Shown here: positions 1 to 64,000 of the stretch, piece after piece | Layout: each line of letters opens with the position of its first letter | Numbering within the stretch: the first letter of the stretch is position 1 | NCBI GenBank assembly: GCA_009602725.1 | Contig: WELB01000002.1 | Span: 1,481,840-1,545,839 of the forward strand | Reading direction: 5' to 3' | DNA length: 64,000 nucleotides | From: Spirogloea muscicola | Lineage: Eukaryota > Streptophyta > Zygnematophyceae > Spirogloeales > Spirogloeaceae | Notes under the pieces: generated by a model | Databases searched by the model: none | What the model was told of the DNA's origin: nothing | The model's input: only the letters and a program-made list of their open reading frames with translations | Position numbers and translations under genes: made by a program

Positions 1-3000
1 CGCAGCCGCCGGCGGGGCGCCTGGCGGCGGCTCGGCGCTTCAGCGGCGCCGGCGACAAGCTCGTGTGGGTGTGGACGGCCAGCCAGGCCGCCATGACGGC
101 CGCCGTGGAGGCCGGGTGGACGACGCTCGTCTTCGCCGGCCGCGACGCCGCCGAGCGGGCCGCCGCGTGGGCCGGTGCGCCTCTGTCGCCGCTGCCGCTG
201 CCGCTTGCCATCGCCAACATTGGCGAGGCCGCCGTCTTCAATGGGCGAGCCTGACGCCTCCGCCGCCGCCGCCGTGGGACCCGCAGCGCTGGCGAGGCTC
301 CAGCCGCTGTTCCTGGACGACGCCCGCGGCGTGCTCCTCGACGGCGGCGCCGGCGGCGCCGTCGTGGCCCCGATCCTCAGAGTGGAGAGCGGCGCCGACG
401 TCGCCGCCGTCGCCGACCTCGCTGGCGGGACCAGCGGCTTCGTCGTCGTCGACGCCATGGACTGGCGGGTGAAGCGTCGTGCTCTCCAGCTGCAGCTTGC
501 TCGGCGCCTGCTGGGCCGCATCCAGGACAGACCGACGCCCATTGCACACAGTCCCGTCAGAACCTGGCCTAAGTCTAGACGCAGTTTTGGTACCTTACGG
601 GCAGTCCTCATTCCTTTATTCGCATAGCACCGCAATGCTCAAGCTCAGGCTAAAATTTGAGCTCAAGCCTGAGCTTTATCGGTACTCAGATACAACTTGA
701 AACATTGACCACAAATGGTTCCGGACTGGCCGACAAGTTCATCTGAATGCGGCCCTCAAATTTCTAGCCCTCAAGCACGCAGCAGAAGAGGCAGAAGCTG
801 CGCTCTTCTGCTGGAGGTTCGTCCATCATGCTTTGGCAACTGCGCTGCCAGGGACTGATCCGTGCATGCACAGCGTGACACGCGCAGATGATACCCGCGG
901 AGAATCTTGTGGCAGCCTTCCAGGGCTCCGGCACCCAGATCCTGATGCTCACTGGCTCTGCTACCGACGCTCAGGGGATGCTTGAGGTGCGCTCCTCACT
1001 GACACCATACTGGGGTTTCACAAGTCAGGGCTCAGGGTTCTGGTCAAGCTATGGGGCCTGCCGCGAAACAGTGAGCTTGAGGTGGTGCAGTCAGTGGTTT
1101 GCCCCGCCGGATCTATGTCTTGCACTTCATGCCGTGCCCGCATGTTGCCAGAGCTGGTCTTAGAAATTCCTGGCTTTTGCGCTCTAGGTGCTTACGGCAT
1201 CTGATGGCAGAGCGTCAGGATGTTGGCATCTTACAGCCCGGGGCCTGCTCCCTTGCAGGCGCTGGAAGTCGGCACTGATGGCACTGTGCTTCGCACAGAT
1301 GACGTTGAGCAGGTCTTGGCACTTAAGGTTCGCAGCTTCCCCCAGTGCCTCCGCCTACGCAGTCTTGCCAGTAAGTCTATCGGAGTGACCTTCCGTGGCC
1401 TGTGCGTGGTTCTGCAGGAGTACTTTGCCAGGAAGGCTGCAACTGAGGCCGCCTTGCTGCTTGAGGTGGCCACTGTCGTATCAGTCGAGCCCGCTGGTAT
1501 GGGCGACCGCGTGTGCGTCGATCTCACCACACTGCTGGCGCCCGGCGAGGGTTTGCTGGTTTGTGCCCTCCTGTCGCTGCCCATATGCCGGAGCACGGGA
1601 CCAGTGCCAGAAGGTGACTGGGCATTTCTGGCTCTGGTCTCGTACTTGAACGCATCTCGCAGAGTCTCACAGTCATTTCTCACAGAGAAAGGGGAGACAC
1701 TTCACTGCTAGTTGAGCAGGCCAACCTGTGCTTAAAGTTTAGAAGCTGACCCTTTCACAACATCTGATTGGTGTGCATGCTCTTCTGCATAGAAGTCAAT
1801 TCCGCCGTGACCTTCCATCTGTTTGCAATAAGGGGAGCAGAGACTATTAGCGCCTGCTCCTCGTAGACGTACTCGGGAATGGTCGCAGTAACTCTTCTAG
1901 TCAGCTGCTCGTTTATAGCCTTGGTTGTTGCATTGTGACGCGCAGGTTGGATCGTTTGCTAGAGCTCTCTTCCTAGTCCACTCCGAATGCTTTGAGTGCG
2001 ACTACGTGCCCAGCAGGCCCTTCCGCGTGAATGCGGTGAGGTCATTGCCATGACCTGCTGAGTCTCAGAACAGGGTTTCTAGTAATTTCTGAGCTTCTGA
2101 CACAGCCACTGTGGCTCATCCTGTGGTCAAACCCTGTTACATTGGCAACGGTGTAGCCATATTCATGCAGTGCGATCTACTCAACACAGTGTTTGGCTTG
2201 GTCCATGCCAAGTATCTGAATTCTTTTCTTTTCTTATCCTGTTTGTGATGCTAATGGCAGGGTGCCGTCCACTCATATGTAGCGGGGCCAGGCGGCAAGA
2301 CCAAATATCTGTCGGAGCTGCAAAGCGGCAGCTCTGTGTTGGTGGTTGACGCCCACGGTCGCAGCCGGATTGCAACGGTTGGGAGGGCAAAGATTGAGTC
2401 TAGGCCTCTCATGCTGATTGAAGTTGAGGTGAGTTGCTTGCTCAGCTCTTGCATGCTGTGATGGACAAGGAACCCTCCATCATGCAGGACTTGCAAGACT
2501 ACCGGAGGAGAAGTCTTGCCAGGGGTTCAACTATTATAAGGGTGCTGCAGCGGCTTGGCTTTTCAGGGTTGTCGTAGGTTGTGAAGAATTGAGAAATTCT
2601 AGCTTGGCATTCGGGGTGGCTGCTTTGTGTTATGCCTTCTGAATAATACCTGCTGCGCACCACTTTTAGGCCGTGCTTGCAAAGCCTGACTATCATTTTC
2701 TTTCCTAGGATGCTGAGAAGCAGCGCCACAGTGTCATGCTACAAAATGCTGAGACTGTTCGGCTGGTCACTTCTGGCCGAGAAGGTTAGTCATTGGCTCT
2801 GATGGTGACCCCCAGTTGCAAAACGGGTGGTCTCAAGTCGCAAAACGAATGCACATTTCTCACCGTGTTGTTAGGGATTCCCATAGCAGCAATCGAGGAG
2901 CTCATATTACTTGAACCAGCGCAACCTGTCTGACAATGACATCAATGTGCAGCCAATGTTGACCTTCATGAGATTGGCAAGCATGGCCTTTCAATGTCTA

Positions 3001-3193
3001 TATACAACTCTTGTTATTCAGTGATGTTACTGAAAGCACCACTTGCCACATTGCAATGCTTGGTGGTGCAGAGCACTCGCATCAGGCTATCGCCACGTCA
3101 GCTCTCAAGCCTAGCGACCAACTTGTCTTCCTCCGGCAGGAAGGTGGGCGGCACACAGGCATCAGCGTCCAGGAGTTCATCATTGAGAAGTGA
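1..3193 (+). CDS. 3-dehydroquinate synthase, archaeal-type (DHQS-II), 5' end outside the window
   Basis: Shikimate-pathway enzyme giving 3-dehydroquinate, expected in the plastid. It belongs to the archaeal-type DHQS-II family, unrelated to AroB. Pieces in family order: VWVWT near 64; [14 protein letters not shown] near 305; VVVDAMDW near 445; [16 protein letters not shown] (888-986); GTDGTVL (1259-1327); [16 protein letters not shown] (1418-1558); [21 protein letters not shown] (to 2035), shown here as SECFECD and [19 protein letters not shown] and [11 protein letters not shown] (2261-2428); [13 protein letters not shown] (2709-2784); [16 protein letters not shown] and a FIIEK C-terminus (3072-3190), stop TGA at 3191. 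All internal junctions are GT/AG. The reading frame shifts between about 230 and 290, where a short intron or an assembly error could explain it. The gene converges on the NSUN5-like gene. The family call is firm; the N-terminus is missing. Confidence 0.9.
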
Positions 3194-5473
3194 TCTCATG
3201 TACCTTTGGTCAATCAATTACCATGGAAGACTTATGCTATATCAATACTACCCTAAACGTCTTACAAGCCTAAGGAGCCTTCATACTGCTTGGTGCTCCT
3301 TCACATGTCACTTACTTAGAGCTGTTATGATGAGCACGCTCCCTTGTAGCCCGCTACTCTTTTGCAACTACCTGGCCTCCTTTGAGCCTGTCACGATAAG
3401 AACGCCTGTTGGGGCTTTTCGAATTGCCTGCCCCTATTTGAGCCTGTCGTGGTAAACCAGGATATGGGGACAATTCTGAGACAGTCATTGACAACAAAAG
3501 AACATCAACAATACTTGCTAACTCTACCCGCTCAGAATCTGAATGGGAGGCTGGGCTCTCGAGTCCGGTCAGCAAATCAAATAAGCACATCTGGCCTTGA
3601 CATCCCTGTTAGCCTGAGAAGGCCGATAGAGCACCCTGTAGACAACACAACAAGCGGCTCGTGCTCGTGCAGACGGAGGTCTGGGCAGCCAACCAAGGAG
3701 TGCCGCCATAGTGCAAATAGTGCTTGAGGCTGCAATTGTGTCTTTCAAGGCACTTGTTGCACAAAGTCCGAGGCACAGAGACTCCTACTGAGAGGTTGTT
3801 TCATACAGAATGGTGGTGCACAGCACAACCGAGAGTCTCCTAGCACAATAAGCCTTGGAAGGGACCAGAGAAGGACCATACCATGAAGGTAGGTAACCAA
3901 CACCCAGCAACCACGCACATGTCGTCCTGAACGACCATTCGCAGAGGAACTTGAGACGAATGAGATGTGCACTATCCTGGACGTAAGACCAGAAGGAAGA
4001 TTGCACTTCTTGCATCTTACTTCCAAAACCAGGCCACTAAGGAAAGGGGATATACTCAGGGACCTCGAAGAAGGAATAGTTAGAGCCTGGCACTCCGAAA
4101 AAGTCTCTCACATAGATAATGAGCGAGGGGGAGAGAGAGAGAAGGCGCGCGGTGCGCATGAAATTAAAGCGAGGCCAATTCAAGCCATTACATTGTTAAA
4201 GGGGACGAATGGTGGGAGATCACAATTGCTTGGATGGCTTTGACGAGCTTTGGCAAGATGGTGCACTCAAATCACAAGTACCTGGTACATGCTACACAAC
4301 AGCAGTGACTAACAAGATTCACCAGATTGCCACTCCAGAAGTGCAGTGCTTGTGGCACATGTAAGATGCACATGCTCTGTCGTGTTGAGGCACGTCATCC
4401 ATCCGCTTGGTGTAAAGAGGGAGTAGCAAGCATGGCAAGTCCAACCCGCTTGGGTCAGGGAGCAGGCTTATCCTGCCGCCCGTGCCTCACATGGCATCAG
4501 CGCGCAAGCCCCATCTGTTACTCGTGCTGCACAGAGAGAAGGCCTTCAGGGATTGACTGCTTGATGAGCTGTGGCGAGTACCATTGAGGCAGCAACAACT
4601 AAGGATGTTAGTGGGAGAAAGTGACAGCCTCAGGCTACACGGGCGTTTGGGGTCAGGGGTGCCAAATGGGCCAGATGGCCTGCCCCAAGAAACGATGAAA
4701 TACTTAACGAGACCAAGCATAAGGAGAGGAAACATTCTTTCAGTAGAGGGTGATGGCTTTGAGTGGCTAGCCCAGCAAATGAATGAACAAAGGGGTGTGG
4801 AGGGCCGGGGCTGAGTAGTTCTCTCGGCCCAGTCTGTCACTCTTGCAAGACTGCCCCGCGCCGCCGCTGCCGCCACATTGCCGAAGGGCGTTGATTGCTC
4901 CTACTGTGCCACGTCAAGAAGGCATGAGCGTGGAGGAAGGGCAGCAGCGCAGCTAGAAAGTGAATATTCACAGGCGAACATGGATCCTCACTACAATCCT
5001 TTACCCTTGTGCTGAGCATCCACTTCCAGAGACATCTCCGTAAAGGCTTGACACGACTCACTATCTTGAGATTGTGATATCGTGAATAAAGGCCACATCT
5101 AGTATGTAAAAATCACGACCTACTCCTACTCCAGATTACTTGTGCAGATTGAGTATATACCAGTTAGAGATTTGGCTGGTGGCATCATCGAGGTTTCAAA
5201 ACTATCACCGGGAGTCTTCTTCAATGTCTGCCCTTACACCTTCTCATGTTGCTGCAAGGAATACACATAGCTCCTTCAGCTGCTGATCATGACTTCCCTT
5301 GCAATCATGCTGCTTGATCGATTCCCTTTGACGTGCTGTTTATGTCAAGCTAAGATTATGAGCCAAACCTTTGGCCCTGAATACATAATTGACTTGCACA
5401 CGCCTGGCATCAAAGACGAAGATGTGAACAGGCTATATTGGGTCAGGAATTGTAGCTTCTGCACCTTGTCATA
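3194..5473. other. intergenic stretch between two convergent genes
   Basis: No convincing gene was found. Open frames here are short and match nothing recognised. A minus-strand Ala/Arg-rich frame starting at 4876 looks faintly like a targeting peptide, but no conserved continuation follows. The only identifiable item is one copy of the GCGCGCGG-GCGCAT tail module near 4131-4200. Confidence 0.5.
4131..4200 (-). repeat. isolated copy of LINE tail module A
   Basis: Contains GAGAGAAGGCGCGCGGTG followed by GCGCATGAAATT and GGCCAATTCAAGCC. This is the same block that follows the stop codon of truncated LINE 3' ends at 15.9-17.0 kb, 54.4 kb and 57.3 kb. Minus orientation is defined by those copies. 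No ORF remnant adjoins it, so it is a bare tail or a tail-only insertion. Confidence 0.7.
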
Positions 5474-8400
5474 CTATTGCAGCTCCTCCGATGCAAGGCA
5501 CTGTCGCTTACGCTCTTGTATCACACTGTGACCTTTTTGTGCCTCATACTCGGACTTCTGCTTCTTTCTTAACCGCTTCAGCTTTCTCCGCCTCAGCTTT
5601 GACTGCAGCTTCTGGTCCTGCTGCGCAGACTGGCCATGGTCCTCGTGTGTAGATAGGCTCTGTTTTGGAGCCCTATGCAGAGATTGGTCTCCAGTGCCTG
5701 CCTCACAGAATTGTTCCTTCTGTCGTACTGTTGCGGGCTGTCTGGTCCCAAGCTTGTTGGACTCAACTGAAGGTACACGAGCTAGAACGGCCACAAAGAA
5801 ACCGTCCATCTTGTCCCGCTCAGAATCTGTCCGAAGTAAGTGATGAGCTGCATCATGAGCTTGTTACTTGTAAGTGTAGGTCAAGGCAGCACAACATACA
5901 AAAACCTTGGAATGCCTCACTAGCACGTGCCTTGCATAGGTTCTTACACCACCGTGGAGCGTCGGCTTGCACAGTAGTACACAGTTTCATGCAAGTCATG
6001 TATTATGCAAGTCACGCAGCACAAAGTGTGTTCAGAGAAGAGTATCAGGAACTGACCTCCTGGGAAAACAGGCAGCCCTCGATGAGGCCATTCTGGAAAG
6101 GCGCTGACAAGCTTGAAGCTTGTGTTAGATGAGGGGCTGAGCACAGCAGCCACAACGTCCTCATTTTCGCGTTGATGCACAGAGCAGGTGCTATACACCA
6201 CCCTTTCAACAGAAGGAACTGCAACAATAATAAATGTGATGCCACAGCTTGATCATTCAGACGTATCAAACAAGTCACAAATATTCAAGTCAATGATACC
6301 AGGCCCCAAAGATGGAGCTTTGCATGGTATTACAGCATTGTCTCAAGCATTCAATCTGGCCCACTTGGCCAGGTACTGCATACGTCGTAAGCATGCAGGG
6401 TAGTGCGACCCTTTAACCAGACAGGAAGTTGCTGGGTACTCAATGACTAATGGCAAGCAGGATGCACCACACAGAACTTACAAGAAAGTGCATGGCGAAG
6501 TGCCTTCTCCTGAAAATTGCCAAGGTTCTCCAGGCGCTGCATGTCCTGTTTGAGGTTCTCTGCCACAGGCAACCGTGTCAGCATCACGACAGAGATCCTC
6601 AACCCCTGATGACACAAAAGGTCTTGGAGTACGGTGCTTTTCATGAGCATAAGATGGTCGAACATGTACAGTACGCTAAGTCATTACTGTTGTTCTCAGT
6701 GGCTCCCTTTGACTTTCAGAAGAAAGCATCGTCTGCCTAGGCGGGGCAATGTAGTCACCCTGGCCTGATGAAGGTAGAAGGTGGTCTTGTCGTTGCGCTG
6801 ACATTCCCGAACCCGAGCACGAAGGATCCAGGAGCACACCTTGGACCTGTAATTTCAACTAATTAAATCACTAGATGAAATGGCTTCACGACTCTGAGGA
6901 GGTCCTCAGAGACATGAGAGTTGATAAGACTTTCTGTTATCATCTTGACCTATATGAGCAGATCAGAAGCTGCGTGAAACACTTGACGTCACATGTAGAT
7001 AGTCAAGAATATGTTGTAGTCACACCCAACCCACTCTTGCCAAGTCTGGTGAAGCTGGGTCCATTTCCAAGAAGTCTTGAAGTCTTGGCTCAACATCTGA
7101 AAGCCTTGGTCAAGGCAATCATGCATCTTGATGATCAGAAGGCTCGCAACTGAGCTTCAATGCGATGGAAACTGTGCATACTGAGGCCGGCAGACAGTTG
7201 CCCTTCTTTTAAAACAGCAAAGCAGCTTAATTGATGGCCCTTATCTGAAGCTTTGAGGAGGATACTGGAAGCACCAGCAAGCTCCACGGTGCACTTGAGG
7301 CGCTTAAAGCGACCCCTGTCCTTCTCGCAAGCTATTATTCGACCTCGTCCATTCATCAGAGCTGCAAGGTGCACTGTCTTGTTGCCAGGTGCAGCACAAG
7401 CATCAATGACCTGGAAAAGGCACCAGAACACTATATTGTGGAACTGCAGGACCCACTTCATCTGCAGTGTTCTGGTGCTTCATTTATGACCCTCTGGTCC
7501 ACTCCCTTGCTTGTCCGCTTGCTAGAACTCGGCACACCAAGCCAGAGAAGTAGAAGTACATGCAAGCTTGTTATGGAGGACTGCTGTGACAATATTTTGA
7601 CGAAGGAGACTCAGTGAGTTATCTTGAAAGAGTCAATCAACATCTTTCAACACAGTGCTGAATGCAAGCATGTAATTGCAGAAGTGGCTGAGCAGTTTGG
7701 CGCACCTCCCAAGAAGGCTCTGGGGCTAATGCTTGAGCCGGTAAGCAACTGGCCTTTCCCTGCTAACATATTTGAGTTCAATCATAAAAATCCTCGAGTG
7801 CCTACTCATCAGCAGAAGACTGATGTCACCTTGCTTGAAGCAGATCAGTGACTGCTATCATACTCCCGTCCTCTTATTGAAAATATCACATCATAAGCAG
7901 ATTACTTTCAAGCGTCTGCTAACAACACATGTTCATTGGACACAGACAGACTGCTGTGCCCACTGACCACAAGCCGGATCAGAATTGATAACATTGGAGA
8001 TGTGCCTCACTTGAAGAAGCAATAAGCCACTCCTCACAAGGTAGTGGTCATGGAGGTCTGTGCCTGGCGGGAAAACCAAGAGCTCAGGAATCAAGTCGTC
8101 CTTCCTTATCTGCAACCATAGATGCAGGGCAACTACATGACAAATTATCGCAAATGGAAGCTTTGCAAGATGATTGCATCAGATTGTCACAGCTCTTGAA
8201 GTACCGATACTCATGGTAGTTCCTCCGACCAATATCCTAAGGCAACTGGAATTTTAGACTTCTTGTCGCAACACCTATGCATCTGCTGCGTGCTTGGTTT
8301 ACCCAGATTACCGTGAGACTGGCGTGTGATGTAGTGAAGTCGTCTATCACATCCTGGACAGTTGTCCTCAGGGTATTCACCCGAGCATATCTTGGCATCT

Positions 8401-9719
8401 CATATCCTGCAGAGTTGCTGCCAAGATTGGGTCTTGTGCCAATGTGTGCAGCTGACTGAGGGGCGGTGCTATGTTTCCCATGTTCCTTGCCATACCAGTG
8501 CATGCTGAAGATGTCTTGCAATCAAGAGCACTTTCTTCACAGTTTCATTTAGCTGATTAATCAAAGCAGTTGTAAAGATTGTGTGTCAAAGAGTTGGGGG
8601 TCACGCGCACCTGCAACTTTAGATTGAAGGAGGTCCTTTGCGGAGGAGACCTGCCTCTTGACCAGTAGCCTTGCAAGACATGCCCTTAGAGCACTTTTGC
8701 GGGCAAGGACTGCTTGCTCCGCTTTGCCAGCTGGCACCAGGCCCTAGATATAGGTAGCGTAGCAAAGTGTCAGCCTGAGTAGCTGACGAGGTGAACAGAT
8801 GTATTAAGAGAAATGCAACCCCATGAGAACGGCGCACAACGTAAAGACCTGGCCAAAGAGGAGGTCGTACACTAGTACGTACGCCAGCTCCGCTTGCATC
8901 TGCTTGTGGTTCACAAGAAAAAGCACAAATGCAAATCAAGAGGTGCCTCTCTAATTGGTATTCAAGTCGTCCTGAAGAATTGGGGCCTGCAGTTGCAATT
9001 GCCAATAGAAGCAGACGGACTTGAAGATGTGAGTTCCTTCATGTCTCTTCTCCTTGCGGCTTAGCCTTTCTGCTTCTCCTCCTAGCAACCTAACGCCAGG
9101 TATGAACAGATTGAGCAGAATAAGGAGCTAGCAGTGGACCTACCTGACACAACGGAATCCTACTCCTGATGCAACAGTTATCATCATCACAGCTTCGAGG
9201 TACCCAGACGGGGTGAGACTGTCACCTTAGCAGAGCTCTTCAGCAAGTCTGTGGCGGCCACAACCTCCTTGAGCACGGGCAAATCTGGACAAATTTAAGA
9301 GGAGAGGTCGGAATGTATGGTAAGTGCACCGTCTAATAAGGGAGCCAATCGCATTGGGAGCTCATCACTCATGTCTGATTGATGAACTATGCACATGGCT
9401 CGCTTACTCTAGCAAGTCCCGCAAGAGACGCGCAGCTTATGACTTTGGCCTTACATCTCAGAGTTTCGCACGTGAGGGCATAGGTGGCCTTCTTGGCAAC
9501 AACAGCCGGCGCCAGCGCCAGCGACTTGATGGAGGCCCCATCGCTCCTGCTGGCATCCGCAGCCAGGACCCTGGCGAGGATGCTGGCCACCTGCAGGTAG
9601 ACCTTCCTGGGAACCCCCATGACAGCTCGGCGCTGGCGCAGCGAGCTTCGGGCCGCGCAGACCACGCCACGGGAGCGCCCGGGACGGTGCGGCGAGGTGC
9701 TGCGGGCCCTAAAGCCCAA
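5474..9719 (-). CDS. NSUN5: NSUN5-type 25S/28S rRNA cytosine-C5 methyltransferase
   Basis: NOP2/Sun-family SAM-dependent RNA methyltransferase, orthologue-like to yeast Rcm1/human NSUN5, which makes m5C in large-subunit rRNA in the nucleolus. Reading leftward: an N-terminal segment with YLQVASILARVLAAD and TCETLRCK (9640-9440); LPVLKEVVAATDLL (~9280); YVLVYDLLFGQ (~8860); LLVKRQVSSAKDLLQ (~8650); PRYARVNTLRTTVQDVIDDF (~8390); DLIPELLVFPPGTDLHDH (~8080); the SAM-binding DACAAPGNKT (~7400); the first catalytic cysteine in DPSCSGSG (~6830); RLENLGNFQEKALRHAL (~6510); the second in VVYSTCSVHQ (~6180); a DGFFVAVLARV strand (~5780) and a Lys/Arg-rich tail. Both catalytic cysteines are present, so the enzyme looks active. 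The start at 9719 is the first in-frame ATG before the conserved region; a nearer downstream ATG is possible. Stop is TAG. Confidence 0.92.
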
Positions 9720-9926
9720 CCATATTCCAGCAGCATTCCTTCTTTCGGGTTCACCGTCCTCTACATACTCATTCTACTGGAAGCGTCTCCACTTCTTTCG
9801 GGCTTGCCAATGCATGCCAACGCTGTAGCATTGGCACTCTGCAGCTCTCCCTATCTGGGCTGGCCTCTCACAAACCATTGCCGTACATTGAAAGAGCTGC
9901 TCTCTCAAGGAGGAGATACTATTTCC
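9720..9926. promoter_or_regulatory. upstream region of the NSUN5-like gene
   Basis: Short upstream segment between the NSUN5-like start and the first LINE tail. It holds a degenerate LINE-tail-like stretch near 9840-9895 (GGGCTGGCCTCTCACAAACC). No core promoter motif could be identified with confidence. Confidence 0.3.
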
Positions 9927-10310
9927 GCGGCCTCCGGGTCTCGGCGGAGTGCCTTCCCTGCCTCGAGCTACTCGGACCTGATGTTGCTCACTCGGCGGGT
10001 ACTGAGCTTCCCTAGTATGTTGTCGTGATTGGTAGAGTAGAGGAGTCCTTCCTCGGCATCTCATTCTTCGGCTTTGGACATTGTCCATTCTTTTTGGGCT
10101 GGCTTTGCCAGCCCCTCTTTCGGCGGCCTCCGGGTCTCGGCGGAGTGCCTCCTTCCCTGCCTCGAGCTACTCGGACCTGATGTTGCTCACTCGCGGGTAC
10201 TGAGCTTCCCTAGTATGTTGTCGTGATTGGTAGAGTAGAGGAGTCCTTCCTCGGCATCTCATTCTTCGGCTTTGGACATTGTCCATTCTTTCTCTATGGG
10301 CGAGCCTTCT
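9927..10310 (+). mobile_element. two tandem LINE 3' ends (about 180-bp direct duplication)
   Basis: Two near-identical units, about 9927-10101 and 10122-10297. Each contains a C-terminal coding remnant (SSYSDLMLLTR-like), a stop in the GGGTACTGA context, a roughly 100-nt tail and TTTGGACATTGTCCATTC. Between them is the stem-loop GGGCTGGCTTTGCCAGCCCC. The second unit ends with CTATGGGCGAGCC. The first unit joins the second directly after the stem-loop, so the second copy sits in the first copy's tail. Both are severely 5'-truncated. Confidence 0.75.
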
Positions 10311-11445
10311 TCTTATTTCCAAGGGGGGGCGAGGAGAACAGCTCGACCAATTTACGCTTAGTGAGATCTGACGACAGGTCTCACGAAGCGACTGTTGGGC
10401 TCTGGAGCCGACTGTTGAGCTGGGTCCATGGGAACGTTCATTGTTGCTTCATGACCAGTGACAGCATAAGGTCACATTTGCATGAGCCTCGAAGTTTGAC
10501 TCGTCCAGAAGGAAGCTTCTCAGCTACTAGTCATAATATAGGTTCTTAGCCCAGTCCTAATTTGACAAGGGAAGGGTCAGTCACTACAATGTTCTTGACA
10601 TGAGGTCTGTGAGATTTGCAGCATCCGTCATCATACCCTTGAGCATTGTATTGAGTAAAGTGCAAAATCTCCAACACCCTCGATGCCTGAATAGCTACAC
10701 TTGATCATTGCAGACTTTCTGCCAACGCGCAGGTCCATCTACACATTCATCTTCATTAGGTTGATTCATACTGGCAGCAGGCAGTAAACAATTTGGACGT
10801 TGACCAAAGGGGAGAGTAAGGGCTATCTTAGCAATTGTTATGGTCAGACATGCAAATGCGCTGTCACCAACCTTGGGAGAAATCATCCGAGCCACTACAA
10901 GCTACTGTTTACAAAAAGAGTCACAGGACACTTCCAGACGATTCGTAGCCTCTGATCAGCCAGACCGTCAGCCTACCACATAATCTCGTGACTTTAGGTC
11001 CACTTTAGGCAGTTCTGTATGTCTGTCTCCTGTTACTTTTGCTATATGCACTGTGCAAATCTGCCATGCCATCACTGCATGCGATCTGACTACCTCTCTA
11101 GTTAGTCTGGCTCGTGAAGTACATGTCTATTTTGATCTGCATACCACATGGTCCTTACATGATGAGATCGCTTGTCGATGTGCTCTGGCGACCAACTCCA
11201 TCTCGCATAACTGCTGTCGTGCAACACCATGTCTCGTGCAAAATCATGTCTTGCTTAATATGTTGATCTGAACGAGAGCTGACCTGCCTTGTAAATTTCA
11301 GGCTTAGTCATACTTGTCCGGTGTGAAATGGGTGAAGAGTGGGGACCTCTTCCTGACTTAGGTCAAGGCAAAGCGCCCAGTCAGACCTTATTGTAGTGGC
11401 AGCAGAAGCCAGGGATGTGTCAGCCCACCTCCCAGGCTCTCCATC
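10311..11445. other. no recognisable feature
   Basis: About 1.1 kb without a supported gene. Frames are short and low in similarity to anything known, and no RNA gene or clear repeat was seen. Confidence 0.4.
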
Positions 11446-12123
11446 CTACAATAGGGGGCTACCTGGTGGTGCTGGGACTATGAAACCCTCTGCATCAGCC
11501 GCCCTCACTATCCAATCATGAGGGCGGCCGGCTGGAGTACACCCCAGGATGACAGCACCAGGCAAAGGTGGAGGGGCAAGCCTGCGAGCACTAACATCTT
11601 CAATTTGCAGCATAAGTAAGCGTCTCAGGACAGCAACCGCAAACTTCTTCGCCCGACGATATGTCTGCACGTCCTGTGATTGTACCCACGCCTTCCAATG
11701 GAGATCAAGTTGAGGGTACCCCGCCTCAACAACCCTCATCAAAGGCGAGTCAGTGGGGGCTAATCTCGCCCTCTCCTGACTCGCCAACTCCGCCAACCGG
11801 GCCTGGTAGGCTGCAGCTGCATTGGTGCGCAAGTTGGCGAAGTAAGTCCTCACCTCTCTGCGTTCTGAATGGATACCTAAAACGGACGCCCATACTTCGT
11901 CCGTGAGCCCCTCAGGCCGCGATGGCTTTTGCCGGGCTTTTGCATTCGCCCTGGCAGCTCTCCATGCACTAAACCAAGGGCTAACGTCGGCGTCTCCAAG
12001 CAGCCGCTCAATCACATGATGCTCGGGCCTTAAGCCAAACTGAGCCTCAAAAGCCGCCGCCAGGGCTTGTAGGTCATCAGCGGGGACGAGGTCCTCACAG
12101 TGCTCCAGCGCAGCTGCGTCCTA
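11446..12123 (-). pseudogene. unrecognised ORF fragment beside the repeat cluster
   Basis: An uninterrupted minus-strand frame of about 225 codons, with its first ATG only at 12015. The product is Ala/Arg-rich and looks protein-like in composition, with helical stretches such as LRTNAAAAYQARLAELASQE and a Pro-rich end. No family was recognised. The frame opens after a stop with no upstream start, ends in a clean stop, and abuts truncated LINE copies. It may be an ORF1-like or N-terminal retroelement fragment, or a host gene remnant. Confidence 0.35.
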
Positions 12124-12345
12124 CCAGCCCAGTTGGCACAGCACACGAGTCAGAAGAGGGCGCATTTAGCCCCAGCTGACTCGCTTCTGATGGCGGCGGA
12201 GGAGGCGAGGATCTAGTGTTGATCTGCATTGGAAGGCGTGGTAAGGGTCACAGGACGCGGAGCCGCGTACTTGGGGTGTAGCATCCGCAGTTGCTGTGGT
12301 GGAGTACTTACTTCTGCTTCGTCCTCAAAGCCAAATGCTCGCACG

Positions 12346-12846
12346 CTTGCCCGTCCACCACCGCCTGGCGCGGGCATCCTGGGCGTGTGCCGGCAGCCGC
12401 CAGCCGCTCAAGATTGGACTCCGAAGGTGGCCGATGTGGGGCAACTGCCGTCGCAGCGCTACTTGGAAAGCCCTGATGCCCGGAGGGGACTAGAAAATTT
12501 CGTGTATTTGAAACAAACATAGAGGGGACTAGAGGGGGTGGGTTTGGTTGAGAGAGAAGCCGCGCGGGGCGCATGAAATGAAAGGGAGGCCAATGCAAGC
12601 CAATACCTTGTTCAGGCAGAGTCTAGTGCAAACTAAACAAGGCTACATAATACGGAGACCTAAATTAAGGTGCCTAAGGCCCGTCCACCACCGCCTGGCG
12701 CGGGCATCCTGGGCGTCCTGCCGCCAGCCGCCAGCCGCTCAAGATTGACTCCGAAGGTGGCCGATGTGTGGCAACTGCCGTCGCAGCGCTACTTGGAAAG
12801 CCCTGATGCCCGGAGGAAAGATTTCGTGTATTTGAAACAAACGAAG
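12346..12846. repeat. direct repeat of about 170 bp (12346-12522 and 12679-12846)
   Basis: Both copies begin GCCCGTCCACCACCGCCTGG and run through CCTGATGCCCGGAGG to CGTGTATTTGAAACAAAC, nearly identical apart from a few short differences. The shared end TTTGAAACAAACGAA is the reverse complement of the 3' terminus of LINE family 1. A copy of module A (12545-12678) separates the two units. Confidence 0.8.
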
Positions 12847-12879
12847 GCCAAATGGCTCTCCCCCGGAGGGGACTAGAAA

Positions 12880-13515
12880 AGAGATCGACTAGAGGAATGC
12901 GTGTATATTAAGAGATGGGGAGGCCATGTGTGGCCAAGTACAAAGGCAAGCATATTGGACAAATGTACGTCACCTGCTGCTAAGCTGACCCGCTCAGTAA
13001 CCACGAGTCAGCACATAGAGGTCGCTAGCTGACGCTCGAATACCGGACGGCAATTGACTAGCTCTTGTGCCAGCAGCTAAGGCTCGACCAGCTTTCTGAT
13101 GCAGAGCATACGCCTGAGCTCGTTGCAGACAGGTTGACACTCGACGTCGCAGAAATGACAGATAGGCTGCCGGCATACCCATCTGGGCTGGGAGCATATC
13201 CTCGCGTCGTGCATATCCCAGACTCGCTATGTTCTCGAGTAGGGTATGGAAGCGAGGACCCAAGCAGCCGAAAGTGTCGATTGCGGCCGGGAGGAGGTGG
13301 TCACTGCGGGGGTAGTCTGAGTAGTGTCGGAGCTTTTTCTGCTCAGCACCTCCCACTGCGTGGCCAGCAATGTGTGTGGAAGCGGAACTCTTGTATGCCT
13401 CAGTCACCACCAAATCAACCAAAGCTCGTGGGCCTCCGCCAGGTTGTACACCCACAATGTCCAGGGTGCGACGGTGATGGCCTCCCTGGGAATCCGTGGT
13501 GATGGGCATTACATT
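12880..13515 (-). mobile_element. 5'-truncated LINE family 1, C-terminal nuclease-like domain and tail
   Basis: Minus-strand remnant of a non-LTR-type retroelement ORF. It begins inside the last domain (NVMPITTD, then RRTLDIVGVQPGGG, ALVDLVVTEAYK, AEQKKLRHYSDYP, AAIDTFGCLGPRFHTLL) and ends SDLYVLTRGY-stop near 13003. A roughly 110-nt tail then runs to about 12880. The D-(x)n-V-x-V spacing resembles the restriction-like endonuclease fold of REL-type LINEs. The reverse transcriptase is absent. It is inserted within a duplicated repeat unit: CTAGAGGGGGTGGG lies at its 5' edge, as in the uninterrupted unit near 12525. Confidence 0.65.
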
Positions 13516-13544
13516 GCTCACTAGAGGGGGTGGGTGTGGTTGAG

Positions 13545-13672
13545 AGAAGCCGCGCGGGGCGCATGAAATGAAAGGGAGGCCAATGCAAGCCAATACATTG
13601 TTCAGGCAGAGTCTAGTGCAAACTAAACAAGGCTGCAAAATACGGAGACCTAAATTAAGGTGCCTAAAGTTG
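13545..13672 (-). repeat. LINE tail module A
   Basis: GAGAAGCCGCGCGGGGCGCA, then a block through ACATTGTTCAGGCAGAG to GGAGACCTAAATTAAGG. It is nearly identical to 12545-12678, and with its flank it forms the second half of the duplicated unit interrupted by the LINE at 12880-13515. Confidence 0.75.
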
Positions 13673-13737
13673 AGAAGAGCATGGCCTCTAGCTATATGAT
13701 TTTAGAGCCTTTCGCATCGCCCCTCTGCCCACTGGTT

Positions 13738-13845
13738 ACTGAGCGGGTCAGCTTAGCAGCAGGTGACGTACATTTGTCAACGTGCTTGCCTTGGTACTTG
13801 GCCACACAGGCCCTCCATCTCTTAGTACACACTCACTTCCCTTTC
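13738..13845 (+). mobile_element. LINE family 1 tail, nearly tail-only
   Basis: Starts at TACTGAGCGGGTCAGCTTAG, the same stop-plus-tail found in reverse at about 13003-12880. Only the stop context and about 100 nt of 3' UTR remain. The next fragment (13858 onward) begins directly after it in the same orientation. Confidence 0.7.
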
Positions 13846-13857
13846 CCTTGGTGTTCA

Positions 13858-14310
13858 GCATTGCCCACTGAAGTAGGCAATGCTGAACACAGGAAGCTGC
13901 AGCATTGCTTCGATTACCCCCAATGCGATCAGCTTTTGCCAGCTGCAGTCGATATCTTTGGCTGTTTAGGTCCTCGGTTCCACTCTCGCCTTCAGACCAA
14001 TCTAGACTATGCACGTTGTGCAGATAAGCTTCCGACAGAGGTGGGCTTGCCAGCTGCATATCTGTCATTCTTGCGACGACGAGTGTCGGCCTTTTTTGAG
14101 CGTGCTCAAGCTCACGCTTTGCACCAGAAAGCTGGGCGAGCGTTAGTTGGTGGCAGAAGGGCTTCGACTCTGCCACCTGGTATTCTCGCATCGATTAGCG
14201 AACTTCATGTATTGACCCGTGCTTACTGAGCGGGTCAATCTGCAGTGGGCGATGTACGTCATAAGATCTGCTTACCTTCGCACTTGGCCATTTTGGCCTT
14301 CGTTTGTGTC
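13858..14310 (+). mobile_element. 5'-truncated LINE family 1, plus strand
   Basis: Coding remnant with AEHRKLQHCFDYPQCDQLL, AAVDIFGCLGPRFHSRL, RRRVSAFFERAQAHALHQK and a terminal SELHVLTRAY-stop near 14229. The tail (GAGCGGGTCAATCTGCAG... CTTGGCCATTTTGGCCTTCG) closely matches that of the minus-strand copy at 50.4 kb. It lies head-to-head with the copy at 12880-13515. Confidence 0.65.
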
Positions 14311-14324
14311 AATTACACTTTCCT

Positions 14325-14535
14325 TAGGACCGCGTCCATTCTTTCTGGACTGGCCTTTCGCAGCGCTCGCCCCCTCTACTTATTCTGATCTGCACTTGCT
14401 GACTAGAGGTCATTGAGCGCCCTCATGCAGAAGTCATGAAGTATCCTGCCTTTTGTGCCTTCCGGCCCTTGTGCATTACTTTGGGCTGGCCTCTCACAGC
14501 CATTGCCTTACATTTGAGGAGCTATTTCTTGGAAA
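14325..14535 (+). mobile_element. chained LINE tails carrying stem-loop module B
   Basis: A module (GTCCATTCTTTCTGGACTGG ... GCTCGCCCC) is followed immediately by a short coding end (TYSDLHLLTRGH-stop, about 14371-14417), a second tail and a second module (GGGCTGGCCTCTCACAGCC at about 14493). The short coding end starts exactly where the preceding module stops. Confidence 0.6.
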
Positions 14536-14653
14536 GAGCTAACTATCAGGTGACACGGTCTGTTGGCGCTTGACCTTGACGTTTACCATTGTGACGACGC
14601 ACGAAGAAAGAGCTCTTTCCATGTAATGTGAGGCAGTGGCTGTGAGGCCAGCC
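14493..14653. repeat. inverted pair of stem-loop modules
   Basis: GGGCTGGCCTCTCACAGCCA near 14493 is matched in reverse complement by TGGCTGTGAGGCCAGCCC near 14636. Arms are about 30 nt and flank about 100 nt of unrelated sequence. This is a fold-back arrangement of the LINE tail module. Confidence 0.65.
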
Positions 14654-14689
14654 CAAGAGAGAAACTTCTTTATGGAGAGATCACTCTTC

Positions 14690-15900
14690 CACAGTAAGTG
14701 ATAATCCTTCATGACACTTGCTCGTAGTAATGTGTTTCGCCCTTTTCAGCCCCTTCGGACCAGTCAACTTTTGGGGCTGACTTTTACAGCCCTCGCCCCG
14801 TTGAAAGAAACGACAGAAAAGAAAGTGGTGGCTTCGCCAAACCTGAACAGCCAGCCAATATTTGAAGAACAGCGCTTCCAAATTGACTGGTGGCTGAGAG
14901 AAGCCAGCCCAAAAGATTTGACAAGGTCTAGAAAAGAGGTGACAAGGTCCGAAGGGGTCGAGAAGCGATCTCTCAAAGCTATCCCGGTAGGATGGATACT
15001 CAGTAACCTCTAGTTTGGATGAACTCACTTCTTGAGTAAGGCAATGGCTGCGAAGTAATGCAATGGCTGCGAGAAGCCTGCCCAAAGGAAAAGCAAAGAA
15101 GGAAGGGCCGGAGGAAGTGCGCAACTCGCCTCATTAACAATCCGGCTTAGCATGACTTAGACAAGCTTGTGTTGCACGCTAAGGTAGGCCAGGTCGGCTT
15201 CAACAACGCTCTTCCAATGCAAGGCAGTGGCGGGAAGAAGTGGCACTTCCAATGGGGGCAAAAAGAGAGAGCGCGGCCAGATTGACTGGTGGCTGGGAAA
15301 GGCCAGCCCAAAGGAATGGACAAGGTCTGAAGAAAGTGCTCGCGTTCTTTGTTCATTCGCCCATAGAAAAAGGAGGGGGCAAGAAAGAAGTGACACACCC
15401 AGTGGGGGCAAGGGCTGCGAAAGAAGAAGTGGAACTCCCAATGGGGGCAAGGGCTGCGAAAAGCCAGCCCAAAAGAATGGACAAGGTCCAAAGAGCCAAG
15501 GCTTCCAACATGGACAGGTTACTTCCCGACAAGGCTTTCGCACACGACAAGCGGGCGCGCCAGGAGCATCGCGCCGTACCACCAGCAGGTGCTGCGAGAG
15601 GGGTTGCCGACAGAAGTAGCGGGGGCTTTCCCGTCCACAAGCCCCACAAGTGGGGGGGGGGGCTGCTTCTGGACGGGGGTACCCACGGACCTTGTCTCAA
15701 CTTCGTGGCGTCGCGACTGAAAGACGGCGACGACGTCAGCATTTGGCGGGGACGTACGGGCCGTGCGAGCGGAGGTTGAGATAAGGCGGTTGCTTGAGAC
15801 AAGCTTTTCCTAGAGAAGAGAAGAAATTGCTCGCCCTTTCTTCTGAGAAGAGAGAAAAGCGCGGCCGAATTGAAGAGGGAGAGGCCAGCCCTAAAAGAAT
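14690..15900. repeat. mixed-orientation LINE tail modules
   Basis: A plus-oriented module near 14741-14815 (CAGCCCCTTCGGACCAGTCA, then GGGGCTGACTTTTACAGCCC) is followed by minus-oriented modules near 14895-14950, 15050-15080, 15225-15330 and 15385-15500. The last holds two partial tandem units, each with GGGGGCAAGGGCTGCGAAA. No intact coding remnant and no host gene were seen. Another minus copy ends near 15910. Confidence 0.6.
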
Positions 15901-15909
15901 GGACAATAT

Positions 15910-17010
15910 CCAAAGAGAGGAGAGAGAAGGCGCGCGGGGCGCATGAATTGAAAGGGAGGCCAATTCAAGCCAATACATTGTTCAGGCAGAGTCGAGTGCA
16001 GACTAAACAATGCTACATAATACGGAGACCTAATCTAAGGTACCTAAGATGACATTAGTACCCACGGGTGAGCACAAACAAATCTGACAAGCTAACTTGG
16101 GGAGCTGGAGCGCCGCCACGAAAGTAAGAGGAGAGTGTGAGAGAAGGCCGCGCCCCCTACGAAGAGCGAGCTTCTGACTTTTCACAGCCTCACCCCCCCC
16201 TTCAGATGAGCTTATTCCTTAAAAGGAGAGAAGGCGCGCGGTGCGCATGAGGTGAAAGGGAGGCCAAATCAAGCCTATCCACTGTTCAACTAGTGCAGAG
16301 AAAATAGCTAGTGCAAAGAATGGGGCTAAGGTAATAGAGCGACAGGCAGCTGAAGGGGGACGTCAGTACCCACGAGTGAGCACCAGACATACCGACAGGC
16401 TTCACTTCAGGAGCAGAGCACGGCAAGGAGTGCAGAGAGAGAAGGCGCGCGGTGCGCATGACATGACATGGTGGCCATTGGAAGCCAATGCACTGTTCAG
16501 GCAAAAGCTAGTGCAATGGGTGGGGCTTCACAAACCGAAGCCCTATGCTAAGGTGGTTTAAGGAAACAGTGTGACGATAGTACCCACGAGTGAGCACATG
16601 CAACACAACAGGCCAACTCGGGGAGAGGCGGTGGCTGTGGGAGGCAGCCCAAGAGGAAGTGACAAAGGGAGAACGGAAGGGGAGATCCCAGTCGATTGGG
16701 GTGGGAATTGAGCTCTTCCAAAGGGGGCAGGGGGCTGTGAAAAGCCAGCCCAGAAAAATGAACAAGGTCCAACGGGCCAAAAAGCGCCAAAACCACACAG
16801 TTATGCAAGAGACTTCAGCGAATGGTAGCTTAGTGACCCCGAGTCAGCAGCCGCAAGTTGGAGAAATTTGCAGCTTGGAAAAGAGGAAGAGAAGAAAGGT
16901 GCGCCGCGCGCATCAGGATGACAGGGAGGCCAAATCGAGCCTGACGAAAGGTCTGGTAACGGGGCAATAAATTGGCTAATGGGGCCTCTAACACCCACGA
17001 GTGAGCACAT
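15910..17010 (-). mobile_element. head-to-tail array of LINE family 3 tails
   Basis: At least four minus-strand units. Each starts at a short C-terminal remnant read as GTGCTCACTCGTGGGTAC (VLTRGY-type end; about 16062, 16383, 16597 and 17008), has about 100-150 nt of tail, and ends in module A (GGCCTCCCTTTCA ... CGCGCGCCTTCTC). Spacing is about 200-400 bp. All are truncated to their last few codons. Confidence 0.7.
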
Positions 17011-17029
17011 CCATATCCGACAAGCGTAG

Positions 17030-17560
17030 CCGCCATAAAGAGAGAGACCCGACGAGATCCAGAGTAGCAGCCAAAGCGCGGCCTGCCCGCAAGTGCACTG
17101 CATGAGCCAGGGACAAAGGAAACAGCTTCCCAGTTTACGGGAATGGCTGTGAGAGGCCAAGCCGTAAGAGAAAGACTGTACAAGGACTGAATGGGCCGGA
17201 TGGCGCAACAAACAGGTTACTACTCTTTAAGACGTCAGCAAGAGAAGCTCAATAATCTCTGGTCAGCAAGTGCAAGTGCCCTCAGAATATGAAAAGCGTC
17301 GCCCTAACGGAACCCGGACGCAGCAGCCAAGGCGCGACCTGCACGCAAGTGGACGGCAGTTCGACAAAGGACCGCTGCAGGGATACTGCAAGCAGCATCC
17401 TGTACCTTGAGCAAGCGACCCGACGGCATTGAAGCCGGGCTGCTCTGCTGACCTTGGCAAAAGAGGGAGGCAAAGAAGACGTGGCTCTCCCAGTGGGGGT
17501 AAGGGCTGTGATAAGCCCGCCCGAACCAAGAATTGACCAGGTTCGAAGGTCCCTCTCTCT
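17030..17560 (-). mobile_element. decayed LINE family 2 fragments
   Basis: Minus-strand remnants including a LRAGRALAAASG-like peptide near 17345-17310 and a related stretch near 17100. They are separated by tail modules (near 17130-17190 and 17480-17550). Similarity is to the better-preserved family 2 copies at 52.2, 53.2 and 62.8 kb. Confidence 0.5.
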
Positions 17561-17677
17561 CTTGAATTGGCCTCCCTTTCAATTCATGCGCCCCGCGCGC
17601 CTTCTCTCTTGGCCACTTTCTTGGCAAAAGAGAGAAGGCGCGCGGGGCGCATGAATTGAAAGGGAGGCCAATTCAAG
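17561..17677. repeat. perfect 50-bp inverted repeat of module A
   Basis: Left arm 17561-17610 and right arm 17628-17677 are exact reverse complements over 50 bp, with a 17-nt loop. Each arm is a complete module A core (CTTGAATTGGCCTCCCTTTC ... CGCGCGCCTTCTCTCTT). Perfect identity in an otherwise diverged family indicates recent formation or ongoing homogenisation. Confidence 0.9.
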
Positions 17678-17714
17678 CCAAGGGAACGGAAGGGGACGGA
17701 AGGGGAAGGCCCAG

Positions 17715-17800
17715 TCGATTGAAGAAGTGGCACTCCCAATGGGGGCAAGGGCTGCGAAAAGACAGCCCAAAAAGAATTGACAAAGGTTCGGAGGGGCCTG
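17715..17800 (-). repeat. LINE stem-loop module B
   Basis: CACTCCCAATGGGGGCAAGG, a stem-loop, then AGAATTGACAAAGGTTCG and GAGGGGCC. This is a close match in the same orientation to 38731-38796. Confidence 0.7.
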
Positions 17801-17819
17801 CAAGCGTGTAGCAGGCCCA

Positions 17820-18477
17820 GTCGATTGGGGTGGGAGGGGGAGCATGGAGGTGGGGTCACGAGGCCACCGGGGCCGCACGTGGTGTAGGGGGGCCCCTGGG
17901 CGAACGACGGCCCCAATGGGCCGGCGAGGAGCGGGGCGGGCGAGGGGGGCCGCCAGCCGGGAGCCAGGCCACGGCGGCGCGGCGCGCCCAGTCGGGGCGC
18001 TTGACGGGGCGGGCCCATTGGGCGCGCCGTTTCCCCCCCCACTGGGTGCCCCCCCCGCTCCGGCTCTGCCGCCNCTCCTCGGCCGCCGCCGCCGCCGTCG
18101 CGGCCGCGGCGGGTCCTGCATTCCCGCGCGGCGCTCCTCCGCCGCGGTGTCTCCTCGCCGCGCTCCGCTGCCCCGGCCGCCCGCCGCGGGGCCTCATTCC
18201 CGCCGCCCTCGCCATTGACGCCCTGCAGCTGGCCGGCGATCGGCTGCTGGGGCGGCTGATGCTCTGGCCCGCCGGGCTGAAGAGTCCGCCGCCGTCAGCG
18301 GGCTTCCTGGCGGGACTGGCAAGGCTAGAAAAGGTCGGCAGGGAGCGGAACAGCCGCCGAGAATGTGGCAGGCCTGCCGAGTGCGTTAGGCACCTCAGAG
18401 CACTGGGCGCGGCAGCAGCGGCGCGGCAGATGAGAGGAGGAGGCAGTCCAGCGCCGCCGTGGCCATGAGATGGTGAG
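17820..18477 (+). promoter_or_regulatory. GC-rich upstream/5' UTR region of the BEACH-ARM gene
   Basis: Very GC-rich, with long open frames on both strands that are attributable to composition. It holds one N at 18074 and a (GCC)n tract next to it. It ends directly before the ATG at 18478. It is most likely the CpG-rich promoter and 5' UTR; an additional short coding exon cannot be excluded. Confidence 0.45.
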
Positions 18478-28300
<9,823 letters not shown>

Positions 28301-28475
28301 CGCCCGCCCTTATTCTGATTCAGATAGGAGCTGCCATTGCACGGGATGCAAGTCTGGCTACTCAACACACCCAGTTGCCGGGGGCTGCACCATTGCCGCC
28401 CCCCGAGCACCGAGCCTGCGCAGCCGTTTGGCCCCTGGCCTTGTACAATGTCACGTGCAGGAGCTGGTGCTTTTA

Positions 28476-31400
28476 CTAGCCGGCACTGACGCGGGGCCAG
28501 TGGCCTAACTGCACGCCATTACCGAAAGAAGCTGTCACAGCTGCTGCCAACTGGAATCTGCTCGCATGCTGCTCCACCAGGTACCTCTGTAGGTTATGCA
28601 GTCGCTCCAGTTGCTCCTCATGCATGCTGTATGGGCTGGGGTTGGGAGCGCACGGTATTGTTATATAGTTGAGCGCGCCTGCGCAAACATGCACAGCCCG
28701 CTTGCCAGCCTCCAGCTTGCACAGGAAGGGTGCGCAAGAAGCTAAGCTCATGCAGGAGCTTTGACAAAATTACTACGCCAAAGGCGTACTTCGTTCAAAA
28801 ATTCTCCCGATAAAGGTGGGCACAGCTAGTCGGAAAACTGCCTCCTGCAATTTCTAGCAACTCAAATCCGTCTCGCTAATGCAAGCTACATGTAAGAGGG
28901 TCAGCATCCAGAGGACATGCATTTGGCCAGGTAAGCCTCAGCCGCCCTTCTGCTGAGGCAGTTTAGTAAGCTCTTCCTTTGTGGGACGACCCTTCCTCAG
29001 CACACACTTCAAGCTGAGGCAGATCCCCGAGGAGTGGAGGAGGAGGGCGGGTGCATGGCTCCATGAGGGTCAACACAGCAAAATGGACTGCGCCACATAG
29101 GTGCTCAGCATCTTGGCAGGGCGAAGACCCAAGCACCTGGGGGCAGAGCCTGCGCCGCAGGCTCCCAGTTTGCCTGCCCACGATGATGCAACAGGTTGAA
29201 GCCTGGGATGCACACGTGTGCTGAGCAGCCAGACACCTCCTGCTGCAGCCCGCCGTGCTGCAGGCTCCCAATTCGCCTTCCCACGATGATGCACCAGGTT
29301 CAAGCCTGGGATACATGTGTGTGCCTATTAGCCAGAAACCTCCTCCTGCTGCAGCTGCCGGTCTGGCGGAGACGAGCTCCCCCTGCAGCTGCGGTCTGGC
29401 CCAAAATACGAGTCCACTATTGACAGCTGGTCGAATGCCTTGAAGTCCGCCCGGATCCCCGAGAGGCTTGAATTCCCACCACTGCCCACCTTGTGTCTAC
29501 ATGCACGTCCTTGCCTGCAGGTAGCATGACTATCGATTTAGCTCTTCATCAAGCGAGACGAGACAGCCTGACCGCTATTAAGGCGGACGAGACTATGTCC
29601 TCCTTAATCAACATGGACACCCACGTTCATCAAATTGACAGGGATTTATCAGTTCGCATGCATCACAAGAATATACATATAACTCTATCTATAAATGTGA
29701 ACTAGCAGGCCTCTGGCAACCCTGATGCACAGTCATGCCAACCTGCAAGAAGCTCTTCGGCACGAAGCTCCTCGGCAGCGGTCAGCCTCTGCTGTTAGTG
29801 ACACTGAGACTGCAAATTCCTCTGGAAAGTCAGCATCCTTCCACATATCCAAGCGTCTCTCATCCTTGTCAGCTTCTCCAACTTTGGACAGTGCACCGGA
29901 AGGCAGCTGGCAATGTCCTCCTAATGCTGCACAAGAAGAGGCATGTTGACCTGTGCCATAAGTACGAGCACAACCGCGCAACAGCCGTCCTGGCACTAAG
30001 CCTTTTGGGCACCTATATGTCAGCTATATAAGTCCCACTATAGTAGGGGCGGCAGGCGCCATCGCTAGATGATTGTGTGTGGCGATTCGAACCAACAAAT
30101 TTACGGTGTTAATACAAGGATACCCATGCCACCAAAAGTCATATGTTACCTTGCAGGCCCCTCTGCAAGCTGGCGCACTCCTGCTGGGCACGAGCTGAGA
30201 CAACCTTCGTGGCCTCATGTGCCAAGCACTCCCTTTCCAGCCTCTCCCGGAGAGTAGACGCTGATGCCTCAAGTTCTCTACATCGTTCTTCCATGGTCCT
30301 CTTGGCCTGTGAACGAATGTGTCAAGTGTTAGGCCTAGCTTATATGTAGCTTAGATCAACACATGAGCAAGTAGCAATACCTGATCTCATGAAGCCCGAC
30401 AATAGCCTTATATCTTGAACCTTGCAATAGTTATGAAACAGAGGGGGGGTGCTCACTGCCTCTGTTGAGAGCATCCGTTGGCAGAGAAGGTCTGATGTAC
30501 TGCTAAGAGGTCCATAAGGGAGCACTGGTTGAGCTCCAAACTCAACAGGCAATGCCCATCTGAGGTAAAACTGGGGCCAGAGGAGGGGAGCCAGGGCTGC
30601 AACTGGCGGCAAGAGCACATCTCTATGTACATTCGGGTCGTACAGTACATTGACATGTGGATGAGGGCTTTGGGCATCTCTCCCTCTGCCTGCTCGCTTC
30701 CTTGATAAGCCTTGCCACATGCTGCTGCACTGACTCCACACAGCCCCTTGTCGACGTTCCTTCTCGCTGCAAAGACCGTGCAAAAGGAACAATCGTGTAA
30801 GCAGGTGACACAAAGCTAGGCCACTCAAGGAAGCCTAGAATACCCTTTTCCTGCCTGCATCAGCAATAGCAGCACCTCTGACGAGTACATACCAGCTATG
30901 CTAGTCCACTGACTGCATGCAGGGGAAGAAGGACACGGTCTTGCCTGTTGCAGAGGAAATCGCCGTGCCGGCAGGCATGTACTTCATCTGCGAGGTCCAC
31001 AAGGAACGTCGAAGTGTATTCAAAGGCCTCTGGGAAAATGCGCAACAGCTGTGACACACAGTCCAACCATTGCAGAAATATGGGACCCTGGTTGAGCACA
31101 CTGGGGCCGCCACCTCCACTTCCCCCGCCAATGTTTCCGCTTGCTGATGGCATGCCTCTGACAGGCGTGGATGCGGATGTCGATAAAGAGCTCAAACTGT
31201 CCACCAACATGCTACTGCTCCCAAGGGAGAATGCGGAAGGTGACGGCGAAGAGGGCTGGCAGTAGCTCATGCCCATGCGCTCGGCGAAGGGGTGGCCAAA
31301 AGCTAGCCAGTCCTTCTCTACCAGAGCCTGAAAGCCTGCACATGCATTCCCCAAAAGCAATGAATGTGATGCTCTCATTGATTCTAAGTTCCTGTTGGAC

Positions 31401-34015
31401 TCTGTATTTGGACATTTGTATCGTAGCTTCCAATGATCAGACTGAGACTAAGATCCTGCAAAACTTCTACTAAGAAATTGCAGACAAGTCGCTCTTGTAA
31501 TACCTCGGAATGTGCGGTAGTATGGATCCAGAAGCAGGTTGCTCAGAGACACAAGCTGAGCCGTCCTATCCCACCCATCGCTGCAGTGCACTAGAACTGA
31601 CGTCTCGTCCACAGCAATTCGTGCCGCTATCCATGCAGCTCCAGCCAGCAGGGCATGGACATGCTGCAGCCAACCAGAATCAGCAAGTGCAGCAGCTGCT
31701 ACAGCTGTGCTGCTGGTGTTCCCCCCGGTCCAACCGCCCCCTGTTCCCTGGCTGCGGAGGAGCGAAGAAGAGCCATCCGATGAGCAAGCGCCATGTACAT
31801 CGAGATACTCACGAAGACGCTGAAAGCTCTCTCGCATAATGTGGATGTTCTCTATGCCAAGGAATACAACCTGCATGGAAGCAGGTACGCTGAAGTTAGC
31901 CACTGTAGGGAGTAAGACTTGGACGACAAGTGCCAACATATCTTAAGCAAACAACACCTAAGGGGACTTGAGGCTGCTTTACTGGCGAACCTTAACTCAC
32001 AAGTACATCATACTAAAAGCCGGGACAAGCGCTACCTCTGAGTGCCGGTAATTAGCAGCAGGCTCAGATCCACCGCCCATGGCTCCGTTAGCCAATGCAT
32101 TCTTTCGCGGCCGAGCATCTGCAATGTATAGCTTCCTGCCGCTGTCGCTGAGAGCAGCCACGAGCTTCTCATCTGCTTCATTTCTGCTGCTCAACATGAT
32201 TCCAACCAAAGGCTGTGCGGACCTGCAGAGGGTGGCACCATTGACAGGGTGGCGCCAGCTGACAGCAGGTAACCTGCCCCTCGCACGGAATGCCGAGGCG
32301 GCCAGCAAATCCTCATCTGTGATTCCTGGTGGGACTAGTAAGAGGGAGGGATAGGTTGGGCATATGCTGTAGCTTGCATTTCCCTTGCTAATTCGCCAAC
32401 CTTCACTCCGGCCTGATTTGCTTGGGAGGAGGCTCGCTACACTCTGCCTTTGCATGGTAACTCCCTCAACTCTGCTCTGCAAAAGATCCCGTATGAGGTG
32501 TGGCTCTGACTCACTAAGGTTTCTCGTCATACTGCATGTGCTTGCCACAGTGCAGCTATCAAGTATCCGGAGGTACTCTGCCCTCAAGTTTGCTACAACA
32601 TCCTGGCCCTGAATATGCACAGTATCAAGCTGCTCAGGCTTATCCAGGGACCTGGCATCAGCCTTGCCAAGAAAGTCTGTGTCCTGAAAAGGCTGCACCT
32701 CATCTCCAAGTTGATCCCTGACTACAACAAAAGACTGTGACGCCCTTTCAGCCGCTCCAACAGCAAATGCATGCAAGTCAAGCAGGCGAAGGGGTCGCAT
32801 GAGTTGCAGCAGAGCGTCGTGTATGAGTCTTCGCTGCCTTGTTCTTGGCCGGAAGGCAAATAAGAGTGTTCGCACATCCTTTCCTGCACGTTGACAACAG
32901 ATGATGTGTCCAAAGACATGTTACACGAAATTATTGGTCACGAAGTAACAGAACAGACACTCTGCATCAACAGATTGACCTCAACAGCAAATGTGATTGC
33001 TGCGAAGCTTTCCTTGGCAAGGGAACAAAACAAACTTGTTGAGAAGTAAGTACTACTGACCTATCACTTGCAGGAGCCGGAGGCCTGGCACTCGCTCCAT
33101 GGGACGTGACCAGCCAGCAGATGAGGCCCTGCCTGATTGCTATACCAGCATCATGCAACAAACCAACACTTTCAGCCCATGTGCAGCAAGGCAGGCAAGG
33201 CTGCAGTGTTGTACATGCGTACGTGCTCACTTAGACGCCTCACCGCACTATCCACATTCGGCTGCTAAATGCATAACGGATTGAGGTGCTATCACGATGT
33301 CGTGAGCAAGGATGAAGCTTCGAGCAAGGACTCGGAATCTTGTCTGGTCAAGCCTTTCCCGTGGTCCGAGCCAAAAAGGAAGCAGTGCTCACTTATATAG
33401 GGTGAAAAACGTACCAGCTTGCACATTCTGTCGATGGCGCATATCGGAATAGTGCCGAGGCTGAGTGGCTGAGCCTTGCCCTCACAGAGAAAGAGCAGGC
33501 GGAAGTTGGTCACCAGGAGAGAGCCAGTAATGTCACAGTTGACGAGCACCACATGCTGCAGCAAGTGCAGGCGCGTGCATCAGGCGCGTGTTGCACATTC
33601 ATCGCGGACTGAAGCTCCGCTTGCTGCTGAAGGAATGAGGAGCACTAGAGTGTGCAGGATAGTAGCCAAGCTGTACCAAGCCACTGCCCCTGACTGTAGT
33701 CTCTATGCCGAACCCTTACAGACCCTGCCAACGCAATCCGTCCAGCTCTGGTCCAATGTTGACGGGGAATAGTGGCGCACAAGTCTGCTGAGCTCGGCTG
33801 CCAGCACACCGCATCTTGGACTCAAGTTGCCACTTGTAACGGCAACACTGGACCATTGTCAGCGGGCCGTGCAGGGGCTTCACCTGAACCTCGGCGACGA
33901 TCTGCTCAGCGGGTAGCAGAGCTTGCTCAGCGGCCGCACTGAACGGGCGCGCCTCCACGTACGTCCACTTGCCGCCAAGGCCGCTGCCGTCAAGCGTCAC
34001 GCCCTCCATCGACAT
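28476..34015 (-). CDS. myotubularin-family phosphoinositide 3-phosphatase
   Basis: Removes the 3-phosphate from PI3P and PI(3,5)P2 on endosomal membranes. Leftward: start region MEGVTLDGSGLGG (34009); GRAM module NCDITGSLLVTNFRLLFL (~33530); a long exon 32.88-32.04 kb with FVVVRDQLGDE, AVSWRHPVNGATLCRSAQPL and KLYIADARPRKNALANGAMG; VVFLGIENIHIMRESFQRL (~31850); the catalytic CX5R loop VHCSDGWDRTAQL (~31590), intact; LVEKDWLAFGHPFAERMG (~31320); a Ser/Gly-rich insert of about 60 residues; FLQWLDCVSQLLRIFPEAFEY (~31050; shown as FLQWLDCV and FPEAFEY); and LYDPNVHRDVLLPP (~30620). A coiled-coil exon follows (30.31-30.16 kb; MEERCRELEASASTLRERLE) with short coiled-coil pieces near 29.75 and 28.60 kb. 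The last two pieces and the TAG at 28476 are less certain. It shares its upstream region with the plus-strand gene at 34502. Confidence 0.87.
29160..29365. repeat. tandem direct repeat of about 110 bp in a myotubularin intron
   Basis: GGCTCCCAGTTTGCCTGCCC at about 29160 recurs as GGCTCCCAATTCGCCTTCCC at about 29270. Each is followed by ACGATGATGCA(A/C)CAGGTT and AAGCCTGGGATxCA. This is a local duplication with some divergence and is not part of the LINE families. Confidence 0.7.
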
Positions 34016-34501
34016 GGCCTCGCGGACTCTAGCTGCCTCGGAAGCAGCGGGCTCCGAGCCAGCTCGTTGGCGCCGCAGCCGCTCGAGCCTCGCAGCGCCT
34101 CACGCGACGGTGGCGCGCGCGGCGCATCTCGCCAGCAGCGGCGGCGGCCGAGGGGCGGCAGAGCGCCGGAGGGCGGAGCGCCGGAGGTGGAGGATTCGGG
34201 GGGCGACCGGTGGGAATGGCACGGGGCAGCTTGCCGCGCTGCAGGCCGTGGGAAGATTCCTGCTAGTTAACATATTCTCTCCGCTGAACACTTCCACTGA
34301 TGAGTGGATGCCAATTGGGTCCAAGCTCGCCAGCGGCGGCATGGGGCGGCCGGCCCCGCTACCGCAGAAGGGGGGCCGGCTGTCAGAGCGCGGCCCCAAA
34401 GTCGCCGCCTCGCTCCACCGGAAGCGCCCCTCTCCAGCCGCGGCCGCACAGCAGAAATCCGCCCAGTTGCATATTCCACGCTTGGGCGGGCGGCCGCCGC
34501 C
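34016..34501. promoter_or_regulatory. shared upstream region of two divergent genes
   Basis: 486 bp lie between the myotubularin start (minus) and the start of the plastid-type protein (plus). The segment is GC-rich and has no supported coding region; frames on both strands follow from composition. It probably acts as a bidirectional promoter. No TATA box was identified. Confidence 0.45.
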
Positions 34502-35607
34502 ATGGCCGCCGCCGCCGCCGCCACGGGCAGGCCATTCGGAGGAGCTGCCGAGGGGCCCGCCGTCGGCTTCAGAGTCGAGCGCTGTAGGCGACGGGCAGTG
34601 ATACCCAGCAAATGCAGCTCCAGCGCCGTTGGCTGCCTTCGTGCTGCTAGGGGCCCCCGTCGCGTGAGCTGCGCCAAAGGCGCAGGCGAACCCGCCGCCG
34701 CACAGAGCTGCTGCTGTGACGTGTACGTGGCCACGCTGCCGCTCGATGCGCCCCTTGGGCCGGCAACCTGGGCCATGACGCTGGGGGCAGCAGTCCTGCC
34801 GCAGCTCCTCGAGCACTTCATAACAATTCTCTGCACTCCTGAGAACGAGGTGCACCTCTGCTGAAAGCCTCGACTCCTCGAAGAATGTCCGTTATTCGTC
34901 TAGCTCAGTTTGTCCATATCTTATACTTGGTGCGTCCCTGATTGTCACTGTTCCAGTACATTTGGATGCCTGCAAAGCTCTCTCAGAATGGCAGCCTTGC
35001 CTTCTCCCATCCTCGTATGACCATGTTTCTGAAGACAAACAGGTAGTCCATGTTCTTTCTACTCACACGTAGCTTCTTTAGTGCGTGCTTTACGACTTCA
35101 GACCTGAGCACCCTACCAACCCAGAGGTGGTGTTGGCTGCTGTTCGTGGTAAAGCAGTACCAGGTACTGAGGCGCACTCACCTATCTGGTACTAAGTATG
35201 TGGATGCTTGGCCCAAGCTTTGTGCTGGGCCTATAGGAACTCAGATGTAATAGCCAAAGCATCGGGGCAAGGAGGCACTGTTAGATAACTTCACAGTGCA
35301 TGACCTACTTACTGCTTGAATTGGGGTGTCGTGGTACCATGCAGGCTTCACAAGGGAGAGAAGAATCTGGAAATTGCCCAGACATAGGTGCTGGTTCATA
35401 GGGAAGTCCTTAGAAGGCAGGGGTTTGCAAGCTGCTAAGGATTTCAACCACGGCTGGGACAAGGAATTGACAATCTTCAGACACGACTGCAGAGATCACA
35501 CGGATGGTAAGTTTCTATTTCCACCACTGGAGATGCTATGTGACTCACTCACAAGCTCATCTACTCGCAAGAAAGGGTATCCATACAAGGATAGTGGCCA
35601 CCCATGA
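34502..35607 (+). CDS. conserved plant/algal protein of unknown function, probably plastid-targeted
   Basis: The ATG at 34502 (context GCCGCCATGG) starts an Ala/Arg/Ser-rich, acid-poor segment resembling a chloroplast transit peptide. Conserved-looking pieces follow: CDVYVATLPLDAPLGPA and LLEHFITI (to ~34849); VLYDFRPEHPTNPEVVLAAV and RGKAVPG (35085-35162); then, joined in phase through GT/AG, FTRERRIWKLPRHRCWFIG, AAKDFNHGWDKELTIFRHDC and RDHTDG (35349-35507), with the frame open to the TGA at 35607. From memory this matches an uncharacterised green-plant family of the form FDFQP..DPE...VPG...LPR..CWF(V/I)G....FN..W.T.L....HDCRDYTNG. The exon between 34957 and 35042 has an unresolved phase. 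Function unknown. It converges on the N-acetylglucosamine kinase gene. Confidence 0.65.
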
Positions 35608-36021
35608 GCTTCTAGGCGGGTCCACTACCTGCCTTGAAGGTGCAGAGCCTGGCCAGCCTTGTGCACCAGGAAATCTGAGGCTTTGCAGTTGATCAATTAT
35701 TAAATTCCTCATACCAGACCGTTCGTCTCTTGCTTGCAGCTCTCGTCCAGCATCTCACAGGCAAGCCAAATAGCACCAGGCAACTGAGGGTAAGACATAT
35801 CGCCAGGCTTTAGGATTCCGTGGAATGCAGTGACAAATTTGTTAAGAAGCTGATTAGCAGGTCTCCATAAGGTAACATTGTCAAGACAAGACAAGCCTGT
35901 TTTGATACATCAGGATGACATGTATTATACTTGCAAAGTTGTACCCTTCAAAAGTAGAAAGGAGATTTTGCAGCTCGTTCAACGAATTGTATAATAAAGC
36001 CTCCAAACATGAGCGCAGATC

Positions 36022-38531
36022 TCAACACAGCTGACCTTCTGTGACTGTCTTATGCTGACCTAAAGACAGGGATACCCTGCCCTGGTATCTAAGATATGCT
36101 AAAAGTGCAGCTCCTTCTGCCGGCTCCATCTGCAAGTAGTCAAACAATTGAAGTATGAAGCTGTGAGGTTCTCATCTAAATCAACAATCTATAAAAAGTA
36201 GATGAGCAGACACACACACATGTTACCTTTGGTTTGATTGGTCGGGCTGCAGGTAAGCATCTTGAGAGATTTTTAATAAGGGCCTGGCTGATATTCCAAG
36301 CTTGGGTGTCTTCTAACAAGCCTCCAACAAGGACCAGTGGATAAGGATCGCTATCATCTGCACTGACACAAAGAGATTGACATGACGGACCAATCACAAT
36401 CTCAAGGATGCCTCAAGAGCAGATGATGATTAACGAGTCAATGACCAATCTTGATGATCATCGTTGTAGTCAAGCTGCATTGGTGGTCATAGGGAAATGC
36501 CAAGGAAGCGTCCTGTAGTCAGCACGAGTTTGCCTACAAGGTGAGCTAGCAGATGAAGGGCAGGCTGACCTGGACCACCCAACTGCAGCGCTTTCTCCAC
36601 AGCCGCAACACTTGCAATAAGCTCTTGCACTGCCTCATCCAGTATTCTCTGGGCCTCAAAATCTCCAGCTGCTGCTGCACTTCTCACAAGAGGTGACAGA
36701 GCCGCAACCCGCGCCCATGATTGATCTTCGTACACCCATCTAATCATAGCAGAAAGTGAGAAGGTTGGTCATGCTGTATCCAGCACACGAGCTTGGCACA
36801 AGCTGAAACTCTCGTGCTTACTTTCTCTTATTTGACTGGAGTTGAGCAAAGCAAGATGCTGGGTTTAAACTAAGCGATGGAGCACACTGCAAATAACACC
36901 CTGCACTGTGTCTAACTGGATGCAACAAGCAATCAATGACAAATCCTGCAGTGTGTCTATCTGGAAGCAACGAGTACCCAATGATGTCCGCAGGTGTAGA
37001 TAGCTGCAAATGGCTGAGAATCAGCTGTGTCAGCATTGTCCTTGGACCTCGTCCATCGTGCTCCTTCATAACAGCGGTCAGCGCCTCAGAGGCAATTGCA
37101 TAGCCACTGCATCAAGCCTCGACATGATGCACATCAGGAAGCTATCACATTTCTGAAATCATGAAATCAAGTAAGACGCATAGCTGCGAACTAGGTCCAA
37201 GGTTGTCTGTAAGGAAATTTTAGATATCCAGCCATCTGCCAGTCAGAAGCACAGCTCACGGTTTCCAGCTTCTGCTTGCAAGCTTCCAAGCAAACAGTAG
37301 CCGTCCTGTCATAATTGTACACAAGAGCATACCTGCCTCTGTCCCCAAGTAAGGGGCCCGCACCCGATGCTCGAGCATTCCGCCCATCCCTGCTGTAACC
37401 CACAGCTATGGTTCCAGTCCCGGCAATAAGCACACACCCATACAGACTGCCTCCCGTTCCACTGGCAAGGGCAGCTACTGCATCGTTCTGCACATGGATA
37501 TCCACATTGGCTGGGAATATATTCCTGTGACCCAAGATCTGCTCGGGTGTTATTTGGGACGATATAACAGCATAGTCCCTATCACACTGGTAACAATGCT
37601 CATTGAAAACAATGCTACTGCTTTACCATGCATACATGCATGGATAGAAAAGTACATCACATCAGGCTAAGCAGATGCTTTGGCTCAGAGAGCTTGCAAC
37701 AGACTGGGGCTTACCTCTCACCTCATCCAGCCAATCACTCGGTCAATATCCGCAGGGCGGTCCACTCCAGCAAGGGCGAGGCACACCCCGCGCACAGCTG
37801 ACTGAGGCAGACGGCCGTTGACTAATGCTGCCATCATCGCTGTCACCACGGCTGTGCGAGCAGCTTCCTCTGTTTCCAACAACAGCAGGCCGTCAGCTCG
37901 ATAGCTCAACTCACTGAGTGTGAATGCTGACCTATCATTGCCAGAGCTAAAGGACACCATGCACAAGCCGCCTCTCCGGCTTGCAGATGGGCAAGAGCAG
38001 CCTCTTGCTCTGCGCCGTGCTCAGGCACCACAGCCCCTTCCAACTGATAGCAGTCTTACTGATGCTGCGTCTGTGCAGGGCCACTTGCAGCCAATTCGAT
38101 AAGGTGACGGGCGGAAGGCAATTCAGGAAGCTTTGCGCGGTGAGAAGCGCCGAAGCACCTCGTCGTGACAGCAGCTGGGCGAGCGCAATGGAACAAGCTT
38201 GCTGATTGTCCATCAATGCCAATCAGTAAGGCCTGCATGCAGTGCCTGTACCTCCGACGCTGTTCGCATTGGAGCCGGAGGCTACTCCGCGGCCCGCCAC
38301 GCGGGGTCCACCGTCCGGCGGCGCGGCCAGCCCCGCGGCGCGGCCGACGCGGAGGGCCACGCAGGTGGTGCTCGTGCCGCCACCATCGACTCCCAGCACC
38401 ACGCCGCCTTCATAGTCATCACAGCTGCCGCCGTCGCCGCCGCCGCCGCCGCCGCCACTGTCTCTGCCGATGCCAAGGCCACGGAGTGCAGGGGGAACCG
38501 CCCCTGGGGCACCGCCGCGTTCTTCGGCCAT
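36022..38531 (-). CDS. NAGK: N-acetyl-D-glucosamine kinase (BadF/BadG/BcrA/BcrD ATPase fold)
   Basis: Phosphorylates GlcNAc to GlcNAc-6-phosphate for salvage of amino sugars; cytosolic sugar kinase of the ASKHA superfamily. Start chosen at 38531 (MAEERGGAPG), the ATG before a poly-Gly run encoded by a (GCC)n tract. Then phosphate-1 motif VVLGVDGGGTSTTCVALRVG (~38400) and GVASGSNANSVGG (~38240); GVCLALAGVDRPADIDRVIGW (~37770; as GVDRPADIDRV); DIHVQNDAVAALASGTGGSL and phosphate-2 motif VLIAGTGTIAVGYSRDGR (~37450); GAGPLLGDRG; an SGYAIASEAL-like helix with ALTAVMKEHDGRGPRTML (~37070); SWARVAALSPLVRSAAAAGD (~36690); adenosine-site strand YPLVLVGGLLE (~36330); and EPAEGAALLAYL (~36105) near the stop TGA at 36022-36024. 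All family motifs are present. Small exons between 37.9 and 38.2 kb were not fully resolved. Confidence 0.88.
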
Positions 38532-38730
38532 GCGCCGCCGCCGGCGCCGGCGCCGCCGCAGGCACCGCCGACTGCGGCGCTGGCCTAGCGTTGCAGGCGC
38601 TGGGCTGGGGCGCTCCGCCTTGTCTTCCAGAAAGCAAATATAGTGGCTATTGATCTTATGAATCCCAGTCTGCTGTCTGCCGAGTGGGGCACAAAACAGA
38701 ATAGCCAGGGGACCCACTTTCAGGACCCTA

Positions 38731-38990
38731 GCCTCCCAATGGGGGCAAGGGCTGCGAAAAGCCAGCCCAAAAGAATTGACAAAGGTTCGAAGGGGCCTCT
38801 CTGATTTGCGGCTGCTTAGCAGGGGTTACTGAGTGATTTGCAGCTGCTTTCTTTCTATGTGTGCTGTGTTTTCTTAGCGCTTCCTCTGGCCCCCTTCTCG
38901 TGCTTTGTTCAAAAAATATTGTTTTTTGGGCTGGCTTTTCCAGCCCCTATCCTCAATGGGCGAGCCCTTCTTCTTGTTACCCGAAGCAAC
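38731..38990. mobile_element. LINE family 2 remnants in the NAGK/IDH divergent promoter
   Basis: A minus-oriented module B (38731-38796) is followed by a plus-oriented 3' end. The latter begins with CTGCTTAGCAGGGGTTACTG (LLSRGY-stop, ~38817), runs through about 110 nt of tail, and ends with GGGCTGGCTTTTCCAGCCCC and AATGGGCGAGCCCTTCTTC (~38975). Only the last codons survive. It lies about 280 bp upstream of the isocitrate dehydrogenase start. Confidence 0.75.
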
Positions 38991-39255
38991 CAGGACCAAC
39001 GAGCTGCTCATCCGCCGCTTCGCTTCGGCCCCATCCAGATCTGCGCATGCGACATTTCCTTTCCGCCCCCGCCTAGAATCTGCGCTCTGTCCGCTTCCGT
39101 TCCTCCCTCGTCGCGGACGTAAGCAGCTCGCCAGACTGCGAGCTGCGCGCGGCGAGTGCAGCTCCCGAGCCCGCGCGCGCCGCCATGGCGGCCTGCGGCG
39201 CGGCGCGCGCCTGACGGGGGCCGTCTTCTTGGCGGCCACTCCGCGTGCCGATCGC

Positions 39256-42200
39256 ATGGCCGCGGCCATGCAGCGCGCGCTGCGCTCCCTGTCGCTCTCC
39301 TCCGGCGCCCCGTCGCTGGCCCGCGGAGCGCCCCCGCGCCCGAGCCACGCCGCCGCATGGCCTTCCTACGCGTCCACGCCCGGGCCGGGCGTCAGGATAC
39401 AGGCCAGCTCCGTCAAAGACCCCGCTGCTCTCTCTCTCTCGTTCGCCGCTGCTCGACCTGCTGGAGCCTGGCGCCTCCTCCTGCTCACTCGTCGGTCCTA
39501 TGCTCCTCCGGTCACTGATTGAGCTCACAACAAAGTACTCAATGCGAGCACTGGAAGTGTTGCTCTCTTCCGTGGCTCCTGTTAGTCGCAATTGAGCCGC
39601 TTTGGAGATGTTCAGGCCTTCCTAGCTGTCTAACACCATATCCAATGGCAATCTGTTGCAACGAGCTTACAGTGGATTAGCTGTGCTGACGGGCAAGCGG
39701 ACCGTGGCTGTGCCAGCAGCCTGCGCGCGCCGCTCATACCATCTCGGTGGACCCAGGAGGCAGCTTGGAAGTTCCAGATGATCCGATCATCCCTTACATT
39801 GAGGGTGATGGAACTGGTCCAGACATCTGGAGAGCGGCCCAGAATGTCTTCGACTCTGCAGTTGCAAAAGCATATAGTGGGAAGAGGTACAAGCAGAGAT
39901 TTTGCTTGTACCTCTTCACTATCTGAGATACAGTTTCTACTTCATATCTTGCACTGCCATGACAGCTCGGTGAGGATGACGCATGGAGCTTCCAACCCAC
40001 TTCGTGCAGAAGTGAGGATAACTGCGTACACTTGTGACATGGACACAATAGGAGCAGAGCTGAAGTAGTGCGTATTGTGAAGGAAACGGCAAGCTTTTGT
40101 CAACTCCGCAGGCAAATAGCATGGAAGGAGGTCCTAGCAGGTGAGAAGGCCTTCGTGCATACTGGCGAGTGGCTACCCCAAGAGACTATCGAGGCATTTA
40201 AGAAGTACCTTGTAGGCATCAAGGTCAGGAAGTGCAGCACTTATTCCAACTTACCGGTGGCTCGTGCAGTGAAGCCCAAGTCCTCCCCATGAAGCTGCAC
40301 TGGAGCCTTATGTCACTTTTGATGCTGTACAGTTGTGAAAAGAGAGAAGGCGGGCGGTGCGCATGAAATTGAAAGGAAAAGTGACTAACGGGAGATGGGT
40401 ACGTAGGCATGTACACTCTTGCAGTGCTTACCAACATTGACTAGCAAACCTGGTGGATTGGCTTTGCTCCAGGGTCCACTGACGACGCCAGTCGGTGGGG
40501 GTATACGATCTCTCAACGTTGCTCTTCGGCAAGAACTTGATCTGTATGTTTGTCTGCGGCCAGTGCGATGGTTTGAAGTGAGTGACTGCTCAACACAACA
40601 GTAACTTTGATGCATGGTGCTCCACAAGCCTACAAAAGCTTTAATTGAGAAGCTATTGCTGCATTGCAAGTGCCAAATCGTCACTGGCAGCAAGACTGCA
40701 GGACACTTCAGTGTAGCTCTGCACATCTTGTACAGCAAAAGCATCATTTGCTTGTCCTCCTAGGTATGACCTTTGCACCTCAAGATAAGACGCTTGTTTG
40801 ATTACAAATCAATCAGTCGATCCTTCTTGGCACTCTTGTACTGTCTGTCCAAGTCAGGTCTTGCAAGCAATTGACTTGTTTAGGTTAATGGACGAGTCTA
40901 AGACAGTAGACAAACTTGCACAACAGGGGGTTCCGTCACCGGTGAAGCGGCCTGACTTGGTGGAGGTGGTCATCTTCCGAGAGAACACTGAAGACATATA
41001 TGCTGGAATTGAGTTCAAGGCAGGCACAGCCGAAGCGCAGAAATTCAGGAGTTTCTTGATGGACGAATTTCCTGACATGTACAAGAAGGTATCTTTGTGG
41101 AAGATATTGAATGTGGACTCAAGACTTGCATACAGAGCAGCCTGTCTGCTGAGAAGCTCTTGCTGGTGAATGCTATTGCTTGTATTGATGTATACATGCT
41201 AGCCTGTTTGTCTCGATGGCAGATAAGATTTCCAGAGAGCTCAGCTTTTGGTGTGAAGCCAGTCTCAGAGCAAGGTTCAAAACGACTTGTAAGAGCTGCC
41301 ATCAGATTTGCTCTGGCAAAAGGACGGAAGAGCGTGACCCTTGTACATAAAGTGAGAAGCTGGCTCTCGAACAAATCGCCTTCCTGACTACAGCATGGCA
41401 CCTAACAAGCACTGAAGTGTACATGGGCCCCGACAATCTACGCAATGCTAGCTTCTCCCTTCTATCAGTTGTAGACCATGAACACTAAGTGCTGACTCGG
41501 CTTGTCTGGCCTTTGTGGTCCTTACCTTCAGCAATGGTTCTGCAGGGTAATATCATGAAATATACAGAGGGAGCATTTCGAGACTGGGGCTATGAGCTGG
41601 CAAGAGATGAATTTCGGGATGAGGTCATCACGGAGAGAGAGAGCTACATTTTGGAGAATAAAGATGGCAACCCTGACATCTCCACAGAGGTACACATCCC
41701 TACAGTGCATGCAACCGAAGCTGCCGATGTCTTGCACTTAGTCCTGCAGGCTTGGAGGCCACTTCATAGAGGCTTGCATGCAATGCTTGCAAAAGTGGGA
41801 GCTACAACAATCAGTCACAGAGGACTGTGTATTTGGCCCTTGCAAGAAGGGGCATGGCTTGCTCTGCATCATAGGTCTGAACTTGACAATCCGTTGTTGA
41901 GACGACAAATGTGAATAGGAAAATGCGAAAATCCTGGAGCCAGGATACAGGTTGATGGGGCCACAAAGGAAGGAGAGCCTGTTGAATGAGGTGGAGAGCG
42001 TGATAAAGGACTTGCATCCTACGCACGGCGATGGCAAATGGAAGAAGAAGGTCCTGATACGCGATGCGATCGCTGACATATCACTGCAGCAGGTACATTT
42101 GAATGGCTGTCTTGCAAGTAAGGCAGGCGGGCATACACCAGTCTCTGGTGCTCGCTACTTAAGAAATAGGTGCTATCTCTTGAGTGGAGTTGTCAGTATC

Positions 42201-42941
42201 TTTAGAGACAAGCTTGCACAGTCTGTTGTTGCAGCTCCTCCAACTCAGACTGGACCATTGACAGGTCCTGACACGCCCGACCACATTTGATGTCATTGCC
42301 ACTTTGAATTTGAATGGGGACTACCTTAGTGATGCGCTTGCTGCCCAGGTCAGTGCATGGACAATAAAGCATCCACATGCATGCAAGCAGATCCTTGATC
42401 AGTGCAGTGTGTTGCAGAATGAGCCCATGTTTGGCATGAAGCACTTCCGTTGACTATTGATGCAAAGCTTGGACAGGTTGGTGGCATTGGGATTGCTCCA
42501 GGTGGTAATATCAACTATGAGACCGGCCATGCCATATTTGAGGCCACTCATGGCACGGCGCCCAAGTATGCTGATCAGGTAAGCTCAAAACAAACAAAGG
42601 ATTTGCTTGATATGACGCAGTCGTAGTGTCTATCTTGTTCTGATATAGTCATGGGGCTTTGGCGTGTCATAACTTCTCGCATGCGCTTGCAAGTGTGTCC
42701 ATTGTTCTCAAGGAGGTCCACTCATGAGGAGATTGAGTTGCTGAACCTGCAGGATAAGGTCAACCCGGGGTCTGTCATTCTCTCAGGCGAGTTGTTGCTA
42801 CGGCACATTGGTTGGGAGGAGGCAGCCGACCTTATCATCGACGGCATGAATCGTACCATTGCCAACAAGACAGTCACATATGACTTCCATCGGCAGATGG
42901 ATGGCAAACCTACACTGCTCAAGTGCTCTGAGTTCGGGTAG
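39256..42941 (+). CDS. NADP-dependent isocitrate dehydrogenase, bacterial/cyanobacterial type
   Basis: Oxidatively decarboxylates isocitrate to 2-oxoglutarate. The start [16 protein letters not shown] (39256) and a Ser/Arg/Ala-rich first exon suggest organelle targeting. Exons join to give the Icd order: [15 protein letters not shown] (~39790); [20 protein letters not shown] (~40500), which includes the substrate-binding serine; [11 protein letters not shown] and [13 protein letters not shown] (40926-41088); [17 protein letters not shown] (~41290); [20 protein letters not shown] (~41560); a clade-specific insertion [20 protein letters not shown] through [10 protein letters not shown] to [13 protein letters not shown] (41630-42060); [27 protein letters not shown]; and [13 protein letters not shown] after HGTAP and Y/R in YDFHR match the NADP-specificity residues of E. 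coli Icd. The frame stops at TAG 42939-42941 after CSEFG, yet AIVDNM follows in frame to TAA 42990-42992. Motif A lies in one intron. Confidence 0.92.
40335..40382 (-). repeat. LINE module A inside an isocitrate dehydrogenase intron
   Basis: GAGAGAAGGCGGGCGGTGCG then CATGAAATTGAAAGG, a partial module A core within the intron between the exons ending near 40224 and starting near 40472. No coding remnant is attached. Confidence 0.65.
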
Positions 42942-42999
42942 GCCATTGTGGACAACATGCAGGTCCCTGTGGCCGCGACATCTCGACTGTAATCTGGAT

Positions 43000-43510
43000 C
43001 CAGCGTCCCAGTCTGCAAGTCTACATGAGGGTTGTATTGGGATACGGGCACTTCTGCAGTCAGGGCGATCAAGTTCTGTTGTAGATCAATGGCCTTGCGC
43101 CTGGCTTGTGATCTCCTGGCATCCCATGTTGACTGATTGGACAATATAAGCTCGATGTTGCCATTTGCAGCAATGTCTGAAAAGGCTTACCTGATGCCCC
43201 ACTGGAAAGCGCCAGGGTTTCTAACACAAGGGGGGGTTTGAAAATGCAGAGTCTGACCTGCTCGCTCTACCCCAGAGCCCGCACAAGTAAAATCGTATAG
43301 AAAGGGCTCGCCCATTGAGGATGGGGCTGGAAAAGCCAGCCCAAAAAAGAATGAACAAAGTACGAGAAGGGGGCCAGGGGAAGCGCTAAGAAAAACAAGT
43401 ACAACAAGAAACAAAGCAGCTACGGATCACTCAGTAACCCCTGCTAAGCAGCCTCAGGTCAGAGAAGCTAGGCTCCTGGAAGTAAAATCGTATAGCCCTT
43501 CCGCCATGGA
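43000..43510 (-). mobile_element. LINE family 2 3' end (minus) in the IDH/TFB5 convergent gap
   Basis: On the minus strand: a short C-terminal remnant ending CTTAGCAGGGGTTACTGAG (~43450-43430), a tail with AAGCGCTTCCCCTGGCCCCC, the stem-loop GGGCTGGCTTTTCCAGCCCC and AATGGGCGAGCCC (~43310). It matches the plus-strand copy at 38815-38975 almost base for base. The rest of the gap shows nothing recognisable. Confidence 0.7.
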
Positions 43511-43817
43511 GAATTTTCCTTGCCAGCGGCTCCCTGGGCGCGGTCATGGACAGATCCTGCAAAGCCGGCTACTGGTGAACTCACTCGGCCTGTTTCGGAG
43601 GAGCTGCACCTTACAGTGCCGCATGCTGGACCAAGATCACCAGATTGACAGACACCTGATTAAGGATGCTTACCATTATCAGCTGACAAGGATGTGATGC
43701 ACGCCGCTAAGTCCAGTGCCGCTTCTCCCATGACTGGTTCAACCGACACGCCTGGGCTTGACCTTAGTGCTGGCGCCCGATCGGCGCTGGCAGCGGCGGC
43801 GCGGCGGGGGCTGGCGC
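43511..43817. other. no recognisable feature
   Basis: Short 3'-flanking stretch downstream of the TFB5 stop. It contains small frames without similarity and no repeat module. Confidence 0.4.
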
Positions 43818-44145
43818 TTAGGCCGGCCCGTCGGGCTTCTGGTACGTGTTCTCGGCCATCCAGTCCTGGACGCGGCGTCGCAGCGTGTCCGCCGCCGCGG
43901 GCTGCACCAGCAGGTGCGTGTCGTCGAGGCGCGCCAGCAGGAACTTGTGGGCGGCGTCCAGCTTCGCGTCCAGGCTCACGATGAACTGCGCCATGGGGAC
44001 GTCGCTGCGCACCCAGCTCCGCCACCGAGCCGGAGGACCTCCCGCACCTGATGAGATCGAGGGACCCACATGCGAGAGCCACTAACCATCGGAGGCGGCG
44101 CGGCACTCACCATTCGACCAGGAGGCCTTTGGTGGCGTCCACCAT
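43818..44145 (-). CDS. TFB5: TFIIH subunit TFB5/GTF2H5 (TTDA)
   Basis: Smallest core TFIIH subunit, stabilising the complex for transcription initiation and nucleotide-excision repair in the nucleus. Two exons: 44145-44111 (MVDATKGLLVE plus two bases) and 44004-43818. They join through GTGAGT...GCGCAG to give ECDVPMAQFIVSLDAK, LARLDDTHLLVQP and QDWMAENTYQKPDG before TAA. Length is 73 residues, which equals the family's usual 70-75. The conserved CD-PM-QF, LDDTHLFV-like and NSYEKP-like positions all match plant TFB5. It is divergent from the SERF gene, with 227 bp between the two start codons. Confidence 0.95.
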
Positions 44146-44372
44146 GGCCCGCCGCCGCCGCCGCCGCCGCCGCCGCGAGGGCCACAGCCGGGTCCGCCAG
44201 GAGTGCTGGACCTTTGTATCTGTTGCTAGTACCTTATTATACTGAATATCAAGCATTAATTTGGGTGGAAAGGCTCTGGGCGGCGGAAAGGCTTAAAAGG
44301 GCATGGACCCAACCCACCCAACCCAACCCACCCCACCACCGCTCCTTACTTTCACCGCCCTCCGNAGGCGCC
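44146..44372. promoter_or_regulatory. bidirectional upstream region of TFB5 and SERF genes
   Basis: 227 bp between two divergent starts. A (GCC)n tract lies against the TFB5 start (44150-44175). AACCCACCCAACCCAACCCA runs near 44315, a pyrimidine-rich stretch follows, and an N sits at 44365, eight bases before the SERF start. No TATA box was identified. Confidence 0.5.
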
Positions 44373-44564
44373 ATGACGCGGGGCAACCAGCGGGAGACGG
44401 ATCGGAAGCGCGCGGAAGCGCGCAACGCCGCCAACAAGAAGTCGGACGACGGCATGACCCCCGCGCAGCGCAAGGAGCGGGACGCTAAGGCGCTGCAGGA
44501 GAAGCTGGCCAAGAAGGCCGCGGGCGTCGGCGGGGACGACGCCGCCGGGTCCAGCAAGAAGTGA
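44373..44564 (+). CDS. SERF: SERF/4F5-family small basic protein
   Basis: Single-exon, 63-residue, highly charged protein. It opens MTRGNQRETDRKRAEARNAA, the signature start of the SERF (small EDRK-rich factor, 4F5) family. DDGMTPAQRKERDAKALQEK and an Ala/Lys-rich end with SSKK before TGA follow. Members are disordered, bind nucleic acid, and can modulate protein aggregation; the role in algae is unknown. Length and start match the family exactly. Confidence 0.93.
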   Translation: MTRGNQRETDRKRAEARNAANKKSDDGMTPAQRKERDAKALQEKLAKKAAGVGGDDAAGSSKK

Positions 44565-45422
44565 CGCCGGCCCCCGGCGCGGCCAGCGCTGCGGCTGCAG
44601 CTGGGGCTGGCCGTTGACCGCCCGCAGCCAAGCCTCTGCGCAGCCATGGCTGCGCTGCCCCGCCTGCAAAACAGTTTCGCACCTCCGTCTAACCTCGGCG
44701 ATCGTCTGCCCCAGATCGCCCGTGACTCCAGTATGTCATGTGTACGAGTGGTATGAGTGTGTAGCACCGAGTTACGGCCATAGCACCCATGGTGTGCCAG
44801 GCGAGCCCACTGCCAGTCTTGCCTGAGTTTTGTTGGCTGGGTAATTTTGCCACGCTTGAGAAGCAACTGTTGCACACGGCACTGTCTGCCTTGCACAACG
44901 CCCCCGGCGCAACACGACGGCCCCTTGGTCACCTCTACCGGCTTGGCAAGCAAGCTGCAGCATGGGGTTGCGCTTGAGATCTGCTTGCTGCACATTCAAC
45001 ATACCTTGATGCAAGCCATCGCTGAGGCTGCAACCTGAGCCACGAGTTCTATGTGGGACGCGCTCCATCTGACATGTCTGGTGCTGCTCCAGTGGGACAC
45101 TGACTACAGTGTCGATCAAGTGGGCGCTAGCTTGACATTGTCTCACAGTTCCACACCGTGAGACACGCCAGTTACCATTGCAGAGTCGGGAGCACAGATT
45201 CCAGGAAGAAATTGGATGCAACAAAAGTGCCAGCGTCACCAACTTTCCTGAGCTGACAATTGAATGCCACCAGCCATAAGTGTGCAGTGGAGTTACAATA
45301 CACTGGAAGAAGCTTGCACCGCAAGTTAAGCACTTGATCTCACAACTAAGAGACCCAATGCCAGCGCAATGAGAGGCAAGAATCTTGACCCACGACTTTT
45401 ACAAGCGAAGAGCGGGCAGCAA
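44565..45422. other. convergent gap without recognisable feature
   Basis: About 860 bp of 3' flanks of SERF and the EPL-like gene. Only short unrelated frames and no LINE module were seen. Confidence 0.45.
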
Positions 45423-48400
45423 TCAAACATGACGGGCAGTGAGCCCTGGCAAAGCTGTGCCGCCAGCCAAGGCATCGGCAATAGTCAATGCAGCTACAGC
45501 CTTGCGCATGGCATCGTCAGCTACTGTATAAAAAGCACAAGCTCTGGCTCTCAAGTCCACGGCCCTCCGCCTCGTATTCCTCGCCACCATGGCTAGCATT
45601 CCAGGCCCGCCGGCGAGGTCTGTCCCCCTGTAGACCTTGGCCTTCTTCTGCTGCCTTGCTGGGGCAGACACGCCAGCCAGCACCGGAACCAGCTCTGCCT
45701 TCCCTTCGGCTGTCAACGCAGGAGACTGCAGTACAGGCTTGGCATCTGCAGGCCAAGCTCCGAAGCTCGTGGTCTTTGATGGAGGAGCATCTCCATCTCC
45801 AACAGCATGGCAGTTGTCAACTGGAGAAGCTGCAACTTGCAAGGAGGGAGGGTCGCCACTAGCGTACTGAACCTCAAGCAACGAGGCAGATGCCACACCC
45901 TCCGCTTTTAAGTCCTCACAAGACTGGCGGCACCTGCCTTCCACATCCATGGAAGCCATGGCACAGTTTAGCTCCTCCGGCAGTGCAGAAATGTTGAGGG
46001 ACTCTGCACGAGCCACAAGAGCCAACGTGTCAGCTACTGCAGAAACAACTAGTTGGTACTTGTCCTGGATACAAGAAAGACAATGAATTGCGCCATACCA
46101 CTGCACAAACGTGCACTTTATCATCACTTCTGCACTACTAAACAGAAGCATGGCCAGCTAGGATACCATGCATACTGACCTTGAAGGCTTTCCACCTTCC
46201 TCTTCCGCAGTAGTTGCCTCTTCCCTGGACTGCTCCCAACAGGGCTGCAGATAGAATGCTTGAAACCACGTGCTCGAGGGGAAGGCAAGGCGTACGCTCC
46301 AGAGGACCTTGCCTCTGCACTTTTGCCAGCTTCTGAAGCCTGGCGATCAGGCTGCCTCTTGTGAGAGCGCTGCCTGTGCAGCCTGCTAGAGTCTAGCCCC
46401 CGAGGTCGCAAGCAGAATGCAAAGAGTGGCGGCCGCTGCGGCTTCCCTGGTGACTGAGGAACTTCCTTCGAAGGAAGCCTGGTCAAGTCTGCTGCTTTAA
46501 AACCCTTGGGTGTGGTGGAGGCATTGCCAGTACGGGGCAGTTCCGCTTGCGATCCTTCCGTGTCTACCTTGGCCTGCCACTCCTGCAACTTCCACTGGTA
46601 CTGCACCCATGGCGGAGGCTGCACACACAACAATGACCGCGAAGTTGCTGCATAAGACAGTGAGGTAAGCTGCCAAATACCAAGTGCAAGGACATCGTAC
46701 CATGCAAATCATGTCTTACTATGGATGGCTGGAATCCTGGCTGAGGCGAATGTACATGCTTGCTTTGTCCATTACGAACAAATCTCCAGCAATGGTCACA
46801 AGCAAACCATCCTTCCGGAATTAGTGCATAGCAATACCAGCTAACCAGCACTACTGTCCAACTTGACCAGCAGAAGACTGGGAACAAAGGCACATGCTTG
46901 GAAACCTGAAAGTAGCGGACAAGCGGAAGATCTTTCGCCTGCCGTCTCTCCAGCCAACGGCCATGCAGCAGCGCCACCACCTTAGGAGTGGCAACCCCCT
47001 CACAGAGATCCACAGCAGCTTCCAAGCCAACAGGCTGTTGCAACGAGTAAGAGGCCTTCTCTAACTGATCAAAGACAAGCTCGTACTCATCCTCAGCAAT
47101 CTTGTTCTGCAGCCTCAAGCCTCGTGGACCCATAGCCCTCTTCTGATTGACAGCAGCCAGCCATTCCTCGTCATCACTGTCCATATCATACACAATCCGA
47201 GTGCTAGACAGTGCCGACTCTGACTCGGATTGGCCACCTCGTATGTATCTTCCAGCAGGCCGGGAGAATCTTGGTCCATGGTGCAGCTGCGCATAATCCA
47301 ACACCTCCTTCACACCTGGTATCGGAATCTGTCGCAGCGCTGCAGCTTGCAGATTACGCCGGTAGCAATCATCGTGATAGTCCTTGAATTGGAGCCAGGC
47401 CTTGCGGTCCTCAAACTCCAGACTCCACGCTTTGTCACTGCGCCAGACTATTCTGTTACTGCATCGATTTGTACTTGAGGTGCTTCCCAGCTGCTCACTC
47501 TTGTACGTGAACATGACTCCCCCTCGAACAACCACAGCCAAGTACCACGCCCTCTTGGGATCGCAGCGGAGCTCAACTGCTGCATGCCTCTCTCGCCAGC
47601 CCCGATCAGATTGGATGACGAGAACATTTGCCCTGCAGACATCTGATTCTGGGCTTGACGACCTCTTCTCACCAGTCTGCGGTGTGTCTGAGGGCTCGGC
47701 CTGTCCTCCAATCACAGGGCTAGGCTGTTTCAAGGCTCCCCGAAGTCGTGGCCTCAACGAAGTATTTGCTGCTGCCGGTCTTGGAGACGTACTTGTGTTG
47801 TGCATGGAACTCAGGGCTTGAGGTGTAGCCACCTTTCCCAGCCAGAGGTCAGCACCCTGTGGGAGCATGTCCACTGCCGATGGGGAGTGGGATGGAAGGT
47901 CCAGAGCAGGAGCCCTTGCCTGCGCATCTGGCAACTGCTTGGTCTCTGCTGCAAGTGCCGTGACAACCTTGGGACTAGCCTGCTGCGGAGAGGGTAGCTG
48001 CTCCGCAACTTGCCAGACGGCTTTGTTGGCAGGGCAGCGCTTCAACTTCAAAAGGCCAACCCTGGGAGCCTGCTCACCTGGCGCCACCTCATTTGAGCAC
48101 AGTGTAGTCACTCCGGATGCTGGCGCTACAGGGACCTTGGGCACAGCACCAGCGGTGCTCTTCTCTTGCTTCGCCCTGTCCTTCTGGTGCCTCCCTTTCC
48201 AAGCCTTGACAGGTGGTGCATGCGGCGTGGCTCCATTCTGCTTGCTGTCCAGATGTTGCTCTGCATTCGCCTCACCACACTCCGCCTCGGTTGTGCACTC
48301 CTTCCCTGCTTTCACAGCTGTACTTACAGAGCCCTCGGCAGCCTCTGCTGCTGCTGCAGCCCTCGCGGCCCTCCGTGTGAAGGACATCTTTGGAGCAGGT

Positions 48401-49547
48401 GTAGGAGGAGGCATCTGCTTGTCACTCCTAGGACTGACTGCTGTTGCCTCGACCTTCCTGGTCACAACACCCTGCGGCTGCCTGTCAAGCCCCTGAAGTT
48501 TGGCATTCCTTCTCTCCACTGAATCCATGGCTTCAACATCAACCTCCTGAAGCTCATCAAAAGCTGCAGAACTGACTGAAAGTGCCAAGTCAAGCCGCCC
48601 TGCCTTTGCTCTGAGTGGCAGATTCAGAGTAATCTCAGCTGTCTTATGCTTCGCATGATCTGGCCATTGTCTGACTGAATCAGTCCTTGCCGCAGACAGC
48701 ACTTCGTCCACTTGAGGCAGAGCCGCAGGGAGCACTTGGTCCACGTGAGGCGCAACAACATCCACCTCCCTCACCTCCCCGTTCACAGCTTGTCGGAGCG
48801 GATCTGCGTGTGCCTGGACAATCAGTGCAAGAGGATGATAACAATCAGGAGATATCTCAGGAAAGTGAAGAGGAGCTAATGTACACGGTTGGAGTTAAAA
48901 GAGTACAAACGATACGCTAGCAACAATGGTAAGATCGATGGAAGATCATGACAGTTTGGCATCAGCAATGTCCGTCGAGGTCAGTTGCTATTACTGACCT
49001 GAGCTTCCTCCAAGCCAAGGGCGCGGGGATACCCTCCTCTAGTTGCCGGCTCGCTCTGCACCTTCCGCTGCGACGCTGCTGCCATTTCGTCCCGGCTTCC
49101 AGACACCTCCGGTTGCCGTTCTTTGATCGCAGTTTGGCCTGGTCGGAGTATAGCCGGCTCTCCGCCACGAACCTGCAGCTTGAATGTCTCCTTGTCCAGC
49201 TTGAGCCACTCCTCATCCCCATCGTCATAGACAACCCTGTGCTCCTGCCTCCTGCTGTTGTACGCCCTCACAACTCCAAAGAAATACTTGGCCTCCATGG
49301 GCCAGAAGACCTTGATCCTGCGGCCCACAATCTTAGGGCCATCGCTAGGCGTGAGGCAAACTTGCTGCAGGGGCCCGGGCCGCTTGGATTGGGGCTTCTG
49401 GCACTCTGGGGCTGGTCGCTTGGCCCGCAGGACGCGGCGCTCCGTGTGGAGTTGGGCCTTGGCGTCGACGATGACCATCTCGGGCAGGACGGGCTGGCCG
49501 GAGAGCATGCTGCTCTCAGCATCGTGCCAAGGGGGCGCCACGGTCAT
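45423..49547 (-). CDS. Tudor-domain plus enhancer-of-polycomb-like (EPL1) chromatin protein
   Basis: Plant-type EPL protein, expected to be the Epl1 scaffold of a NuA4/TIP60-like histone acetyltransferase. Exon 1 (49547-48999, 183 codons, phase 0) carries a Tudor-like fold: GRRIKVFWPMEAKYFFGVV, HRVVYDDGDEEWLKLDKE. Exon 2 (from 48813) holds a long disordered segment, then a conserved block VELRCDPKRAWYLAVVVRGG and IPIPGVKEVLDYAQLHHGPR (48.0-47.28 kb), then the EPL1 domain: VYDMDSDDEEWLAAVN, IAEDEYELVFDQLEKASY, KVVALLHGRWLERRQAKDLP, LVRYFQ. Exon 3 continues PPPWVQYQWKLQEWQAKV and RPPLFAFCLRPRGLD. The last exon (~46.06-45.42 kb) has the plant-EPL C-terminal helix RARACAFYTVADDAMRKAV and ends in TGA. 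The start is uncertain: an upstream ATG near 49697 (Kozak GCCGCCATGG, MAELPPPPRAS) could belong to an extra 5' exon. Confidence 0.88.
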
Positions 49548-50205
49548 CGGCAGGCCCCACCGCCGCCGCCGGCTGCAGGCGGGGGCGTTCCGCCTAGATG
49601 TCGACGGAGGCGTCGTCGTCGTCTCGCCGGCCCCGGCGCGGCCGACCGACGGCCCGGCGACGCGCGGACGCGCGGGGAGGCGGCGGCAGCTCCGCCATGG
49701 CGGCCGGCAGGCGCAGATGAAGGGGCGGTGGTGATGGGTGTGGGGGGAGTGGCGGGAGAAAAGCCGTGGGAGGAGGGAGGTGGGGGGGAGGGGGGGTTGG
49801 AAACCTCGGCCCCCGGGTGGGGTGGGTGCCGCTGGCGCAGCAATCACGCTCCAAACAGGAGCCCCGCGAAATGCGCGCCCCTCTCGAAAATGACACCCTC
49901 GAAAATCCGTCGTCAAACCCTCCCCCCCCCGCGCCAATATCCCCGCCGGCGGCCCGCGGCGCCATTGGCCGGCGTGCGGCCCCCCCGCCGGCGGCCGCCA
50001 CGTCGGCGGGCGCCCCGGGGTTTGCCCCCTCGCCAGCCCCTCTTCTCTATGGGCGCGCACTTCTTACCTCGCTCGCCGCCTGCGCGTGTGAGCGCGCCCC
50101 CGCCACGGCCGTGGTAAAAAGAAAGAAATTGCCCGCCCACAGAGGGTAGGGGCTGGGAAAGAAGAAGAAGTGGCTCTCCCTGTGTGTGTCGCTGCTTAGC
50201 TCGTA
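49548..50205. promoter_or_regulatory. GC-rich upstream region of the EPL-like gene
   Basis: Strongly GC-rich, with G-runs near 49780-49800 and C-runs near 49920. It probably holds the promoter and 5' UTR, possibly with a first coding exon (ATG near 49697). Near 50035-50070 a piece resembling the LINE tail end occurs (CCAGCCCCTCTTCTCTATGG GCGCGCACTTCTT). Confidence 0.4.
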
Positions 50206-50208
50206 GTT

Positions 50209-50352
50209 TTGGCCCCTTCGAACCTTGTCAATTCTTTTCGGGCTGGCTTCTCACAGCCCTTGCCCTCATTGGGAGAGCCACTTCTTCCCAGTGGGGGCAA
50301 GGGCTGTGAGAAGTCAGCCCGAAAAGAATAGACAACGGTGCGAAGGGGCAAA
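50209..50352. repeat. imperfect fold-back of two module B copies
   Basis: A plus-oriented module (CCCCTTCGAACCTTGTCAAT ... GGGCTGGCTTCTCACAGCCC ... TTGGGAGAGCCACTTCTTC) is followed with no spacer by a minus-oriented one (CAGTGGGGGCAAGGGCTGTG ... AAAGAATAGACAACGG ... GAAGGGGC). Arms are about 65 nt with a few mismatches. Confidence 0.8.
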
Positions 50353-50394
50353 AGCCAAATGACGGAGGAGCCTAAAGAGAAGTGGCTCTCCCAA

Positions 50395-51320
50395 TGTAAG
50401 GTTTCGTGTATTTGAAACAAACGAACGCCAAATGGCCAAGTACAAAGGCAAGCACATCTTAAGACCTACATAACCTACAGTAGATTGACCCGCTCAGAAA
50501 CCACGGGTCAAAACATAAAGGTCGCTAACCGATGCCTGGATACTAGATGGCAGATACGAAGCCCTTCTGCCACCAACTAGAGCTCGCCCAGCTTTCTGGT
50601 GCAAAGCATTAGCCTGAGCACGCTGCAAACAGGCCGAAACTCGTCGTCGCAACAACGACAGATAAGCAGCTGGCAAGCCCATCTCAGCCGGGAACACATC
50701 TGCATGTCGTGTGTAGCCTAGATTGGCTATGTTTTGAAGGAGAGTAAGGAAACGAGGACCTAAGCAGCCAAAGATGTCGATTGCTGCTGGCAAGAGCTGA
50801 TCACATCGGGGGTAATCGGAGTAGTGCTGCAACTTTCTTTGTTCAGCACTGCCCACTGCGTGGCCAGCGATGTGTGTCGATGCTGGACCTTTATAGGCCT
50901 CCGTAACCACAATATCGACCAAAGCCCTTGGTCCTCCACCAGGTTGCACGCCCACAATGTCAAGTGTGCGGCGATGATGACGTCCCTGGGCATCCGTGGT
51001 GATAGGCATGATGTTGTTCACTTCCACGACCGCACGGTACCCGGCGTCGCGCATCAAACCCGCCAGAGCATCACGGAGGAGGTTGTGGATGCCCACCACT
51101 TCTGGTCCAGTGGGGCATCGCAGCATGTGAGTGGCGAGCTCAGCACTCTCTGCGCGGAAGCCGCACTCACACTGGCGCACCCCAATCAGGCACTTAGGTG
51201 GGAGGCCGAGGACGAGTTGAAGCGACGTCCGAAAGGCCTCGGAGCTGATGCTGAAGGCGCTGGCCACGGCGTGTGAGGTGATCCAGTCTGTGGCTCCAGG
51301 TGTGGCGAGGGAAGTAAGTC
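50395..51320 (-). mobile_element. best-preserved LINE family 1 copy, 5'-truncated
   Basis: The longest coding remnant of the family (open from about 51366 to a stop at 50494). It starts within the zinc-finger region: FRTSLQLVLGLPPKCLIG, C-x-C-G ... H-x3-C (CECGFRAE, THMLRC), then NLLRDALAGLMRDAGY, RRTLDIVGVQPGGGPRALVD, IVVTEAYKG, AEQRKLQHYSDYP, LLPAAIDIFGCLGPRFLTLL and a terminal SDLYVLTRGF. The nuclease-like part resembles the C-terminal restriction-like endonuclease of site-specific LINEs; no reverse transcriptase is present. Its 5' edge joins directly to a module stem (CTTCTCACAGCCCTTGCC, ~51325). The tail ends at CGTTTGTTTCAAATACACG (~50405). Confidence 0.7.
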
Positions 51321-51525
51321 TTGCCAGGCAAGGGCTGTGAGAAGCCAGCCCGAAAAGAATGGACAAGGTTCGAAGGGGCCAAAGTACGAGCTAAGCAGCG
51401 ACTGTGGGGCCTGAAGAGGCTGTGGCAGAAGGGGGGAGGATGGACCACTAAAAGGAGCCTAAAAGCGCTAAGCGGCTACAAAGGGGCCTGCAGATGCTCT
51501 GTCAGAACGGGGGAGGATGGACCAC

Positions 51526-51825
51526 TCAGTAACTACGACTGAGGAGCCTCAAATCCGCCAGACTAGCTGCCGGATAACTATCCCCTTGACGAAAGCCGGA
51601 GGCCGCAGCGAGAGCACGGCCAGCACGCAGATGCAAGGCGTTTTCCGGCTCCTCTTTCTTTGGCTTTGGACATTGTCCATTCATTTTTGGAGCACTTCCA
51701 AGGTGTGGGCCACGGACCGCTGAAGGAAGAAGCAAGTGCTCGCCCATAGAGAAGAGAGAAGAGGGGCTGGCAAAGCCAGCCCAAAAACGAATGGACAATG
51801 TCCGAAGCCAAAGAAAGAGGAGCCG
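51526..51825 (-). mobile_element. LINE family 2 end with an inverted module pair
   Basis: Coding remnant LRAGRALAAASGFRQGD ... SLADLRLLSRSY-stop (51635-51526). GGCTCCTCTTTCTTTGGCTT with GGACATTGTCCATTC (~51643-51685) recurs inverted at ~51773-51822, beside the stem-loop GGGGCTGGCAAAGCCAGCCC. This is a fold-back pair with about 85 bp between arms. Confidence 0.6.
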
Positions 51826-51834
51826 GGAAAAGGA

Positions 51835-52105
51835 CTACACTACAAAACACTGCAAAAGACATAGACGATGCAGAGGGCAGCTCAGTACCCACGAGTGAGC
51901 AACATCAGGTCTGAGTAGCTCGCTGCAGGGAAAGGAAGCTCGCTGAAGGGAGACGGACAATCGCATATGAAATACCTGAGCCCACGAGCCAGCGCCGTTA
52001 AAGAGAAGGGCTCGCCCATTGAGGATAGGGGCTGGAAAAAGCCAGCCCAGAAAAGAATGAACGGACGAGAAGGGGCCAGGGAAAGTACGAAGAACAACAA
52101 GCACT
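51835..52105 (-). mobile_element. further LINE tails, minus strand
   Basis: Minus-strand end with SYSDLMLLTRGY-stop (~51925-51882) preceded on that strand by module B (CCAGCCCCTATCCTCAATGG GCGAGCCCTTCTC, ~52040-52005) and GGCCCCTTCTCGTCCGTTC. The coding end again begins a short distance after the module. Confidence 0.55.
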
Positions 52106-52133
52106 AAGAAGAAACGAAGCAGCTACGAAGCAC

Positions 52134-52560
52134 TCAGTAACCCCTGCTAAGCAGCCTCAGGTCAGAGAGACTGGGTTCCTGGAAGCGGGTCCACTGGCCA
52201 GAGCCAGAGGCAGCAGCGAGGGCTCTGCCTGCACGCAGGTGCAGCGCGCGGGCCATAGACCTCTGCAGCGAGACGGCCAAGCGCATGCGGTACACCTGCG
52301 CTAGCGACCCTGCTGCATGGGAGTCCACCGGCTCCCCATGGAAGCGGCGGACAATGGCGTGACGTGAGAGCTGGTTGAGCAGCTCGAGCCACCGAGCGCC
52401 CAGCGCCCCGTGCGTATCGATGGCGAGCGGGAAGAACTAGTCTTCCCGCGTTAAAGACAGCCAGCTCACCACGCCTGCGGGACACCGCGCGCCGCGCAAG
52501 CCTGGCCAGCAGGTCGAGCCGGGACCCGAGAGCCCCGTGCAAAGCCCAGCCCAACAAGAA
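52134..52560 (-). mobile_element. 5'-truncated LINE family 2, minus strand
   Basis: Remnant with a GALGSRLDLLARLARRAVSR-like region (partly frame-disturbed), then HAAGSLAQVYRMRLAVSLQR, ALHLRAGRALAAASG and SLSDLRLLSRGY-stop. It is a close relative of the plus copy at 52973-53283 and the minus copy at 62689-62990, and lies head-to-head with the plus-strand chain that follows. Confidence 0.65.
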
Positions 52561-52599
52561 TAAACAAGGTCCAAAGAGCCCTCGCTGCTGCCTCTGGCC

Positions 52600-53430
52600 C
52601 TGGCCAGGCGGGCTTTGCTAGCCCCCCTTCTCTCCATTTGGCCGTTTGGCCATTTGGCCTTTGTTCGTTTCAAATACACGAACTTGCCTTCTCTCAGGGC
52701 GAGCAATTTCTTCTGCCAGGGGACCCGCCTCCTCCGCTTTTTTGGGCTGGCTTTTTCCAGCCCCTATCCTCAACGGGCGAGCCCTTCTTCCAGGAGCCAA
52801 GTTTCTCTGACTTGGGGCTGCTTAGGGGTTACTGAGAGACTCGTAGCTGCTTAGTTTCTTTTGTGCTTGTTTTTCTGAGTGCTTTCTCTGGCCCCTTCTC
52901 GCACTTTGGTCATTCGGATTTTGGGCTGGCCTTTTCCAGCCCCTTTCCATGCATGGGCGAGCCCTCCTTCTCCAACGACGAGTTCGTCCCCCTGGCTGTG
53001 GACGTGCATGGGGCTCTCGGATCCCACTGGCTGGACCTGTTGGCCAGGCTTGCACGGCGCGCTGTGTCCCGCAGGCGCGGTGAGCCGGCTGACTTCAACG
53101 CCGCTGGCTCGTGGGCTCAGGTGTATCGTATGCGCTTGTCCGTCTCCCTCCAGCGGTCCATGGCCCACGCCTTGCATCTGCGTGCTGGCCGTGCTCTCGC
53201 TGCGGCCTCCGGCTTTCGTCAGGGGGATACTTTACGGGCAGCTACTCTGTCGGATGTGAGGCTCCTCACTCGTAACTACTAAGCGGTCCATCCTCCCCCG
53301 TTCTGCCATAGCCTCTTCAGGCCCCGCAGTCGCTGCTTAGCTCGTAGTTTGGCCCCTTCGAACCTTGTCAATTCTTTTCGGGCTGGCTTCTCACAGCCCT
53401 TGCCCCCATTGGGAGAGCCACTTCTTCTCC
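52600..53430 (+). mobile_element. chain of LINE 3' ends, each inserted in the previous tail
   Basis: Three plus-strand units. Unit 1 ends with GGGCTGGCTTTTTCCAGCCC and GGGCGAGCCCTTCTT (~52793). Unit 2 starts there with a remnant ending in RGY-stop (~52835), carries about 110 nt of tail, a second stem-loop and GGGCGAGCCCTCCTTCT (~52972). Unit 3 starts there with DEFVPLAVDVHGALGSHWLD, LLARLARRAVSRRRG, RMRLSVSLQRSMAHALHLR and SDVRLLTRNY-stop (53283), then its own tail and module (53351-53430). Confidence 0.75.
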
Positions 53431-54125
53431 AAAGAGACAAAAGGTTGCCGGAAAAACTCATGGGTCCCAAGCTTCCATCTGAGGTCGTCTCGTGTCTAGC
53501 TGTGTGGTTCTTTTCTCTTTTCTTTTTATTTTCCTTCTATATTTCGGCACCTTTTTGGCTTCTCACGGCTGCCCCTTTTGATGAGCGCCCCCCGCTGCAG
53601 CCGTCGCCCCTAATGAAAGGAAGTGCTTCTGCTCTGCGATAATGGATGAATGAATAAAGGCTGCTACTAAGGCTATTCACGGCTGCGATGAAGCGGTACG
53701 GCTCGATGGTGGGCTTGCTGACCCACCATCCGTTCCACCGGAAGCACCGCGCGGCCCATACAGCCAACCTGGGGGGACTGGACTAACGACGACCGCGGAG
53801 ATGAGCCCCCTTCGCCCTTTCCTTTTCCCCCAAGTCACAACAGCTTCTTCCAGTGTAAGGCAGGGGCTGTATGTAGAAGTGGCTCTCCCAATGGGGCAAG
53901 GGTTGTGAGGATTTAGCCCGAAAAGAATTGCATAAAGCCTTAGTGTTTCTCTTTTCCAACCTCCCTCCCCTGGCCTTTCACCGCCTTGTACTTCGCCTCG
54001 TATCAATTCTGCCTATTGCTGTTGTGACGATTTTCCAGCTGCAAGCTGCTCTTAAATGCGACTGCTAATTAGGAATGGAGCACCCAATCGTAAAGGCCAC
54101 TCGTGTAGCTGTGAGCTTTAGCGCT
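53431..54125. other. no gene; diffuse repeat remnants
   Basis: Nothing recognised except a weak minus-oriented module near 53870-53935 (GGCTCTCCCAATGGGGCAAG, CCCGAAAAGAATTGC). Short frames only. Confidence 0.4.
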
Positions 54126-54480
54126 TTCAGGCCCCTTCGTGCTTGTTTTTCTTAGCGCTTCTCCTGGCCCCCTTCTCGTATTTTGTTCCTTCTCTTTTGA
54201 GCTGGCCTTTCCAGCCCCTATCCTCAATGGGCGAACCAGCCCATTCCTTCCATTCCTTTCTCGATACACCAGCGTGCTGGGCGTGCTTAGGCCAGGCTAA
54301 TGGCTTCCGTGGTGGTGGTCTTGCTCCTCAGCTTAGGTTGTCAGATATGTATGTGATCACTCGAGGATATAAGTGCCCCCCTTAGCTAACTCATTACCCC
54401 GTTACTAGGACATTTGTAAGGCTAGAGTTGGCCTCTATTTCAATTGCATGCGCACCGCGCGCCTCCTCTCTTTGGGCTGG
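54126..54480 (+). mobile_element. LINE tails with module B then a family 3 end with module A
   Basis: Module B at 54150-54235 (GAGCTGGCCTTTCCAGCCCC, AATGGGCGAACC) is followed by a coding remnant ending QANGFRGGG and SDMYVITRGY (~54300-54370), then a tail and module A (TTTCAATTGCATGCGCACCG CGCGCCTCCTCTC, ~54440-54475). It parallels the unit at 57095-57312. Confidence 0.65.
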
Positions 54481-54540
54481 CGTCTCACAGCCGACGCCCT
54501 ACATTGAATGGGCTGGTCTTCTCCCACGATCTGAGCTCAC

Positions 54541-55371
54541 GTGCTGGCCCTGCCATCGAGACACCGCTCATTCTCCAAGCAGCTGCAAGAGGTGAAGGGC
54601 TCGCCCATAGAAACAGAGGGGCTAGCAAAGCCAGCCCAGAAAAGAATGGACATGGTCCGCAGGCCGCAAAAGGCCACAAAAACCGTGCCAGGAGAGGTCA
54701 AGCCGCCAATTCAATACCCTGTGGATGTCTACGGCAACTGTGGCGTAAGTTATCCTCCATCGGACAGTTGGGCTTCTTTACCCTGGGCGCCCTTGGGGAC
54801 CGCGTGCGCTGCCTGCAAGGTCGATGACGTGATTTGTGTGGTCGAAAGAGTCCGCAATGGCAACATTGGCAACGATGTGGGGGCCCCAGCGAGACGTGAT
54901 GGCAACCTTTTCGACGCGCCTTGGATGAGGTCCGTCGGAGGGCAATGGGCAATGCACTACGTTATACCTTGTAGAAGACAGCACCCTGTGCTTGCTTGTC
55001 TGGCTGCTGACAGCTGTTCGTCCTTTTTGCCCCAAAGATTGAGCACTCTCGCACAGCATGCGCTCATCGTTGCGCTGCAAGAAGTGTTTAGTCTCTTGTC
55101 TACACGCCTGGCTCGCTCGAGCAGTGTAAGGATGTGGATCACTGCAGAAGCGTGCGGCGTAGGTAAAGGTGAAGCACTGGATGGGGCCCAAGTGTCACAC
55201 AGCAACATTGACAGGGTTCGGAAGGTGGAGGAGGACCCTGCCCGCTTGCTAGGACTTGATGACTCGCACCTTTTTTCCAGGTACAGCTCGAGTATCAGAT
55301 TCGAGCCTCCGGGAGGGCACTGCTTACCCCCCGGTCTGCACGACTTGCATTGGCTGATTAGGGGGCTATAG
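54541..55371 (+). pseudogene. unrecognised 276-codon open frame
   Basis: Open from an ATG at 54541 to a TAG at 55369. Its first part overlaps a module B remnant (CCAGCCCAGAAAAGAATGG near 54630), so the beginning is repeat-derived. The rest shows no family I recognise (VIPCRRQHPVLACLAADSCS, RLSTLAQHALIVALQEVFSL). Lengthy openness in GC-rich DNA can arise by chance. Possibly a decayed element fragment. Confidence 0.25.
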
Positions 55372-55617
55372 AGTCGTGGAAAGAGGCACATGCATTGATG
55401 GCTACATACCATGGCTTCTGTATATGTCGATGCTTCATGAAGATTGCCTGCTTACATCCTGGAGGGTTTGCTGGCAATATTCTTGAGAGGTCCTGTAACG
55501 GAGCCCAATGCACCTGATTCGTCGCCAGAGTACCAGGGCCCCGATTGTGGCCAGTCTTATGGTTCGTTCCAGGTATTCCAGAGGCCTGATTGAGATGTCC
55601 TGCATGGAGATGTCATT

Positions 55618-56142
55618 GTGAATGTCATCTCGTGCCATTCACTGATAGCAGAAGCCTCTCTGAGTACACATTACAGTTCTCTTAAGCACATGTGCATTGC
55701 AGCAGCTTCTGTGATGTCCAATACCATGGTGTATTCACATGTGGGTAAGAGATCGCTCATTGGCGTTCTTCTTCTGCGAGGTGGGGCAGAGGGGTCTCTT
55801 ACATCAATGAAGGCTGTGCCTACTTCTAAATCGGCTGCTGACTGTTGCGTCTTGTGTTCATTGTCTTGTCCAAAGGTTCTGCTGAATGCTAGCCCCTATT
55901 TGTCATTCGGCCAACTTTTAGCAGCACATAGCCCAATCTCGGAGGCCTTCGAGGGGGCAGATAGTGTACACATTGTTAACCTCAAAGTTGGTAGTGGCGT
56001 TCAGTGTCCGCCTCTTCTACAGGTGATTGTGGTCATGCAAAAGATCTCGTTTACGCTTATGATGCAGCACCAATGCTTACTAGGCATCACTATGGGTAAG
56101 ACCTTCTTGGCACAGCATGCTGTGAAAATGGACAGCCACTAG
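55618..56142 (+). pseudogene. GRAS-domain-like fragment (VHIID region)
   Basis: A long plus-strand frame containing an exon-like block 55877-56022, bounded by an AG (CCAAAG) and a GT (CTACAG|GTGATT). It encodes ASPYLSFGQLLAAHSPI, EAFEGADSVHIVNLKVGSG and VQCPPLLQ. The order P-Y-L-x-F-x4-A-x3-I-x-EAFEG-x3-VHI(V/I)(D/N)-x3-G-x-G(V/L)Q-x-P-x-L(L/M)Q is that of the GRAS family VHIID motif; here the usual Asp is Asn and the usual Trp is Cys. Neighbouring GRAS parts (PFYRE, SAW, leucine-heptad repeats) were not found between 55.4 and 57.3 kb. It is therefore a fragment or a gene with undetected exons. It sits alone among repeats. Confidence 0.4.
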
Positions 56143-57094
56143 ACTTATCTGAAGCGGTGTCCTCTTTGACTGCAACTCTTACCCAGCACTTTGTCCATGA
56201 CTCGGGCTGAATCAAACAATCAATACATCATAGGAGAGCCCTGTGGTCACTTGGAGGCCCGCTCAAAGCCACTGCTCTAATGAGTTTCCGGTTGCAGGTG
56301 CCATTTCTCCAACTTTAGTTGGCCACCCTCAGCCCCTTTTGCCCAACTCTGCCCACTTCTTCTAGACTGGCCTCTTCCAGCAGAAGTGCTGTTGGCCCTG
56401 GAGACCGTCGGTGCCTGTAACTTCATGGATGCCGGGTAGGGCCGGCATGCGGGGGACCTGGAGCCCGTCGGCTAATCAGGGCATTTATGCAAAGCCGGCT
56501 GAAGGGGACTTCAGTACCGACAAGTGGAGCACATACAAATTCAAGAGGCTAACTTGGGGAGCTGGAGCACCGCCACGATAGCCAGTGGCCTGGCTTAGAG
56601 TGCGCCAAGCACGCTGATGTTAAAGCTTGAAATCAATGCAAACTTAGTGCAAGCCGCATTCTGAATCATGCACCTATTGCCTGCGAAATGCTCGTATGAC
56701 CCGAGCTGCTTCCCCGACTACGACTACATGCGTCAACCAGCTCGGGCAAGATGCTGGAGGAGGAAAGACCATTTTTTACTGCAGCCGCATTGAATGTGAA
56801 GAGCGCACTGAGAGAAGAGGTCTCTTTGGGATCGTTCCTTGTGATACCTCTCTTTCTTGTGCTCCACGTGCGTTGTTACCCAGTCAGACACAGTCGACGT
56901 GGGTGGTCCCGCTTTATAAGCATCAATAGTACGACGTCGAGGGCGATGGCGAGGCCCACCGCTCCGCGGGAAGGCTGACAATGTCCAGACGTCGCAGTCT
57001 CATTGATAGGCATGACGTCCGACAACGGGGAGGGAGAGTTCTGGACTAGTTGCATGCTATAGAATGCGGCTATCTTTGAGTCTACAGCGCTCCC
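56143..57094. other. no supported gene
   Basis: A LINE family 3-like remnant of the form TTCAGTACCGACAAGTGGAG (~56510) resembles the 16.07-kb tail start, with CTAACTTGGGGAGCTGGAGC following as at ~16093. Otherwise nothing recognisable. Open frames on both strands near 56.7-57.0 kb have no family. Confidence 0.4.
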
Positions 57095-57312
57095 AGGCAC
57101 TCGCGATACACCAGCGTGCTGGTCGTGCATTAGCCCAGGCTAATGGCTTCCGTGGTGGTGGTTTGGCGCCTCAGTATAGCATGTCAGATATGCATGTGCT
57201 CACTCGGGGATATTAGTGTGCCCCTTAGCCAGCTCATTACCCAGTTAACAGGACACTTGTAAAGCTACAATTGGCCTCCCTTTCAATTTCATGCGCACCG
57301 CGCGCCTTCTCT
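57095..57312 (+). mobile_element. LINE family 3 3' end with module A
   Basis: Coding remnant GNGFRGGGLAPQ ... SDMHVLTRGY-stop (~57140-57214), tail, then module A (AATTGGCCTCCCTTTCAATT ... CGCACCGCGCGCCTTCTC, 57268-57312). It is very similar to 54290-54475. The copia element starts about 30 bp further on. Confidence 0.7.
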
Positions 57313-57342
57313 TTGGACGTGGTCACAGCTGAAGGTGCGGCT

Positions 57343-60300
57343 TGTTGAAAATAGTATTAAGGTGAAATCAGCGGGTCGTCGGGCTCACTCTCCACATCTG
57401 AGGCCACACAGGTGCTCCCGTGCGCCCTAGCCATGGCTGCCAGCCACCTTGGGTGAGGGCGGAGCCTGTGCTGTCTGTCTAAATGACTGGCTGAGATCTG
57501 AATCTCTCTGCCACCATGAGCGCATCTGCATCTGTGCCGCCGCGACGAGGACGGTCTGCTGAGCCTGTGGACAAGGGCAAACGTCCGATGGAGGACTCCG
57601 ACTGGAGGAAGCCAGAATCTGAACAACAGACAGGAACAGGTACAGGAGCAGGTACAGGAGCGTACAGCCCAGGACAACTTTCGGGTGATGGGCCCACCGG
57701 GCGGCTCGCTTCCTGTGCTCAGTCCCAAACTATCTCGTGAGACGAACAGGCTAGTCTGGAAGTTCAAGATGACAAAGTTGCTCCAGTTTCAGAACGTTTG
57801 GACTGCTGTAGAGCCCACAGCAGATCGAGGGCTATGTCGGCTCTTCTCTCAGGAGAACGTTATTGCCTCAGCGATTCTTGTGGCGAATTTGTCTGATGAA
57901 GAGTTGATTGGAGTTGTTAACAAGTCTCTGGCAAGCGGGATCTGGGGTCATCTGAAGAAAGAATAAGTTTGAAATTAGAGGAACTGACAGGGCTTACTAT
58001 CTCAGCATGCGCTTGCGCGAATGCAGAAAGGAGGAGGATGAGCCAATCCAAGAATTTGTGAACAGTGTAGAATCATTGGCTCTTCAGCTGCAGGACATTG
58101 GAGAGGAGGTTCCAGCCCGTCGTCAGGTTCTCTCTACTCTGATGGTGCTTCCACAGGAGTATGATGCTCTTCGAGACTCTTTCCAAATGGTCAACAAGGA
58201 TGACCTGACTGTTGAGCATGTGCTGGCTCGCCTTTTTCATAAGGAGCGAGCATTGGAGGAGCAACATCGAAATCTGACAGGGTCTCTGACAGAATATCCG
58301 ACAGGACCTCTGACAGGATCTCTGAAAACAGGATCTTTGACAGCTACTCTAATAGGGATCTCTGACAGGTACACAGGCAGCGCTGATGGCCAGACACCAG
58401 TCTGAACAAGATCTCCGCCAACACTTGAATCAATAACACTTGAATCAATGATTGATTCAAGTGTTGGCGGAGATCTTGTTCAGACTGGCCAGACGATGCC
58501 TGCGTACCTGTCAGAGATCCCTATCAGAGTACCTGTGGAAGATCCCGTTTTCAGAGATCCTGTCAGAGGTCCTGTCGGATATCAAGGATTCACCAGCAGA
58601 CTGTTGCCCGCATTTTTCGGAGAGAGAGTGGTGGTGGTAGTCGTCTGAATGAAGATCAATATTCAGGATGGAACAGGAATCCTATATACCCTAGAACCTG
58701 TTTCTACTGTCGTGAATTTGGTCATGGAATCAACGACTGCCCAAAGAAGAAAGCTCTGGGATTCGGTGGCAATAGTAGAAGTGGCAGAAACAGCTATGCT
58801 GAAGGACAGGCAAATCTGTCAAGACAATCTGATAGCCCAATTTGTGATAGCTGGCTGATCGATAGTGGAGCTTACCATCATCTAACTTACAGGCGGGATT
58901 GGCTTCATAATTTTTAATCTGTTCCGGACTTAGAAGATTTGTCTGGGTGACGACAGTGTTCAGCCTGCTGTGGGAAAAGGAGAAATGCAGCTGCAAGTGC
59001 CTCCCTTCAATGGCACTGAGACACAACATCTGAAGAATGCATATCATGCCCCTGGTTTAGTGTACAATCTTCTGTCTGTATCTCAGCTCTTAGACCAGGA
59101 CTATCAAGTTGTTTTGGACCGAAATATCTGTACCATCAAGGAATCTGGTGTTCCATTCTGACAGGACACAGGTCAGGATACCTGTTTACTCTGAATGGGC
59201 AGGTGCAAGTACAGGCTGTGGGAACACGATATTAGGTGCAAGAACAGATTCAGGTTCAGGGCAGAGTTAATGTGTCCGAGTTTAAGAGAAGCACATTTGA
59301 GCAATGGCATGCTCGACTGGGACATCCCAATGTCCAGAGGATTGAGAAGCTGAATGGGAGGGTGCATGGAGTAGATACTCTTGCACAAGATATTGAATCT
59401 GAAGTCTGTGTTCAGGGCAAACTCCATCTTCAACAACCGCTTGCTGGTGAGCACTATAGAGCTTCTACACTTCTGGAGCTGGTGCATTCTGATGTCTGTG
59501 GCCCTAAGCAAATACCATCTCTAGAGGGTAGCAGATAGATTCTGTCCTGCATTGATGATGCCAGCAGATGGAGTAAGGTGTATTTCCTGAGAAACAAGAG
59601 TGAAGTGCTGGAGCATTTATGCGTTCCAAAGCTGCAGTGGAGTTGCAGACAGGGGAAAGACTCTAAGGCCCTTAGATCTGATGATGGTGGAGAATGAATG
59701 AAGAGTTTGACAGGTTCTGTCTACAGCAGGGTATACTCAGACAATTGACAGCAGCCTAACGTCCTCAACAGAGTGGAGTGGCGGAAATGTGGAACAGATC
59801 TGTGATGGAGTTTGCAAGGTGCTTACTGTTCCATTCTTTTACACCATCAGAATTGTGGGTTGAAGCAGTCGCAACGGCTGTTTGTCTGAAGAATACACTA
59901 CCTACTAGTGCAGTAAAAGACATGATGCCACAGGAGTTCTGGACTGGAAAGAGACCTACAGTTGCCCACCTTAGGGTATTTGGTTGTTCTGCGTGGATGC
60001 ACATTCCTACTGAAATGAGACACAAGCTGCAAGCAAAGGTTCGTCAGTGTGTCATGGTAGGATATTGTGAACACGTGAAAGCGTGGAAATTGTTTGATCT
60101 TGAGGGCAGGGGGATGGTGTTCAGCAGAGATGTAGTGTTTGATGAAACGAGAAGTCCAGACTATTCTGCTTTTCCGTCAGGGTCATCTGAGACAGTGGGA
60201 GAAGTGCAGTGGTGGCCTGTATCTCAAGAGCCTGACATTGTGGCTGATGTGGAGGCAGGGTCTGAATCTGGCACTGGAGTGGAAGCAAGGACAGTAGGTG

Positions 60301-62390
60301 AAGATCTGGAGGAGACTGCTGCTACACTGGGAGGATCTAGGACAGGTGTTCGTGCTCTTGCTGCTGTTGTTTTACATGAGCCTCTCACTATGCAAGAAGC
60401 CATGAGTAGCGTTGCAGCAATCAAGTGGAAAGCAGCAGCAGAGGCAGAACTAGACTCCATCAAGGACAACAATACTTGGGATCTGGTAGACTTACCAGCT
60501 GGCAGATAGGCGATACCCAGCAAATGGGTATATAAGATGAAACTGAAGGGCGATGGGTCTGTAGATCGATACAAAGCATGCCTTGCGGCTAAAGGAGTGC
60601 CCAGAAGGAAGGGATTGATTACAATGAGACAGTTGCTCCAGTGGTTAAGAACAGTGCTGTGAGAAGTTTGCTGGCCATGGCAGCCATCCATGATGCAGAA
60701 GTAGAGCAGATGGATGTCACCACAGCGTTCTTGAATGACAATCTCGAGGAAGAGATTTATATGCAACAGCCTGCAGCTTTTGAAGTAAAAGGCAAGGAGA
60801 GTAAAGTGTGCAAGGTGAAGAAAGCACTGTATGGGCTTAAACAGGCGCCCAGGCCCTGGTATGCACAGATTGATAATACTTTCTTAGTGAACCAAGGTTT
60901 CAAGAAATTTGAGGCTGATCATATTGTGTATGTAAGGGAGAAATCTGCTAAAGTGGTTCTGGCGTTATATGTTTGATGTTCAGATTCTACTGGGAAATTC
61001 AGCTACGAAGTGAAGAGAGTAAAGCAAGAGCTGAGTAGTAGATTCAAGATGAAGGATCTTGGGCCCTTGGAGTATTTTATGGGAATCCAGGTAAAGAGAG
61101 ATAGAAGCAGGAAGATCTTGACATTGAGTTTGTCGAAGTACATAAGTGAAGTTTTGGACAGGTTTGGTGTGCAAGACTGCGACCCTATCTTTACTCCACA
61201 GGACACAAAACAGACTTTGAGCAAGGATCAGGGACCCAAGAGAAATCAAGACAGACAACAGATGGCACAGGTACCTTAAAGGCAGGCAGTAGAATGTCTA
61301 ACGTACATAGCTGTGGCAGCACATCCAGATATAGCAGCAGCAGAGGGAGTGGTTGCTCGGTTTGTGCAAATTCCTGGTTGTGAACATTGGCAAGCTGTGA
61401 AGAGGATCATGCGATATTTGCAGGGAACCAAGAATCTGTCTGACGTTTAAACAAACAGGAGATGAATATGATGAACTGGTAGGACTTTGTGATGCCGACT
61501 GGGCAGGAAGTCTGGATGACAGAAGGTCGGTGACAGGTTATACCTTCGAGCTGGGAGCAGGAGCAGTCAGTTGGAGTAGTAGGCAACAGCAGACTGTGGC
61601 GACTTCAACTCTTGAAGCGGAGTACATGGCAACGACTGCAGCAGCAAAAGAAGCAACCTGGCTGAGGAGACTACTACAAGAATGTGAATTTCTTTCTTCA
61701 TCAAGTGCGACCACTTTGTTCAGTGATAGTCAAGGTAGTATTGCTTTGATTAGGAATTCTGTCTATCATGCTCGTACTAAGCATATAGAGATACATCATC
61801 AATTTATCAGAAAAAAGGTAGACCAAGGAGTCATCAAGATGCAACACTGTAGTACAGCAGAAATGACTGCAGATATTCCGACCAAGTGCTTGCCTAAGGC
61901 CAAGTATGATTGATGTAGACGTTTGCTAGGTCTGGCTGATTCACATATTTAGTGGGAGTGTTGAATATAGTATTATGGTGAATCAGCGGGTCGGGGTGGG
62001 TGACCATCCCGCCCATCTCATTCGGCCGTGAAAGTCTCTCCTGGATAAGGAAGGCCTCGGGCACCCATCGGGCTCACTGTCCACATCTGAGGCCACGCGG
62101 TGATCCCGTGCGCCCTAGCCATGGCTGCCACCCACCTTGGGTGAGGGTGGAGCCTGTGCTGTCTGTCTAATTGACTGTCTGAGATCTGAATCTGTCTGCC
62201 GCCATGGGGTCATCTGCATCTGTGCCGCCGCGAAGTGGACGGTCTGCTGGGCCCGTGGACAAGGGCAGACATCCGATGGAGGACTCCGACTGGAGGAAGG
62301 CAGAATCTGATAATGCTAACTACAAGAGACAGGAACAGGTACAAGAGCAGGTACAGGAGCGTATAGCCCAGGACAACTTTCACGGCGGAG
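57343..62390 (+). mobile_element. decayed Ty1/copia LTR retrotransposon with a partial tandem copy
   Basis: A fossil copy in plus orientation. A left LTR begins at 57343 (TGTTGAAAATAGTATTAAGG) and a right LTR at 61959 (TGTTGAATATAGTATTATGG). Copia order: gag (from ~57516) with a CCHC knuckle (~58700), protease (~58855), integrase including a GAG-pre-integrase region (59240-60130), reverse transcriptase (~60400-61280) and RNase H (~61480-61910). It is broken, with roughly ten interruptions across the polyprotein, and the two LTRs differ clearly. It is therefore not a recent insertion. After the right LTR, about 180 bp of gag-start sequence recurs (to ~62390), so a second, mostly lost copy lay in tandem. 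The element sits just beyond a LINE tail. Confidence 0.9.
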
Positions 62391-62459
62391 GTGCCGGTAG
62401 GTGCTCGGACTGGCACCCCCAGGCATGTGGCCGTACGCTTAGATACCACCCCCCCCCTG

Positions 62460-62640
62460 TCTACCCGACCTCTTGTCCATTAATTCTGGGCTGGCTTTCC
62501 ACAGCCTTTGGCCCCTTCGGGAGAGCCGCTTTCCTTCACAGGACTCGCCGCCTATAAAAGAGGAAACATGCTTCCATAAGAGGGCGGTGGCTGAGAGAGG
62601 CCAGCCCAGTAAAAGAATGAACAAGGTCGAAGGAGCCAAG
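62460..62640. repeat. inverted pair of LINE stem-loop modules
   Basis: Plus-oriented GGGCTGGCTTTCCACAGCC (~62489) with GAGAGCCGCTTTCC, then minus-oriented GGTGGCTGAGAGAGGCCAGCCC (as GGCTGAGAGAGGCCAGCCC, ~62588) with AAGAATGAACAAGGTCG. About 80 bp lie between the arms. Confidence 0.6.
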
Positions 62641-62679
62641 GGAAAGTGCTAAAGCTAGCACACATGAAATCAAACAGCT

Positions 62680-62995
62680 ACGTAATACTCAGCAACCCCT
62701 GCTAAGTAGCTGCAGGTCGGAGAAACTGGGCTCCTGGTAACGGGTCCCCTGGCCAGGGCCAAAGGCTGCAGCTAGGGCACGACCGGCACGCAGATGCAAC
62801 GCGCGAGCCATGGACCTCTGCAGCGAGACGGACAAGCGCATGCGGTATACATGCGCGAGCGAGCCTGCTGCATGGAAGTCCACCGGCTCGCCATGGAATT
62901 GGCGGGAGATGGCGTGCCGCGAGAGCTGGTTGAGCAGCTCGAGCCACCGAGCGCCCAAAGCGCCGTGAGTGTCGATGGCGAGCGGGTAGGACTCG
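62680..62995 (-). mobile_element. 5'-truncated LINE family 2, minus strand
   Basis: Remnant with GARWLELLNQLSRHAISRQF, GSLAHVYRMRLSVSLQRSM, ALHLRAGRALAAAFG and SFSDLQLLSRGC-stop (~62689). Its tail continues leftward into CTACGTAGCTGTTTGATTTC and a minus module near 62600. It lies in the same arrangement as the copy at 52134-52560. Confidence 0.65.
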
Positions 62996-62999
62996 TCGT

Positions 63000-64000
63000 T
63001 TGAAAGAGCTTACTTCCCGACGCAGTGAGTTTTTGGTTGTGCAGACTTAGGTGGTACTTTGGAAGGCCAGCCCAGTGAGATAATGCGCTTTTGGGCCCCT
63101 TCGGACCTTGTCGTACTTTTCGGGCTGACCTCAAACAGCTTTTGCCCCGTTTGGAACTTACTTCGCTCACTCGAATTGACAACGACCTGCTAGGACGGGG
63201 GAGACACCTCAACTCGAAACAAGCTCGCTCTTCCACAGAGAGTAGTTCCATCCAAAAGCCTTATATGTGCTTTTGGATGTTGTGAAAGGGGTGTATTAAA
63301 GAGCTGTTCTGAAAAAGGGGCGAGGACTTTGAAAAGCCAGTCCGTGAGAAATGGACAAGGTCCGAAGGGGCCAGAAAGTGCTAGAGCACACAAATAAGCA
63401 AGTACCAGTAAGGATGGTCACTTAGTAACCTCTGATGAGCAGCCGCAAGTCAGAAAGAAAGGTAGCTCCTTAGAAGAGGCAAGGGCTGTGAAAGTAGGGA
63501 AGGGGCTCTTCCAAAGGGCGCAAGGGCTGCGAAAGGCCAGCCTGTATGACAGCAAAGAGCAGGTACGAGGATCTGCTGGGAAGAGCGAGAGAGAAGGCGT
63601 GCGATGTGCATGATTTGAGAGGGAGCCAATTTAAGCCTATCATCTGTTTAGGCGAAAGGCAGGTTAGAAGCCTCTGTTTGCCAGAGTCAGCGCGTATTAT
63701 TGCCTTGTGCGTTCATCCTACATCCGCATGTATAGTATATTCACCAGCAAGCAACGTGTAAGCAGTGCAAGGGGCAAACCTTGTCGGATGGATCAGAACG
63801 TCTGACAGTCAGAACGTCCGAGCATCAAAAGCGGTAACAGCCCATGAAGGCCCCTTGCAATAAGAATGGACAATGTCCAAAGAGCCGGAAGGCGCCTGAA
63901 TGCACACAGCTAGACAAGAATTGACAAGGGTCGAAGGGGCCAAACTACGAAGGGGCCAGAAACGCAAGACACAGCGAGAGCGACTTCCACAGCCCCCCGC
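63000..64000. repeat. diffuse LINE tail modules at the window end
   Basis: A plus module near 63095-63155 (GGCCCCTTCGGACCTTGTCG, CGGGCTGACC), minus modules near 63310-63380 and 63470-63545, a degenerate module A near 63585-63640 (GAGAGAAGGCGTGCGATGTG), and further minus ends near 63850-63960. No gene was recognised. Confidence 0.55.

Follow-up and report, generated by a model that had tools for sequence, protein, structure and literature searches.

The window, a stretch of 64,000 nucleotides of the Spirogloea muscicola genome (G000:C2:1481840-1545839, within the 153.1 Mb and 471 contigs searched), contains a real nested LINE cluster at 52.6-53.4 kb, and its mechanism is an ordinary one with an interesting side observation. 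Chlorophyll-binding proteins (68 matches) and RbcS, matched in two pieces on each of four contigs, agree with a host of the green lineage, probably a green alga. The explanation that best covers the evidence, and that we consider probable, is insertion of R2-like LINEs at loose pyrimidine sites combined with their regional pile-up. The first-pass annotation had claimed three same-strand LINE 3' ends at this position. All three are present, with core ends at 52,782, 52,962 and 53,418, and each carries a GGGCTGG..CAGCC stem-loop and GGGMGAGC. Judged by sequence, the copies are one group of 5'-truncated non-LTR retrotransposons, with families here named F1, F2a, F2b, F3 and F4. The cluster is laid out as follows.

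52575..52607, + strand: host F2-family copy, left piece (coding end), aligning to F2a 225-257
52609..52711 (ends approximate), + strand: insert A, a decayed tail-like fragment read by eye, GGGCTTTGCTAGCCCC .. GGGCGAGCAATTTCT, with host on either side
52712..52732, + strand: host F2-family copy, middle piece with CCTCC at its end, aligning to F2a 249-270
52733..52786, + strand: insert B by alignment, a 3' end only of ~50 nt, with stem-loop and GGGCGAGCCCTT and 4 extra bases before it
52787..52972, + strand: host F2-family copy, right piece (coding end, stop, 3' UTR, stem-loop, GGGCGAGCCCTCCTTCT), aligning to F2a 266-444 at 81%
52967..52975, + strand: target-site duplication CTTCTCCAA, left copy, beginning in the host tail
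52976..53423, + strand: 5'-truncated F1-family copy (C-terminal coding end, 3' UTR, stem-loop, GGGAGAGCCACTT), with 98-99% genomic matches
53424..53432, + strand: target-site duplication CTTCTCCAA, right copy

A coding remnant had been described directly after each older tail, and this is true at 52,976, where the copy is inserted into a tail, and not at 52,786, where the host continues. At 52,786, GGGCGAGCCCTTCTT is followed immediately by CCAGGAGCC. Before the short tail, 52,712-52,732 (TCTGCCAGGGGACCCGCCTCC) aligns to 249-270 of F2a, and the sequence from 52,787 onward aligns to 266-444 of the same family, with a 5-bp overlap CCTCC/CTTCC between the host pieces. Because both sides align to adjacent, overlapping parts of one family, the host copy runs on across the short insert. 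On these alignments the ~50-nt tail is an insert within an older copy, and what was taken for a coding remnant is the point where that copy resumes. Events ran in the opposite order to that proposed, a tail fragment having interrupted the older copy, and a second, decayed insert at ~52,609-52,711 splits the same host copy. At ~52,970, a 453-bp copy from 52,976 has CTTCTCCAA on either side as a 9-bp duplication, the left one starting within the older tail. Its structure marks 52,976 as a real nested insertion, the only tail insertion of the two local joints. The many genomic copies that match it share a common 3' point and differ in their 5' points. The joint string GGGCGAGCCTTCTT was set aside as evidence by itself, its count being within chance and not significant: with up to 2 mismatches it occurs twice in the window, against 0.55 expected, and at least twice in 10 of 100 shuffles. 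An Rfam search of the window gave no match at the gathering score.

Joints at 10,100, 14,370 and 54,240 had been assigned to the same junction type, and they prove to be of different kinds. The joint at 10,100 is a 198-bp tandem duplication with a 97% match by Tandem Repeats Finder, the second unit of which is missing the stem-loop. At 14,370 the tail is of another type (CCCTCTACTT, without GGGCGAGCC) and a short CTT overlap can be read by eye; this is probably a real insertion that hit a different tail type. At 54,240 a GGGCGAACC tail is followed by ~20 nt and then by a different repeat, and there is no clear duplication. The other LINE copies of the window that bear on these comparisons are:

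9922..10291, + strand: tandem-duplicated F4-family 3' end, 198-bp unit (Tandem Repeats Finder)
14340..14535, + strand: short copy of another LINE subfamily, begun mid-way in an older tail (CCCTCTACTT), by eye
50494..51366, - strand: F3-family C-terminal frame with a CCHC knuckle (by eye) and the endonuclease region, aligned with the L063 and L032 frames
52010..52450, - strand: F2a copy within an older F1-like one that flanks it at 51941-52003 and 52448-52541, with TCTTTAA duplicated

A second recurrent module of ~45-68 bp (AGAGAGAAGGCGCGCGGGGCGCATGAATTGAAAGGGAGGCC) is found on both strands of the window, including an inverted pair (91.5%) at 17561-17677, and possibly represents a further family's 3' end.

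4131-4197, 12550, 13542, 15915, 16226, 16434, 17561-17677, 54415-54471, 57269-57312, both strands: AGAGAGAAGGCGCGCGGGGCGCATGAATTGAAAGGGAGGCC module

The window also holds a Copia/retrovirus-type polyprotein fragment with an SH3-like domain (59778-60509, E 4e-28), a 289-bp inverted repeat (58294-58582, 85%) with 12- and 27-bp tandem repeats, and pieces of host genes, one myotubularin-like (31448-32875, - strand) and one enhancer-of-polycomb-like (46564-48786, - strand).

A full-length copy with a reverse transcriptase had been named as a thing to look for, and one is found in the related copy L063, whose single long frame of 1336 aa (RVT_1, E 8.3e-16) has zinc-finger-like motifs, the reverse transcriptase, a CCHC knuckle and an R2-type endonuclease. 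The restriction-like endonuclease suspected at the C terminus is borne out by a fold search, in which the predicted fold matches the R2 endonuclease; the model used is of modest quality (mean pLDDT 53.5, with the endonuclease part mostly ~60-80). An alignment profile of the endonuclease found nothing among PDB sequences at E 1, whereas the fold search did match. With reverse transcriptase in one long frame, a C-terminal CCHC and a PD-(D/E)XK-type endonuclease fold, the group belongs among the R2-like restriction-like-endonuclease LINEs in the broad sense, and Pfam finds no APE family at E 0.1 in the 1335-aa L063 frame. Among viral contigs, two stretches fitted a pattern for relatives and none was confirmed. 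Group-wide, the copies are 5'-truncated, and at the 3' side they stop precisely behind a conserved stem-loop module, with termini of the CTTCTT type. Only two of five tails fold clearly better than shuffles (z -3.2 and -3.6). A possible outer helix flanking the 3' stem-loop (GTCCAT/ATGGGC vs TGTCAA/TTGGGA) was dropped, since the free-offset search inflates pairing.

The nesting of new copies in older ones extends beyond the window. The 75 tails in the sequence examined, of which one lacked a family alignment and was dropped, gave 51 two-flank sites after filters that excluded copies of <90% identity or <60 nt, flanks of <60 bases, and L026 and L063. L001, L011 and L014 were kept out of the tail set as duplicates of other sequence, and one copy of the window (rc 20695, duplication CTATACGATTTTA) was filtered out at 87%. 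Removal of two host remainders (L027-2041 and L028+2059) left 49 sites, and 23 of these insertions lie within recognised LINE DNA, a lower bound, since LINE DNA is recognised by its resemblance to six library pieces. A second sample was picked by protein similarity; once ten of its 40 F2b/F2c 3' pieces had been dropped for lacking an intact tail or containing N, 12 of 30 3' flanks began in LINE DNA within 25 bp. Insertion into older LINE copies is thus frequent, and it involves either strand and many different positions. The LINE share is 0.104 in the window, 0.004 in 30 loci containing a reverse transcriptase and 0.028 in 17 readable random stretches (three of 20 were all N). The binomial tail against 0.104 is 9e-11 for 23/49 and 2e-5 for 12/30, with sites treated as independent. 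Around F1 copies the share is 0.47-0.53 in the adjoining 200 bp (29 loci upstream, 27 downstream) and 0.29-0.39 further out to 1500 bp, with 0.63 in the farthest upstream bin, which has 4 loci only. These loci go back to the 40 top-scoring of 6460 candidates, 30 of which became loci, a choice that may favour clusters; the same 40 are spread over 32 contigs. The clustering fits more insertion in such places or better survival there, and which of the two cannot be told. Runs of N, probably masked or unassembled sequence, occur in L026 and L032 (beside long homopolymer stretches) and in random stretches L110, L112 and L116, and hide some flanks.

Some tail-to-copy joints are shared between loci. 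The 5' pieces of 20 F2b copies were sampled: 12 copies start inside the piece, two run past it and for six no start was found; seven start within ~30 bp of one point, and six joined the site list. In C66 (680084 on; L144, L090), C135 (L101) and C453 (L099), an F2b copy stands behind another F2b 3' end and its tail, with a ~170-bp spacer between tail and element and 281 bp identical. Of the 40 scored among 603 candidates, these three alone have the complete joint. The three blocks begin at different 5' points in the upstream copy, 425 bp from its end in C66, and have different left flanks. The C66 block has a 7-bp duplication, CTTTCCA, at both outer ends, and C453 has CTTT only. The left flank of C66 is F4-like, and by eye the right flank continues F4 over a short stretch. 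The simplest reading is that tail, spacer and element were apparently retrotransposed together as one read-through RNA. One joint would also be spread if blocks of several copies were duplicated as DNA, segmentally or in tandem, as the tandem duplication at 10,100 illustrates, and L063 and L086 have at least 410 bp upstream in common with differing 3' flanks, which may reflect 5' transduction or a segmental duplication, the two being indistinguishable. For the C66, C135 and C453 blocks, the three 5' break points, the unlike left flanks and the 7-bp duplication at the outer ends of the C66 block speak against DNA duplication, and as a general source of the joints we regard it as quite unlikely. 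Nesting may also feed back on activity: older 3' ends would carry promoter activity, with a full-length copy that lands behind a tail transcribed from there and the chimeric RNA (old 3' end, spacer and new element) retrotransposing, a proposal that we rate as unlikely.

The tail itself had been suggested as the target; in that case the endonuclease would recognise the stem-loop or CTTCTT end, and each copy would recreate the next site. Tails account for 8 of the 49 sites (6 on the same strand, 2 on the opposite one) and other LINE DNA for 15 (9 and 6), with 26 elsewhere; at least one site, L020-1943, has a stem-loop by eye, yet the automatic annotation gives it as 'other'. Random positions drawn within 400 bp of the sites hit tails 5.9 +/- 2.2 times, against the 8 observed (P 0.23), and the matched expectation is 7.0 for CT, 8.5 for CTT and 9.4 for YCTY (P 0.40-0.77). 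Junctions therefore do not concentrate at the stem-loop module over the pyrimidine-matched expectation, and the tail as a specific target is not upheld. Stricter sets give 5/44 tail hits vs 4.5-7.5 and 4/27 vs 2.7-5.2 expected. The sole hint in favour of the tail comes from same-strand tails against uniform positions: 6 vs 2.9 in the set of 49 (P 0.06) and 4 vs 1.6 in the strictest 27 (P 0.06). With CT-matched positions these expectations become 4.7 (P 0.33) and 2.7 (P 0.28), and matching for CT or CTT starts (4.7 and 7.8 expected) leaves no excess in the larger set. Individual tail or stem-loop hits, at 53418 in the window and at L008+2036, L024 and L002-2064, agree with tail targeting, and the 26 sites outside recognised LINE DNA and the 15 in LINE bodies count against it, making it very unlikely. 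The tail is often hit through its pyrimidine richness, and not demonstrably through being a tail. LINE targets within 50 bp of the junction are same-strand at 0.76-0.79, vs 0.35-0.60 beyond 200 bp (bins of >20 loci), which leaves room for some self-preference.

The 25 cleanest target duplications measure 5-16 bp, the longest including letters of the element tail, and 15 of them begin with CT or TCT. A weak motif at the nick, with C/G before and YYT after, reaches 4.26 bits, where 2000 draws gave at most 4.06; it was taken from 25 of 51 sites, with five sites left out by hand, and its total is barely above chance. CT starts would also be favoured by priming through microhomology itself. The tail end GCC|CTTCTT and the loop of the stem-loop, GGGCTGG|CTTTTC (CTTTTCC), resemble this loose motif, and the F1 3' UTR site is GCCTCTTCAGG.

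R2 enzymes jump between templates, and copying of two RNAs in one event would yield tail-to-copy concatemers with no target between them, as in L032 at 5605/5720, where a tail is followed directly by a second 3' end and no clear duplication, but target sequence lies between the copies in L008 and at 52,967-52,975 of the window and a ~170-bp spacer separates those of the C66 block, so that template jumping is the least probable of the alternatives. Under loose pyrimidine-site insertion with regional pile-up, the enzyme would nick weakly specified pyrimidine-rich sites, and a brief match with the RNA's CUUCUU end would prime copying, as in target-primed reverse transcription. Insertions would occur or survive mainly where these LINEs already abound, and tail hits would be about the tails' share of local CT-rich DNA. 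Joints of tail then coding sequence could form by at least four routes: as the remainder of an interrupted host, as a new copy in or just behind an old tail, by tandem duplication, or from a two-copy read-through RNA.

A likeness to the Zepp clusters had been pointed out, and it extends to the nesting of 3' ends and stops short of the enzyme and tail. Zepp and ZeppL of Chlorella, Coccomyxa and Chlamydomonas are described as nested, mostly 3'-end copies inserted in existing copies, and as members of the L1 clade (PMC8226300, PMC3446292), with poly(A) ends (PMC3747384). Nested insertion is common to both, whereas the group here has the R2-type endonuclease fold and CTTCTT-type ends in place of an L1-clade protein and poly(A). 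Coccomyxa Zepp is given as one cluster per chromosome (PMC8226300, PMC3446292), the Zepp pattern being centromeric; the best-scored 40 F1 copies lie on 32 contigs, which may be a further difference.

Elements of the R2 group likewise have a single frame with zinc-finger-like motifs, reverse transcriptase, CCHC and an R2-like endonuclease fold. R2 is described as specific for rDNA (PMC12203849), whereas the targets at the 49 sites are diverse with a weak CT motif, which sets the group apart from the R2 clade. LINEs with a restriction-like endonuclease are mostly target-specific, while HERO is reported to include many non-specific families and some specific for microsatellites (PMC4640811). HERO and other such clades of low specificity resemble the present group, by description, in their loose targets, and by its sequence features it is likewise a restriction-like-endonuclease LINE with loose targets. 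Dualen/RandI is recorded as bringing a restriction-like endonuclease to green-algal LINEs, with (CTTT)n at the end of a related SINE (PMC3747384), and Dualen as also having an APE endonuclease (PMC4640811); the former is common to both, and the latter may be a difference, given the Pfam result for the L063 frame (E 0.1). The UnaL2 type, among the stringent-type LINEs, is said to have a conserved 3' stem-loop followed by short repeats (PMC3747384), as here, the likeness being one of sequence with only two of five tails folding clearly.

Two telomeric systems offer parallels for the arrays. In HeT-A/TAHRE of Drosophila, same-direction arrays place a 3' end upstream of the next copy, and the 3' UTR is reported to serve as promoter (PMC5537684). 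In a similar way, an RNA started in or upstream of a preceding copy was here apparently retrotransposed together with the copy next to it. The Drosophila elements are telomeric and the promoter lies in the 3' UTR, whereas here the copies are known from sequence alone. MoTeR of the blast fungus is described as a telomeric LINE with a restriction-like endonuclease in head-to-tail arrays (PMC7367193) and is in this respect like the present group, but its units have telomere repeats between them and the joints here do not.

The two-copy blocks, which apparently moved by way of RNA, allow one to ask in concrete terms whether members of a nested LINE cluster obtain their promoters from the cluster itself. 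If the promoter proposal is true, an R2-like LINE would have a counterpart of the HeT-A tandem promoter that arose independently and away from telomeres. A restriction-like endonuclease alone need not mean targeting of a tail or site, and Zepp-like nesting is possible in an unrelated type of LINE through a loose pyrimidine preference and regional clustering.
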